Origin: Lysobacterales bacterium | GTDB taxonomy: Bacteria; Pseudomonadota; Gammaproteobacteria; Xanthomonadales; BPKI01 | Length of the DNA: 64,000 bases | Assembly (NCBI GenBank): GCA_026005055.1 | Contig: BPKI01000001.1 | Span: 1,426,001 to 1,490,000 of the forward strand | Direction of reading: 5' to 3' | Shown here: piece after piece, positions 1-64,000 of the stretch | Numbering within the stretch: position 1 is the first letter of the stretch | Layout: the number at the start of each line of letters is the position of its first letter | The notes under the pieces: generated by a model | Told to the model about the DNA's origin: nothing | The model's database searches: none | Seen by the model: only the letters and a program-made list of their open reading frames with translations | Program-made: the position numbers and the translations under genes

Positions 1-212
1 TCCTCGCCGGTCTCGGTGAGGGTCTGGGCGCTCTCGGCTAGGGCCTGCACGAAGGCCTCCCGGCGGGGAATCTCGGCTCCTTGCGGCGGGGCGCGGCGCA
101 ACGACTCTTCGGAGCGGCGTTTGCCTCGAATCGGCCGGACACGACCGATGCTCGCGCGGAATAGGGCCGAATCCTCCTCTGGTTCGGTATCGCTGGAGAA
201 AGGTTCTGCCAC
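1..212 (-). CDS. Smr/MutS-family (SmrB-like) protein, N-terminal part only
   Basis: A minus-strand reading frame from a GTG at 212 runs off the left edge, so only about 70 residues are visible. It contains an acidic EEDSALFR segment followed by a basic RPIRGKRR stretch, matching the usual start of small Smr-domain proteins (SmrB/YfcN type: acidic EED-ALF, then basic). The Smr nuclease domain itself would lie outside the window, so the assignment rests on the N-terminal pattern and on divergent placement from surE, which I recall in some Gammaproteobacteria. The start is uncertain because no strong Shine-Dalgarno precedes it. Confidence 0.5.
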
Positions 213-286
213 GGTTCCCGGGACGTTCTCGGACGGGAGCAAAGATAGCGGCTTCGGTTATAGTGTCGCCACCGCGCGAGGCCGCC

Positions 287-1066
287 ATGCACTTGCTCAT
301 CAGCAACGACGACGGGGTCGAGGCTCCCGGGATTCGAGTGCTCGCCGAGGCGCTCTCTGCGCTCGGGAAAGTCACCGTGGTCGCGCCCGACCGCGACCGC
401 TCGGGCGCGAGCAACTCGCTAACCCTAGATCAGCCGATCCGCGTCAGCCAATTGGAGAATGGTTTCTTCCGGGTGGTGGGAACCCCGACCGATTGCGTTC
501 ACCTCGCCCTCTGCGGTTTGCTGCCGGACGACCCCGACATCGTCGTTTCCGGAATCAACAACACCGCCAATCTCGGCGACGACGTGATCTATTCCGGCAC
601 GGTGGCGGCGGCGATGGAGGGGCGTTATCTCGGTTTGCCGGCGATCGCCGTGTCGCTCGCGGCGCAGGATGGCAGCCCCCGTCACTTCGAGAGCGCCGCC
701 AAGGCTGCGCGACTGCTGGTCGAGCGGCTGCTCCGTGACCCTCTGCCGGCGGACACCATCCTCAACGTCAATGTCCCGGATCGCCCGTGGGGCGAAATCG
801 CCGGCTTCGAGGTCACCCGCCTCGGCCACCGGCACCGCGCGGAAGCCTGCGTGATGCAGGTCGATCCACGCGGGCGGCCGATGTGGTGGATCGGACCGGC
901 GGGGCCCGAGCAGGACGCCGGCCCCGGCACGGACTTCCACGCGGTTCGGCGAGGCTATATCTCGATCACGCCCATCCACGTCGATCTCACCCGTTATCAG
1001 GCGTTGGACAAGGTCGCCGGATGGGTGAGCGCCCTCGAGCGCGGGATCGCTGCCGACGCCCTCTGA
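287..1066 (+). CDS. surE: 5'/3'-nucleotidase SurE
   Basis: SurE is a metal-dependent phosphatase acting on nucleoside 5'- and 3'-monophosphates. The protein starts LLISNDDG, giving the paired aspartates that bind the divalent metal, and continues with [13 protein letters not shown] and a [11 protein letters not shown] segment typical of the family. At 259 residues it has normal family length. The ATG at 287 is preferred over an ATG 24 bases upstream because only the former places the NDDG motif at the usual position near residue 6. It is followed after 3 bases by pcm, the conserved stress-survival pair of Gammaproteobacteria. Confidence 0.95.
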
Positions 1067-1069
1067 GAG

Positions 1070-1738
1070 ATGAAGGGAGGATCGGCGGAGCGGCTCGGAC
1101 TCGGCATGACCTCGCAGCGGGCGCGCGACCGGCTCGCCGAGCGCCTGCGCGAGCGCGGGATTCAGGACCCGCTGGTGCTCGCGGCGATGCGCACGGTGCC
1201 GCGGCATCTTTTCGTGGATGAGGCGTTGGAGAGTCGCGCTTACGAGGACATCGCCTTGCCGATCGGCTTCGGTCAGACGATCTCGCAGCCTTACGTCGTC
1301 GCCCGCATGACCGAGCTCCTTCGCGCCGGTCGCGAGCTCGGCAAGGTTCTCGAGATCGGTACGGGTTGCGGTTACCAGGCGGCGGTCTTGGCCCAACTGG
1401 CGCGCGAGGTCTACACCATCGAACGCATTGCCGAGCTCTCCCGTCAGGCACGCCGACGCTTCCGCATGCTCGGTTACCGCAATGTCTTCAGCCGCCACGA
1501 CGACGGGCGCCTCGGCTGGCCGGAGGCGGCACCCTTCGATGGAATCCTAGTGGCCGCCGCCGCCGAGAGCTTGCCCGCCGCGCTGCCCGAGCAGCTCGCG
1601 GAGGGGGGCGTCTTGGTCGCACCGCTGGGGCCGGCCGGTCAGCAGCGACTGGTACGTCTGCGCCGCCGGGAAGGGCGGATCGAGGAAGAGTCCTTCGATC
1701 CCGTGCTCTTCGTGCCGCTGCTTCCCGGGCGGGGCTGA
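1070..1738 (+). CDS. pcm: Protein-L-isoaspartate O-methyltransferase
   Basis: Pcm transfers a methyl group from S-adenosylmethionine to isoaspartyl residues in aged proteins, starting their repair in the cytoplasm. The family signature [21 protein letters not shown] is present, followed by the SAM-binding loop [13 protein letters not shown] and the late RFVPL-type end (here LFVPLLPG). Two starts are possible: ATG 1070 (222 residues) or ATG 1106 (MTSQRAR, 210 residues), the second being closer to the usual length. The stop overlaps the next ATG as TGATG, so translation is probably coupled to the downstream membrane gene. Confidence 0.95.
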
Positions 1739-2319
1739 TGCGCCTCTTTCGTCCGCTCTACGAGCGCACCCTGGCGCTGGCCTCACACCCTCGGGCACCG
1801 GCGATGCTCGTCCTGGTGAGCGCCGCCGAGAGCGTCGCATTTCCCGTGCCACCGGACGTGATGCTCGTTCCGATGGCGCTGGCCGCACCGGCGCGGGCGC
1901 TCTATTTCGCGCTGCTGTGCACCCTCGCCTCAGTGGGTGGCGGTCTGATCGGCTGGCTGCTCGGGCGTTTTGCGATGGAGGCGATCGCGCCCTGGCTCGA
2001 GCGCTTTGGGCGGACGGATGCGCTCGCCACGGTCGAGCGGCTGTTCTCCGATCATGGCTTCTGGATCGTGCTCACCGCTGGCTTCACGCCCATTCCCTAC
2101 AAGATCTTCACCCTGGGTGCGGGCGCCTTCGGCGTGCCCCTCGTGCCGTTTCTGTTGGCCTCGCTGCTCGGACGCGGAGGCCGTTTCTTCCTCTTGGCCG
2201 GTCTGATCCGCTTCGGTGGCGAGCGGTTGGAGCTCGCCATTCGCCATCAGGTGGAGCGCATCGGCTGGCTCTTCTTGCTCGCGGTGCTTTCGGTCGGGGT
2301 CTGGTGGTGGACGGGGTGA
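1738..2319 (+). CDS. YqaA/DedA-type (SNARE-associated) inner-membrane protein
   Basis: A 193-residue hydrophobic protein with an FPVPPDVMLVPMAL segment near residues 35-48, a glycine-rich helix (VGGGLIGWLLGRF), and the GFTPIPYKIFTLGAGAF segment characteristic of the YqaA branch of the DedA/VTT-domain family. A GRGGRFFLLAG motif and a final helix ending in WWWTG complete it. About four to five membrane-associated segments are visible. Its biochemical role is not established; DedA proteins are linked to membrane homeostasis and lipid transport. It is locked between pcm (1-base overlap) and nlpD (4-base overlap), so all four genes from surE look like one transcript. Confidence 0.85.
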   Translation: MRLFRPLYERTLALASHPRAPAMLVLVSAAESVAFPVPPDVMLVPMALAAPARALYFALLCTLASVGGGLIGWLLGRFAMEAIAPWLERFGRTDALATVERLFSDHGFWIVLTAGFTPIPYKIFTLGAGAFGVPLVPFLLASLLGRGGRFFLLAGLIRFGGERLELAIRHQVERIGWLFLLAVLSVGVWWWTG

Positions 2320-3335
2320 AGGGTCTCGGGCGCCTCGCCGCGCTCTCCGCGAGTCTGCTCCTGGCTGGGTGCGCCGCTCGTGTCCCGGCGCCGGTCGAGG
2401 ACCGCTCGCCGTGGACCCGGCCCATGAGCGAGGCCCAATCGAGGCCGAGCACCCCTCCCGAGCAGGTCATCGTCGTCCGCGGCGATACCCTCTATGGCAT
2501 CGCCTTCCGCCATGGCCTGGATTGGCGCGATCTCGCGCGCTGGAACGGTCTGGGCGAGCCCTACACGATCTTTCCCGGCCAGGTCCTGCGTCTCGTGCCG
2601 CCCGAGCGCGAGAGGGTCTCGGTGGCGAGGATGGAGCCTTCCCCCTCCGCGGTTGCCGAGCCACGGCCAGCGCGACGGGAGGCGCTCCCGCCCCCGCGAA
2701 GTCCGCCGCCTGCGGCAGGCTCCGCGGCCGCGGCCTCGCCCCCTCCCGCGTTGGCGCCCGAGAAGCCCGAGCCGCCCCCCGCCTCGCGGCCCGAGCAGGC
2801 CTCAAGCGCCGCGCCCGCAGAGCCCAGGCCTGCGCCTCCAGAGCCGCAAGACGCGCGTCCTCCCGCGGCCGAAGCCCCTTCCGCCAGCCCCACCGCGCCT
2901 CCCCCTCCGCCCACGGCGGCCGCAGCCGAGATCCCATCGGGTCTGCCGTTCAGGCTGGCAGAGGGCATCCGTTGGACCTGGCCGGCGGAGGGCTTGATCC
3001 TGCGCAGCTTCGTCGCGGGAGACCCGCTCCGCCAAGGCATCGACATCGGCGGCAAGGCGGGCGACACCGTTCGGGCCGCGGCTGACGGGATCGTGGTCTA
3101 CTCGGGTGCCGGGCTGGTGGGCTATGGCGAACTCGTGATCATCAAGCACGATGACCGCTATCTCTCCGCCTACGGCCACAATCGTCGTCGCCTCGTGGCG
3201 GAGGGGGAACGCGTGCGCGGCGGCCAGCCCATCGCCGAGATGGGTCGCACCGGCGCCGAGCGCGACAAGCTGCACTTCGAGATCCGCCGCGACGGGCGGC
3301 CGGTCGATCCGCTGCGTTACCTCCCGCCCCGCTAG
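2316..3335 (+). CDS. nlpD: NlpD-like lipoprotein: LysM plus degenerate LytM/M23 domain, cell-division amidase activator
   Basis: The GTG at 2316 overlaps the preceding stop (GTGA) and gives a lipoprotein signal with lipobox LLLAGC. GTG 2304 and 2307 are in-frame alternatives. A LysM domain (VRGDTLYGIAFRHG to IFPGQVLRL) occupies about residues 50-95, a Pro/Ala/Glu-rich linker about 100-210, and a LytM domain the last 120 residues. Zinc-ligand positions of active M23 peptidases are lost: GIDIGG is not preceded by His, and the HxH motif reads KLH. That fits the NlpD/EnvC class, which activates periplasmic N-acetylmuramoyl-L-alanine amidases rather than cutting peptidoglycan itself. rpoS, often next in other gammaproteobacteria, is not here. 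Confidence 0.85.
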   Translation: MKGLGRLAALSASLLLAGCAARVPAPVEDRSPWTRPMSEAQSRPSTPPEQVIVVRGDTLYGIAFRHGLDWRDLARWNGLGEPYTIFPGQVLRLVPPERERVSVARMEPSPSAVAEPRPARREALPPPRSPPPAAGSAAAASPPPALAPEKPEPPPASRPEQASSAAPAEPRPAPPEPQDARPPAAEAPSASPTAPPPPPTAAAAEIPSGLPFRLAEGIRWTWPAEGLILRSFVAGDPLRQGIDIGGKAGDTVRAAADGIVVYSGAGLVGYGELVIIKHDDRYLSAYGHNRRRLVAEGERVRGGQPIAEMGRTGAERDKLHFEIRRDGRPVDPLRYLPPR

Positions 3336-3706
3336 CGCCGTTCGATGAGGAAGGCGGCGAGCACCTTCCGCCCCTCTCCGGCGAGGAGATTGAAGGTACG
3401 GGCGCAGGCTCGATTGTCCATCACCTCGATCCCGATGCCCCGGCGGAGGAACTCGGCAAGCAGCGCCGGGGCGAGCAGGCGCTGACGCTCTCCGGTGCCG
3501 ATCAGCGCGATCTCCGGGCCCAGGGCGATGAGCGCGGCGCAGGCCTCGGCGTCGATGGCGGCGAAGGACGCGGGCGGCCAATCTCTGAGCTCGTTCGGAG
3601 TGAGCAGGAAGCTCGTCTCGCGCAGGCCCTCGGAAAGCTCGATGCGCTCCGCCTCCACCCAGCGGACCCACCAGCGCGTGCTCGGAAAATCCCGCAACAG
3701 GGGCAT
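3332..3706 (-). CDS. Mth938-like domain protein (DUF498)
   Basis: A 124-residue protein of the Mth938/DUF498 family, recognised by the pattern LLTPNELRDWPP, then EIALIGTGERQRLL, IGIEVMDNRACARTFNLLAGEGRKV and a short end. The human homologue NDUFAF3 is a complex I assembly factor; bacterial members are mostly uncharacterised. The ATG at 3706 is chosen because family similarity begins there (MPLLRDF) and it lies 1 base after the stop of yhbY, suggesting co-transcription. Its stop codon shares a CTAG palindrome with the convergent nlpD stop. Confidence 0.8.
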   Translation of the reverse strand: MPLLRDFPSTRWWVRWVEAERIELSEGLRETSFLLTPNELRDWPPASFAAIDAEACAALIALGPEIALIGTGERQRLLAPALLAEFLRRGIGIEVMDNRACARTFNLLAGEGRKVLAAFLIERR

Positions 3707-3707
3707 T

Positions 3708-4007
3708 TCAGGGATCCGCGGCGAGGAGCGAGCGCGGACGCCGAGCACTCGTTCGGAATAGGGTGACCGTATGCCCGATCGTCTGGATGATCTCCGCGCC
3801 GCATCCGCTGGCGAGCTGCTCCACCCTCGCCTGGCGTTCGCGGCGATCGCTGGCGGAAATCTTGACCTTGACCAACTCGTGGGCCTCGAGCGCGGCATCG
3901 AGCTCGGCGAGCACGGCAGGGGTCACGCCCTGCTGTCCGACCCGGACGACGGGATCCAGACCGTGGGCGAGGGCGCGGAGATGCCGAATCTGGCGGGCGT
4001 TGAGCAT
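3708..4007 (-). CDS. yhbY: YhbY, CRS1-YhbY-domain RNA-binding protein (ribosome assembly factor)
   Basis: A 99-residue CRM-domain protein. The family pattern is clear: LNARQIRHLRALAHGLDPVVRVGQQGVTPAVLAE, then LVKVKI and a GAEIIQTIGHTVTLFR end. E. coli YhbY associates with pre-50S ribosomal particles. It is divergent from rlmE with about 60 bases between starts, the arrangement seen in E. coli and many relatives. The last 10 residues (RRPRSLLAADP) are a variable tail. Confidence 0.95.
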   Translation of the reverse strand: MLNARQIRHLRALAHGLDPVVRVGQQGVTPAVLAELDAALEAHELVKVKISASDRRERQARVEQLASGCGAEIIQTIGHTVTLFRTSARRPRSLLAADP

Positions 4008-4069
4008 GGGGTCGGCAGTATGGCAGGGGGAAGGCTATCATCGCCGAAGCCGCCCGAGGGAGCGATACC

Positions 4070-4759
4070 TTGTCCCAGAGCAAGAGCAGCCGCCGCTGGC
4101 TCGCCGAGCATCATCAGGATCCCTTCGTGCGCCGCGCCCGCGCCGAGGGCTGGCGCTCGCGTGCGGTCTTCAAGCTCGCGGAGATCCTGGGGCGGGATCG
4201 CTTGCTCCGTCCGGGGATGCGGGTGATCGACCTCGGTGCCGCCCCGGGCGGCTGGTCGCAATACGTGGCTCGCACCCTTGGCGGCCGCGGACGCATCATC
4301 GCCCTCGATCGGCTGCCGATGGACCCGATCCCCGGGGTCGAGTTCGTTCACGGTGACTTCAACGACCCCGAGGCAATCTGCAAGGTCGAGCATTTGCTCG
4401 GCGGTGAACGCGCCGACCTTGTTCTCTCGGACATGGCCCCCAACATGATCGGTGTGACCCAAGTCGATCAGGTGCGGGCGATGGCGCTCGCGGAGGAGGC
4501 GCTCGAGGCGGCGCTGCGCTGGCTGAAACCCGGCGGGCATTTCGTGGTCAAGCTGTTCCATGGGCCCGGCTTCGATGCCTACGTCAAGCGTCTGAAGACC
4601 GAGTTCACGAAGGTGGCGGTGCGCAAGCCGAAAGCCTCGCGCAGTCGCAGCGCCGAAACCTACGCGGTCGCCCAGGCTCTGCGTGCGGCGCGCGCCGGGT
4701 CGCATTCGGGCACAATCAAGGTCGAGGAGGTCGATCCCTCGAGTGAGCGAGAGCGATGA
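4070..4759 (+). CDS. rlmE: 23S rRNA (uridine-2'-O) methyltransferase RlmE (FtsJ/RrmJ)
   Basis: RlmE methylates U2552 of 23S rRNA in the 50S subunit using SAM. Visible features are the SAM loop [11 protein letters not shown], the catalytic Asp in VLSDMAPN, the catalytic Lys in FVVKLFHG and the SRSRSAETY segment carrying the last Glu of the K-D-K-E tetrad. The length of 229 residues is slightly above the usual 209, with the extra residues at the C terminus. The start is a TTG with a good Shine-Dalgarno (GAGGGAG at 4055-4061) 8 bases upstream; no ATG or GTG fits the family N terminus. Its stop overlaps the ftsH start (ATGA). Confidence 0.95.
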
Positions 4760-6663
4760 ACGACGTGGGCAAGAATCTGCTGCTGTGGATCGTGGTGGCG
4801 TTGGTGTTGATGGCCGTCGTCAACTCCTTCAGTCACCAGCGTCCGGGTTTCCAGCGGCTCTCCTATACCGATTTCATGAACGAGGTGTACGAGCAGCGCG
4901 TCGCCCGGGTTCGCATCGCCGAGGATGGTCGCACCATTTTCGGCGAACGCCACGACGGCCAGCGTTTCACCACGGTCGCCCCCTCGGACATCTACCTGGT
5001 CACCGATTTGCTCAAGCACGACGTGCGCATCGAGCAGGATCCGCCGCGCAGCGGTCCCTCCTTGTTCGACCTGCTGATCGGCTGGCTTCCCTTCATCGTC
5101 TTCATCGGCATCCTGATCTTCTTCATGCGGCAGATGCAGGCTGGCGCCGGCGGCCGCGGGGCGATGAGCTTCGGACGCTCCCGCGCCCGGCTCCTGCAGG
5201 GCGAAGACCAGGTCAAAGTCACTTTCGCCGATGTCGCCGGTTGTGAGGAGGCGAAGGAGGAGGTCGCCGAGCTCGTCGAATTCCTTCGCGATCCCGGCAA
5301 ATTCCAGAAGCTCGGTGGAAAGATTCCGCGCGGAGTCCTGATGGTCGGTCCGCCCGGGACGGGGAAGACGCTGCTCGCGAAGGCGATCGCCGGGGAGGCG
5401 AAAGTGCCCTTCTTCTCGATCTCGGGCTCGGATTTCGTGGAGATGTTCGTCGGTGTGGGCGCCAGCCGGGTTCGCGACATGTTCGACCAGGCCAAGAAGC
5501 ACGCGCCCTGCATCGTGTTCATCGATGAGATCGACGCCGTGGGTCGTCATCGCGGCGCGGGCTTGGGCGGAGGTCATGACGAGCGCGAGCAGACCCTGAA
5601 CCAGCTGCTGGTGGAGATGGACGGCTTCGAGGGGCACGAGGGCATCATCGTCATCGCCGCCACCAATCGGCCGGATGTGCTCGATCCGGCGCTCCTGCGG
5701 CCGGGCCGCTTCGACCGGCACGTGGTGGTGGGGCTTCCCGACGTTCGCGGGCGCGAGCAGATCCTCAAGGTCCACATGCGCAACGTGCCGCTCGCTCCCG
5801 ACGTCGACCCGGCGGTCATCGCTCGCGGAACGCCGGGATTCTCCGGCGCCGACCTCGCCAATCTGGTGAACGAGGCTGCGCTCTTCGCGGCTCGGGAGAA
5901 TGCTCGCCAGGTGAGCATGGCGCATTTCGACCGGGCGCGCGACAAGATCATGATGGGCGCCGAACGCCGTTCGCTGGCGATGAGCGAGGAGGAGAAGCGG
6001 CTGACCGCTTACCACGAGGCCGGTCATGCCATCGTCGGTCGGCTGGTTCCCGATCACGACCCGGTCTACAAGGTCACCATCATCCCGCGCGGACGGGCGC
6101 TGGGCGTGACCCTTTATCTGCCCGAGGGCGATCGCTACAGCTACAACAAGACCGCCATCGAATCGCGGCTCGCCGCCCTCTATGGGGGGCGGGTGGCCGA
6201 GGAGATCGTCTTCGGCCCGGAGAAGGTGACCACCGGGGCCGCGAATGACATCGAGCGTGCCACGAAGATCGCCCGTGACATGGTGACCAAGTGGGGCCTC
6301 TCGGAAGAACTCGGGCCGATCGCCTACGGGGATCAGGAGGAAGAGGTCTTCCTGGGTCGCTCGGTCACCCAGCACAAGAACGTGTCCGATGAGACCGCGC
6401 GCAAGATCGACGAGGTGGTGCGTGCCATCCTCGACCGCGCGTACGCGCGGGCGAAGGAGATCCTGCTCGCGAACCTCGACAAGCTGCACCTGATGGCCGA
6501 GGCGCTGTTGAATTACGAGACCATCGACAGCGATCAGATCGATGCCATCATGCAGGGACGCCGTCCGCCTCCGCCTCCGGGCTGGCATCCTCCGCGGTGC
6601 GGCGACGATCAGCCGAACGGGAACGCGCCGATGCCCCTCGACGGTGCTCCGGCCAAGGCCTGA
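4756..6663 (+). CDS. ftsH: ATP-dependent zinc metalloprotease FtsH
   Basis: A membrane-anchored AAA+ protease that degrades misfolded membrane proteins and regulators. Order: TM1 about residues 8-24, periplasmic domain, TM2 about 107-125, AAA module with Walker A GPPGTGKT (198-205) and Walker B VFIDEID (254-260), second region of homology through RPGRFDR, then zinc site HEAGH (420-424). The length of 635 residues is normal. It overlaps rlmE by 4 bases and is followed by folP, the conserved heat-shock-associated gene order. The C-terminal 30 residues are Pro/Gly-rich and unconserved. Confidence 0.98.
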
Positions 6664-6673
6664 AGCCGCGCGC

Positions 6674-7582
6674 GTGGCCATCCTCGATCCGAGCATCCGG
6701 TCGCTCGATTGCGCAGGGCGGATTCTCACCATCGACCGGCCGCGGATCATGGGCGTGATCAACGTCACGCCCGATTCCTTCTCCGATGGGGGCGCCTTCG
6801 CCTCGGCGGAAGCGGCGATCGCCCATGGCCTGCGTCTGGTCGAGGAGGGCGCCGATCTGCTCGACGTCGGCGGGGAGTCCACCCGCCCCGGCGCCGAGCC
6901 GGTGCCACTCGAGGAAGAACTGAGACGCGTGCTGCCGGTGATCGAGGGCCTCGCCGCCAGGGTCGACGTCCCGATTTCCGTGGACACCTCGAAGCCCGAG
7001 GTGATGAGGCGAGCGGTGGCAGCGGGGGCGGGGATGATCAACGACGTCTTCGCCTTGCGCCGGGAGGGCGCCCTCGATGCCGCAGCCGAGCTCGGGGTGC
7101 CCGTGGTGTTGATGCACATGCGCGGCGAGCCGGCGAATATGCAGGACGATCCTCGCTACGAGGACGTGGTCGCCGAAGTGCGCAGCTTCCTCGCCGAGCG
7201 GGTCTTTGCCTGCGAGATGGCGGGAATTGCGCGAGCGCGCCTGCTCCTCGACCCCGGCTTCGGCTTCGGCAAGACCCTCGAGCACAATCTCGATCTGTTG
7301 GCGCGCCTTGCGGAGTTGCGCGAGATCGGCCTGCCTCTGCTGGTCGGCCTTTCGCGCAAGTCGATGATCGGCCGGCTGACCGGGCGCGAGCAGCCCAAGG
7401 ATCGTCTCGCAGGCTCGCTCGCGGCCGCCTTGCTCGCCGTGGAGCGCGGAGCGGATATCGTTCGGGTGCACGACGTGGCGGCCACCCGCGAGGCGCTCGC
7501 GGTGCGCGAGGCGGTCGCGGCGCGCCAGAGGCCGGTGCCAGGGGAGCGTCGTTCGCCGCGGCCGAGATGGGACGAGGATTGA
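6674..7582 (+). CDS. folP: Dihydropteroate synthase
   Basis: FolP condenses p-aminobenzoate with 6-hydroxymethyl-7,8-dihydropterin diphosphate in folate synthesis and is the sulfonamide target. Signatures are [14 protein letters not shown] near residue 25, [11 protein letters not shown] near 60, [13 protein letters not shown] and GLSRKSMIG. The GTG at 6674 gives 302 residues and starts 10 bases after ftsH; the same frame is open further upstream inside ftsH but has no family match there. The C-terminal [14 protein letters not shown] is an unconserved tail. With folE2 at 54 kb, two folate-pathway steps are encoded in the window. Confidence 0.96.
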
Positions 7583-7643
7583 TCGCCGTGTCGGCGGCCC
7601 TGGCCCGCTCGTTCCTCGAGAAAGCTCTCATGGCCGAGGAGCG

Positions 7644-8984
7644 ATGAGCGAGCGGCGCTATTTTGGCACCGACGGGATCCGGGGACGGGTGGGAGAGCCG
7701 CCCATCACCCCGGATTTCGTGCTCAAGCTCGGCTGGGCGGCGGGAAGGGTGCTTGGCGGAGGCCGAGGCGCAAGGGTGTTGATCGGCAAGGACACGCGCA
7801 TCTCCGGCTACATGTTCGAATCGGCGCTCGAAGCCGGGCTCGTCGCGGCGGGCGCCGACGTGCTGCTGGTCGGGCCGCTGCCCACGCCGGCGGTGGCTTT
7901 TCTCACTCGCTCGCTGAGGGCCTCGGCGGGCATCGTGATCAGCGCCTCCCACAACCCGCATCCGGACAATGGCATCAAGTTTTTCTCGGGCGAAGGGGAG
8001 AAGTTGCCCGATTCGGTCGAGGCGGCGATCGAGGCGGCGCTCGAGCAAGCCTTGAGCTGCCAGCCGTCGCACGCGCTGGGTCGCGCGCGCCGGATCTCCG
8101 ACGCCGCGACGCGTTACGTCGAGCACTGCAAAGCCACGGTGCCACCCGATTTCGCCCTCTTCGGGCTTAGGATCGTCGTCGATGCCGCCCATGGCGCGGG
8201 TTATCAGGTCGCCCCGCGGGTCTTCACCGAGCTCGGGGCCGAGGTGGAGGCGATCGGCGTCAGCCCCGATGGTTTGAACATCAATGAAGGCTGCGGCGCT
8301 TTGCACCCGCAAGCGCTGATCGAGCGGGTGCGCGCGAGCGGTGCCGACCTCGGCATCGCGCTCGACGGCGACGGCGATCGCCTCCAGGTGGTCGATGGCG
8401 ACGGATCGCTGCTCGACGGGGACGATGTGCTCTTCATCCTCGCCCGGGCCTGGAAGGAAAGCGGACGTCTCCGGGGCCCGGTCGTCGGTACCCTCATGAG
8501 CAACCTGGGACTCGAGCGGGCCCTCGCCGAGCTCGGTATTCCCTTCGAGCGCGCCGCGGTGGGAGACCGCTACGTGCACGAGCGCTTGAAGGCGACCGGC
8601 GGTGTGCTGGGCGGTGAGACCTCGGGACACATCCTCTGCCTGGATCGGGCCACTACCGGGGATGCCATCGTCGCCGCGCTGCAGTTGCTCCAGGTGATGC
8701 GCGAGCGTGACGAGCCGCTGAGAGCGCTCCGTTCGGGGCTTCGGAAAGTGCCGCAGGTGACCTTGAGCCTTCCGGTCGAGGCGCCGCGCAGACTCGCGCG
8801 CGAGCCTCACGTCCAGGCGGCGGTCGCGGCGCTCGAGCGCGAGCTCGCGGGCTTGGGCCGGGTGCTGCTGCGCGCCTCCGGTACGGAGCCGAAGCTCCGC
8901 ATCACCGTCGAGTGCGAGGACGAGCTGCGCGCCCGTCGTCTCGCCGAGCGCCTGGCCGAGGCGGTAGGATCGCCTCCGGTCTGA
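7644..8984 (+). CDS. glmM: Phosphoglucosamine mutase
   Basis: GlmM interconverts glucosamine-6-phosphate and glucosamine-1-phosphate on the route to UDP-GlcNAc, peptidoglycan and LPS. The start YFGTDGIRG, the phosphoserine loop ISASHNP with the active Ser at residue 102, the metal loop DGDGDR and the sugar-binding GGETSGH are all present; the phosphate-binding loop near the C terminus reads [10 protein letters not shown]. The length of 446 residues is typical. A GAGGAG Shine-Dalgarno precedes the ATG. In many relatives tpiA follows directly; here 4 kb of other genes intervene. Confidence 0.97.
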
Positions 8985-9001
8985 AGTCATCGGAAACGGA
9001 C

Positions 9002-9961
9002 ATGAGCGAACGCATCCCTACCCTCGACATCCGCCGCTTCGACGCGGGCGGGGCGTCCAAGCGCGCTTTCGTCGCCGAGATCGGCGCGGCTTACCGCGAA
9101 TACGGCTTCTGCGGGATCACCGGACATGGGATCCCGCCGAGCCTGATCGAGGGCGCCTACGAAGCCTTCCGCCGCTTTTTCGCGCTGCCGACCGAGGTCA
9201 AGATGAAGTACCACGTGCCGGGTAGCGGCGGGGCGCGGGGTTACACCCCCTTCATGGTCGAGACCGCCAAGGACAGCATCTACCCCGATCTCAAGGAGTT
9301 CTGGCACATCGGGCGCGAGCTGCCGGCAGACGACCCGCGGACCGCGCGTTACCGCGCGTACATGCCGGACAACCTCTGGCCGGAGGAGGTGCCTGAGTTT
9401 CGCTTCTACGGCTATGCGCTCTACGAAGCGCTCGATGCGCTCGGTCGCCGCGTGCTGCGTGCGCTCGCTTTGCACATCGGGCTGCCGGAGGATTTCTTCG
9501 AAGACAAGGTCGACCTCGGCAACTCCATTCTTCGCCCCATCCACTATCCGCCCATTCCCGAAGGCGATATCCCCAACATCCGCGCCGGAGCGCACGAGGA
9601 CATCAACTTCATCACCCTCTTGGTCGGGGCGAGCGCGGAAGGGCTCGAGATCCTGCGCCGCGACGGCACCTGGCTTCCCTTCACCGCCGAAGGCGACACC
9701 ATCGTCGTCAACATCGGCGACATGCTTCAGCGCCTCAGCAACCACGTCTATCCCTCGACCACCCATCGCGTGGTCAATCCTCCGGGGGAGAAGGCGCGCG
9801 AGCCGCGCTATTCCGTCCCCTTCTTCCTTCATCCCAACCCCGACTTCCTGATCGAAACCTTGCCCTGCTGCGTTTCGGCCGACAACCCGAATCGCTACCC
9901 CGAACCGATCACCGCCCAGGACTACCTCGAGCAGCGGCTGCGTGAGATTCGCCTGAAGTAG
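9002..9961 (+). CDS. 2-oxoglutarate/Fe(II)-dependent oxygenase, isopenicillin N synthase-like family
   Basis: A 319-residue non-haem iron oxygenase. The N-terminal DIOX_N part carries YREYGFCGITGHGIP. The iron triad is seen as HxD (H198, D200 in HEDINF) and H255 (STTHRVVNP), and the 2-oxoglutarate contact as RYS (R269, S271). This architecture is shared with isopenicillin N synthase, ethylene-forming enzyme and flavonol-synthase-like proteins. The substrate cannot be told from sequence, and no beta-lactam or ethylene pathway genes are nearby. It starts 17 bases after glmM, and the next gene starts 5 bases after its stop, so all three could share a transcript. Confidence 0.85.
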   Translation: MSERIPTLDIRRFDAGGASKRAFVAEIGAAYREYGFCGITGHGIPPSLIEGAYEAFRRFFALPTEVKMKYHVPGSGGARGYTPFMVETAKDSIYPDLKEFWHIGRELPADDPRTARYRAYMPDNLWPEEVPEFRFYGYALYEALDALGRRVLRALALHIGLPEDFFEDKVDLGNSILRPIHYPPIPEGDIPNIRAGAHEDINFITLLVGASAEGLEILRRDGTWLPFTAEGDTIVVNIGDMLQRLSNHVYPSTTHRVVNPPGEKAREPRYSVPFFLHPNPDFLIETLPCCVSADNPNRYPEPITAQDYLEQRLREIRLK

Positions 9962-9966
9962 CTGCG

Positions 9967-12138
9967 GTGTCGCTCTCCTTCGCCACGGTGCTGCTCCTCG
10001 CCCTCTGCGAGGCGGCGCCGTCCGCGCCCAGGGCGGAGTGGCTCGGCGGCTTCCACTTCGACGGATTCGGTTCGCGAGTGCGCGCTCTGGCCCGTTTTCG
10101 CGGTCAATGGGTCGCGGCGGGCGATTTCGGCGCGATCGGAACCGCACTCGTGCGTCACATCGCCCGCTTCGATGGGCAGCGCTGGATGGCGCTCGGCGGG
10201 CCCGCGGGGGTCGGCACCGACGCCCAGGTGACCGCTCTCGCCGAATACGACGATCGCCTGTGCGCAGGCGGATTCTTCCGCGAGGCGGGTGGGATCGAGG
10301 CGCAGGGCGTGGCCTGCTGGGACGGGGAGCGGTGGTGGCCCCTGTCAGGGCCCATCGGGCAGGGCGTGGACAATGCGGTCCATGCCCTGAGCGTCTATCG
10401 CGGGGAGTTGGTGGCGGGCGGCTGGTTTGGGTCCGCGGGCGGGGTGCCGGCCGCGAACATCGCCCGCCACGATGGAAAGCGCTGGTGGCCGCTCGGTGAG
10501 GGTCTCGACAATCCGGTTCTCTCGCTCGCGGTCTTCGGCGATCGGCTCTACGCCGGCGGCTGGTTCACGTCCTCGGCCGGCTCACCGCTCTTCCGCATCG
10601 CCCTTTGGGATGGCCGCTCTTGGTCGGCGGTCGAGGGCGAAGGGGCGGGGGCGAACGGAGCGGTCAATGCGCTGCTTTCCACCCCGGAAGCCCTGCTCGC
10701 GGCCGGCGAGTTCTCGGAGATCGGGGGCGTTTCCGCCCGACGCATCGCCCGCCTCGATTCCGGGGGCTGGCGCGCGCTGGCGGGGCCGAGCGGAGAGGGG
10801 CTCCACGGCACCGCGCTCGCGCTCGCGCGAGGTCTCGATGGGCTGTTCGTGGGTGGGCTCCTGCACATGGCCGGGCAGCAGCCCGTTCGGCATCTCGCCC
10901 GTTTCCAAGGCGGTACGTGGTGGCCCATCGGCGCGAATGCGAGCGAGTGGTTGGATGGGCCAGTGCGAGCCTTGGCGGCCGATGGCGGCATGCTGCTCGC
11001 GGGCGGTGATTTTTCCCGTGCGGGCGGGCTTGCGAAAGCACGCATCGCACGCTGGGAGGGCGGGCAGTGGCAGGGCCTCGGTCCGGATGCGAGGCATGGT
11101 TTCGATCGAGGCGTGCTCGCGCTCGCCGAGTGGCGGGGAAAGCTGGTCGCGGCGGGCGAGTTCGCGCTCGCCTGGGGTGAGGCCGCCTCCGGCGTGGCGG
11201 TGTTCGACGGCAGGCGTTTCCACCCCTTGCGCTCGGTGCCCGAAGTCGGCTTCGATGGGCCGGTCCATGCCCTGGTCGAATTCAGGGGCGAGCTGATCGC
11301 AGGCGGTGCATTCCTCCACGCCGGCGGAGTCAGGGCGCCTCATCTCGCCCGCTTCGACGGCGAGCGCTGGCATCCGCTGGGGATGCCGGATGGTGCGGTT
11401 TACGCGCTCGATGCCGACGGCGAGGCGCTCTATGTCGCCGGTGCATTCTCGAGGATCGCCGGGCTCGATGCCCGGGGGATCGTGCGTTTCGACGGAGGCA
11501 CCTGGAAACCTTTGCTGGGTCCGCAACCGGAAGGGCCGAGCGGTCCGGTTCTGAGCGTGCTGCTCGCGCCGGATGGGGCGCTTTATGCCGGCGGCGTGTT
11601 CACCCGTGCGGGCGGGATCCAGGTCAACCGGATCGCGCGCTGGCACGCCGGATCCTGGCATCCGCTGGCCGCACCCGGAGGCGTCGGCGTCGGCAACGCC
11701 GTGCAGGCCCTGTGCTGGTGCGACGGCGCGCTGTACCTCGGGGGCGGCTTCGGCTCGGCCGGCGGGGTTGCGGTGCGCGGGATCGCCCGCTGGGATGGTC
11801 TGGCCTTCCACCCCCTCGCCGGTGGCGATGGCTTCGGCGTGGACAGCGGGGTGGCCGCGTTGCTCTGCACGCCGGACGGTGTGGTGGCGGGCGGAGAGTT
11901 CACCCAGGCCGGGGGGCGGGCGGCAGCACGCATCGCGCGCTTCGACGGGCGCGAATGGATCGCGCTCGCAGGGCCTTCCGGCCAAGGCCTGAACGGGGCC
12001 GCATGGGCGCTGGCCTGGCACGATGGTCGCCTCTTCGTCGGTGGCGACTTTGATCTCGCCGGCGGCCGCCCGAGCGCTTTCATCGCGGCCTACGGCCTGC
12101 CGTTTGCGATCTTCGCGGACGGCTTCGAGGCGCCCTGA
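9967..12138 (+). CDS. Secreted 14-repeat propeller-like protein with C-terminal FADGFE motif
   Basis: A 723-residue protein beginning with a hydrophobic signal-like segment (LSFATVLLLALCEA, residues 2-16; no basic n-region) and consisting almost wholly of about 14 imperfect repeats of 45-52 residues. Each repeat contains an ALA-YRG-L-AGG-F--AGG core followed by an IARWDG--W-PLG strand, like delta-60/kelch-type repeats that fold as beta-propeller blades. Cores end near residues 55, 97, 150 and so on to about 703. The chain ends IFADGFEAP; this short FADGFE-type tail is one I associate with secreted Xanthomonadales-like proteins. No enzymatic domain is seen. GTG start, with only a weak Shine-Dalgarno, 5 bases after the oxygenase gene. 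The function is unknown; an extracellular or outer-surface binding role is an inference. Confidence 0.8.
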   Translation: MSLSFATVLLLALCEAAPSAPRAEWLGGFHFDGFGSRVRALARFRGQWVAAGDFGAIGTALVRHIARFDGQRWMALGGPAGVGTDAQVTALAEYDDRLCAGGFFREAGGIEAQGVACWDGERWWPLSGPIGQGVDNAVHALSVYRGELVAGGWFGSAGGVPAANIARHDGKRWWPLGEGLDNPVLSLAVFGDRLYAGGWFTSSAGSPLFRIALWDGRSWSAVEGEGAGANGAVNALLSTPEALLAAGEFSEIGGVSARRIARLDSGGWRALAGPSGEGLHGTALALARGLDGLFVGGLLHMAGQQPVRHLARFQGGTWWPIGANASEWLDGPVRALAADGGMLLAGGDFSRAGGLAKARIARWEGGQWQGLGPDARHGFDRGVLALAEWRGKLVAAGEFALAWGEAASGVAVFDGRRFHPLRSVPEVGFDGPVHALVEFRGELIAGGAFLHAGGVRAPHLARFDGERWHPLGMPDGAVYALDADGEALYVAGAFSRIAGLDARGIVRFDGGTWKPLLGPQPEGPSGPVLSVLLAPDGALYAGGVFTRAGGIQVNRIARWHAGSWHPLAAPGGVGVGNAVQALCWCDGALYLGGGFGSAGGVAVRGIARWDGLAFHPLAGGDGFGVDSGVAALLCTPDGVVAGGEFTQAGGRAAARIARFDGREWIALAGPSGQGLNGAAWALAWHDGRLFVGGDFDLAGGRPSAFIAAYGLPFAIFADGFEAP
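10075..12095 (+). repeat. 14 tandem imperfect coding repeats of about 145 bp
   Basis: At protein level the AGG-F core recurs 14 times (for example CAGGFF, VAGGWF, YAGGWF, LAAGEF, LAGGDF, IAGGAF, YAGGVF, VAGGEF, FVGGDF), each followed within about 12 residues by an IARWDG-like strand. Repeats 6 (FVGGLLHMAGQ) and 8 (VAAGEFALAWG) are the most degenerate. DNA copies have diverged, so recent slippage is unlikely. Boundaries are approximate. Confidence 0.8.
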
Positions 12139-12149
12139 GAGGGGCATTT

Positions 12150-12968
12150 TCAGTCGCGGCGGCGGAAGCGGCGCGACTGCCGGCCCACCAAGGCGAGCGC
12201 CGCGCGGTCGGGTAGATGCTTGGCGAGGAAACGCATGATGCGATTGACCGCTCCGGGAACGTACACGACCTTGCCGGCGAAGAGGGCATCCAAACCTCGG
12301 CGGGCGACCTCCTCGGCGCTCATCCACATCCACTTCGGCAGCTGCTGAACGAGGTGGCGCGCCTGGCTCACGTCGTGGAACTCGCTATAGGTGAAGCCGG
12401 GGCAAAGCGCCGAGACCTTGATCCCGAGGTCGCGGTTCTCGAGGGCGAGCGACTGGGAGAAACTCACGAGGAATGCCTTGACCGCGCCGTAGAGGGTGTT
12501 GCCGGCGGAACCGGGGATGAGGCCGGCGAGCGAGGCGACGTTGAGGATGTATCCGCGCTTGCGGGCTCGCATGGCCGGCAGAAGACGATGGGTGAGTTCG
12601 CACGGTGCGGTGAGCATCACTTGGAGGAAGCGCGCCTGATCGCTCCAAGCGGTCTTGTGGTAGAACCCCGGCAGTCCGTAGCCGGCGTTGTTGACCAGGA
12701 GATCGACCGCGATTCCGTGGGCGGAAAGGGTGGCCTCGATCACCGCGGCCGCGGCCGGCTCCGCGAGGTCGGCGACGAGCGGCATCGCCTCGATCCCATG
12801 CGCAGCCGCCAACTCGCGGGCGAGGGCTTCGAGCCGCTCCCGCCGCCGCGCGCTGAGCACCAGGTTCCAGCGACGTCGTGCGAGTTCGCGAGCGATCGCC
12901 TCGCCGATTCCGGCCGAGGCACCCGTGATGAGTGCCCAGCCCTCGCTCGTGGTGGGAGTTGAGGACAT
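12150..12968 (-). CDS. Short-chain dehydrogenase/reductase (classical SDR)
   Basis: A 272-residue NAD(P)-dependent oxidoreductase. The cofactor loop is TGASAGIG (residues 15-22), followed by NNAGYG near 93, catalytic Ser146, Tyr160 and Lys164 (YGAVK), and the CPGFTYSEFHD segment after the active site. The arginine pair after the second strand (SARRRERL) suggests NADP(H) preference. The C terminus (RIMRFLAKHLPDRAALALVGRQSRRFRRRD) is basic, as in SDR subfamilies annotated as DltE-like or acyl-lipid reductases. It converges on the propeller gene with 11 bases between stops. The substrate is not predictable. Confidence 0.88.
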   Translation of the reverse strand: MSSTPTTSEGWALITGASAGIGEAIARELARRRWNLVLSARRRERLEALARELAAAHGIEAMPLVADLAEPAAAAVIEATLSAHGIAVDLLVNNAGYGLPGFYHKTAWSDQARFLQVMLTAPCELTHRLLPAMRARKRGYILNVASLAGLIPGSAGNTLYGAVKAFLVSFSQSLALENRDLGIKVSALCPGFTYSEFHDVSQARHLVQQLPKWMWMSAEEVARRGLDALFAGKVVYVPGAVNRIMRFLAKHLPDRAALALVGRQSRRFRRRD

Positions 12969-13172
12969 GGCGCAAGCTCCAATGGCAATGGCGGGGATCG
13001 AGCAGGATGGGCCGCGTCTTTGAAGCTGACAAGATCGGCTCGGCGCGAACCCCGTTCAGGCTAGGATAAGCGCCCATGCACCCAGGCTCCCGTTCATGCC
13101 CCCTGTAGGCGAGATTCGAATGCGTGGCCGCGCCGAGAGATGCGGCCGCGCGAGTCCGGAAAAGGTGCCGCC

Positions 13173-13934
13173 GTGAGGATTCCTCTGGTCGCCGGCAATT
13201 GGAAGATGCACGGTTCCTTCGCGCGGGGCGAGGCGCTGCTTGCGAGCATTGCCGCGGCGCTGCCCTTGGCGGGGGTCGAGGTCGCGGTCATGCCGCCTTT
13301 TCCCTATTTGGATCGTTTTGCGCGGAGCTTCGGGCGAAAGCTGGCGTTCGGCGCCCAGGACGTGAGCGCCCACCTCGAGGACGGGGCGCATACCGGCGAG
13401 GTCTCGGCGCGAATGCTGGCCGAAGTCGGCTGCCGGTACGTCATCGTCGGCCATTCCGAACGCCGCCGCGACCATGGCGAGAGCGATGAGCTCGTCTGGC
13501 GCAAGGCCGAGGCCGCCGCTGCGGCGGGACTGACCCCTGTCTTGTGCGTCGGCGAACGGCTCGAGGAGCGAGAACGCGGTGAGACCGAGGCGGTGATCGC
13601 CGCCCAACTCGCAGGGTTGGCGGTCCGCCCCGCTTTGCTCGAGCGACTTTGCATCGCCTACGAGCCGGTTTGGGCGATCGGCAGCGGTCGCAGCGCCACG
13701 CCCGAGCAGGCCGTGGCCGTCCACGAGCTGATTCGTGGCATCTGCGCGCGAATCGATGCTAGAATGGCGAACTCGCTGCGCATCCTCTACGGCGGTAGCG
13801 TGAAGGGATCGAATGCACCTTCGCTTCTCGCCGCAGAAGGGGTGGACGGTGCGCTCGTCGGAGGGGCTTCTCTGGATCCGGAGGAGTTTCTCGCGATCGT
13901 GCGCGCCGCAGCGAGGCCGATCGCGGATTCCTGA
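13173..13934 (+). CDS. tpiA: Triosephosphate isomerase
   Basis: TpiA interconverts dihydroxyacetone phosphate and glyceraldehyde-3-phosphate. The catalytic set is visible: Asn/Lys in AGNWKMHG near residue 10, His in VGHSERR, Glu in the AYEPVWAIG signature and the phosphate loop YGGSVK. The GTG at 13173 is preferred over an ATG at 13140 because it gives 253 residues and places the AGNWKM motif at the usual distance from the N terminus. An AAAGGTG Shine-Dalgarno lies upstream. secG follows after 4 bases. Confidence 0.96.
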   Translation: MRIPLVAGNWKMHGSFARGEALLASIAAALPLAGVEVAVMPPFPYLDRFARSFGRKLAFGAQDVSAHLEDGAHTGEVSARMLAEVGCRYVIVGHSERRRDHGESDELVWRKAEAAAAAGLTPVLCVGERLEERERGETEAVIAAQLAGLAVRPALLERLCIAYEPVWAIGSGRSATPEQAVAVHELIRGICARIDARMANSLRILYGGSVKGSNAPSLLAAEGVDGALVGGASLDPEEFLAIVRAAARPIADS

Positions 13935-13938
13935 AGAG

Positions 13939-14394
13939 ATGCTGATCACCGTCCTCAACGTCGTTTACGTCCTCCTCGCGGCTGCGCTGATCGGTTTGAT
14001 CCTGCTGCAACGCGGGCCGGGGGCGTATGCCGGTTCCGGGTTCGGAGCGGGCGCCTCGGCGACGGTCTTCGGGGCGCGAGGCTCGGCGTCCTTTCTGACC
14101 CGCAGCACAGCGGTGTTGGCGACCCTTTTCTTCCTGTTGACGCTCGGCATGGCTACCTATGTGAGTCGGGCTGGCGTCTCCGCTCGCAACGCTCAGGATC
14201 TCGGCGTCGTGGCCGGGGCCGAGCGGCCTTCCCTCGAGGCTCCCGCGACGCTGACCGAAGTGCCTTCGGCAGCGGTCGGGGAGGGCGGAGACGGTGCTCC
14301 GGCTCCTGCCGCGTCCTCCCCACCGGATTCGGGCGGCGAGACTCCCGCGCGATCGGAATCGGAGGAGGACAAGCCGGTCTCGGAAGGAGGCTGA
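13939..14394 (+). CDS. secG: Preprotein translocase subunit SecG
   Basis: SecG is a small inner-membrane partner of SecYE. Two hydrophobic helices (about residues 3-22 and 53-73) flank the conserved GLILLQRGPGAYAGSGFG-type loop and the GSASFLTRSTA segment. The protein is 151 residues, longer than the E. coli 110, because of an acidic Pro/Ala/Ser/Glu-rich tail after residue 90 that is probably disordered. It is close behind tpiA and is followed by tRNA-Leu, as in many gammaproteobacteria. Confidence 0.93.
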   Translation: MLITVLNVVYVLLAAALIGLILLQRGPGAYAGSGFGAGASATVFGARGSASFLTRSTAVLATLFFLLTLGMATYVSRAGVSARNAQDLGVVAGAERPSLEAPATLTEVPSAAVGEGGDGAPAPAASSPPDSGGETPARSESEEDKPVSEGG

Positions 14395-14417
14395 GGGTTT
14401 CGGCGGGAAGAAGATCC

Positions 14418-14502
14418 GCCCAGGTGGTGGAACTGGTAGACACGCTATCTTGAGGGGGTAGTGACGCAAGTCGTGTGGGTTCGAGTCCCACCCTGGGCAC
14501 CA
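14418..14502 (+). tRNA. tRNA-Leu (anticodon GAG)
   Basis: A class II tRNA with acceptor stem GCCCAGG/CCTGGGC, discriminator A and encoded CCA. The anticodon stem CTATC/GGTAG (one G-U pair) carries loop TTGAGGG with GAG at 14452-14454. The variable arm and a TTCGAGT T-loop are present. It closely matches E. coli tRNA-Leu(GAG) and sits between secG and nuoA, so it may be processed from a longer transcript. Confidence 0.97.
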
Positions 14503-14616
14503 TTCAAGGTTCCGCAACGGCGCGACGGTCCGTTCTGAAGAATCGATCGCCCGCCGTTCGGTGTCGAAGCCGACGGTTCGCCGCCGATCTTCGACCGTGG
14601 TTCGCGGGGTGTCGTC

Positions 14617-14976
14617 GTGGTGCTGGCCGAGTATCTGCCGATCCTTCTCTTCCTGCTCGTCGCCGCCGCCGTTGGCGGCGCCCTGCTGTTCCTCGGCAGC
14701 CTGCTCGGTCCTCGCCGCCCCGACGCCGAGAAACTCTCTCCCTACGAATGCGGCTTCGAGGCTTTCGAGGATGCGCGTCTGAAGTTCGACGTGCGCTTCT
14801 ACCTCGTCGCCATCCTGTTCATCATCTTCGATCTCGAAATCGCCTTCCTCTTCCCGTGGGCGGTGGTGCTGCGCGAGGTGGGCTGGCCGGCCTTCGTGGC
14901 CATGCTGATCTTCCTCGGCATCCTGGTCGTCGCCTTCGTCTACGAGTGGAAGAAGGGGGCGCTCGAATGGGAGTGA
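14617..14976 (+). CDS. nuoA: NADH-quinone oxidoreductase subunit A
   Basis: A 119-residue membrane subunit of complex I with three transmembrane helices (about 6-29, 61-83, 89-110) and the family signature [19 protein letters not shown] carrying the conserved Cys. The start is one of two adjacent GTG codons (14617 or 14620); no ATG fits. It is the first gene of a complete nuoA-N operon lying 114 bases downstream of tRNA-Leu, with nuoB 4 bases after it. Confidence 0.95.
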
Positions 14977-14980
14977 TGCC

Positions 14981-15517
14981 GTGAAGTGGCTGCACAATCC
15001 CGAGCCCATCGGGCAGGTCGACGACATCCTCCGTCCGGGCGCGGACAACCCGTTGCTCGAAAGGGGCTTCGTCACCACTTCGCTCGATGCGCTGATCAAC
15101 TGGGCGCGCACCGGCTCGATGTGGCCGATGACCTTTGGCCTGGCCTGCTGCGCGGTGGAGATGATGCATGCCGGAATGGCGCGCCTCGACCTCGACCGCT
15201 ACGGCGTGATCTTCCGCCCCTCGCCGCGCCAGTCCGACGTGATGATCGTGGCCGGCACCCTGGTCAACAAGATGGCGCCGGCGCTGCGCAAGGTGTACGA
15301 CCAGATGCCGGAGCCGAAATGGGTGATCTCGATGGGCTCCTGCGCCAACGGCGGCGGCTACTACCACTATTCCTACTCGGTGGTGCGCGGATGCGATCGC
15401 ATCGTGCCCGTGGACGTCTACGTTCCAGGCTGCCCGCCGACGGCGGAGGCTTTGATTTACGGAATCCTTCAGCTGCAGCGGAAGATCCGTCGCACCCATA
15501 GCATCGCCGCCGCCTGA
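14981..15517 (+). CDS. nuoB: NADH-quinone oxidoreductase subunit B
   Basis: The subunit holding the terminal [4Fe-4S] cluster N2 next to the quinone site. The unusual ligand set is visible: tandem C56-C57 in [11 protein letters not shown]121 in MGSCANGGG and C151 in [10 protein letters not shown]. The length of 178 residues is normal. GTG start at 14981, since the overlapping upstream ATG hits a stop after two codons. It is followed by nuoC after 5 bases. Confidence 0.97.
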
Positions 15518-15522
15518 TCCCG

Positions 15523-16251
15523 ATGAGCGAGTCTCCTTTCCTGCAGCGTTTGCGCGATCGCTTGGGCGAGCGCGTCGCCTGCTATCGCCACGGCCTCGAC
15601 GTGCCCGTCCTCGAGATCGCGCCGGAGCATTGGCTCGAGGTGGCGCGGATTCTGCGCGACGACCCGGAGTTCGCCTTCGCCCAGCTCATCGACCTGTGCG
15701 GGGTCGATTATCTGGGCTACGGGAGTTCCGAGTGGGACGTCGGGTCCGCGACTGGCGAGGGTTTCTCGCGCGGGGTGGAGGGGCTCGGGCCGGGTCGTTT
15801 CCGTTGGGAAGAGCGGCCGGCCGGCACCGAAATCCCAAAGCGCTTCGCGGTCGTGGTTCAGCTGCTCTCGCTTCAGCACAACCGGCGACTGCGGCTGAGG
15901 TGTCATGCTCCGGACGATGAGCTTCCCGTGGTTCCATCGCTCACCAGTATCTGGCCGGTTGCGAACTGGTACGAGCGCGAAGCCTTCGACCTCTTCGGGA
16001 TCGTTTTCGAGGGGCATCCGGACCTGCGCCGTATCCTCACCGACTATGGCTTCATCGGTCATCCCTTCCGCAAGGACTTCCCGTTGATCGGTACGGTTGA
16101 AGTCCGCTACGACCCGGAAAAAGGGCGGGTGATCTACGAGCCCGTCTCGATCGAGCCGCGGGTGAACGTGCCGCGCGTGGTCCGGCGCGATTCGCGCTAC
16201 GAGCAGGCGCGGGTGGAGGAGCATCTGGCTCGCGAGGGAGACAAGCGATGA
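15523..16251 (+). CDS. nuoC: NADH-quinone oxidoreductase subunit C
   Basis: A 30-kDa-type subunit of the peripheral arm, 242 residues. It has the [14 protein letters not shown] segment and the signature [38 protein letters not shown]. It is separate from nuoD, unlike the NuoCD fusion of E. coli. An insertion rich in Gly, Ser and charged residues (about residues 66-104, after GVDYLGYG) lengthens the middle relative to short homologues. Its stop overlaps the nuoD start by 4 bases. Confidence 0.95.
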
Positions 16252-17510
16252 GCGGCGCACGCGAGATCCAGAACTACACGATGAACTTCGGTCCGCAGCA
16301 TCCGGCGGCCCATGGCGTGCTGCGCCTGGTGCTGGAACTGGATGGGGAGACGGTGGTGCGGGCCGATCCGCATATCGGCCTTCTGCATCGCGCGACCGAG
16401 AAGCTCGCCGAGTCCAAGCCGTTCAACCAGTCCATCGGCTACATGGACCGGTTGGACTACGTCTCGATGATGTGCAACGAGCACGCCTACGTGATGGCCA
16501 TCGAGAAACTCCTCGGCATCCAGCCGCCGGAGCGGGCGCTGTGGATCCGCACGATGTTCGATGAGATCACGCGGATCCTCAATCACCTGATGTGGATCGG
16601 GTCGAATGCCCTCGATCTCGGGGCGATGACCATGATCCTCTACGCCTTTCGCGAGCGCGAGGAGCTCATGGACGTGTACGAAGCGGTATCCGGTGCCCGG
16701 ATGCACGCCACCTACTACCGTCCAGGAGGGGTTTACCGCGATCTTCCCGAAAGGATGCCGAAGTACCGCGAGAGCCCTTGGCGCAGCGCTGCCGAGCTCA
16801 AGCGCATGAACGCCTGGCGGGAGGGCTCGCTGCTCGACTTCCTCGATCATTTCTGCGAGGACTTTCCCAAGCGCATCGACGAATACGAGACCCTGCTCAC
16901 CGACAATCGCATTTGGAAGCAGCGCACCGTCGGCATCGGCGTCGTCCCGCCCGAGCAGGCTTTGGCCTGGGGCATGACCGGACCGATGCTGCGCGGTTCC
17001 GGGATCGCTTGGGATCTGCGCAAGAAGCAGCCTTACGCCAAGTACGCGGAGGTCGATTTCGACGTCCCGGTGGGCGTGAACGGTGACTGCTACGACCGTT
17101 ATCTGGTGCGGGTCGAGGAAATGCGGCAGTCGACCCGCATCATCAAGCAGTGCGTGGACTGGTTGCGGAAGAACCCCGGGCCGGTGATGGTGAAGAACTA
17201 CAAAGTGGCGCCACCCACGCGGGAAGAAATGAAGGACGACATGGAAGCCCTGATCCATCACTTCAAGCTGTTCACCGAGGGTTACGTCGTGCCCGAGGGC
17301 GAGGTCTATGCCGCGGTGGAGGCGCCGAAGGGCGAGTTCGGCTGCTACCTCGTTTCCGATGGGGCGAACAAGCCGTTTCGCCTGCACTTGCGCGCGCCCG
17401 GCTTCGCCCATCTCTCGGCGATCGACTCGATCGTGCGCGGGCACATGCTTCCGGACGTGGTGGCGGTGATCGGCACCCTCGATATCGTCTTTGGGGAGAT
17501 CGACCGATGA
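16248..17510 (+). CDS. nuoD: NADH-quinone oxidoreductase subunit D
   Basis: A 49-kDa-type subunit forming the quinone pocket with NuoB. It begins with the family signature [25 protein letters not shown], whose His lies in the quinone cavity, and continues with [13 protein letters not shown] and [14 protein letters not shown]. It ends with [29 protein letters not shown]. At 420 residues it is full length. The ATGA overlap with nuoE suggests translational coupling. Confidence 0.97.
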
Positions 17511-18034
17511 AGGCCAGAGGGCGTTTCGCCGAAGTCGCGGACATCGATCCTCAGGCGGTGTTGAGCGAGGACACGCGGGCGCGGATCGACCACTGGGTCG
17601 CCAAGTTCCCGCCCGAACGCAAGCGCTCGGCGCTGATTCAAGCGCTGATGGCCGCTCAAGAGCAGAACGGCGGCTGGCTGAGCGATGAGCTCATCACGGC
17701 CGTGGCGAAGTATCTCGATCTTCCGCCGGCCTGGGCCTATGAGGTGGCCACTTTTTACTCGATGTTCGACCTCAAGCCGGTCGGTCGGCACAAGGTCGCG
17801 ATCTGCACCAACATCTCCTGTTGGCTCAACGGTGCCGAGGAGATCGTCCGCCATTGCGAGCGGAAGCTGGGCATCAAGCTCGGCGAGAGCACGCCCGATG
17901 GGCGGATCTACCTCAAGCGGGAGGAGGAGTGCCTCGCCGCCTGCTGCGGCGCGCCGATGATGGCCATCGACGGTCATTACCACGAGCGCCTCACCCTCGA
18001 GCAGGTGGATCGCCTGCTCGATGCGCTCGATTGA
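17507..18034 (+). CDS. nuoE: NADH-quinone oxidoreductase subunit E
   Basis: A 24-kDa-type subunit of the NADH-dehydrogenase module, binding [2Fe-2S] cluster N1a with the thioredoxin-like ligand pattern CTNISC (Cys-x4-Cys) and later [10 protein letters not shown] (Cys-x3-Cys). The helical N-terminal part contains [17 protein letters not shown] and VATFYSMF. At 175 residues it is full length. The ATG at 17507 overlaps the nuoD stop. Confidence 0.96.
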
Positions 18035-18050
18035 GCGAGGAGGAGCACCC

Positions 18051-19364
18051 ATGCCTTACGGTCCGCCCCCGCAAGCCCACAACGTCGTCTACACGACGCT
18101 GCATTTCGATCAGCCTTGGACCTACGAGAACTATCTCAAGGTCGGCGGCTGGCAGGCCTGGCACAAGATCCTCACCGAGAAGCCCGACCCCGGACAGATC
18201 ATCGAGATGGTCAAGAAAAGCGCGCTGCGCGGGCGGGGCGGGGCGGGTTTCCCCACGGGTCTCAAGTGGTCGTTCATGCCGCGCAATGCGCCTGGGCAGA
18301 AGTACATCCTCTGCAACTCCGACGAGTCCGAACCGGGGACCTGTAAGGACCGCGACATTCTTCGCTTCAACCCGCATGCGGTGCTCGAAGGCATGGCGAT
18401 CGCTTGTTACGCCACCGGCGCCACCGTGGCCTACAACTACATGCGCGGGGAGTTTCACCACGAGCCTTTCGAGCGCATGGAGCAGGCGCTCGAGGAGGCC
18501 TACGAACACGGCTGGCTCGGCAAGAACATCCGCGGCAGCGGCATCGACGTGGACATCCACAACGTCCTCGGCGCGGGCGCCTACATCTGTGGCGAAGAGA
18601 CCGCGCTGATGGAGTCGCTCGAAGGCAAGAAGGGTCAGCCGCGCTTCAAGCCGCCTTTTCCCGCGAACTTCGGGCTCTACGGACGGCCGACGACGATCAA
18701 CAACACCGAGACGTATGCCTCGGTGCCGGCCATCGTCCGCAATGGCCCCGAATGGTTTCTCTCGATCGGCAAGCCGAACAACGGCGGGCCGAAGGTGTTT
18801 TCGGTCTCGGGGCACGTGGAGCGGCCCGGCAACTACGAGGTGCCTCTGGGCACGCCATTCCGCGAGTTGCTCGCTCTGGCCGGCGGCGTGCGCGGCGGGC
18901 GTAAGTTGAAAGCGGTCATCCCGGGCGGAAGCTCGATGCCGGTCTTGCCCGCCGAGATCATCATGGAGTGCACGATGGACTACGACAGCTTGCAGAAGGC
19001 GGGCTCGGGTCTCGGTTCGGGGGCAGTGATCGTGATGGACGAGACGACCTGCATGGTCCGCGCCTGCCAGCGGATCGCCCGCTTTTACTACGCCGAGAGC
19101 TGCGGGCAGTGCACCCCCTGCCGCGAGGGTACCGGCTGGATGTATCGCACCCTGACGCGCATCGTCGAGGGCAAAGGTCGGCTTGAGGATCTCGATCTGC
19201 TGAAGAGCATCGCCGGCCAGATTGAGGGCCATACGATCTGCGCCTTCGGTGAGGCGGCGGCCTGGCCAGTGCAAGGGATGCTCAGGCATTTCTGGCACGA
19301 GTTCGAGTACTACGTCCGCCACGGCCGCTCGCTGGTCGAGGCGCGCGAGGAGGCGACGGCATGA
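18051..19364 (+). CDS. nuoF: NADH-quinone oxidoreductase subunit F
   Basis: The flavoprotein subunit that oxidises NADH. It shows the NADH/FMN-binding [13 protein letters not shown], the [14 protein letters not shown] segment, a [13 protein letters not shown] motif, and the N3 [4Fe-4S] ligands in [12 protein letters not shown] plus a distal Cys in HTICAFGE. The ATG at 18051 has a strong GAGGAGGAG Shine-Dalgarno and gives 437 residues; an upstream in-frame start at 18021 would extend into nuoE and is less likely. Confidence 0.97.
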
Positions 19365-21724
19365 GCGCACAGGCGAAGCCCGGCGAGGCGCCCGACAAGG
19401 TCACGATCGAGATCGATGGCCGCCGCCTCGAGGTGCCCAAGGGTTCGATGATCATCCAAGCCGCCGATGCGGCCGGGATTCCCATTCCGCGGTTCTGCTA
19501 CCACAAGAAGCTCTCGATCGCGGCCAACTGCCGCATGTGCCTGGTGGACGTGGAAAAGGCGCCGAAACCGATGCCGGCCTGCGCCACGCCGGTCATGGAC
19601 GGAATGCGGGTCTATACCCGAAGCCGCCGGGCGCTCGATGCGCAGCGCGGGGTGATGGAGTTTTTGCTCATCAACCATCCTCTCGACTGTCCCATCTGCG
19701 ATCAGGGTGGGGAGTGCGAGCTTCAGGATCTGGCGATGGGCTACGGGCGTTCGGTCTCCCGTTTCACCGAGCGCAAGCGGGTGGTGCCGGATGAAGACCT
19801 CGGGCCGCTCGTGGCCACCGAGATGACCCGCTGCATCCATTGCACTCGCTGCGTGCGTTTCCTTTCCGAGATCGCCGGGACTCATGAGCTCGGCGGCATG
19901 GGCCGGGGCGAGCACCTGGAGATCGGGACTTACATCGGTCGGGCGCTCGAGTCGGAGCTTTCCGCCAACATCATCGACCTTTGTCCGGTGGGGGCTTTGA
20001 CCAACAAGCCCTTCCGCTTCCGGGCGCGGGCCTGGGAGATGATCGCCAAGCCCTCGATCGGCTACCACGATCCGCTTCACTCCAACCTCTGGCTGCATGT
20101 GCGCGGCCGGCAGGTGATGAGGGCGGTGCCGCGCGAGAACGAGGGGATCAACGAGACTTGGCTCTCGGATCGCGACCGATTCTCGCATCTGGGTCTCACC
20201 GCATCCGACCGACTCACCCAGCCCATGCTGCGCGAGCAGGGCCGGCTGCGTCCTGCGAGCTGGGATGAGGCCCTCGCCCATGCCGCGGCGCTGTTGCGGC
20301 AGGCGGGAGAATCCCTCGGTGTCATCGCCCATCCCTCCGCCACCTGCGAGGAGGCGTTCCTGCTGCAGGCGCTCGCCCGTGGTCTCGGGGCGCGCGACCT
20401 CGATCACCGCCTGCGCCAGCAGGACTTCCGCGACGATGCCGCTCGCGAGAGCGAGCCGCGGGTGGAGGCGACGCTGGGTGAGCTCGAGCAGGCGAGGGCG
20501 TTTCTCTTGGTCGGTGCCCACCCACGACACGAGGCCCCGCTTCTCGCTCACCGCATCCGCAAGGCGTGGCGAGGCGGTGCGAGCATCTTCGCGATTCGCG
20601 CGGTCGCCGAGCCGACGACCTACGAGCATCGGCACGATCTGCTCGCCCGGCCCGATCGCTGGCCGAGTCTGCTCGCGGCCATCCTCGGCGCCGTTGGCGG
20701 CGAAAGGCCGCAAGGTTTCGATGGCGGGGTCGAGGATGCGCGCCTGAGCGCCATCGCTTCGGCGCTGCGGTCGGCCGGGGCGGAGGCGGTGGTGCTGCTC
20801 GGGCAGCAGGCGATCGGGCATCGCGACGCCTCGCTGCTGCGCGAACTCGCGCGGCGGCTGGCAAGCGCCACAGGGGCCCGGCTGGTGGAAATGCCGCAAG
20901 GCGCGAATGCCCGCGGCGCAGCGCGCTTCGGCCTCTTGCCGCACCGCCTTCCTGGCGGCGCGGCCGCCCCCGCGCCGGGTCGGCCGCTCGCGGCGATGCT
21001 CGCCGATCCGCCGCCGATCGTGCTCTGGTTCGCCGCCGAAGCGCCCGAGGATTTCGCCGATGGGGCCGGGGCCCTTCGGGCCTTGGCGCAAAGCAAAGTG
21101 GTGGCGATGAGCGCCTTCCTCGATCCGGCGTTGGCCGCGCATGCGGACGTGGTGCTGCCGATCGCGCTCCTTCCCGAGAACGAGGGGAGTTATCTCAACA
21201 TCGAGGGGATCGAGCAGCGTTTCGCCGCTGCCGTGCCGCCGCCGGGCGAAGCGCGTCCGGCCTGGCGCATCCTGCGGGCGCTCGGCGAGCGGCTCGCTCT
21301 GCCTGGCTTCGATTTCATCGATCTCGCCGCGCTCAGGGAGCGCATGGCGGCGGTCTCGGCCGAGGAGCCTCCCCGCTCAGGCTTCCAGGCAGCGGAGCCT
21401 GCAACCGAGTTCGCCGGCCTTCAGCGCGTGGCCACGGTGCCGATTTATCGCTGCGATGCCGTGGTGCGGCGCTCGCCTCCGCTGCATGCCACGCCTCTCG
21501 CGCAATCGGGCTTCGTCGCGCTCCACCCCGCCGAGCTCATGCGCCGCGGCCTCAGCGGTCGGCAGCGGGTGGTGGTGCGGATGGGTGAGCGGGCGCTAAA
21601 GCTTCCGTTGCGCGCGGACCGGGCGGTGGCCGAGGGTGCGGCGTGGATCCCGCTCGCTCCGGAAACCGCGGCCTTGCCCTGGAGCGGCGCGGTCGAGCTC
21701 GAGGAGGCGGCGGGCGATGAGTGA
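19361..21724 (+). CDS. nuoG: NADH-quinone oxidoreductase subunit G
   Basis: The 75-kDa-type subunit. The [2Fe-2S] N1b ligands are C46, C57, C60 and C74; then come the His/Cys site [14 protein letters not shown] (N5) and [11 protein letters not shown] with LCPVGAL (N4). The following domain resembles molybdopterin oxidoreductases but is degenerate. The extra cluster N7 of E. coli NuoG is not seen: no Cys-x2-Cys-x3-Cys motif follows the [11 protein letters not shown] segment. At 787 residues it is shorter than E. coli NuoG. It overlaps nuoF by 4 bases and nuoH by 8. Confidence 0.96.
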
Positions 21725-22742
21725 TTTCCTGCTGATCGCCTGGACGCTGGCGAAGATCCTCGCCATCGTCGTGCCGCTGATCATCGCGGTCGCCTTCTAC
21801 ACCCTGTTCGAGCGCCGGGTGATCGGCTACATGCAGGTTCGCAAGGGGCCGATTCACGTCGGCCCCTTCGGTATCCTCCAGCCCTTCGCGGACGTGATCA
21901 AGCTTCTGCTGAAGGAGATCGTCGTCCCGAGCAATGCCAACCGCGTGCTGTTCTTCCTCGCTCCGCTGCTCGCGCTCACGCCCGCTTTCGCGGCTTGGGC
22001 GGTGATCCCCTTCGACCAGGGAGTCGTGCTCGCCGACATCAACGTCGGGCTCCTTTATCTCCTGGCGATGACTTCGATGGGGGTCTACGGGATCATCCTC
22101 GCCGGCTGGTCGTCGAACTCGAAGTACGCCTTTCTGGGCGCCATGCGCTCGGCGGCGCAGGTGGTCTCGTACGAGATCGCCATGGGCTTCGCTCTGGTGG
22201 GGGTGATCGTGGCCGCCGGCTCGCTCAATCTGTCTGCGATCGTGGAGGCCCAGCGCGGCGAGCTCGGGGCGCTGAGTTGGTTTTGGCTGCCGCTTTTGCC
22301 GCTGTTCGTGATTTATTTCGTCTCCGGCGTGGCCGAGACGAATCGCGCGCCCTTCGACGTGGCCGAAGGCGAGTCGGAAATCGTGGCCGGCTTCCACGTC
22401 GAGTATTCGGGTTCCGCCTTCGCGGTTTTCTTCCTCGCCGAATACGCCAACATGATCCTGGTCTCGGTGCTGGCTGCGCTCATGTTCATGGGCGGTTGGC
22501 TTTCGCCGTTCCAGGGCCTCGATCTCGGCTGGCTCTCGCAGCCGGGATGGTGGTGGTTGGCGGCGAAGACCGTGGTGTTCATGTTCTTGTTCCTGTGGTT
22601 CCGCGCCACCTTCCCGCGTTACCGCTACGACCAGATCATGCGGCTCGGGTGGAAAGTGTTCATCCCGATCACGATCGTCTGGATCGTCGTGGTGGCGGGC
22701 TTGGCCATGGGCGGCTGGCTCGGACCTGAGGTGATGCGATGA
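21717..22742 (+). CDS. nuoH: NADH-quinone oxidoreductase subunit H
   Basis: The membrane subunit linking the quinone chamber to the proton-pumping arm. It has eight or so hydrophobic helices, the loop signatures [14 protein letters not shown] near residue 30 and [23 protein letters not shown] near 210, and [22 protein letters not shown] near the C terminus. At 341 residues it is full length. The ATG at 21717 lies within the last codons of nuoG. Confidence 0.97.
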
Positions 22743-23227
22743 GAAGGGTCATCCACTATTTCCGCAGCCTTCTGCTGCTCGAATTGCTTCAAGGTCTTGC
22801 GCTCACCTTCCGCTACTTTTTCCGCCCGAAGTACACCCTGATCTATCCCTACGAGAAGATTCCGCAGTCGCCGCGCTTCCGCGGCTTGCACGCGCTTCGC
22901 CGCTATCCCAATGGCGAGGAGCGCTGCATCGCCTGCAAGCTGTGCGAAGCGGTCTGTCCGGCGTTGGCGATCACCATCGATTCCGAGCCGCGCGCCGACG
23001 GTACGCGGCGCACCACCCGCTACGACATCGACCTTTTCAAGTGCATCTACTGCGGCTTCTGCGAGGAGTCCTGCCCGGTGGATTCCATCGTCGAGACCCA
23101 TATCCACGAGTACCACTTCGAGCGGCGCGGCGAAAATGTGGTCACCAAACAACAATTGCTCGCCATCGGTGATCGCTTCGAGAAGGAAATCGCGCTTAGG
23201 CGGGCTCAGGACGCGGCCTATCGCTGA
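22739..23227 (+). CDS. nuoI: NADH-quinone oxidoreductase subunit I
   Basis: An 8Fe-ferredoxin subunit carrying clusters N6a and N6b, seen as two Cys-x2-Cys-x2-Cys-x3-Cys-Pro motifs: [12 protein letters not shown] and [12 protein letters not shown]. The N-terminal amphipathic part ([16 protein letters not shown]) packs on the membrane arm. At 162 residues it is full length. It overlaps nuoH by 4 bases. Confidence 0.97.
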
Positions 23228-23248
23228 GGGCACTCGGAACGCTGGACG

Positions 23249-23866
23249 ATGAACTACGAACTCGTTCTTTTCTACGCCCTCGGTGGGCTCATGCTCGCCG
23301 CGGCGGTGGGGGTGATCAGCGTTCGCAACCCCGTGCACGCGGTGCTGTTGCTCGTGCTCGCGTTTTTCACCGCCGCCTGCCTATGGCTGCTCGCGGGTGC
23401 CGAGTTCCTGGCGGTGGCCCTGGTGCTCGTTTATGTGGGAGCGGTCATGGTGCTCTTCCTTTTCGTGGTGATGATGCTCGACGTGCGCATCGAGCCGCTC
23501 AGGGCGGGCTTCATCCGTTATCTGCCGCTCGGACTCTTCGTCGCCGCGCTGATGGCCCTGGAGATGCTCGCAGTGGTGACGGTGAAGGGTGTCGGGGACC
23601 GAGTCGCCGAGGCCGATCCGGCGCTGGCTACGGGGGTGAGCAATACCGAATGGGTCGGTCGGGCCTTGTTCACCGATTACCTCTATCCCTTCGAGCTCGC
23701 TGGCGTGATCCTCACGGTGGCGATCGTCGCCGCCATCGTGCTGACCCTGAGGCGGCGGGAGGGTGTGAGGAAGCAAGACCCGGCTCGCCAAGTCATGGTC
23801 CGCCGCACGGATCGGATACGCCTGGTCAAGATGCCCGCTGAGACCGCCCGGGAGGAGAAGGGATGA
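23249..23866 (+). CDS. nuoJ: NADH-quinone oxidoreductase subunit J
   Basis: A membrane subunit with five hydrophobic helices and the signature [16 protein letters not shown], followed by [27 protein letters not shown] (written here in two familiar blocks). At 205 residues it is normal; the C-terminal 40 residues are basic and soluble. It lies 21 bases after nuoI and overlaps nuoK by 4. Confidence 0.94.
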
Positions 23867-24168
23867 TCACCCTGGGACATTACCTCACGCTTTCCACCGC
23901 GCTTTTCTGCATCGCGGTAGCGGGGATTTTCCTCAACCGCCGCAACGTCATCGTCTTGCTCATGGCCCTCGAGCTATTGCTGCTCGCGGTCAATATGAAC
24001 TTCGTGGCCTTTTCTCGCTATCTCGGCGATCCGGCCGGCCAGGTGTTCGTGTTCTTCATCCTGACCGTGGCCGCCGCGGAGGCTGCGATCGGGCTGGCCA
24101 TCCTGGTGGTCCTGTTCCGTAACCGAGCCACCATCGACGTCGATCAGTTGGATTCGCTCAAGGGCTGA
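23863..24168 (+). CDS. nuoK: NADH-quinone oxidoreductase subunit K
   Basis: A small antiporter-like (MrpC-type) subunit of 101 residues with three helices. The conserved membrane glutamates appear in [12 protein letters not shown] (helix 2) and [11 protein letters not shown] (helix 3), as in all NuoK proteins. It overlaps nuoJ by 4 bases and is 3 bases from nuoL. Confidence 0.95.
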
Positions 24169-24171
24169 GGG

Positions 24172-26190
24172 ATGACGCTCAAGACGATTCTCTCGATCAT
24201 CGCCTTCGCCCCGCTGCTCGGGGCGATCGTCGTGGGGCTTTTCGGCCGCAGGCTCGGCGATCGCGCCTCGCATACGCTGGCCATCTTCGCCGTCGGTGTG
24301 TCGGCGGCCCTGAGCCTCTACGTGCTCAAGCTGTTCGTCTTCGACGGTCATCCCGTCTTCAACGAGAACCTCTACACCTTCTTCGCCTTCGGCGATTTGT
24401 CGGCGCACGTCGGCTTCCTCGTCGACCGCCTGACCGTGCTGATGATGGCGGTGGTCACCGTGGTCTCCTTCCTCGTCCACGTCTACACGGTGGGCTACAT
24501 GGCAGGCGACCCGGGCTACAGCCGCTTCTTCGCCTACATCAACCTCTTCACCTTCGCGATGCTCATGCTGGTCATGAGCAACAACTTCCTCCAGCTGTTC
24601 TTCGGCTGGGAGGCGGTGGGGCTGGTGTCCTATCTGCTGATCGGCTTTTGGTATCGGCGGCCGACGGCGATCTTCGCCAACCTGAAGGCCTTCATCGTCA
24701 ACCGGGTGGGCGATTTTGGGTTTCTGCTCGGCATCGCCGGTGTCCTTTATTGGTTGGGTACGCTCGATTACGCGACCGCGTTTGCGCGCGTGCCGGACAT
24801 CGCGGGCAAAAGCTTTAGCGTGTGGTCCGGCGTGGAGTGGGATATCGCCACCTTTATCGCGGTCGCGCTCTTCGTCGGCGCGATGGGCAAATCGGCGCAG
24901 ATGCCCCTTCACGTGTGGCTACCCGACTCGATGGAGGGCCCGACGCCGATCTCGGCGCTGATCCACGCCGCGACCATGGTCACCGCCGGCATCTTCATGG
25001 TCGCGCGCATGAGCCCGATCTACGAATTCGCGCCGGGCGCACTCGAGTTCGTCTTGTTCATCGGTGCGACCACGGCGATTTTGACCGGCCTCATCGGCAT
25101 CGTTCAGAACGACATCAAGCGGGTGGTGGCCTACTCGACCCTCTCGCAGCTCGGCTACATGACCGTGGCGCTCGGGGTTTCGGCCTATTCGGCGGCGATC
25201 TTCCATCTCACGACCCATGCCTTCTTCAAGGCCCTGCTGTTCCTCGCGGCGGGCAGCGTGATCATCGGGATGCATCACGAGCAGGACATGCGCCGGATGG
25301 GCGGGCTCAAACGCTATATGCCCGTGACCTGGATCGCGGCCTGGGTGGGGACCTTAGCCCTGGTCGGCACGCCCTTCTTCGCTGGCTATTACTCCAAGGA
25401 TGCGATCATCGAAGCGGTCCACGCCTCGCTCGAGGGCGGTTCATGGGTGCATGGCTACGCCTACTTCGCGGTGCTGGCCGGAGCCTTCGTCACCGCGCTC
25501 TATAGCTTCCGGCTGCTTTATCTCACCTTCCACGGGGAGGAACGCTTCCGGCAGGTTGAGGATCACCACGATGCGCATGGACACGATGCTCATGAGCCGC
25601 ACGAGAGCCCCTGGGTCGTCACCCTCCCGCTGATCCTGCTCGCGATTCCCTCGATCGCCATCGGCTTCTTCACGGCGGGCCCGCTCTTGTTCGGGGGCTG
25701 GTTTGGCGAGGCGATCGCGGTGCGGCCGGAGAACGACACGCTGGCATCGGTGGCGGCCAAGCTCTGGCACGACGAACATGGCTGGCTCGCCGCGGCCATC
25801 GGTTTCGGGCTTCATTTCTACGCGGCTCCGGCCTTCTGGCTGGCTTTGGCCGGCTTCGCCACGGCGACCTACCTCTATCTGATCCGGACGGAGCTGCCGG
25901 CGCGCATCGCCGAGCGCTTCGCGCTGCTCTACCGAGTGCTCGAGCGCAAGTACGGCTTCGACGAGCTCTACCAGGCTCTGTTCGCCCGAGGGAGCGTGCG
26001 GCTGGGGCAGGGCCTGTGGCGGGCGGGCGATCGTGCGTTGATCGACGGGGTGATGATCGACGGCACCGCGAGCCTGGTCGATCGGGTCGCGGCCGTGCTG
26101 CGCTGGGTGCAAACGGGTTTTCTCTATCACTACGCCTTCGTGATGATCCTCGGGCTGATCGTCCTGATGGCGCTCGCGTTGCGCATCTGA
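24172..26190 (+). CDS. nuoL: NADH-quinone oxidoreductase subunit L
   Basis: The distal Mrp-type antiporter-like subunit, 672 residues. It shows the helix-5 region FFGWEAVGLVSYLLIGFWY with the conserved Glu, the MGKSAQMPLHVWLPDSMEGPTPISALIHAATMV signature (split here as two known blocks), and RVVAYSTLSQLGYM. The long C terminus would form the lateral helix. A His-rich loop (EDHHDAHGHDAHEPHE) occurs near residue 465 between helices; such His-rich loops are common in NuoL. Confidence 0.96.
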   Translation: MTLKTILSIIAFAPLLGAIVVGLFGRRLGDRASHTLAIFAVGVSAALSLYVLKLFVFDGHPVFNENLYTFFAFGDLSAHVGFLVDRLTVLMMAVVTVVSFLVHVYTVGYMAGDPGYSRFFAYINLFTFAMLMLVMSNNFLQLFFGWEAVGLVSYLLIGFWYRRPTAIFANLKAFIVNRVGDFGFLLGIAGVLYWLGTLDYATAFARVPDIAGKSFSVWSGVEWDIATFIAVALFVGAMGKSAQMPLHVWLPDSMEGPTPISALIHAATMVTAGIFMVARMSPIYEFAPGALEFVLFIGATTAILTGLIGIVQNDIKRVVAYSTLSQLGYMTVALGVSAYSAAIFHLTTHAFFKALLFLAAGSVIIGMHHEQDMRRMGGLKRYMPVTWIAAWVGTLALVGTPFFAGYYSKDAIIEAVHASLEGGSWVHGYAYFAVLAGAFVTALYSFRLLYLTFHGEERFRQVEDHHDAHGHDAHEPHESPWVVTLPLILLAIPSIAIGFFTAGPLLFGGWFGEAIAVRPENDTLASVAAKLWHDEHGWLAAAIGFGLHFYAAPAFWLALAGFATATYLYLIRTELPARIAERFALLYRVLERKYGFDELYQALFARGSVRLGQGLWRAGDRALIDGVMIDGTASLVDRVAAVLRWVQTGFLYHYAFVMILGLIVLMALALRI

Positions 26191-26220
26191 GAAACCGTCG
26201 AGAATCCGGAATACGATTCG

Positions 26221-27729
26221 ATGCACGACTGGCCATTGCTCAGCCTTCTCATCTGGCTCCCGATCGTAGGCGGGTTCGCATTGCTCGCGCTTGGCGCATC
26301 GCGGGCGCGCGCAGCCCGCATCCTCGGCCTTTTGGTCGCCATCGCCACGCTCGCGCTCTGTGTTCCGCTTTTCCTCGGTTTCGACCGGGCGGATGGCGGG
26401 ATGCAGTTCCTCGAGCGCGTGCCTTGGGTTCCCGCCTTCGGTATCGATTACCACCTCGGCATCGACGGCATCTCGCTGGTCCTGATCCTGCTCACCGCGA
26501 TCACGACTGTCCTCACCTTGATCGGCGCCTGGAGCAGCGTCGAGGACCGGGTACCGGTCTACTACGCCGCCTTCCTGCTGCTCGAAGGGATGATGATCGG
26601 CGTCTTTTCGGCGCTGGACGCGGCGCTCTTCTACGTCTTCTTCGAGGGGATGCTGCTGCCGATGTTCCTGATCATCGGCATGTGGGGCGGACCGCGCCGG
26701 GTCTACGCGAGTCTCAAGTTCTTCCTTTACACCTTCCTCGGCTCGGTGTTCATGCTGGTCGGCCTGATCTATCTCTATACCCAGGCCGGCAGCTTCGAGA
26801 TCGCCAAGTTCGCGGGGCTCTCGCTCGGTCGGATGGAGCAGACCCTGCTCTTCTTCGCCTTCCTGATCGCCTTCGCGATCAAAGTGCCCATGTGGCCGGT
26901 GCACACCTGGCTTCCCGATGCGCACGTCGAGGCGCCGACGGGTGGCTCGGTCATCCTCGCGGCCATCATGCTCAAGATCGGTGGCTACGGCTTTCTCCGC
27001 TTCCCGCTGCCGATCACGCCCGATGCCTGCATGGAGTGGGCTTGGCTGGTGGTCTTGCTCAGCCTGGTGGCCGTCGTCTACATCGGTTTCGTCGCGCTCG
27101 CCCAGGAGGATATGAAGAAGCTGATCGCCTACTCCTCGATCAGCCACATGGGCTTCGTGACGCTCGGGATCTTCCTGCCGTTCGCACTGCTCGAGCAAGG
27201 AGCCACGGACGCGGCGCGACTCGCTGTTCATGGGGCGATGGTGCAGATGATCTCGCATGGCTTCGTCTCCGGCGCCTTGTTCTCCTGCGTGGGTGTCCTC
27301 TACGACCGGATGCACAGCCGAATGATCGGAGACTACGGCGGCGTGGCGAACGTGATGCCGCGTTTCGCCGCGCTCTTCGTGCTGTTCGCGATGGCCAATG
27401 CCGGGCTTCCCGGGACCTCGGGTTTCGTCGGCGAGTTCATGGTGGTGCTGGCGGCCTTTCAGGCTTCCCCATGGATCGCGGCGGCGGCTGCGCTCACCCT
27501 GATCCTCGGTGCCGCCTACACCCTCTGGCTGGTGAAACGGGTGATCTTCGGTGCCGAGGCGAATGCCGAGGTCGCCTCCCTCAAGGATCTGCAGAGTCAC
27601 GAGCTGCTGACGCTCTTCGGCTTCGCATTCTTCGTGCTTCTGCTCGGCGTGTGGCCGGCGATTGCAGTGGACCTGATGGATGCCTCGGTGGTCGCGCTCC
27701 TGACGCGGCTCGGTTTCGGCGGCAACTGA
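26221..27729 (+). CDS. nuoM: NADH-quinone oxidoreductase subunit M
   Basis: An antiporter-like proton-pumping subunit, 502 residues. Recognisable elements are FFEGMLLPMFLIIGMWGG with the conserved Glu, the KVPMWPVHTWLPDAHVEAPT segment with its Lys, and KKLIAYSSISHMGFVTLG. The ending GFVGEFMVVL to VKRVIFGAE is also typical. It lies 30 bases after nuoL, the largest gap inside the operon. Confidence 0.96.
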   Translation: MHDWPLLSLLIWLPIVGGFALLALGASRARAARILGLLVAIATLALCVPLFLGFDRADGGMQFLERVPWVPAFGIDYHLGIDGISLVLILLTAITTVLTLIGAWSSVEDRVPVYYAAFLLLEGMMIGVFSALDAALFYVFFEGMLLPMFLIIGMWGGPRRVYASLKFFLYTFLGSVFMLVGLIYLYTQAGSFEIAKFAGLSLGRMEQTLLFFAFLIAFAIKVPMWPVHTWLPDAHVEAPTGGSVILAAIMLKIGGYGFLRFPLPITPDACMEWAWLVVLLSLVAVVYIGFVALAQEDMKKLIAYSSISHMGFVTLGIFLPFALLEQGATDAARLAVHGAMVQMISHGFVSGALFSCVGVLYDRMHSRMIGDYGGVANVMPRFAALFVLFAMANAGLPGTSGFVGEFMVVLAAFQASPWIAAAAALTLILGAAYTLWLVKRVIFGAEANAEVASLKDLQSHELLTLFGFAFFVLLLGVWPAIAVDLMDASVVALLTRLGFGGN

Positions 27730-27742
27730 GGAGCGCAGCGAC

Positions 27743-29191
27743 ATGAACGAATTCGCCTTCGGTCTCAGTCTCCTGCTGCCCGAGCTCGTGGTGCTCAGTG
27801 GACTCTGCGTGCTGCTGCTCCTCGATCTCTGGATCTCCCCCTCGCGTCGCGGCATCACGCACTTCCTGGCCCTGCTCACGCTCGCATTCGCCGCCCTGCT
27901 CACCCTGCGGGAGTTCCACGTGCCCGGCGAGGTCGGGAAGGCCTTCGGCGGAATGTTCCTGCGCGATGCGATGAGCGATGGCCTGAAGACGGCGCTTTAT
28001 CTCCTGACCGGCGCCGTGTTCGTCTATGGCCGTGGCTATCTCGCCGAACGAGGGCTCTGGAAAGGGGAGTTTTACGTCCTCGTGCTCGCCGCGCTGCTCG
28101 GGATGATGGCGCTGACCTCGGCGGGCAACCTGCTCGCGGTGTATCTCGGGCTCGAGTTGATGGCGCTGTCCTCCTACGCGCTGGTCGCTTTCGACCGCGA
28201 CGCGCCCAAGAGCTCGGAGGCGGCGATCAAGTATTTCGTCCTCGGCGCGCTCGCCTCAGGGCTGATGCTCTATGGCATGTCGATGCTCTACGGAGCCAGC
28301 GGTAGCCTGGACCTGGCCTCGATCCGGCAGGCAGCCCTCGATGGCTCGGCCTCGCCGGAGTTGTTGCGTCTGGGTACGGTGTTCCTGATCGCCGGCATCG
28401 CTTTCAAGTTCGGTGCGGCGCCATTCCATACCTGGCTTCCCGACGTTTACCAGGGTTCGCCGAGCGCGATCACCCTGTTCGTGGGTTCGCTGCCGAAGGT
28501 CGCGGCCTTCGCCATGGCCTATCGGCTGCTCGAGGGGGGCTTGAGCCCCTTGCTCGAGTTCTGGCGACCGATCCTCATCGCGATCGCCATGCTCTCGCTC
28601 TCCCTCGGCAACGTGGTGGCGCTCGCTCAGAGCAACCTGAAGCGAATGCTCGCCTACTCGAACATGCTGCATGTGGGCTTCATCCTCATCGGCCTCTCGA
28701 GCGGCACCACCTATGGCTACGCATCCGCCATGGTCTACACGCTGTTCTATACGGTGGCAGCGGCCGGTGCCTTCGGTACGATCGTGGTCCTTTCCGCTCG
28801 CGGCTTCGAGGCGGAGCGGATCGAGGACTATCGCGGACTCGCGCGGCGGGCTCCTTGGCACGCCTTCCTCATGATGCTGCTGATGGCGTCCTTGGCCGGC
28901 TTCCCGCCGCTGTTCGGCTTCTTCGCGAAGATCCTGATCCTCAAAGCGGTAATCGGCGCGGAACTGATCGAGGTGGCCGTCTTCGCACTAATCTTCGCGG
29001 TGGTCGGCGCTTTCTACTACCTTCGGATCGTCAAGCTGATGTTCTTCGACGAGCCGGCGGAAGAGCGGATTCCGGCGCCTGCCGCCGACCCGGCGGTGCG
29101 TTTCGCCCTCTCCGTCAACGCTCTGATCCAACTGCTCGCCCTGTTCGCCTGGGGACCGCTCCTGGCCTTTAGTCTGGCGACTTTCTCCTGA
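27743..29191 (+). CDS. nuoN: NADH-quinone oxidoreductase subunit N
   Basis: The third antiporter-like subunit, 482 residues. It carries YLGLELMALSSYALVAFDRD with the conserved Glu, KFGAAPFHTWLPDVYQGSP with the conserved Lys, and LKRMLAYSNMLHVGFILIGL. It ends the complex I operon; tRNA-fMet begins 49 bases later, so nuo and metY may be co-transcribed up to the terminator at 29336-29357. Confidence 0.96.
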   Translation: MNEFAFGLSLLLPELVVLSGLCVLLLLDLWISPSRRGITHFLALLTLAFAALLTLREFHVPGEVGKAFGGMFLRDAMSDGLKTALYLLTGAVFVYGRGYLAERGLWKGEFYVLVLAALLGMMALTSAGNLLAVYLGLELMALSSYALVAFDRDAPKSSEAAIKYFVLGALASGLMLYGMSMLYGASGSLDLASIRQAALDGSASPELLRLGTVFLIAGIAFKFGAAPFHTWLPDVYQGSPSAITLFVGSLPKVAAFAMAYRLLEGGLSPLLEFWRPILIAIAMLSLSLGNVVALAQSNLKRMLAYSNMLHVGFILIGLSSGTTYGYASAMVYTLFYTVAAAGAFGTIVVLSARGFEAERIEDYRGLARRAPWHAFLMMLLMASLAGFPPLFGFFAKILILKAVIGAELIEVAVFALIFAVVGAFYYLRIVKLMFFDEPAEERIPAPAADPAVRFALSVNALIQLLALFAWGPLLAFSLATFS

Positions 29192-29240
29192 TGGGGCTTG
29201 CGAGTCGAAACCTGTAGGCGTAACATTTCGAGCTCGCGGT

Positions 29241-29317
29241 TGCGGGGTGGAGCAGTCTGGCAGCTCGTCGGGCTCATAACCCGAAGGTCGCAGGTTCAAA
29301 TCCTGCCCCCGCTACCA
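29241..29317 (+). tRNA. metY: Initiator tRNA-fMet (anticodon CAU)
   Basis: A 77-nt tRNA nearly identical to E. coli initiator tRNA. The diagnostic three G-C pairs (GGG/CCC) of the anticodon stem flank loop CTCATAA, with CAT at 29275-29277. The first acceptor position is T1 opposite T72, so the 1-72 pair is mismatched as required for an initiator, although E. coli has C1-A72. Encoded CCA is present. It sits just before rimP, as metY does in E. coli. Confidence 0.96.
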
Positions 29318-29335
29318 CAGTCAGGCGACGAAAAA

Positions 29336-29357
29336 GCCTCGGCAGCGAGGCTTTTTT
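29336..29357 (+). terminator. Rho-independent terminator after tRNA-fMet
   Basis: A perfect 6-bp stem GCCTCG/CGAGGC with loop GCAG is followed by six T and preceded by five A. It should end transcription of tRNA-fMet (and of nuo read-through) or act as an attenuator before rimP-nusA. Confidence 0.9.
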
Positions 29358-29382
29358 GTTGTCCGGGCGGCGCGCGCGAGGC

Positions 29383-29406
29383 GTGAAAGTGAAGGTGAAG
29401 GTGAAA
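29383..29406 (+). repeat. Four tandem GTGAA(A/G) hexamers at the rimP start
   Basis: GTGAAA, GTGAAG, GTGAAG and GTGAAA follow each other in frame and offer GTG start codons at 29383, 29389, 29395 and 29401. Each internal copy also supplies an AAGG-like Shine-Dalgarno for a later one. Unit length 6 keeps the frame if copies are gained or lost. Confidence 0.8.
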
Positions 29407-29937
29407 GAGCAGGCGATCCAGGCACTCCTGAGCCCGAGCATCGAGGCCCTCGGCTTCGAGTGCCTGGGCGTGGAGTGGTCCGGGCACCGGCGCGGCGGCA
29501 GGTTGCGGGTGTTCATCGACGGCCCGGAGGGCGTGCGCGTGGAGGATTGCGAGCGGGTGAGCCGAGAAATCGAGCCGCTGCTCGACCTCGAGGACCCCAT
29601 CGCGGGCACTTACACCCTGGAAGTGTCCTCCCCGGGCATCGAGCGGCCGTTGTTCACGCCTCTGCACTTCGAGCGTCATCGAGGCGAAACGGTGACGGTG
29701 ACCCTCGCGCACCCTCTTCGCGATGGGCGTCGGCGTCTTCAGGGAATTGTGCGCGCGGTGCACGGTGAGCGCATTCAACTGGACTGCGGCGGCGAATCGG
29801 TCGAGGTGAATCACGAGGACATCCTCCGCGCCCGCCTCGTCGCGGATTGGCAGACGATCTTCGCCGAGCGGTCCTCGCGAGGAGGGAAGTCCCCGTCGAC
29901 CCCTCCGGCAGGCCGAAGGAGTTCGAAACATGAGTAA
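29383..29937 (+). CDS. rimP: Ribosome maturation factor RimP
   Basis: RimP helps 30S subunit maturation. The N-terminal domain shows [13 protein letters not shown] and [32 protein letters not shown], then [15 protein letters not shown] and a C-terminal SH3-like domain. It is 184 residues from the first GTG, longer than the usual 150 because of a Ser/Pro/Arg-rich tail after residue 160. The true start could be any of four tandem GTG codons (29383-29403). It is the first gene of the rimP-nusA-infB-rbfA-truB-rpsO-pnp block and overlaps nusA by 8 bases. Confidence 0.92.
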
Positions 29938-31459
29938 AGAGTTGTTGCTGATCGCAGAGGCGGTGGCCAACGAGAAGAGCGTCCCGCAGGATGTGATCTT
30001 CGAGGCGCTCGAGGCGGCGCTGGCCTCGGCCGCGAAAAAGAACTTTCCGGATCCCGAGATCGCTCCCGAAGTGTCCTTGCGGGTGAGCATCGACCGCAAG
30101 ACGGGCAACTACCGCACTTTCCGCCGCTGGGAAGTGATCGCGGACGACGCACCGATGGAGTCGCCGCATCGGCAGATCCGGCTCATGGACGCGGTGGAAT
30201 TGAAGCCCGATGCGAAGGTGGGCGATTTCATTGAGGAGGAGCTTCAGAACATCCCCCTCGGGCGGATCTCGGCGCAGACCGCCAAGCAGGTCATCGTGCA
30301 GCGGGTTCGGGACGCCGAACGGCGTCAGGTCTTCGAAGCCTTCAAGGATCGCGTCGGCACGCTGGTGACCGGCATCGTCAAGCGGGTCGAGCGCGGGAAC
30401 ATCTATCTCGACCTCGGTGGCAACGCGGAGGCGATCATTCCCCGCGACAAGGCCATCCCGCGCGAGACCGTTCGTCCCAACGACCGGCTCCGCGGTTACC
30501 TCTACGATGCGCGCCCGGAGGCGCGCGGTCCGCAGCTCTTCGTCTCGCGGACCGCACCCGAGCTGATCCGGGAGCTGTTCAAGCTCGAGGTTCCGGAGGT
30601 CGCACAGGGATTGGTGGAGATCGTGGCCGTGGCCCGCGATCCGGGCGACCGTGCCAAGATCGCGGTGCGCAGCCACGATTCCCGGACCGATCCGATCGGC
30701 GCCTGCGTCGGGATGCGCGGAGCCCGCGTGCACGCGGTGTCCGGCGAGATCAACGGCGAGCGCATCGACATCATCCCTTGGAGCGAGAATCCGGCGCAGT
30801 TCGTCATCAATGCGATGGCGCCGGCGGAAGTGTCGTCGATCATCGTCGATGAGGAGCGTCACTCGATGGACGTGGCGGTGCCGGAAAATCAGCTCTCGCT
30901 CGCGATCGGGCGCGGCGGGCAGAACGTCCGCTTGGCGAGTCGCCTGACCGGCTGGCAGCTCAACGTGATGACCGTCGAGCAGGTGCGCAAGAAGACCGAG
31001 GCGGAGCAGGAGGAAGCGCGAAGGCTCTTCATGGAGCGCCTCGAGGTCGATGAGGAGATCGCGGGCATCCTGGTGCAGGAGGGTTTCTCGACGATTGAGG
31101 AGATCGCCTACGTTCCGGCGTCCGAACTGCTCGCGATCGAAGGCTTCGACGAAGAGATCGTGGAGGAGCTGAGGGCCCGTGCGCGCGACGCCTTGCTCAC
31201 CCAGATGATCGCCGAGGAGGAGAAGCTCGAGGAGCAGGGGCCGGCCTCCGATTTGCTTGAGCTGCCTGGCATGGACCAGAAGACGGCCTATGCCCTCGCC
31301 GAGCATGGCATCCGCACGGCGGCTGACCTCGCCGAGCTCTCGGTCGATGAGCTGCCGCCGGTGGAGGGGCTCGATGAACGTCGCGCCGCCGAGCTGATCC
31401 TCGCAGCGCGGCAGCCGATGCTCGAATCGCTATCGCGCGCGGCGGCGAGCGAGCGTTGA
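29930..31459 (+). CDS. nusA: Transcription termination/antitermination factor NusA
   Basis: NusA binds RNA polymerase and nascent RNA and modulates pausing, termination and rRNA antitermination. Order: N-terminal polymerase-binding domain ([16 protein letters not shown]), S1 domain near residues 135-200, two KH domains with [13 protein letters not shown] near 325, then two C-terminal acidic helix-hairpin-helix repeats ([32 protein letters not shown]), the arrangement of E. coli NusA. At 509 residues it is full length. A GGAG Shine-Dalgarno precedes the ATG. Confidence 0.97.
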
Positions 31460-31502
31460 ACCGATTACCGCTGACGCGCCCCTTGCTGGAGTCGAACCGC
31501 CG

Positions 31503-34070
<2,568 letters not shown>

Positions 34071-34097
34071 GCTCGGCAGCGGGCGGGAGTCCACCAG

Positions 34098-34475
34098 ATG
34101 GCGGCTCAGCGAAGCTTCGAACGTGCCTCGCGCGTCGCCGGGCAGTTGCGGCGCGAGGTCGGGGTTTTGGTCCATCGAGCCGTTCGCGAATACGGCATCC
34201 CTTCGGTGAGCGTATCCGAGGTCGAGGTGAGCCGCGACCTCGCCTACGCGCGGGTCTTCGTCGTCGCGAGCCGTGCCGAGGAGGCGCCCGCTTCCCTGGC
34301 GGTGCTCAACGGACTCGCTCGGGAAATGCGACAGCAGCTCTCGAGGATCCTGCGGATGCGCCATGTCCCTGAACTGAGCTTCCACTACGATGAGTCGCTC
34401 GATCGCGGCGAGCGCATCGAGCAGCTGCTGCGTCGGGCGCAGGGCGACGAGGGCGGCGATGCTTCGGGGGGCTGA
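34098..34475 (+). CDS. rbfA: Ribosome-binding factor A
   Basis: A KH-type 30S maturation and cold-adaptation factor. Family marks are RASRVAGQLRREVGVLVHRAVRE, VSVSEVEVSRDLAYARVFV and the end RHVPELSFHYDESLDRGERIEQLL. At 125 residues it is typical. Its last 17 bases overlap the start of truB, indicating coupled translation. Confidence 0.95.
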   Translation: MAAQRSFERASRVAGQLRREVGVLVHRAVREYGIPSVSVSEVEVSRDLAYARVFVVASRAEEAPASLAVLNGLAREMRQQLSRILRMRHVPELSFHYDESLDRGERIEQLLRRAQGDEGGDASGG

Positions 34476-35424
34476 GGCACCCGCCGAGGAGGTCGCCGGC
34501 GTCCTGCTGCTCGACAAGCCCGAGGGGATGAGCTCGAATCGGGCGCTTCAGCGAGTGCGGCGGGTATTCGGGGGCGTGCGGGCCGGGCACTGCGGGACGC
34601 TCGATCCCGCGGCCTCCGGGCTGCTCCCCATCTGTCTTGGCGTCGCCACGCGGATCGCGGGGCTTCTGACTGGCTGGCGAAAGCGTTATCTCGCGACCGT
34701 GCGGCTCGGTGTCGAGACCGACACCGACGACGGGGAAGGAAGGGTCCTGTCCCGACATTCCGGTCCCTTTCCGAGCGAGGAGGAGCTCCGCTCCGCGCTG
34801 AGTGCATTCCAGGGACGGATCCGACAAGTCCCGCCGCTTTATTCAGCGCTGAAGCGAGGAGGCGAGCCGCTCTACCGCAAGGCGCGGCGCGGCGAGGCCA
34901 TGGAAGTGGCCGAGCGCGAGGTCGAGATCTACCGTCTCCTCTTGCTCGCCAGGCCGAGTCCGGATCGGATCGAGCTGGACATCGAGTGTGGATCGGGTTT
35001 CTACGTGCGGGCTCTGGCCCGCGATCTCGGTCGTCGGCTCGGCTGCGGGGCGCATCTGGCGGCCTTGCGGCGCACCGCGGTCGGTCACTTCCGCATCGAG
35101 GATGCGGTGAGGCTCGACCATCTCGAGGCGCTCGCCGCCGAGAAGGGCGTATCGAGCGAGCTGTTGCTTTCGGTGAGCGATGCCCTGCCGGAGTTGCCGC
35201 ACCTCGTGCTCGACCCCGACGAGGTGCATCGTCTCCTCCATGGACGTGCACCGGCGCGAGCATGGGCCGGAGACGCTCTCGAGGCGCTCGCCGTGGATGC
35301 GCGCGGGAGGGCGCTCGCGCTTCTGGAGCGCGCCGATGGTGCCGTGCGCATCCGCCGACTGCTCGCCGAGACGGAAGCCGTCGGCCGCGGCCGATCCTTG
35401 TCGGCATCGCCCTCGGAACGCTAG
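34459..35424 (+). CDS. truB: tRNA pseudouridine-55 synthase
   Basis: TruB makes pseudouridine 55 in the T loop of tRNAs. LLLDKPEGMSSN and the catalytic-Asp motif GHCGTLDPAASGLLPICLG (Asp near residue 49) are clear, as are the Tyr in PPLYSALKRGG and the CGSGFYVRALARDLG segment. A PUA-like C-terminal part is present. The ATG at 34459 (MLRGAEAP) is chosen over earlier starts inside rbfA because the family match begins just after it; the protein is 321 residues. Confidence 0.95.
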   Translation: MLRGAEAPAEEVAGVLLLDKPEGMSSNRALQRVRRVFGGVRAGHCGTLDPAASGLLPICLGVATRIAGLLTGWRKRYLATVRLGVETDTDDGEGRVLSRHSGPFPSEEELRSALSAFQGRIRQVPPLYSALKRGGEPLYRKARRGEAMEVAEREVEIYRLLLLARPSPDRIELDIECGSGFYVRALARDLGRRLGCGAHLAALRRTAVGHFRIEDAVRLDHLEALAAEKGVSSELLLSVSDALPELPHLVLDPDEVHRLLHGRAPARAWAGDALEALAVDARGRALALLERADGAVRIRRLLAETEAVGRGRSLSASPSER

Positions 35425-35427
35425 ACT
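35398..35427 (+). promoter_or_regulatory. Possible sigma-70 promoter for rpsO
   Basis: TTGTCG (35398-35403) and TAGACT (35422-35427) are separated by 18 bases inside the end of truB, 88 bases before the rpsO ATG. An independent rpsO promoter is known in E. coli; here it is only a sequence match. Confidence 0.4.
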
Positions 35428-35514
35428 ATGGTGTTTGCGAACGATTGAAGCCACGCATGCGAGGTGGCGTGCTCGGTGGACCGAGCCGCGATCTCTCCCC
35501 AGGAAAAAGCATCC

Positions 35515-35784
35515 ATGTCCCTCAGCACCGAACAGACCTCTCGGATCATCGCCGAATACCAGCGCTCGCCGAATGACACAGGTTCGCCGGAAGTGCAGGT
35601 CGCCCTGCTTTCGGCGCGCATCGAGCACCTCGCGCGGCATTTCGAGATCCACAAAAAGGATCATCATTCGCGCCGGGGCTTGCTCAAGATGGTCAATCAG
35701 CGGCGCCGCCTCCTCAACTACCTCAAGCGCCGCGACCAGGCGCGTTACCAGGCGCTGATCGAGCGTCTCGGTATCCGCCGCTGA
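35515..35784 (+). CDS. rpsO: 30S ribosomal protein S15
   Basis: An 89-residue primary 16S rRNA-binding protein. The pattern is unmistakable: [61 protein letters not shown]. The ATG at 35515 has an AGGAAA Shine-Dalgarno about 10 bases upstream and gives the standard length. It is followed by pnp as in most gammaproteobacteria. Confidence 0.98.
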
Positions 35785-35810
35785 TGGCTGCGCCAAAGGG
35801 AGGTGTCGCG

Positions 35811-37943
35811 ATGAGCAAACAGAGCATCACCTTCCGTTACGGCGACCATGACGTGACCCTCGAGACCGGAGAGATCGCTCGCCAGGCGACCTCCGCGGTG
35901 ATGGTCTCGATGAACGGCACGGTGGTGCTGGTGACGGTGGTGGCCGATCGGCGGGCGAAAGAAGGCCTCGATTTCTTCCCGCTCACGGTCAACTACATCG
36001 AGAAGTTCTACGCCGGAGGACGCATTCCCGGCGGTTTCTTCAAGCGGGAAGGGCGTCCCACCGAGCGCGAAGTCCTCAACTCGCGACTCATCGACCGGCC
36101 GATCCGGCCGCTCTTTCCCGACGGTTTCCACCACGAAGTTCAGGTGATGGCGACCGTCATGTCGGTCAATCCCGAGGTCGAGGCCGACATCCCGGCGCTG
36201 ATCGGCGCCTCGGCGGCCCTGACCCTCTCCGGGCTGCCGTTCCGGGGCCCGATCGGAGCGGCCCGCGTGGGCTACATCGACGGCCGCTACATCCTCAACC
36301 CGGGTGCCAGCCAGCTCAAGCACTCCAAGCTCGATCTGGTGGTCGCCGGCACCGAGAAGGCGGTCAACATGGTCGAGTCGGAGGCCAAGCTGCTGCCCGA
36401 GGAAGTCATGCTCGGGGCGGTCATGTTCGGCTTCCGAGAGTTTCAGACCGTGATCCAGGCCGTGCGAGCCTTCGCCGAACAGGTGGGGGTGAAACCTTTT
36501 CCCTGGACGCCGCCGGTGCGCGATCTCGCGCTCGCCGACGCGGTGCGTCTGGCGGCCGAGGCGGCGCTTCAGGACGCTTTCTCCATCCGCGAGAAGAGCG
36601 AACGGCGCGAGCGGCTCGCGGCGATCCGCGAGGAGGTGACGCGGAAGCTGCTCGATGAGGGGCGCGGCTGGACGGCTCAGGCGATCGCCAAGGAGCTCGG
36701 GGAGCTCGAATACACGGTGATGCGCCAGCGCGTGCTGAGGACGAAGGTGCGCATCGATGGGCGCGACCCCAAGACCATCCGTCCGATCAGCATCCGGGTC
36801 GGGGCCTTGCCGCGCACCCACGGCTCGGCGATCTTCACCCGCGGCGAGACGCAGGCGATCGTCACCACCACCCTCGGCACTGGACGCGATGCGCAGATCA
36901 TCGACGCGATCGAGGGTGAATCGAAGGACACCTTTCTCTTCCACTACAACTTCCCGCCCTTCTGCGTCGGCGAGATCAGCTACATGCTCGCGCCCAAGCG
37001 GCGGGAGATCGGTCACGGCCGTCTCGCGCGCCGCGGGGTCCAGGCGGTGATGCCGAGCATGGAGGAGTTCCCCTACGTGGTGCGGGTGGTCTCCGAGATC
37101 ACCGAATCGAACGGCTCGAGCTCGATGGCTTCGGTATGCGGCTCCTCGCTCGCCTTGATGGATGCGGGCGTGCCGATCAAGGCTGCGGTCGCCGGTATCG
37201 CGATGGGGCTGATCAAGGAGGGTGAGGACTACGTGGTGCTCTCCGACATCCTCGGCGACGAGGATCACCTCGGCGACATGGATTTCAAGGTCGCGGGCAC
37301 CGCCGATGGCGTCTCCGCGCTGCAGATGGACATCAAGATCGAAGGCATCACCGAGGAGATCATGCGCGTCGCGCTCGAACAGGCCCGGGAGGGCCGGCTG
37401 CACATCCTCGGCGAGATGGCCAAGGTGCTGGATCGGCCGCGTCCGGAGATGAGCGAGTACGCGCCCCGTCTTCTCACCATCAAGATCAACCCGGAGAAGA
37501 TCCGCGACGTGATCGGAAAGGGCGGGGCGGTCATCCGCTCGATCACCGAAGAGACCGGCACCCAGATCGACATCCAGGACGATGGCACGGTGATCATCGC
37601 CTCGGCGAACCGCGCGGCAGCGGAGGCGGCGAAGCGGCGCATCGAACTCATCACCGCCGAGGTCGAGCCCGGTGCGATCTACGAGGGTCGAGTCTCCAAG
37701 CTCATGGACTTCGGCGCATTCGTCACCATACTCCCCGGCAAGGACGGCCTGGTGCACGTCTCCCAGATCTCCAACGAACGGGTCGAGCGCGTGAGCGACA
37801 AGCTCTCGGAGGGAGACATCGTCCGCGTCAAGGTGCTCGAGGTCGACAAGCAGGGACGGATTCGGCTCTCGATGAAGGCGGTGCTCGAGGACGAGCAGCG
37901 CAACCGCGAGAAGACGAAGGCCGAGAGTCCGCCGACCGGCTGA
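35811..37943 (+). CDS. pnp: Polyribonucleotide nucleotidyltransferase (PNPase)
   Basis: A phosphorolytic 3'-5' exoribonuclease and degradosome component. Two RNase PH domains ([13 protein letters not shown] in the second), a KH domain ([21 protein letters not shown], near residue 565) and an S1 domain ([30 protein letters not shown]) occur in order. At 710 residues it is full length. The ATG at 35811 follows a strong AAGGGAGGTG Shine-Dalgarno; an ATG 27 bases upstream overlaps the rpsO stop and is less likely. Confidence 0.97.
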
Positions 37944-38021
37944 TTCCCCCTGCGTTTGCGCTTCCAGGCGCTCGCGGCGGTTCCGGTGTCGATCGCTTCG
38001 ATCCAAGGGGCGTGACGTGGC

Positions 38022-38050
38022 TTTTGCTGCGATGCAGCAAACGCTACACT
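38022..38050 (+). promoter_or_regulatory. Candidate PhaR operator and promoter upstream of phaEC
   Basis: A perfect palindrome, TTTGCTGC-GAT-GCAGCAAA (38023-38041), lies just upstream of a -10-like TACACT (38045-38050), 38 bp before the phaE ATG. It contains CTGC-N3-GCAG, and TGC-GAT-GCA-GCA on the plus strand, fitting the TGC/GCA-type PhaR recognition sequence described for Paracoccus PhaR as I recall it. No good -35 is seen; the palindrome covers that position, as an operator for repression would. A PhaR homologue is encoded at 44229-44702. Confidence 0.6.
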
Positions 38051-38078
38051 ATCGGTTCTTCCGGCGGAGAGTGAGGCG

Positions 38079-39140
38079 ATGAGCGAGGCGAAGGACTCGG
38101 GCGATTGGCTCGAGGAATGGAAGGCGCTGCAAGCGCGCTTTTGGGAATCGTTCGGGCGTCTGGCTTCGGCGAATGCGGAAACGGGGACGGCGGCGCCGGA
38201 GCGAGGCGATCAGCGCCCGGGCGCGGGGCTTCCTTGGCACGAAGGGCTCGAGCTCTGGACCCGTTTGTTCAGGCCCCGCGAGGAGGTGGGAGCGACGGTG
38301 GAACACGCGCTCGCCCGTGCGCGTCAGCTCTTGGCGTGGATGCAGCGGGCTGCCGAGCGCGCGGCGGGCAATGGAGGGGCGCTCCCCAGCGGCGAGGATC
38401 TCGCTCAGCTGATGCGCGACTTCGCGTATGCCGCCTTGCCCGATCCCTTCGCCTGGTTTTCGGCCTGGTCGGTGGATCGGCTGCGCGAGCTCGAGCGCTT
38501 CTGGCAGCCCCTCGCTTCGCTCGCGGGAGGCGCGTGGGATTCGCAACGCGCCGAGTGGGAGCGATGGCTCGATGTCCAGCCCTTCGGCTTGCTACGGGAG
38601 CATCAGGAGCGGCGGCAGGCCATGGCGCGGGCCTCCATCGCCCTCGCCGAGGCAGAGGCGCGCTATCGAGCGCTGTTGGGACGAGCCCTTCAGCGCGGCA
38701 TCGAGCGCTTCGAGGAAAAGCTCGCCGAGCGCGGCGAAAACGGCAGTCCGGTGCGTTCGGCGCGCGAGCTCTTCGACCTGTGGATGGATGCCGGGGAAGA
38801 GGGATTCCAAGAAGTCGCCTCCGCGCCGGAGTTCCGCACCGTGTACGGTCAGCTGGTGAACGCGCAGATGCGCTTGCGCCGGCTCCTTCAGACGGAGCTC
38901 GAGATCCTTTGTCGGGCGCTTGGGATGCCGACGCGCGCCGAACTCGACGGCGTCCTGCGCAAGCTGAAGGCGCTTCGCGAGAGTCGGGCGGAGCTCGAGG
39001 CGCGTGTCGCGGCTCTGGAGGCGGCCAAGCCGGCTCCGGCTTCCGAGCGGCAGACGGCCGAAACGGCACGAAGCGCTCGGCGTGCGCCTCGAACCTCGCC
39101 GGCCAAAAGCCGTCCCGCCTCGCGTCGAAAGGAGTCCTGA
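38079..39140 (+). CDS. phaE: Class III polyhydroxyalkanoate synthase subunit PhaE
   Basis: PhaE is the non-catalytic partner that activates PhaC and binds PHA granules. The 353-residue sequence is helical and Trp/Glu/Arg-rich, with DWLEEWKALQARFWESF at the start and PEFRTVYGQLVNAQMRLRRLLQTELEILCRALGMPTRAELDGV towards the end (cited in parts), the typical PhaE region. A heptad-like coiled coil spans about 295-316. The last 37 residues are Arg/Lys/Ser/Pro-rich (net about +8), unusual enough to note. phaC follows after 3 bases. Confidence 0.85.
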   Translation: MSEAKDSGDWLEEWKALQARFWESFGRLASANAETGTAAPERGDQRPGAGLPWHEGLELWTRLFRPREEVGATVEHALARARQLLAWMQRAAERAAGNGGALPSGEDLAQLMRDFAYAALPDPFAWFSAWSVDRLRELERFWQPLASLAGGAWDSQRAEWERWLDVQPFGLLREHQERRQAMARASIALAEAEARYRALLGRALQRGIERFEEKLAERGENGSPVRSARELFDLWMDAGEEGFQEVASAPEFRTVYGQLVNAQMRLRRLLQTELEILCRALGMPTRAELDGVLRKLKALRESRAELEARVAALEAAKPAPASERQTAETARSARRAPRTSPAKSRPASRRKES

Positions 39141-39143
39141 TCC

Positions 39144-40211
39144 ATGCGCAGCATCGACATCACCGCCGATCAAATCGTCCGTGAAGCGGCACGGTACGCC
39201 CATCGCTTGAGCCAGGGGATGCGCAATCTCCTCGAGCTCGAACCCGTCGAGGTGGGGTGCACCCCGCGGGAGGCGGTCTATCGCGAGGACAAACTCGTTC
39301 TCTACCGCTTCCGCCGCGACACGCCGCCGACCCATCGCGTGCCGCTCTTGATCGTCTACGCGCTCGTCAATCGCCCCTACATGGTCGATCTGCAAGAAGA
39401 TCGCTCGCTGGTGCGCAATCTGCTCGCGCTCGGCTACGAGGTGTATCTGATCGACTGGGGCTATCCCGATCCCTCGGACCGCCTGCTCGGGCTCGAGGAC
39501 TACATCCTTGGCTACATCGATCGCTGCGTGACGGAAGTCGCGGCGCGGCATGGTCTTCAGGCGATCGATTTCCTCGGCATCTGCCAGGGGGGAACCTTCA
39601 GCCTCTGCTACACCGCGCTCCGGCCAGCGCGCGTGCGCCGGCTGATCACGATGGTGACGCCGGTCGATTTCCACACGCCCGACAATCTGCTGTCGCACTG
39701 GACGCGAGAGCTCGACGTGGATCTGTTCGTGGACACGCTCGGCAACGTGCCGGCGGACTTGATGAACTTCTTCTACCTCACGCTCAAGCCTTACCGCCTC
39801 AATCTGCAGAAATACGTGGGCCTGGTCGACATCCTCGACGATCGCGAGGAGCTCGCCAACTTTCTGCGCATGGAGAAGTGGATCTTCGATTCTCCGGACC
39901 AGGCCGGCGAGGCTTTCCGCCAGTTCATTCGCGATTTCTATCAGCAGAACAAGCTGGTCAAGGGCGAAGTCGAGATCGGCGGCGAGCGCGTCGATCTACG
40001 GCGGATCGAGCAGCCGGTCCTCAACGTTTATGCCACGCAGGATCATCTCGTTCCGCCGGATGCCTCGCGCGCCCTCGGTCGAGTGGTCGGGAGTCGCGAC
40101 TACAGCGAGCTGGCCTTTCGCGGCGGTCACATCGGCATCTATGTGTCCTCTCGGGCGCAACGCGAGGTCGCCCCGGGCATCGACGCTTGGTTGCGGGCTC
40201 GCGCCGGCTGA
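39144..40211 (+). CDS. phaC: Class III polyhydroxyalkanoate synthase subunit PhaC
   Basis: The catalytic subunit polymerising (R)-3-hydroxyacyl-CoA. At 355 residues it has class III length. The lipase-like box GICQGG carries nucleophile Cys147; Asp300 (ATQDHLVPP) and His329 (FRGGHIG) complete the triad, the same spacing as Cys149/Asp302/His331 of Allochromatium vinosum. LIDWGYPDPSDR and MVTPVDFHTPDNLLS are typical. It forms a two-gene operon with phaE. Confidence 0.97.
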   Translation: MRSIDITADQIVREAARYAHRLSQGMRNLLELEPVEVGCTPREAVYREDKLVLYRFRRDTPPTHRVPLLIVYALVNRPYMVDLQEDRSLVRNLLALGYEVYLIDWGYPDPSDRLLGLEDYILGYIDRCVTEVAARHGLQAIDFLGICQGGTFSLCYTALRPARVRRLITMVTPVDFHTPDNLLSHWTRELDVDLFVDTLGNVPADLMNFFYLTLKPYRLNLQKYVGLVDILDDREELANFLRMEKWIFDSPDQAGEAFRQFIRDFYQQNKLVKGEVEIGGERVDLRRIEQPVLNVYATQDHLVPPDASRALGRVVGSRDYSELAFRGGHIGIYVSSRAQREVAPGIDAWLRARAG

Positions 40212-40243
40212 GACCAGGGGCGCGCGCCATGCCCCCCAGTCCG

Positions 40244-40269
40244 TGGTCAAAATGTGACGCGCTTGGTCA
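40244..40269 (+). promoter_or_regulatory. Pair of TGGTCA direct repeats 20 bp apart
   Basis: TGGTCA occurs at 40244-40249 and again at 40264-40269, an offset of 20 bp or two helical turns, within the 143-bp gap between phaC and the DUF1631 gene. The spacing is what a dimeric regulator bound to one DNA face would need. No regulator is assigned. Confidence 0.3.
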
Positions 40270-40354
40270 TTTTCGGACTTCTGGAGTCTAGCCGGCGGCT
40301 GTCGGCGCCGATACACTCTTTTCCGAGGTTGTGATCCGCACCGCCGGAGGCCCC

Positions 40355-42688
40355 ATGAGCGCGAATCCTCCGCTGAATCGGGCATCGGAGCGTCTGATCG
40401 CGCAGATCGAGTCGCATTTGATCGCGCAGATCGAACCGGCGCTCGGGCGCGTGTTCGACACGATCGATGACGCGCTGTTCGATCTCGCGGAGCGCAATTC
40501 CGCGCAGTCCCAGGGCGACTACTTCCATGGAATGCGCGAGATCCGCCGCAAGCGCCAGCCCATCGCGCAGGAGTTCATCCGGCTTCTCCGGCAGAGCTTC
40601 GAGGATTTCCGACTGCGCCGTCTGAGTACACCCGCAGCCGCCGAGCGCCCGCGTTCGCTCTCCCTGGTCGACGAACGGGAGATGGAGCTCATCGTGGCCC
40701 TGAACAGTATGGCGGGGCGAATCGAAGGGCAGCATGGGCAGGCGCTGTGGGCGCTCAACCAGCGTTTCGGGGCATTGATCGGAGCGCGCGAGCTGGTCGA
40801 CAACGCGCGCAACCCGATGGGCCCGCGCCGGCTCAGCGAATGCTTCATCGAGGCGACGGAGGTCCTTGAGGTCACGATGGAGGTTCGGCTCATCGTCCTC
40901 AAACACTTCGAACGGGAAGTGCTCACGGTGCTCGAGGGCGTGATCGATCAGGTCAACAACGCCCTCGCCCGGGCCGGGGTCCTGCCGGAGATCCGCCACG
41001 AGGTCATCCGCAAGGACGTGCCGGCGCCGCGCCGCGCGGAGGAGCCGGTACCAGCCCGTGCGCGCAGTGAGCGCGCCTCTCCCGCTGAGGCTGCGGCGCC
41101 GGAATCAGGGGCAGAGGAGGAGACGCGGGTCCGCATCCTCCAGGTCGTGGACGAGCTGCGCTCGCTGCTCGCGCAGCAGCGTCGCCAAGGTATGGCCGCC
41201 TCGGGCGGTGGGGGCGGGGTCCCGATCCGCCAAGTGCGGGACGAGGACATCTTGAGTGCCCTGACCGCGATGCAGTCGGAACTGAGCGCGCGTCTGCACG
41301 AGGAGCCCTCGCCCGATCCGGCGATGGTCGGACAATTCAAGGATGCGCTGCTGCGCCGCGTCGGGGGCGTCGACGAGCGCGGGCGGCGCGTGGCGGAACT
41401 CGGCAAGAACGAGGACACCCTCGACCTGGTCGGCATGGTCTTCGAGTATGCGATCCAGGACCGCAACCTGGCACCGCCGATCCAAGCCCAGCTCGCGCGT
41501 CTGCAGATTCCCTATCTCAAGGTCGCGCTCCTCGATCCCGATTTCCTGACCAATACCGAACATCCGGCGCGCAAGCTGCTGGATCGCATGTCGGAGGCCG
41601 CGATCGGGTGGACTCCGGACACCGACAAGGATCAGCGACTGCTCGAGCAGATCCGGCAGACGGTGAATACCGTGTTGCGCGATTTCGAAGACGATCTCGG
41701 CGTCTTCGAGCGCCTTGGGCGGGAGTTCGAGAGCTTCCTCGAACAAAACCGCAAACGAGCCGAGGTCGCCGAGCGCCGAGCGGCGGAGGCCGCGCGAGGT
41801 CGAGAGCGCCTGGAGCTCGCGCAGCGCATGGCCACCCGCGCCTTGCGCCGTCGGCTCTCTGGACGCTTGCTGCCGGACAAGGTTCGTGAGCTGCTGACTC
41901 AGCGGTGGATGAACTATCTCGCCTTCGTGTTCCTTCGCCACGGTCCCGAATCGGAGGAATGGCAGGCGGCCGAGAACTTCATCGATCAGGTCGTGGCCGT
42001 GGTCCAGCCGCCGAAGGATGCCGGCGAGCGCGAGCGGCTGCGCAGCATGCGGCCCGCCCTCGAGTGGACCTTGCGCAAGGGCCTGGCCGCGACCGGGATG
42101 CACGAGCAGGACATCGACGCGATCTGGGAGGGGCTCGCACAGATCATCGACCATCACATCGAGGCGATCGAGTCCGAACAGGTTCAGCCGGCGGTGACGG
42201 TGGCGCTCGAGGATCTCTCGGTCCAGTTCGGCTCGGCACAGGAAACGGCTGCCGTCGGAGCAGGCGAGAAGATCGAATCCGAAAGCGAGCACGAGCAGAG
42301 CACGGGGGATGCCGGGAGCGATGCGGCGCAGGAGCTCGACGACGCCCTGCGCCAATGGATGGAGGTCACCAAGCAGCTCAAAGCCGGGACCTGGTTCGAG
42401 TTCCTCAAGGACGATGGCACGCGAGAGCGCGCGAAGTTGCTTTGGATCAGCACCATTCGGGCGCTTTATCTCTTCGTCAACCGCAACGGGCTCAAGGTTG
42501 CCGAGAAGACGGCGCGGCAGCTGGCCGAAGAGCTGCATCGGCAACGCGCCGTCATCCTCGAAGAGACGGCGCTCGTCAACCGGGCGCTGGATGCGATCCT
42601 CGCTCGGCTGCGTCAGCGGCGCGAGGCTCCGCAAGGGGCATCCACCCCGCAAGAGGAGCAACGAAGCTCAGTGACCAGCGGCGCCTGA
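40355..42688 (+). CDS. DUF1631 family protein
   Basis: A 777-residue protein of the DUF1631 family, sometimes mis-annotated as thymidine phosphorylase. It is helical and highly charged. Family segments are LIAQIESHLIAQIEPALGRVFDTIDDALFDLAERN at the start (cited in part), a middle GRVAELGKNEDTLDLVGMVFEYAIQD-like block, and a C-terminal GTWFEFLKDDGTRERAKLLWIS with NRNGLKV, which resembles the PilZ-like end of these proteins. The ATG at 40355 has a GGAGG Shine-Dalgarno 5 bases away; a GTG at 40331 is an alternative. The function is unknown; a link to c-di-GMP signalling is suggested only by the PilZ-like C terminus. Confidence 0.8.
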   Translation: MSANPPLNRASERLIAQIESHLIAQIEPALGRVFDTIDDALFDLAERNSAQSQGDYFHGMREIRRKRQPIAQEFIRLLRQSFEDFRLRRLSTPAAAERPRSLSLVDEREMELIVALNSMAGRIEGQHGQALWALNQRFGALIGARELVDNARNPMGPRRLSECFIEATEVLEVTMEVRLIVLKHFEREVLTVLEGVIDQVNNALARAGVLPEIRHEVIRKDVPAPRRAEEPVPARARSERASPAEAAAPESGAEEETRVRILQVVDELRSLLAQQRRQGMAASGGGGGVPIRQVRDEDILSALTAMQSELSARLHEEPSPDPAMVGQFKDALLRRVGGVDERGRRVAELGKNEDTLDLVGMVFEYAIQDRNLAPPIQAQLARLQIPYLKVALLDPDFLTNTEHPARKLLDRMSEAAIGWTPDTDKDQRLLEQIRQTVNTVLRDFEDDLGVFERLGREFESFLEQNRKRAEVAERRAAEAARGRERLELAQRMATRALRRRLSGRLLPDKVRELLTQRWMNYLAFVFLRHGPESEEWQAAENFIDQVVAVVQPPKDAGERERLRSMRPALEWTLRKGLAATGMHEQDIDAIWEGLAQIIDHHIEAIESEQVQPAVTVALEDLSVQFGSAQETAAVGAGEKIESESEHEQSTGDAGSDAAQELDDALRQWMEVTKQLKAGTWFEFLKDDGTRERAKLLWISTIRALYLFVNRNGLKVAEKTARQLAEELHRQRAVILEETALVNRALDAILARLRQRREAPQGASTPQEEQRSSVTSGA

Positions 42689-42703
42689 GCCCGCCGCGCG
42701 CTT

Positions 42704-43315
42704 TCAGCGGGCTTGCGGGCCCTCGCAGACGAAGATCTGGATCGGCCACGGACTGCGCCATTCGACCGAGCGCACCACCCGCTCGAAGCGTTCCCGAAGG
42801 TGGCGCTCGACGGCACGGGTGTACTGATAGACCAGGAAACGCCCCGACCGATCCAATGCGCGGACGGTGGCGTCGAGGATGCGCTCGCGAAGAGGCGGGG
42901 GCAGGGTGGTGAAAGGGATCCCGGAAAGGATCACGTCCGCAGGGGGGAGGGAGTGCTCCTGCATCAAGCTCAGGATCGCCTCCGCGGAGCGATGGGCGAC
43001 GATCAGACGCGGGTCTGCGATGTGGCGTTCGAGATGGCGGCAGAAATCCGCATTGGTCTCGATCGCCAAGAGCCGAGCGTCGGGACGGAGCTCGCGAAGC
43101 AGAGGAAGGGTGATCGTGCCCACCCCCGGCCCATACTCCACGACGCTCTGGACGCGCGACCAGTCCCCCGAGCGCAGCAATCGTCGAACCAGGAACGGCG
43201 AACTCGGGGCGAAGGTGCCGACCGATAGCGGGTGGCGCAGGAAGTTGAGGAGGAAGACGCCGAACTGGCGAAACGCACCGGGAGAACGCGGAGGATCCGA
43301 AGCGATTCCACTCAT
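42704..43315 (-). CDS. PmtA-like class I SAM-dependent methyltransferase
   Basis: A 203-residue protein with the SAM motif VVEYGPGVGTITLPLL near residue 62, preceded by FLRHPLSVGTFAPSSPFLVRRLL and followed by ETNADFCRHLE and VILSGIPFTTLPP. These features group it with phosphatidylethanolamine N-methyltransferase PmtA and rRNA-adenine-dimethylase-like proteins. A lipid substrate is likely but not proven. It converges on the DUF1631 gene with 15 bases between stops. Confidence 0.75.
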   Translation of the reverse strand: MSGIASDPPRSPGAFRQFGVFLLNFLRHPLSVGTFAPSSPFLVRRLLRSGDWSRVQSVVEYGPGVGTITLPLLRELRPDARLLAIETNADFCRHLERHIADPRLIVAHRSAEAILSLMQEHSLPPADVILSGIPFTTLPPPLRERILDATVRALDRSGRFLVYQYTRAVERHLRERFERVVRSVEWRSPWPIQIFVCEGPQAR

Positions 43316-43371
43316 CCCTCAACGGTGCCGCAAGACGGGGGCAAAGGCAAGTTCGCGATCGTCGGATCGCC

Positions 43372-44118
43372 TCAGAAACTCATGTAGTAGCCACCGTTGA
43401 CCGGGAGATTGGCGCCGGTGATGTAGCCGGCCGAATCCTCGGTGAGGAAGACCACCGCGCGGGCGACTTCCTCGGGTTCGCCGAGGCGGCCGACTGGGAT
43501 GGATTCGATGATGCGCGCGCGGATCGGCTCGGGAATCGACATCACGAGCTGGGTTCGGCAGTAGCCGGGGGAGACGGAGTTCACGGTCACGCCTTTGCGC
43601 GCCACTTCTCGGGCGAGGGCCATGGTGAAGCCATGCATCCCGGCCTTGGCGGCGGCGTAGTTGGTCTGGCCGAACTGGCCGGTCTGGCCGTTGACCGAGG
43701 AGATGTTGACGATCCTGCCGAAGCCGCGCTCGCACATGCCCTCGACCACATGCCGCGTCAGATTGAAGACGCCTTCGAGGTTGACGCGGATCACTTCCGA
43801 CCACTGCTCGGGGCTCATCTTGCGCAGGGTCACATCGCGGGTGATTCCGGCCGCGTTCACGAGGATGTCGATCGGGCCGACATCCCGACTCACCTCCTCG
43901 ATCAAACGACGGCAGTCCTCGAAGTCGGCGACGTCCACGGGACGGAATTGCACCTGCCCGTCGAGATGGGCAAGCGCCTCTCGGAAGGCCGAGAGGCGTT
44001 CGGGACGCGAGGGGAGGTCGGCAGCGACCACCCTTCGGCCAGCCTCGGCCAGCGCTCGACAGATGGCCGTACCGAGGCCGCCGATGCCACCCGTGACCAG
44101 TGCGACACGTGCGCTCAT
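43372..44118 (-). CDS. phaB: Acetoacetyl-CoA reductase-like SDR (PhaB paralogue 1)
   Basis: A 248-residue SDR with TGGIGGLGTAIC, Ser141, Tyr154 and Lys158, and the PhaB-type stretches NAAGITRDVTLRKM, INISSVNGQ-like VNISSVNGQTGQFGQTNY and NGGYYMSF at the end. The residue after the second strand is Asp34 (VVAADLP), which in SDRs generally favours NAD(H), unlike paralogue 2. It lies 110 bases downstream of phaR on the same strand. PHB synthesis from acetoacetyl-CoA is the likely role; a beta-oxoacyl-ACP reductase cannot be excluded. Confidence 0.82.
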   Translation of the reverse strand: MSARVALVTGGIGGLGTAICRALAEAGRRVVAADLPSRPERLSAFREALAHLDGQVQFRPVDVADFEDCRRLIEEVSRDVGPIDILVNAAGITRDVTLRKMSPEQWSEVIRVNLEGVFNLTRHVVEGMCERGFGRIVNISSVNGQTGQFGQTNYAAAKAGMHGFTMALAREVARKGVTVNSVSPGYCRTQLVMSIPEPIRARIIESIPVGRLGEPEEVARAVVFLTEDSAGYITGANLPVNGGYYMSF

Positions 44119-44154
44119 ATCTACGTTTCGATGGCTGCGGTTAAGGAAGGAAGC

Positions 44155-44174
44155 GCGCCGCAATGCTGCGGCGC
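44155..44174. promoter_or_regulatory. Inverted repeat between phaR and phaB paralogue 1
   Basis: A perfect 8-bp inverted repeat GCGCCGCA-ATGC-TGCGGCGC sits in the 110-bp gap 5' of the downstream phaB. No T-run follows on either strand, so it does not look like a terminator. It includes TGCGGCGCA, close to the PhaR-type TGC-N3-GCA core. Confidence 0.45.
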
Positions 44175-44228
44175 AAAATGCGCCCGCAATCTAGGAGGGC
44201 AGGACCTCTCTGTCAAGCGCGGAGGAGA

Positions 44229-44702
44229 TCAGCCGCCTTCCGATTTCTTGCCGCTTCGCGCTTTGCCGCCGCCGAGGAGCGCATCCTGGAACTTGCGCAG
44301 GGCCTCGAGGTTGCGCTCGGTCATTTCGTTGAGCAGCGCCATCGGGGTTTGCCCCATCAGTTGACTGAGCTGCGAGCGGAACTGCTGCTGCTGTTCGAGA
44401 AAGGCTTGGGTGGCGCGCTCGAGGTAGCTTCCCATGAAGCCCTGCAGGGAGTCGCCGTAGAAGCGGATGAGCTGGGCGAGCAGGCGCGTGGAGAACATCG
44501 GCGCACCGCGCTCCTCGTGCTCGGCGATGATCTGCAACAGCACGGAACGGGTCAGGTCTTCGCCAGTCTTGGCGTCGCGCACCTCGAATTCCTCGCCGTC
44601 GAGCACCAGCTGCCGGACGTCCTCGAGGGTGATATAGCTCGAGATCGCCGTGTCGTAGAGCCGACGGTTGGGATACTTCTTGATGATGCGCGGTTCGGCC
44701 AT
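44229..44702 (-). CDS. phaR: Polyhydroxyalkanoate synthesis repressor PhaR
   Basis: A 157-residue DNA-binding protein. The highly conserved N-terminal domain IIKKYPNRRLYDTAISSYITLEDVRQLV is present, followed by two PHB-accumulation regulatory motifs (LLQIIAEHEERGAPMFSTRLLAQLIRFYG; SYLERATQAFLEQQQQF). Known PhaR proteins bind both DNA and nascent PHB granules and repress phasin and pha genes until polymer forms. It lies 6 bases downstream of phaB paralogue 2, so they are probably co-transcribed. The Gly/Lys/Ser-rich end is variable. Confidence 0.95.
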   Translation of the reverse strand: MAEPRIIKKYPNRRLYDTAISSYITLEDVRQLVLDGEEFEVRDAKTGEDLTRSVLLQIIAEHEERGAPMFSTRLLAQLIRFYGDSLQGFMGSYLERATQAFLEQQQQFRSQLSQLMGQTPMALLNEMTERNLEALRKFQDALLGGGKARSGKKSEGG

Positions 44703-44708
44703 CGATCC

Positions 44709-45449
44709 TCACCAGCCCATGTACTGCCCGCCGTTGATGGCGATGTTGGCGCCGGTGATCCAGGCGGCTTCCTCGCCGACCAGGAAGGCCACGACCGCAG
44801 CGATCTCCTCCGGTGCGCCGAAGCGGCCGGTCGGGATCTGCTGGAGAATTTTCTCGCGGATGTGCTCAGGCACTGCCATCACCATGTCGGTCCCGACGTA
44901 GCCGGGCGAGACCGTGTTGACCGTGATGCCGTGCTTGGCATTTTCCTGTGCCAGCGAAATGGTGAATCCGTGCATTCCAGCCTTGGCGGCGGCGTAATTG
45001 GCCTGCCCATACTGTCCCTTCTGTCCGTTCACCGAGCTGATCTGCACGATCCGGCCCCAGCGCCGCTCGCGCATCCCTTCGATGATGGGGCGGGTGACGT
45101 TGAAGCAGGAGTCGAGATTGGTGCGGATGACCTCGCTCCACTGCTGGTAGCTCATCTTGTGGAAGACCGCATCGCGGGTGATGCCGGCGTTGTTGACCAG
45201 GATCTCGACCGGCCCGAGCCCCTGCTCGACGGCGCGCACCATGGCCGCAGCCGAATCCGGGTCGGACACGTCGCCTGGAGCGAGGAACACCTCCACGCCC
45301 TTCGCGCGCATCGCCTCCTGCCAGGCGCGCGCCTTCTCCTCGTTGCGGTAGTTGGTGGCCACACGGTGGCCGGCGCGCGCCAGGCGCTCGCAGATGGCGG
45401 TGCCGATGCCGCCCGTGCCTCCGGTGATCAATGCGACTCTGCTGGACAT
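44709..45449 (-). CDS. phaB: Acetoacetyl-CoA reductase (PhaB paralogue 2)
   Basis: PhaB reduces acetoacetyl-CoA to (R)-3-hydroxybutyryl-CoA, the PhaC substrate. At 246 residues it carries TGGTGGIGTAIC, NNAGITRDAVFHKM, catalytic Ser139, Tyr152 and Lys156 in ISSVNGQKGQYGQANYAAAK, and an end reading NGGQYMGW, close to Cupriavidus PhaB. Arg35 after the second strand (ATNYRNEEK) fits NADPH use. It is the first gene of phaB-phaR-phaB on the minus strand. Confidence 0.93.
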   Translation of the reverse strand: MSSRVALITGGTGGIGTAICERLARAGHRVATNYRNEEKARAWQEAMRAKGVEVFLAPGDVSDPDSAAAMVRAVEQGLGPVEILVNNAGITRDAVFHKMSYQQWSEVIRTNLDSCFNVTRPIIEGMRERRWGRIVQISSVNGQKGQYGQANYAAAKAGMHGFTISLAQENAKHGITVNTVSPGYVGTDMVMAVPEHIREKILQQIPTGRFGAPEEIAAVVAFLVGEEAAWITGANIAINGGQYMGW

Positions 45450-45509
45450 GTCCTCTCTCCCCTCGAAAACGCTGCTGACGATGGCCGCGAGGACGGCTCC
45501 TCGAGCAAG

Positions 45510-45515
45510 ATTCTA
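45510..45515 (-). promoter_or_regulatory. Possible -10 element of the phaB-phaR promoter
   Basis: On the minus strand TAGAAT (reading 45515 to 45510) matches the sigma-70 -10 hexamer in five positions and lies about 60 bases before the phaB ATG. No convincing -35 is present. The rest of the 258-bp gap between phaB and htpX holds no gene that I can support; a short TGCGC-N7-GCGCA repeat is at 45611-45627. Confidence 0.3.
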
Positions 45516-45708
45516 CACCCCATCGATCGGCGAAGCTCGGTGGCTGCGCGGAACTTCGCGGCGCGCTCGCGGTCCGCTTCGAGGGTTCGAGCGCGGTGAG
45601 CATCGCCAGGTGCGCTTGAATTGCGCAACGGCGCGCCCATCATGATGATCGGCGCTCGTTCGCTGCGCGATCCCAAGTCTTCCCATCACGCCTCGGAGTC
45701 AGGTTTCG

Positions 45709-46590
45709 ATGATCACTCGCATCCTGCTGTTCCTCGCCACCAACATCGCCGTCCTCTTCGTGCTCGGCGTCGTCCTTCGCCTCACCGGGATCGATGCGGC
45801 CCTTGCCGGTACCGGGCAGGACCTGTGGGGGCTTTTGGTGTTCGCCTCGGTGATCGGTTTCGTCGGGTCGTTCATCTCGCTGGCGATGTCGAAAACGGCG
45901 GCCAAGCTCGCCACCGGTGCGCGGGTCATCACCCAGCCGCGGGATCCCCTCGAGGCATGGCTGCTCGACACCGTCGCCCGGCAGGCGCGCCAGGCGGGAA
46001 TCGGCATGCCCGAGGTCGCGATCTACGATGCGCCCGAGCCCAATGCCTTCGCGACTGGCATGAACCGCAACCATGCCTTGGTCGCGGTGAGCACGGGGCT
46101 GCTCCGCGCGATGAATCGCGACGAGGTGGAGGCCGTGCTCGGCCACGAGGTGGCGCACGTCGCGAATGGGGACATGGTGACGATGGCGCTGCTTCAGGGT
46201 GTCCTCAACACCTTCGTGATCTTCCTCTCCCGCATCATCGGTAGCGTGATCGACCGCGTGGTCTTCCGGAGCGAGAACGGCTATGGCCCGGGCTACTGGA
46301 TCACGGTGATGATCCTCCAGGTGCTGCTCGGGATCCTGGCCTCGATTCTGGTCATGGCCTTCAGCCGCTGGCGCGAGTTCCGCGCCGATGCAGGCGGTGC
46401 GCGCCTGGCCGGCCGCGAGAAGATGATCGCGGCGCTTGAGCGACTGGCGCAGAGCTATGGCCAGTCCACGCTCCCGGAGCAGGTCGAGGCCTTCGGCATT
46501 TCCGGACGCCAGGGAGGTGGGCTGCGGCGCTTGTTCATGAGCCATCCGCCGATCGCCGAGCGGATCGAGGCCTTGCGCCGCGCCGCTTGA
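45709..46590 (+). CDS. htpX: Membrane zinc metalloprotease HtpX
   Basis: A stress-induced inner-membrane protease (M48) that helps FtsH clear damaged membrane proteins. Two N-terminal helices (about 3-24 and 40-60), the zinc motif HEVAH (146-150) with downstream [11 protein letters not shown] supplying the third ligand region, and two further helices between them are seen. At 293 residues it is typical. It converges on the FimX-like gene. Confidence 0.96.
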
Positions 46591-46632
46591 GCCGCGGCTC
46601 GGGGCGAGAGCTCGCTCAGGCTGCCTCTGCGA

Positions 46633-48708
46633 CTAGAACTCGTAGCTCATCTCGCGGCTCGGCGCATGGACGAAGAAGCCTTGCACGAGGTCCACGCCGA
46701 GCCCGAGAACCTCCTGAAGCTTCGAGGGCGAGTCGATGTGCTCGGCGATGACTTTCGCGCCGAGCGCACGCACTTCGTGGCAGATCGCCTCGACCTTCTG
46801 CGTGATCTCCGGATTGCGCCCGAGATCGGCGACGAATCCCCGGTCGAGTTTCACGTGCGTCGGTTTGATGTGTTTGAACAGATGCGTCGAGTTCAGCCCC
46901 GATCCGAACTGGGTGATGCACACGCCGCAATGTAGCGGCTCGAGCATGCGCATGAACTCCTTGCAGCTCTTGAGGTTGACCAGGACATCGGCCTCGGGGA
47001 GTTCGAAGACCAGCGCGTCGCCCCGCAGGCGGGTCTCCTTGAGTTTTTCGGCGAGCCAGGGCACGAAGCTCGCATCCTCGACCGTGGACATGGCCAGACG
47101 AACGTAGAAGGTCGTCGGCTTCCCCGCCTTCTCGAGCTGTGCCGCGGTCTGCACGGCATGGCGGACCATCCAGCGATCGAGCTTGCCGAGCAGGCCCTTG
47201 CGTTGCGCGACGGCGATGAACTCCGAAGCCGGAATCTCCTGCCCGTCGGCGCTGAGCGCGACCGAGAGCTCGTAAGCCGGTCCGGCGACCTCCCCGGACA
47301 TGCTGACCAGCGCCTGGTAGTAGGGGACGAGACCCTGGCTGACGATGGCGCGGTCGAGTTGTTGGGCGAGGGCCTCCTGGCGCGCCGCCTCGGCCTTGTC
47401 TTCGGCGGCCGGATCGAAGATCAGGGCGCGGTTTCCGCCCATCGCGGCAGACTTGTGCAGCATCTCCTCGGCCCGACTGAGGATCTCCGGCACGTTGCCG
47501 CTTTTCTCCCCGATGATCGCACCGCCCGCGCTCACGGTCAGGGTGAAAGACTGACCACCCACCTCGAAGATGTGCTCGGCGACCTTGCGCTTGAGCGTTT
47601 CGGCGACCGCCTCGGCTCGATCCGCACCGCCCTGAACGAGGAGCGCGAAGCTCTGGTCGGTGAATCGCGCGGCGTGATCGCCGGCACCTGCGGCCGCGCG
47701 GATCAACTCGGCGAGGTCGCGAAGCAGGAGATCGGTGTTGGCCAGGCCGACGCGCTGGAGGACGCGTCGGAATTCGTCGATCTCGAACAGCAACAGCGCC
47801 GATTCGCCGGAGCCGCGCAGAGCACTCGCCAGCGCCTCCTCGACGCGCTGCATCAGGGTCTGACGGTTGAGCAATCCCGTGACCGGGTCGCGGGTCTTGA
47901 ATTCTTCGAGCTGGCGGGCGAGCTCCGGATCGACGGTCTGCTGGCGGAAGATGATCTGCAAGCACGGTTCGCCCTGATAGTTCGCGGGCGAGAACTCGAG
48001 CGTGGCCTTGAAGCTGGAGCCATCGGCTCGTACCGCCACCGTGTCCAATTGGCGCGGGGGTTGCTCGCCCTTGTCGATCCGCTTGAGCAGGTCGCGAAAA
48101 GCGAGCGCGTGCTCGCCTTCGAGCAGGTCGAGAACCGGTGTTCCGAGGATCTCTTCGAAGTCCTCGTAGCCGAACATCTCGAGATAAGCCTGATTGGCCC
48201 GCACGTGCATCCCTCCGTGGATGTAGGCGATGGGATCGCGCGAGGAATCGATCAGATTCTCGCAGCGGCGCTCGGTCTCGAGCAGACTCGCCTCCAGGCG
48301 CCGCAGCGCGCGTCGGCTGCGAACGTCCGCGAGCACGTGCGCGACCACCTCGCGCAGCAGTCGCTCGTTCTTTCGCGGCGCGAAGGCGTAGATCCCGAGA
48401 TCGTAAAGGGCGATGATCTCGCTCTCGTGGAGCCGGCTGAGCAGCGCGACGATGCCCACATCCTTGCCGCTGTCGCGCGCGCGCTCGAGCATCTCTTCGA
48501 CCGGAAGCAAGCAGGTTTCGGGATCGAACAACAGGATTTCGGGATTCTGCCGCTCGAGCACGCCGGCGAGCTCTTCGAGCGTCTCCGGACGAGTCGGACG
48601 CACTGGCATGCCGCCGCTTTTGAGGATTCCGATCAGTCTCTCCGCCTCCTCCATCGAGTCTTCGAGGAGGACGAGTCGCAACGGTTCGTCTTTTTGTTTG
48701 TTCGCCAT
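46633..48708 (-). CDS. fimX: FimX-like protein: REC-like, PAS, degenerate GGDEF and EAL domains
   Basis: A 691-residue protein, the same length as Pseudomonas FimX, with REC-like (about 9-125), PAS (about 145-260), GGDEF (about 270-430) and EAL (about 445-690) regions. The start LRLVLLEDSMEEAERLIGILK resembles FimX. The GGDEF motif is replaced (FTDQSFALLVQG), the EAL motif reads QAL, and the phosphodiesterase motif DDFGTG reads TQFGSG, so neither cyclase nor phosphodiesterase activity is expected. FimX and Xanthomonas Filp bind c-di-GMP through such a domain and control type IV pili. No pilus genes are adjacent. The function is inferred. Confidence 0.75.
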   Translation of the reverse strand: MANKQKDEPLRLVLLEDSMEEAERLIGILKSGGMPVRPTRPETLEELAGVLERQNPEILLFDPETCLLPVEEMLERARDSGKDVGIVALLSRLHESEIIALYDLGIYAFAPRKNERLLREVVAHVLADVRSRRALRRLEASLLETERRCENLIDSSRDPIAYIHGGMHVRANQAYLEMFGYEDFEEILGTPVLDLLEGEHALAFRDLLKRIDKGEQPPRQLDTVAVRADGSSFKATLEFSPANYQGEPCLQIIFRQQTVDPELARQLEEFKTRDPVTGLLNRQTLMQRVEEALASALRGSGESALLLFEIDEFRRVLQRVGLANTDLLLRDLAELIRAAAGAGDHAARFTDQSFALLVQGGADRAEAVAETLKRKVAEHIFEVGGQSFTLTVSAGGAIIGEKSGNVPEILSRAEEMLHKSAAMGGNRALIFDPAAEDKAEAARQEALAQQLDRAIVSQGLVPYYQALVSMSGEVAGPAYELSVALSADGQEIPASEFIAVAQRKGLLGKLDRWMVRHAVQTAAQLEKAGKPTTFYVRLAMSTVEDASFVPWLAEKLKETRLRGDALVFELPEADVLVNLKSCKEFMRMLEPLHCGVCITQFGSGLNSTHLFKHIKPTHVKLDRGFVADLGRNPEITQKVEAICHEVRALGAKVIAEHIDSPSKLQEVLGLGVDLVQGFFVHAPSREMSYEF

Positions 48709-48774
48709 GCTGAAATCCGCTTCCCGTCGGTTTTCTAGCCGAAAGGGGCTTTCCTGTCCACCGCGAGGCGGCCC

Positions 48775-49797
48775 TCATAGGGGCATCTTGGCCGGTGCGC
48801 CGGGGACTTCCCGCACCAACCTCGGAACGAGGTATCCCGGCAGGCGGGCGGCCAAAGCCTCGTGGATACGACGGGCTGTGTCGTCCTCGACCGCGAAATG
48901 AGCGGTGCCTCGGACTCGGTCGAGCTGGTGGAGGTAGTAGGGCAGCACGCCGCAGTCGAAGAGCGCCTCGCTCAGCTCCTCCAACGTGTCCACGCGGTCG
49001 TTGACCCCCGCGAGCAGGACCGTCTGGTTGAGCAGCAGGCAGCCGGCGGCGCTCAGCTCCCGACAGGCCCGAGCCACGGCCCCATCGATTTCGCGCGGGT
49101 GGTTGGCGTGCACGACGACGACGCGGCGCAAGGGGACCTGCTGAAGCCAGGCGCAGAGCTCCTCATCGACCCGCTCTGGGAGCACGATCGGGATGCGCGT
49201 ATGGATGCGCAGGCTGCGAAGCTCGGGCAGCGCGCCGAGTCCTCGGGTGAACTCGGCGAGCCTGTCGGTGGCGAGGGCGAGTGGATCCCCTCCGCTCAGG
49301 ATGAGCTCCCGCAGCCCGGGTTCGGCCTTCAGTTTCAGCAGCGCCGGGCGGAAGCGCTCGGCCGTCGCTCGTTCCTCGCCATAGGGGAAATGGCGCCGGA
49401 AGCAATAGCGGCAATGGATCGCGCAGGCGCCGGTGGTGATGAGCAGCGCGCGTCGTTCGTACTTGAGGAGCACGCCGGCACCGCGGCGTGCAGCCCCGTC
49501 CCCGACCGCGTCCTCGACATAGCCCTCGACCTCGCGAAGCTCGAGGTCGAGGGGAAGGACCTGTCGGAGCAGCGGATCATCAGGATCGCCGCGGCGCATC
49601 TTGGCGGCGTAGCCCCGCGGCACGCGCATCGCGAAGCCATGCGGCGGCGATGCCGGTACGCGTTCGGCGAGTTCGGAAAGATCCAGGAAGTCGAGGAGGG
49701 CCTTGGGATCGGTGAAGGCGTCGCGCCAGGCGCGCTGCCAGCTCCGGAGAGCTGCGCGCTCAGCGACGGACTTCGGACTCGGGTTATGATCGAACAC
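48775..49797 (-). CDS. epmB: EF-P (R)-beta-lysylation protein EpmB (lysine 2,3-aminomutase)
   Basis: A radical-SAM, PLP-dependent aminomutase that makes (R)-beta-lysine for elongation factor P. The cluster motif CAIHCRYC (C125, C129, C132) is followed by RRHFPY and [12 protein letters not shown]; Lys337 near the C terminus (PAKMPL) is the probable PLP lysine. At 340 residues it is typical. GTG start at 49797. It is divergent from efp with 90 bp between, the conserved arrangement. EpmA, which attaches the beta-lysine, is not in the window. Confidence 0.95.
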
Positions 49798-49887
49798 TTG
49801 GCGCGGGCGCTTATGGCCGGGTGCGGCCGATTCGCCATTCTAGCGCCGGCCTCCGAACCCCTTTCCCTGCGATCTGAGCGAGCGGTC

Positions 49888-50454
49888 ATGGCGAGCTACG
49901 GCCTCAACGACGTCCGGAACGGACTCAAGATTCTCATCGACGGCGAGCCCTACACCATTCTGGAGTGCGATTTCATCAAACCGGGCAAGGGTCAGGCCTT
50001 CACCCGGATCAAGATTCGCAACCTGCGCAACGGTCGGGTGACCGAGCGAACCCTCAAGGCCACCGACACGGTGGAGGGTGCCGACGTGGTCGATACCGAC
50101 ATGCAGTACCTCTACTTCGACGGTGAGTACTACCACTTCATGCACCCGGAGACCTACGAGCAGTACCAGGCCGACCGGACGGCGATGGGCGATGCTGCGC
50201 AGTGGTTGAAGGGCGAGGAAATGTGCATCGTCACGCTCTGGAATGGCCAGCCCCTGACGGTCACGCCGCCCAACTTCGTCGAGCTCGCCATCGTCGAAAC
50301 CGATCCGGGGGTGCGCGGCGATACCGCAAGCGGCGGCGGCAAGCCTGCCAAGCTCGAGACGGGGGCGGTGGTCAGGGTTCCGCTCTTCGTCAACCAGGGC
50401 GAGGTCATTCGCATCGACACCCGGACCGGCGAATACGTCGCGCGGGTCAAGTGA
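49888..50454 (+). CDS. efp: Elongation factor P
   Basis: EF-P rescues ribosomes stalled at polyproline. It is 188 residues with the three-domain pattern; the modified lysine is K34 in the loop [10 protein letters not shown], as in E. coli, consistent with epmB next door. [18 protein letters not shown] and the signature-like [20 protein letters not shown] are present. The ATG at 49888 is chosen because homology begins there, although the frame is open far upstream. Confidence 0.97.
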
Positions 50455-50463
50455 GCTTCGGCG

Positions 50464-51807
50464 GTGGAACGGACCGAGGGCGAAGTCCAGCCCTGTGATC
50501 TGCTGATCCTCACCCGCTGGGTGATCCCGATCGAGCCGCCTGGTCGGGTGCTCGAGGATCACGCCGTGGCGGTAACGGCGGGTCGGATCGTCGCGGTCTT
50601 GCCGGCGCAGGAGGCGCGTCGCCGCTTTTCGCCGGCGGAGCTCGTCGAGCGTCCCGAGCACGTGCTACTGCCCGGGCTCATCAATGCGCATACCCACAAT
50701 CCGATGACGCTCATGCGCGGTCTGGCCGACGATCGACCGCTCATGCGCTGGCTGCAAGGGCACATCTGGCCCGCCGAGCAGCGGGTGATGGGCCCTGAGT
50801 TCGTGGAACACGGCGCCGAGCTCGCCGTGGTCGAGATGATCCGCGGAGGCACGACTTGCTGCAACGAGAACTACTTCTTTCCCGACGTGCTCGCCGCGAC
50901 CTACCGCCGCTTGGGCTTCCGCGCGGTCGTGGGACTGCCCTTGATCGAATTCCCGAGCGCATGGGCGCGGGATCCCGATGAATACCTCCACAAGGCGGTC
51001 GCGATCCATGATCAGTGGAAGGACGATCCGCTCATCGCCACCGCCTTCGCCCCGCACGCGCCCTACACCGTCGGCGATGAGAGTTTTCGTCGGATCGGCC
51101 TCCTCGCCGACCAACTCGGTTGCAAGATCCACCTCCACCTGCTGGAAACGGCCGAGGAAGTCGCCGAGTCCCGCCGCCGATTCGGAACGCCGCCGCTGGC
51201 GCGCATCGCGGGTCTTGGCCTGCTCGACGAGCGCTTGATCGCGGTGCACATGACCCAAGTCGCCCCTGAGGAAATACCGTTGCTCGCGCGTAGCGGCGCC
51301 TCGGTGGTGCACTGCCCGGAGTCGAACCTGAAGCTGGCGAGCGGCTTCTGCCCCGTCGCGCGGTTGCGTGCGGCCGGCGTCACCGTGGCGCTCGGCACCG
51401 ATGGCTGTGCCAGCAACAACGACCTCGACCTGTTCGGGGAAATGCGCACCGCAGCGCTGCTCGCCAAGGGGGTCGCGGGGGATGCCGCGGCCTTGCCGGC
51501 GGCCGAGGTGCTGCGCATGGCGACCATCGAAGGCGCCCGCGCGCTCGGCCTCGCCGATCGCATCGGCAGCATCGAGCCGGGCAAGGAGGCCGATCTGATC
51601 ACGGTCGATCTCGGCGTCGTCGAGTCGCTGCCCGTTTATCAGCCCGTCTCCCATCTCGTCTATGCGACCCAGCGCGCGCAGGTGCGCGATGTGTGGATCG
51701 CGGGCAGGCGTCGGCTCGAAGACGGTCGAATCGTCGGCATCGACCTCGAGGCGGTCCGGGAACGGGCGCGCTTCTGGAGGCAGCGTCTTTCGGAGCATGC
51801 GGCGTGA
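50464..51807 (+). CDS. mtaD: 5-methylthioadenosine/S-adenosylhomocysteine deaminase (TRZ/ATZ family)
   Basis: A 447-residue amidohydrolase. Metal ligands appear as HTH (H76, H78 in LINAHTHNP), later IHLHLLET, a His in VHMTQVAPEE and Asp in LGTDGCASNND. The family deaminates MTA, SAH or related adenosines; the exact substrate is not fixed by sequence. The order mtaD-ubiG-gph is the one in Pseudomonas. GTG start 9 bases after efp; its stop overlaps ubiG (GTGA). Confidence 0.88.
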   Translation: MERTEGEVQPCDLLILTRWVIPIEPPGRVLEDHAVAVTAGRIVAVLPAQEARRRFSPAELVERPEHVLLPGLINAHTHNPMTLMRGLADDRPLMRWLQGHIWPAEQRVMGPEFVEHGAELAVVEMIRGGTTCCNENYFFPDVLAATYRRLGFRAVVGLPLIEFPSAWARDPDEYLHKAVAIHDQWKDDPLIATAFAPHAPYTVGDESFRRIGLLADQLGCKIHLHLLETAEEVAESRRRFGTPPLARIAGLGLLDERLIAVHMTQVAPEEIPLLARSGASVVHCPESNLKLASGFCPVARLRAAGVTVALGTDGCASNNDLDLFGEMRTAALLAKGVAGDAAALPAAEVLRMATIEGARALGLADRIGSIEPGKEADLITVDLGVVESLPVYQPVSHLVYATQRAQVRDVWIAGRRRLEDGRIVGIDLEAVRERARFWRQRLSEHAA

Positions 51808-52514
51808 GCGCGACGGGGGCCAACGCAGACCCGGCTGAGCTCGCCCGTTTCGCATCCCTCGCGGCGCGCTGGTGGGATCCCGAGGGTCCGCTCAAGCCGC
51901 TGCACGCCCTCAACCCGGCGCGTCTCGCCTTCATCCGTGAGCGGGTTCCTTTGGCGGGCATTGACGCCTGCGACGTCGGTTGCGGAGGCGGTCTGCTCGC
52001 CGAAGCCCTCGCCGCCGAGGGAGCGCGAGTGCTCGGTATCGATCTCGCCCGCGAGACCCTCGAGGTGGCGCGCCTGCATGCCCTGGAGAGGGGTCTTCCG
52101 ATCGAGTACCGGGAGGTCGCCGCCGAGCGCCTGGCGGAGGAGCGCCCTCAAGCCTTCGGCCTGGTGAGCTGCATGGAACTGATCGAGCACGTCCCGGATC
52201 CGGCGTCCCTGATCCGGGCCCTCGCCGCGCTGCTCGCTCCGGGTGGCGAGCTATTCCTCTCCACCATCGCGCGAACGCCGCGGGCCTTCCTCCATGCGAT
52301 CCTGGTCGGCGAGCACTTGCTCCGGCTGCTGCCGGTCGGCACCCACCGCTACGAGCGCTTCGTGCGGCCTTCGGAACTCTGCGCATGGCTGCGGGCCGCT
52401 GGTCTCGAAGTCGTTTCGCTTTCCGGGATCGAGTGGCGACCCTGGTGGCCCGAGGCTCGCCTCGTCCCGGATCTCTCGGTGAACTACCTCGTCCATGCCC
52501 GAAAGAAGCGCTGA
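51804..52514 (+). CDS. ubiG: Ubiquinone biosynthesis O-methyltransferase UbiG
   Basis: UbiG carries out both O-methylations of ubiquinone synthesis. It has AARWWDPEGPLKPLHALNPARL, the SAM loop DVGCGGGLLAEALAAEGARVLGID (shown as two motifs, near residue 53), CMELIEHVPDP and TIARTPRAFLHAILVGEHLLRLLP, typical of the family. At 236 residues it is full length. GTG start overlapping the mtaD stop; it overlaps gph by 20 bases. Confidence 0.95.
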   Translation: MSATGANADPAELARFASLAARWWDPEGPLKPLHALNPARLAFIRERVPLAGIDACDVGCGGGLLAEALAAEGARVLGIDLARETLEVARLHALERGLPIEYREVAAERLAEERPQAFGLVSCMELIEHVPDPASLIRALAALLAPGGELFLSTIARTPRAFLHAILVGEHLLRLLPVGTHRYERFVRPSELCAWLRAAGLEVVSLSGIEWRPWWPEARLVPDLSVNYLVHARKKR

Positions 52515-53166
52515 GTCCGCCGCGATCCTCTTCGACCTCGATGGGACCCTGGTCGATACCGCGCCCGATCTCCACCGCGCCGCTTGCCGGCTGTGTCGGA
52601 GCCTCGCGCGGCCCGAGCCTGCCTTCGCCGACTTCCGCCCCACGGTCTCGCGCGGGGCGCGGGCGATGTTGGCCTGCGCCTTGCCGGATCTGAGCGAGAG
52701 CGAGCGTGAGCGCCTCATCGAGCCGTTTCTCGCGCTCTATCGCGAGGACCTCTGCCGCGAGTCGCGGCTTTTTCCGGGGATCGAAGCGGTGCTCGCCGGC
52801 CTCGGAGCGCGCGGGCTTCCCTGGGGCATCGTGACCAACAAGCCGCGCTTCCTCACCGAGCCGCTGCTCGCCGCTCTGCCTTTGGGCGGTGCGCCGGCGG
52901 TCTTGTTCTGCGGCGATTGCCTGCCGGTGCGTAAACCCGACCCCGCCCCCGTGCTCGCCGCCTGTTCGGCGCTGGGCCTGAATCCGGGGTTGGTGTGGTT
53001 CGTCGGCGACGACGAGCGGGACGTTCTGGCGGGACGTGCCGCCGGCTGTCGCACGGCGGTCGCGGGCTGGGGTTACGTGCCCGAGGTCGAGATCTATCGC
53101 GCGTGGGGTAGCGAGCGGGTGCTCGATCGCCCCGACCAAGTGCTTGCGCTGCTCGCGGGTGAGTGA
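52495..53166 (+). CDS. gph: Phosphoglycolate phosphatase-type HAD phosphatase
   Basis: A 223-residue HAD hydrolase with nucleophile motif LFDLDGTLVDTAPD, motif II VTNKP, Lys in VRKPDPAP and motif IV VGDDERD. Its position after ubiG matches the Pseudomonas gene known as gph/mupP, which acts on N-acetylmuramic acid-6-phosphate in some species, so substrate is uncertain. The start overlaps ubiG; the stop overlaps the next gene (GTGA). Confidence 0.88.
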   Translation: MPERSAESAAILFDLDGTLVDTAPDLHRAACRLCRSLARPEPAFADFRPTVSRGARAMLACALPDLSESERERLIEPFLALYREDLCRESRLFPGIEAVLAGLGARGLPWGIVTNKPRFLTEPLLAALPLGGAPAVLFCGDCLPVRKPDPAPVLAACSALGLNPGLVWFVGDDERDVLAGRAAGCRTAVAGWGYVPEVEIYRAWGSERVLDRPDQVLALLAGE

Positions 53167-53939
53167 GGGAGGATCTGGCGAGTTTCGTCGAGAAGTGGGC
53201 GGAGCGCGATCCGGCGATCCGACTGGTGCTGCTCTTCGCCCCTTCCCGCCACCGGGACGCCGTGGGATTGTGGTTCGCCCAGCTCAGGGAGCTCGAGGAT
53301 GCGGGGCTTGGCCGATCCTCTCCGCAAGTCGCCGTAGCCAAGCTCGGTTTCTATGCCCGGGAGTTCGGCTCGAGTGCGGAGGCGGCACATCCTCTCGTCC
53401 GCGCCTGGCGCGAGCGCTCGGCGCAGCGCCTGGGCGAGCGTCTGGCGCGGGAGCTCCAGCAGCTCATGGAGTTCAGCTCCGTGGTCTCGGCCGAGGCGCT
53501 TCACGATCGGCTCCGGCCTTGGGCTCAGACCGCGGCCGAGGCCGCCGATCGGCTGTTCGGGGAGCGCCTCTCGACAGCCGCGATCGCGGCGGACTTTTTG
53601 TGCCGTCGTTTGCACGACCTCGAGGCGGAGGCGGCTCGAGGGCGCTTGTGGCTGCCGCTCGATCTCCTCGCCGCGGAGGGCCTTGACCGCAGCGCCCTCG
53701 CCGGGGCGGGGGGAAATCCGCCCCTGGCGCGCGTGCGCGCGCGCTTGGCGCGATGGTGGTTGGCGCGGCTCGAGGTCGATGGCGGGCCGGTGCAAGCCGT
53801 TCTTTCGGCGCTCGCTCGGCTTCGTCTGGAGCAGATCGATCGCGGTCGGCCGGCGCGCTGGCCGCCGCTTCGCGGCCTCTTGCGGGCATGGAACGCGGCG
53901 CGCTCCGCACGGCGGCGTAACGAAACCGGGAACTGCTAG
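53163..53939 (+). CDS. Squalene/phytoene synthase-like protein, first aspartate motif missing
   Basis: A 258-residue, mostly helical protein. LLFAPSRHRDAVGLWFAQLRELED and VAVAKLGFYAREF match the start of squalene/phytoene synthase-fold proteins, and RLHDLEAEAARGRLWLPLDLLAAEGLD matches their second motif with GR-LP. The first catalytic DxxxD is absent and the second reads DLEAE, so prenyl transfer is doubtful. NDUFAF6, a mitochondrial complex I assembly factor, belongs to the same inactive-looking branch. It overlaps gph by 4 bases and is probably translated with it. Confidence 0.6.
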   Translation: MREDLASFVEKWAERDPAIRLVLLFAPSRHRDAVGLWFAQLRELEDAGLGRSSPQVAVAKLGFYAREFGSSAEAAHPLVRAWRERSAQRLGERLARELQQLMEFSSVVSAEALHDRLRPWAQTAAEAADRLFGERLSTAAIAADFLCRRLHDLEAEAARGRLWLPLDLLAAEGLDRSALAGAGGNPPLARVRARLARWWLARLEVDGGPVQAVLSALARLRLEQIDRGRPARWPPLRGLLRAWNAARSARRRNETGNC

Positions 53940-54012
53940 ACTTCGGCCCTCACCCCGCTTCGACGGGCGCTCCTTCAGCTTCCAAGGCCCATCGCGTCTC
54001 CCCGGGCTTGCC

Positions 54013-54966
54013 ATGTCTTCGATCGAACGGACCCTCAAGTCTCTCCCCGACGTCGCCACCGAATCCGAGGCCGAGGCGGCTTCCGCGCTCGCCTGGGTCG
54101 GGATGGAGCGCGTCGAAGCGCCCGTGTTGCTCTCCGGCAGCGAGGGGCCGATTCTTTGCCCGGCGCGGGTCGCCGCGGCCGTGAACCTGCTGGCGCCGCA
54201 GGCCCGTGGCATCCACATGTCGCGCCTCTACCTGCTCGTCGATGAGTGGCTGGGACGGGAGCCGCTCTCGCCATCGCTGCTGCGGCGGGTTCTACGTGCA
54301 TTCGTCGAATCGCACCGGGGCTTGAGCGATCGGGCCCGGATCTCGGTGGCTTTCGATTACCTCGTGCGGCGCAAGGCTCTGGTGAGCGAATACGCCGGTT
54401 GGCGCGTCTATCCGGTGACGGTCTCCGCGACTCTGGAGCCTCAGGGCTTCCAGGTCGAGCTTTCGGTCGCCGTGGATTACTCAAGCACCTGCCCCTGTTC
54501 CGCCGCGCTTGCCCGCCAGGTCGTGCAGCGCCGGTTCGAGCAGGCGTTTCCGCTGGGCAGCGCGCTTGATCGCGATCGGATCATCGAGTGGCTGGGCAAG
54601 CCCGAGGGCATCTCGGCAACGCCACATGCTCAGCGCTCGCGGGCGGATTTGCGTGTCCGGTTGCGTCCCGGCTTCGGCGAGCTTCCGATCCTCGATCTGA
54701 TCGATCTGGCCGAGCGAGCGCTGGGCACGCCGGTGCAGGCCGCGGTCAAACGCGAGGACGAGCAGGCCTTCGCCGTGCTCAATGGACAAAACCCGATGTT
54801 CTGCGAAGACGCGGCCCGGCGTCTGGCACAGGCGCTCGATGACGACGATCGCTTCCTCGACTTCTGGCTGCGCGCGAGCCATTTCGAGAGCCTCCATCCG
54901 CACGATGCGGTCGCGGTCGCGGTGAAGGGTGTGCCCGGCGGCTATCGCGGCGGACTGCACGAGTGA
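54013..54966 (+). CDS. folE2: GTP cyclohydrolase FolE2 (type IB)
   Basis: FolE2 converts GTP to 7,8-dihydroneopterin triphosphate, first step of folate synthesis, and can use metals other than zinc. The family Cys motif STCPCSAALAR lies near residue 160; FCEDAARRLAQAL and HFESLHPHDAVAVAVKG are typical of the C-terminal part. At 317 residues it is full length. The ATG at 54013 is the first start consistent with the family; a 73-bp gap separates it from the previous gene, with no Zur-like site that I can recognise. Confidence 0.92.
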   Translation: MSSIERTLKSLPDVATESEAEAASALAWVGMERVEAPVLLSGSEGPILCPARVAAAVNLLAPQARGIHMSRLYLLVDEWLGREPLSPSLLRRVLRAFVESHRGLSDRARISVAFDYLVRRKALVSEYAGWRVYPVTVSATLEPQGFQVELSVAVDYSSTCPCSAALARQVVQRRFEQAFPLGSALDRDRIIEWLGKPEGISATPHAQRSRADLRVRLRPGFGELPILDLIDLAERALGTPVQAAVKREDEQAFAVLNGQNPMFCEDAARRLAQALDDDDRFLDFWLRASHFESLHPHDAVAVAVKGVPGGYRGGLHE

Positions 54967-54981
54967 GACGCTGGCCGCGTC

Positions 54982-57543
54982 TTAGGGTTTCGTTCCCATT
55001 GCCAGCTCCCTGAGCGCGTAGAGGATTTCGAGCGCCTCGCGAGGCGTGATCGCGTCCGGATCGATCGAGCGCAGGCGCTCGCGCAAGGGATCAGCGCGTT
55101 CCTCGAGCGGCAGCCTCAGCTGCGGCCCCTGTTCGCGTATCCGCAAGTGGGAGCGCTCGAACTCGGCGAGCAGTCTGCGTGCGCGCTGGATCGTGGGTGC
55201 CGGGACGCCGGCGAGGGCGGCGACGCTGAGTCCGAAACTGCGGTCGGCGGGGCCCTCGCGGACTTGGTGGAGCAGGATCAAGCGTTCGCCGTGCTCGAGC
55301 GCGGCGAGGTGGACGTTGGCGGCGCCGGGCAGCTCGTGGGCGAGGACGGTGAGCTCGAAGTAATGGGTCGCGAACAGGGTGAAGCTGCGGTTCTTCGTCA
55401 GCAGGTGCTCCGCCGTCGCGCGTGCGATGGCGAGGCCGTCGTAGGTGCTCGTGCCGCGCCCGATCTCATCGAGCAGGACGAGGCTCCGCGGGCCGGCGTT
55501 GTGCAGGATCTGCGCCGTTTCGGTCATTTCGACCATGAAGGTGCTTTGCCCGCGGGCGAGATCATCCGAGGCGCCGATCCGGGTGAAGATGCGGTCGATG
55601 GGAGCGATGCGGGCGAGCTCGGCGGGAACGAAGCTGCCGATGTGGGCGAGGATCACGATGAGCGCGATCTGCCGCATATAGGTGCTCTTGCCCCCCATGT
55701 TGGGACCGGTGATCACGAGCAGGCGCCGTCCTTCGTCGAGGAGGAGATCGTTGGGCTCGAAAGGTTCCGGCCGTAGCGCCTCGACCACCGGATGACGGCC
55801 CCGTCGAATCTCGATGCGGTCTTCCTCGATCAGCTCCGGGCGCACCCATCCGTAGCGCTCGGCCCGGTCCGCGAGCGCAGCGAACACGTCGGCCTCGGCG
55901 AGTGCGGCGGCCAGCGCCTTGAGTTCTCGGACCTGCGAGCAGAGCTCGGCGAGCAGGGCCTCGTAGAGCTGCCGTTCGCGAGCGATGGCGCGCTCGCGGG
56001 CGGAGAGGACGCGATCCTCGAAAAGCTTCAGTTCGGGCGTGATGTAGCGCTCGCTCTGCACCAGGGTCTGGCGGCGCTGGTAATGCGACGGGACGCGGTC
56101 GCTCTGCGCCTTGCTCACCTCGATGTAGAAGCCATGGATCCGGTTGTAGCCGACCTTCAGGTTGGGGATGCCGGTCGCTTCCCGCTCGCGTCGCTCGAAG
56201 TCGAGCAGCGCCTCGTCGACCGAGGCGCCCAGTCGCCTGAGCGCATCGAGCTCGGCGTCGAAACCGCTCGCGATCACCCCGCCGTCGCGCAGTTGTGCGG
56301 GAGGTTCTGCCGCCAGGGCGCGGTCGAGGAGCACGACCCATCGCGTGGGATCGCCCAGGGCCAGGGCGAGCGCTCGCAGCCGGGAAGCGGGCATCGCCTC
56401 GAGCCCTTCGCGGAGCGGTGGTACCCGGCGCAGGCTTTCGCGCAGCGCGGCGAGATCGCGCGGGCGGGCTGTTCGCAGCGCCACCCGCGCGAGAATCCGC
56501 TCCAGATCGGCGATTCCGGACAGCGCCGCCGCGATCCGACGATGGCTGCCTTCTCTGAGCAGCGCCTCGACCGCGTCGAGACGTTCAGCAAGCTCGCGGC
56601 GGTCCCGCAAGGGACGCCCGAGCCAGCGCGCGAGCAGCCGGGCGCCCATTCCGGTCTGCGTCGCGTCCAGGACGCCGAGGAGGGTGTAGCGCCGATCGCC
56701 GCTTCGGTGGTGGTCGAGTTCGAGATGGCGGCGCGCCGTGGCGTCGAGGAACAGTGCCTGCTCGGGAACCTCACGGGCGATGCCGGTGAAATGCGGCAGC
56801 GCCGTGCGCTGTGTCTCCTCGAGGTAGGCCAAGATGGCCCCCGCCGCGCCGATCGCGAGCGGCAGGTCCTCGACCCCGAAGCCGGCGAGACTTTCGGCCT
56901 TGAAGAAATCGGCGAGCCTGCGCGCGGCGCTGTCGCGGTCGAAATGCCACGCGGGACGGCGTCTCATCGTCCGATCGGAAAGGATCTCCGGCCGATCCAG
57001 GTCCTCCGGCCAGAGCACTTCGGCGGGATCGAGGCGGGCCAACTCCGCCTCGAGCGCCTCGGGTCCGGAGAGCTCGCCGACGACCAGCCGTCCGCCCGCG
57101 AGGTCGGCGTAGGCCAATCCGAAGCGTCCCCCCCGGCCCGGCCTGAGGGCGAGGAGCAGCCGCTCCCTGCGTTCCTCGAGCAGCGTTTCGTCGGTCAGGG
57201 TGCCAGGCGTGAGGATTCGAACCACGCGCCGCTCCATCGGGCCGCGCCCGCCTTCGGCCTCGCCGACCTGTTCGCATATCGCCACCGATTCGCCTCGCTC
57301 GAGCAGCCGAGCGAGGTAGTTCTCGACCGCGTGCACGGGCACGCCGGCCATCGGGATCGGCTGTCCTGCCGATTGCCCGCGTCGGGTCAGGACGATGTCG
57401 AGGATCTCCGCGGCGCGCACCGCATCCTCGTAGAAGAGCTCGTAGAAGTCGCCCATCCGAAAGAACACCAGCCGGTCCGGGTGTTCGGCTTTGATCGCCA
57501 GGTACTGGCGCATCAGAGGGGTGTGTTCGGCGAGATCCTGCAT
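54982..57543 (-). CDS. mutS: DNA mismatch repair protein MutS
   Basis: MutS recognises mismatches and recruits MutL. The N-terminal mismatch-binding domain starts [17 protein letters not shown] with [11 protein letters not shown] carrying the Phe-x-Glu wedge; the ATPase has Walker [10 protein letters not shown], Walker [14 protein letters not shown] and ATHYFEL. It is 853 residues from the ATG at 57543; an ATG 33 bases upstream (57576) is possible but adds residues outside the family. It is divergent from pncC and converges on folE2. Confidence 0.97.
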
Positions 57544-57587
57544 GGCCTCGGATGGCGATCGGTAAACCGTTATCATGCCTCCGGACG

Positions 57588-58106
57588 ATGCTTCCCCGCG
57601 GCGAAGTTCCGAGCGATGAGGTCCTGCACGCCCTCGCGTGCAGAGTGGGCGAGGCGCTGCTCGCCTGCCGCGCCAGCCTGGCGGTGGCCGAGAGTTGCAC
57701 CGGGGGATTGATCGCCAAGGTGCTCACCGATGTCCCGGGCGCCTCCGGATGGTTCGACTGTGGCATGGTGGCCTACAGCTACGAGGCCAAGCAGGCACTC
57801 CTCGGCGTGCGCCAGGACACGCTGCTCGCGCACGGCGCGGTCAGCCGGGAGACCGTGCTGGAAATGGTCGCCGGAGCCCTGGTCCATTCCGGTGCGAGCC
57901 TGGCGCTTGCGGTCACGGGGATCGCCGGTCCTGGCGGAGGCACGCCGGAGAAGCCGGTGGGCTCGGTATGGCTGGCCTGGAAGCGGCGCGGCGACTATCC
58001 GCAGGCGCGGCTCGAGCGCTTTGCCGGTGGACGCGACGAGATTCGCCGGCGAACGGCGGCGGCGGCGCTCGCTGGCCTGCTCAAGCTTCTCGCTCCAGCG
58101 GGCTGA
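57588..58106 (+). CDS. pncC: Nicotinamide-nucleotide amidase PncC (CinA C-terminal domain)
   Basis: PncC hydrolyses nicotinamide mononucleotide to nicotinate mononucleotide in NAD recycling. The single CinA-C domain has [30 protein letters not shown] and [19 protein letters not shown]. It is 172 residues from the ATG at 57588; an in-frame ATG at 57552 would overlap the mutS regulatory region. Placement directly before recA is conserved in Gammaproteobacteria. Confidence 0.92.
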
Positions 58107-58173
58107 GGGCGCGCGGTCGGGTTTTTCCGACTCGCGGATGCGGCATGGGCCCGGTGGCCGATGCGGCGGCCTG

Positions 58174-58186
58174 TGGGATAATCCCA
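58174..58186. promoter_or_regulatory. Palindrome overlapping the recA -10 region (possible LexA operator)
   Basis: TGGGAT-A-ATCCCA is a perfect 6-1-6 palindrome whose centre contains GATAAT, a good -10 hexamer, 23 bases before the recA ATG. It is not an E. coli SOS box: CTG and CAG flank it but are 11 rather than 10 bases apart. Confidence 0.45.
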
Positions 58187-58209
58187 GTTCGCTTCAACGG
58201 TGGTACGCG

Positions 58210-62422
<4,213 letters not shown>

Positions 62423-62434
62423 ACGCGGCAAACA

Positions 62435-62463
62435 TTGCAAGCATCCGATACGCGCCCTAATAT
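62435..62463 (+). promoter_or_regulatory. Probable sigma-70 promoter for csrA
   Basis: TTGCAA (62435-62440) and TAATAT (62458-62463) are separated by exactly 17 bases, each matching the consensus at 4 of 6 positions. The resulting leader would be about 140 bases and contains six GGA motifs. Confidence 0.55.
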
Positions 62464-62612
62464 GCCAACAATATGACATTTCGTAAGCGCGGAAATTCGC
62501 GACCGCGCCTGTTTCGTTCGGTGGTGGCGGATGTCTGCCCTAGAGCCGGAGGGCGGGGCGCAGGGATCCGTTGGGGGAGCGGTCCATATCACAGGAAACC
62601 GGAGCATTCAGA

Positions 62613-62828
62613 ATGTTGATTCTTACCAGACGCGTTGGAGAGACCCTGATGATCGGCGATGAGGTCACCGTCACCGTCCTCGGGGTGAAGGGCAATCAAG
62701 TGCGGATCGGCATCAATGCGCCGCGCGAGGTCGCGGTACACCGCGAGGAGATCTACCGAAGAATCAAGGCCGAGGCGAGCGCCGCGCAACGAAGCGAGCT
62801 GAGCCTCGCTCCCCCCGGCGAGTCCTGA
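62613..62828 (+). CDS. csrA: Carbon storage regulator CsrA (RsmA)
   Basis: A 71-residue RNA-binding dimer that represses translation at GGA motifs in mRNA leaders. [48 protein letters not shown] is near-identical to the E. coli protein, with RNA-contact residues Leu4, Arg6 and Arg44 conserved. The ATG at 62613 has a GGAG Shine-Dalgarno 8 bases upstream, itself inside a GGA motif, which suggests autoregulation. The C-terminal 14 residues are variable. Confidence 0.98.
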
Positions 62829-62885
62829 GGTTTACGGCGTCGGCGCGGAACGCTAAGCTTCCGGCTTCCGTCGCAAGCGGATTGC

Positions 62886-62978
62886 GGAGAGATGGCCGAG
62901 TGGTCGAAGGCGCTCCCCTGCTAAGGGAGTATGGGGCCAAAAGCCTCATCGAGGGTTCGAATCCCTCTCTCTCCGCCA
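62886..62978 (+). tRNA. tRNA-Ser (anticodon GCU)
   Basis: A 93-nt class II tRNA with acceptor stem GGAGAGA/TCTCTCC, discriminator G and encoded CCA. Anticodon GCT is at 62920-62922 in loop CTGCTAA, a long variable arm follows, and the T-loop is TTCGAAT. Confidence 0.97.
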
Positions 62979-63060
62979 GTATCACCATGTCGACGAGGAC
63001 GAGACACGGCGACCGCCCTTGACGCTGCGCTGAGGTCTGTTCAGAATCTTCGGTCTGCGC

Positions 63061-63137
63061 GCGCCCGTAGCTCAGTTGGATAGAGTACCAGGCTACGAAC
63101 TTGGTGGTCGGAGGTTCGAATCCTTCCGGGCGCGCCA
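63061..63137 (+). tRNA. tRNA-Arg (anticodon ACG)
   Basis: A 77-nt tRNA with acceptor stem GCGCCCG/CGGGCGC, discriminator G and encoded CCA. Anticodon ACG is at 63095-63097 (loop CTACGAA); the A34 would be edited to inosine by TadA to read CGN codons. The pairing of tRNA-Ser and tRNA-Arg after csrA is also known in E. coli. Confidence 0.97.
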
Positions 63138-63174
63138 ACAAAAAAACGCCGGCTGGGTTCCAGCCGGCGTTTTT
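63138..63174. terminator. Rho-independent terminator, likely bidirectional
   Basis: A 10-bp perfect stem CGCCGGCTGG/CCAGCCGGCG (63147-63156 and 63160-63169) with loop GTT is followed by five T and preceded by at least six A. It can end the tRNA transcript on plus and the aconitase gene on minus. Confidence 0.92.
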
Positions 63175-63200
63175 CCTTTGCGCGCTGCCGGCCTTCCCGC

Positions 63201-64000
<800 letters not shown>

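Follow-up and report, generated by a model that had tools for sequence, protein, structure and literature searches.

A short terminal tag on exported proteins of Lysobacterales and its association with a second type II secretion system

The window considered here, that is, the whole 64,000-nucleotide stretch of Lysobacterales DNA that was analysed, carries a gene for a repeat-rich, probably secreted protein that closes with the short peptide IFADGFE. Its features, numbered from the first position of the window, are as follows.

9967..12138, + strand: coding sequence (723 aa, GTG start) for a putatively exported 14-repeat beta-propeller protein with a C-terminal tag
9967..10032, + strand: probable signal peptide, residues 1-22 (hydrophobicity heuristic; core at 4-13); uncertain, as the n-region has no basic residue
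10060..10104, + strand: N-terminal part of a split (velcro) blade, residues 32-46 (repeat HMM)
10105..12027, + strand: 13 complete propeller repeats, residues 47-687 (repeat HMM; DUF5122)
10045..11070, + strand: N-terminal half, residues 27-368, predicted to be a closed seven-bladed propeller (AF2, structural matches)
11071..12114, + strand: C-terminal half, residues 369-716, inferred to be a second seven-bladed propeller from its 41% identity to the N-terminal half; not folded on its own
12028..12093, + strand: C-terminal part of the split blade, residues 688-709 (repeat HMM)
12109..12129, + strand: terminal tag IFADGFE, residues 715-721, followed by AP and the stop (translation, pattern scan)

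A sequence-only reading of this DNA had counted 14 propeller-type repeats, and the count holds. A repeat HMM derived from the protein's own sequence recognises 13 full repeats of ~50 aa each at residues 47-687, together with a fourteenth that is divided between the two ends: residues 32-46 correspond to its last third and residues 688-709 to its first 22 positions. Thirteen full repeats and one split repeat amount to 14 units with the velcro-type end-to-end closure typical of propellers, and the 13 (+1) arrangement is kept in seven relatives. The Pfam DUF5122 beta-propeller model (PF17164) matches nine stretches (E 8e-27, 93.7 bits against a gathering cut-off of 27); no relative in the PDB was found by sequence. 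The same reading had described the repeats as showing little sequence drift, which is an overstatement: the two halves of the protein are 41% identical, and the DNA repeats of the main family are at most 78% identical.

It had also proposed that the 14 repeats form two seven-bladed propellers rather than one irregular fold, and modelling favours this. Prediction of the whole 723-residue chain with AF2 and no alignment was unusable (pLDDT 46.7), but residues 27-368, aligned with the C-terminal half, gave a model with pLDDT 77.4 and pTM 0.85, predicted to be one closed seven-bladed propeller. The closest structures are virginiamycin B lyase (2z2o, Z 25.5) and the highly repetitive 2ymu (Z 25.0), both seven-bladed propellers, with the tandem-propeller sensor BT4673 and RACK1 among the further top matches; Foldseek also yields propellers. 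The whole protein as a double (7+7) propeller is supported, with the second ring inferred from the identity between the halves. Since the cut was placed at seven repeats, the model indicates that seven repeats close well and does not exclude other blade numbers. The tandem seven-bladed propellers 2ymu and the BT4673 / BT4663 sensor domains are comparable in that their 14 blades fall into two sets of seven (7+7), and the N-terminal half matches them at Z about 24-25, but the protein described here differs from them in its DUF5122/kelch-like repeats of ~50 aa, with AGG-F and IARWDG-W motifs. Its secretion, which had been assumed, is probable without being assured: there is a strongly hydrophobic stretch at residues 4-13, yet the n-region has neither Lys nor Arg. 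In the absence of better evidence, its own role is guessed by default to be binding or scaffolding outside the cell.

The IFADGFE end is present as read, with Ala-Pro and the stop after it, and it is not confined to this protein. The pattern FxDGFE occurs at 19 sites in the 2.44-Mb source genome (both strands), against none for the reversed control pattern, and 16 of these sites lie 0-4 residues before an in-frame stop. If Asn is allowed in place of Asp, the genome encodes 20 C-terminally tagged proteins, 19 of them in addition to the propeller protein, and nearly all begin with a signal-peptide-like segment, in keeping with the suggestion that the tag marks exported proteins. Signal peptides were judged only by a hydrophobicity heuristic, not by SignalP, and the heuristic is too permissive to estimate what share of the secretome is tagged. 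The tagged peptidases and enzymes include three S8 peptidases (subtilases), an M28 peptidase, a glucose/sorbosone dehydrogenase (GSDH) and an Exo_endo_phos nuclease; SpoIID-like, LamG lectin and CCP_MauG di-haem cytochrome proteins, VPS10-like and DUF5122 propellers and others make up the remainder. There is next to no doubt that the tag is real and occurs far beyond chance.

Three further proteins of the source genome carry the tag directly after the signal peptide instead of at the C-terminus (...LSAQ-PIFADGFE, ...GAS-PIFASGFE and ...ASR-TIFESGFD). The PIFASGFE and TIFESGFD proteins are homologous neighbours of other tagged genes. Two homologous proteins bearing FASGFE and FESGFD right after the signal peptide (L088:10538-12275 and L092:9877-11677) are each encoded in a conserved pair of genes, with a C-terminally tagged gene close by. 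Elsewhere, two adjacent ORFs (L089:2471-8158) correspond to one tagged protein in L128, and the gene appears to be split or frameshifted in the former genome. Tandem tags are found at single C-termini in L133:4369-4968, L054 and L205, for example IFKNGFESDIIFKDGFE.

Taken together, 135 tagged C-termini give the consensus D-[LIV]-I-F-x-D/N-G-F-E. The motif usually closes the chain or has xP behind it, although part of this set was preselected on the criteria of Ile preceding Phe and an immediate stop. The x position of FxDGFE is free (A, K, E, R, S and others). When 111 tagged C-terminal regions were compared with NCBIfam, matches included choice_anch_Q (18), choice_anch_J (4) and choice_anch_D (1), as well as myxo_dep_M36 (9) and rhom_dep_M36 (7), the last two counted separately and perhaps overlapping in membership. 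Depending on the lineage, choice-of-anchor domains are followed by one sorting signal or another, as the name implies, and a tag that stands behind them thus occupies the place of a sorting signal. No curated terminal-signal model was among the matches listed for 11 source-genome proteins (E up to 10) or among the 25 most-matched families for the 111 C-termini (E up to 0.1).

The tag had been read as a sorting or maturation signal, and its position after choice-of-anchor domains agrees with sorting. Maturation, in the form of a signal cleaved by a sortase-like enzyme, would also suit that position and the Pro-rich linkers that often precede the tag. However, the tag region has no transmembrane helix, basic tail or Cys, and in nearly all cases only 0-4 residues follow the motif, so a segment for membrane retention is missing; no NCBIfam sorting model is among the matches listed; and some copies stand directly after signal peptides, at what would be the mature N-terminus. 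Cleavage by such an enzyme is accordingly very improbable, and the occurrence of the tag at either terminus and in tandem favours a recognition peptide over a cleavage site. Among the recurrent neighbours of tagged genes there is no sorting enzyme, only pairs of ECF sigma factor and kinase genes. Serine/threonine kinase genes, often beside an ECF-type sigma factor gene, recur near tagged genes on Marinicella-like and Dokdonella-like contigs (L149, L159, L162, L193, L196, L202, L216 and L235), and possibly regulate the tagged secretomes.

Across Lysobacterales, genomes divide into those with many copies of the tag (up to 77) and those with a background of 0-2, the reversed control giving 0-3. 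In a scan of named genomes, long tagged ORFs with signal peptides were found in Dokdonella, Tahibacter, Marinicella, Chiayiivirga, Pseudofulvimonas and Lysobacterales MAGs. A few loosely named proteobacterial MAGs, such as Sedimenticola, Alcanivoracaceae and Oceanospirillales, are also tagged, with misbinning not excluded, and matches in Bacteroidota, Bacillota and other phyla are mostly tiny chance ORFs. The tag is well maintained where it occurs. Among relatives of the propeller protein, all 12 for which the stop codon can be seen finish with the tag or one of its variants, as had been predicted for its orthologues, and so do 28 of 30 GSDH orthologues at ~40-50% identity. In AT-rich genomes the codons of the tag are AT-rich too, which argues for selection on the protein level. 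One genus (g9) uses the variant FxD[R/S]FE, with up to 83 copies per genome; it had been considered a counterexample to the association described below, with the secretion system and few strict tags, until this variant was found there.

Searches for GspD reveal two type II secretion system (T2SS) secretins in tag-rich genomes. One belongs to a second, PDZ-bearing system, here called T2SS-A, comprising gspCDE plus gspGHIJKLMN. In a tree of 80 GspD sequences, its secretins form clade A (n=29, support 1.0), to which every sampled tag-bearing genome except one (G062) contributes a single copy and tag-less genomes none; several ORFs in the tree were mis-extracted (G115a, G050a, G012a, G312b and G000b), and the clade A result is independent of them. 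The closest outsiders are second copies in tag-less genomes of family f2, which are possibly Xcs-type. Xps-type GspD is present in tag-bearing and tag-less genomes alike. In T2SS-A, GspC combines an HR domain with a PDZ domain, whereas XpsC, its Xps-type counterpart, has a single helix and no PDZ domain (PMC11981180). The source genome has two sets of T2SS genes, and its T2SS-A is divided between two loci, gspCDE at about 565.2-569.5 kb (G000:C1) and gspG to gspN at about 2090.7-2096 kb. The second locus was assigned from its ORFs by eye, and so were the genes that flank gspCDE(F) in many genomes, rhlB/trx/rho-like on one side and ftsEX/rpoH-like on the other.

Counts tallied by hand from tables link this system to the tag. 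Nine or more strict tags occur in 61 of 298 genomes, and 59 of the 61 have T2SS-A, 58 by the GspD profile and one (G113) by GspC; the last had been taken for an exception until its GspC-A was found. Of the 237 remaining genomes, 216 lack T2SS-A and 21 have it. Among the 21, 12 belong to the genus with FxD[RS]FE, one (G063) has a dehydrogenase ending in FAHGFE, one has 7 strict tags, and four have intermediate scores. Fisher's test gives p ~1e-41 without correction for relatedness and 3e-14 with genera counted once, and the pseudopilin GspG of T2SS-A follows the same pattern. On the Xps-type part of the GspD tree, T2SS-A and the tag are absent in about four separate places, which would reflect about four parallel losses. 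Four tag-less genomes of family f12 (G171, G309, G216 and G257) have GspD scores between those of the T2SS-A and Xps types. In one 4.7-Mb genome of the order (G018, f8 g16), neither T2SS was detected and there is no excess of tags.

With only about four losses, other genes can share the profile of the tag, and GSDH does, being missing from tag-less f2 and f12 genomes. It might thus be that the tag is a near-neutral terminal module, copied among secreted genes and lost along with many others in crown Xanthomonadaceae and Rhodanobacteraceae. Such hitchhiking is barely plausible, however, given that the six-residue motif is kept in GSDH orthologues at about 40-50% identity, that the tag spans unrelated families and base compositions, and that it shifts to a variant throughout a genus.

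Exceptions run in both directions: two genomes (G062 and G092) have real C-terminal tags yet lack GspC-A, GspD-A and GspG-A, and three (G081, G276 and G198) have the T2SS-A GspD and essentially no strict tags. The link is therefore strong rather than absolute, and it remains correlative, without data on physical interaction or secretion. The two tagged genomes without T2SS-A would be easier to understand if the tag were a periplasmic quality-control or holding signal, recognised by a chaperone or protease that keeps cargo competent for export, and periplasmic PDZ proteases typically bind short termini of hydrophobic/acidic character. To our knowledge, though, such proteases are near-universal in Gammaproteobacteria, while the tag is restricted to lineages with T2SS-A, and a role of this kind is distinctly improbable.

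The systems that the tag most resembles are anchoring and sorting signals. GlyGly-CTERM, the rhombosortase signal, is likewise terminal, follows a linker and is common to many unrelated exported enzymes, and in other species it sits on the same host regions as the tag (the C-terminal part of M36 peptidases, ExeM); its cargo is exported by a T2SS (PMC3237569, PMC13393428). It differs in having a Gly-rich motif, a transmembrane helix and a basic tail and in being processed by a rhomboid protease, whereas the tag has none of these segments and can be N-terminal. PEP-CTERM/exosortase and MYXO-CTERM/myxosortase signals share with the tag their dozens of copies per genome, genus-wide use and location after choice-of-anchor domains, but the tag lacks a hydrophobic segment, Cys and an arginine cluster, and has no NCBIfam model among the matches listed. 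The T9SS C-terminal domain also directs many unrelated proteins across the outer membrane from a C-terminal position. Used in Bacteroidota, that signal folds as a domain of about 80 residues, in contrast to a tag of about 9 residues in Gammaproteobacteria; the regions before the tag are diverse, and no folded sorting domain is among the Pfam/NCBIfam families listed (the 25 most-matched for 111 C-termini).

The main rival to an export signal for T2SS-A is surface retention. Once the protein has been exported through one T2SS or the other, a receptor would bind the tag, or a modifying enzyme attach it, at the outer membrane. Its place is that of PEP-CTERM, GlyGly-CTERM or MYXO-CTERM anchors in relatives of the same domains, and both the tandem tags and the tagged genomes without T2SS-A would be compatible with this. 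Against anchoring stand the lack of a transmembrane helix, Cys or basic tail, the mere 0-4 residues after the motif, the N-terminal copies and the near-perfect co-occurrence with the second T2SS, and it is judged unlikely, if still a serious candidate.

An export signal for T2SS-A is the best explanation, although the odds that it is correct are only about even. What has been observed directly is that the tag exists, where in the chain it lies, that families unrelated to one another carry it, that relatives keep it and that it occurs together with T2SS-A; recognition by T2SS-A is inferred from these patterns, with no secretion or interaction data. Under the export model, Sec would move the tagged protein to the periplasm, where the cargo domains would fold, in the case of the propeller protein into two seven-bladed propellers. 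The exposed terminal tag would then be recognised by T2SS-A, and the folded cargo carried through the secretin and across the outer membrane. The docking site could, speculatively, be the PDZ domain of GspC or the periplasmic domains of GspD, both of which have been implicated in cargo choice by T2SSs (PMC12369372, PMC7949064). Canonical PDZ binding of a free carboxylate does not fit a motif that is followed by 0-4 residues or lies at the N-terminus.

The T2SS determinants available for comparison, the loops of PelI/Pel3 and the Ig fold of VesB with the PDZ domain of EpsC, are structural and cargo-specific, whereas the tag is linear, though the same class of machine is proposed to read it. According to the literature, a linear signal shared by T2SS cargo has yet to be identified (PMC12369372, PMC7949064, PMC11981180). 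The tag is absent from the NCBIfam and Pfam matches obtained, no model found in either describes it, and no paper describing it was found in the open-access literature, where literal tag strings had no match and "DGFE" matched unrelated papers only, among the matches listed. It may be, and this is put forward more tentatively than export by T2SS-A as such, that the tag is the first conserved linear T2SS signal, six to nine residues at either terminus that alone would route folded, unrelated cargo to one of the two T2SSs in a cell.

How a T2SS chooses its cargo is an open question, and a tag that tracks one of two such systems across an order would make it directly testable. The tag is thus a candidate for the long-sought linear signal of a T2SS. 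Even if another factor reads it, the tag marks out dozens of secreted proteins in each genome, in lineages where many of these have no known role.
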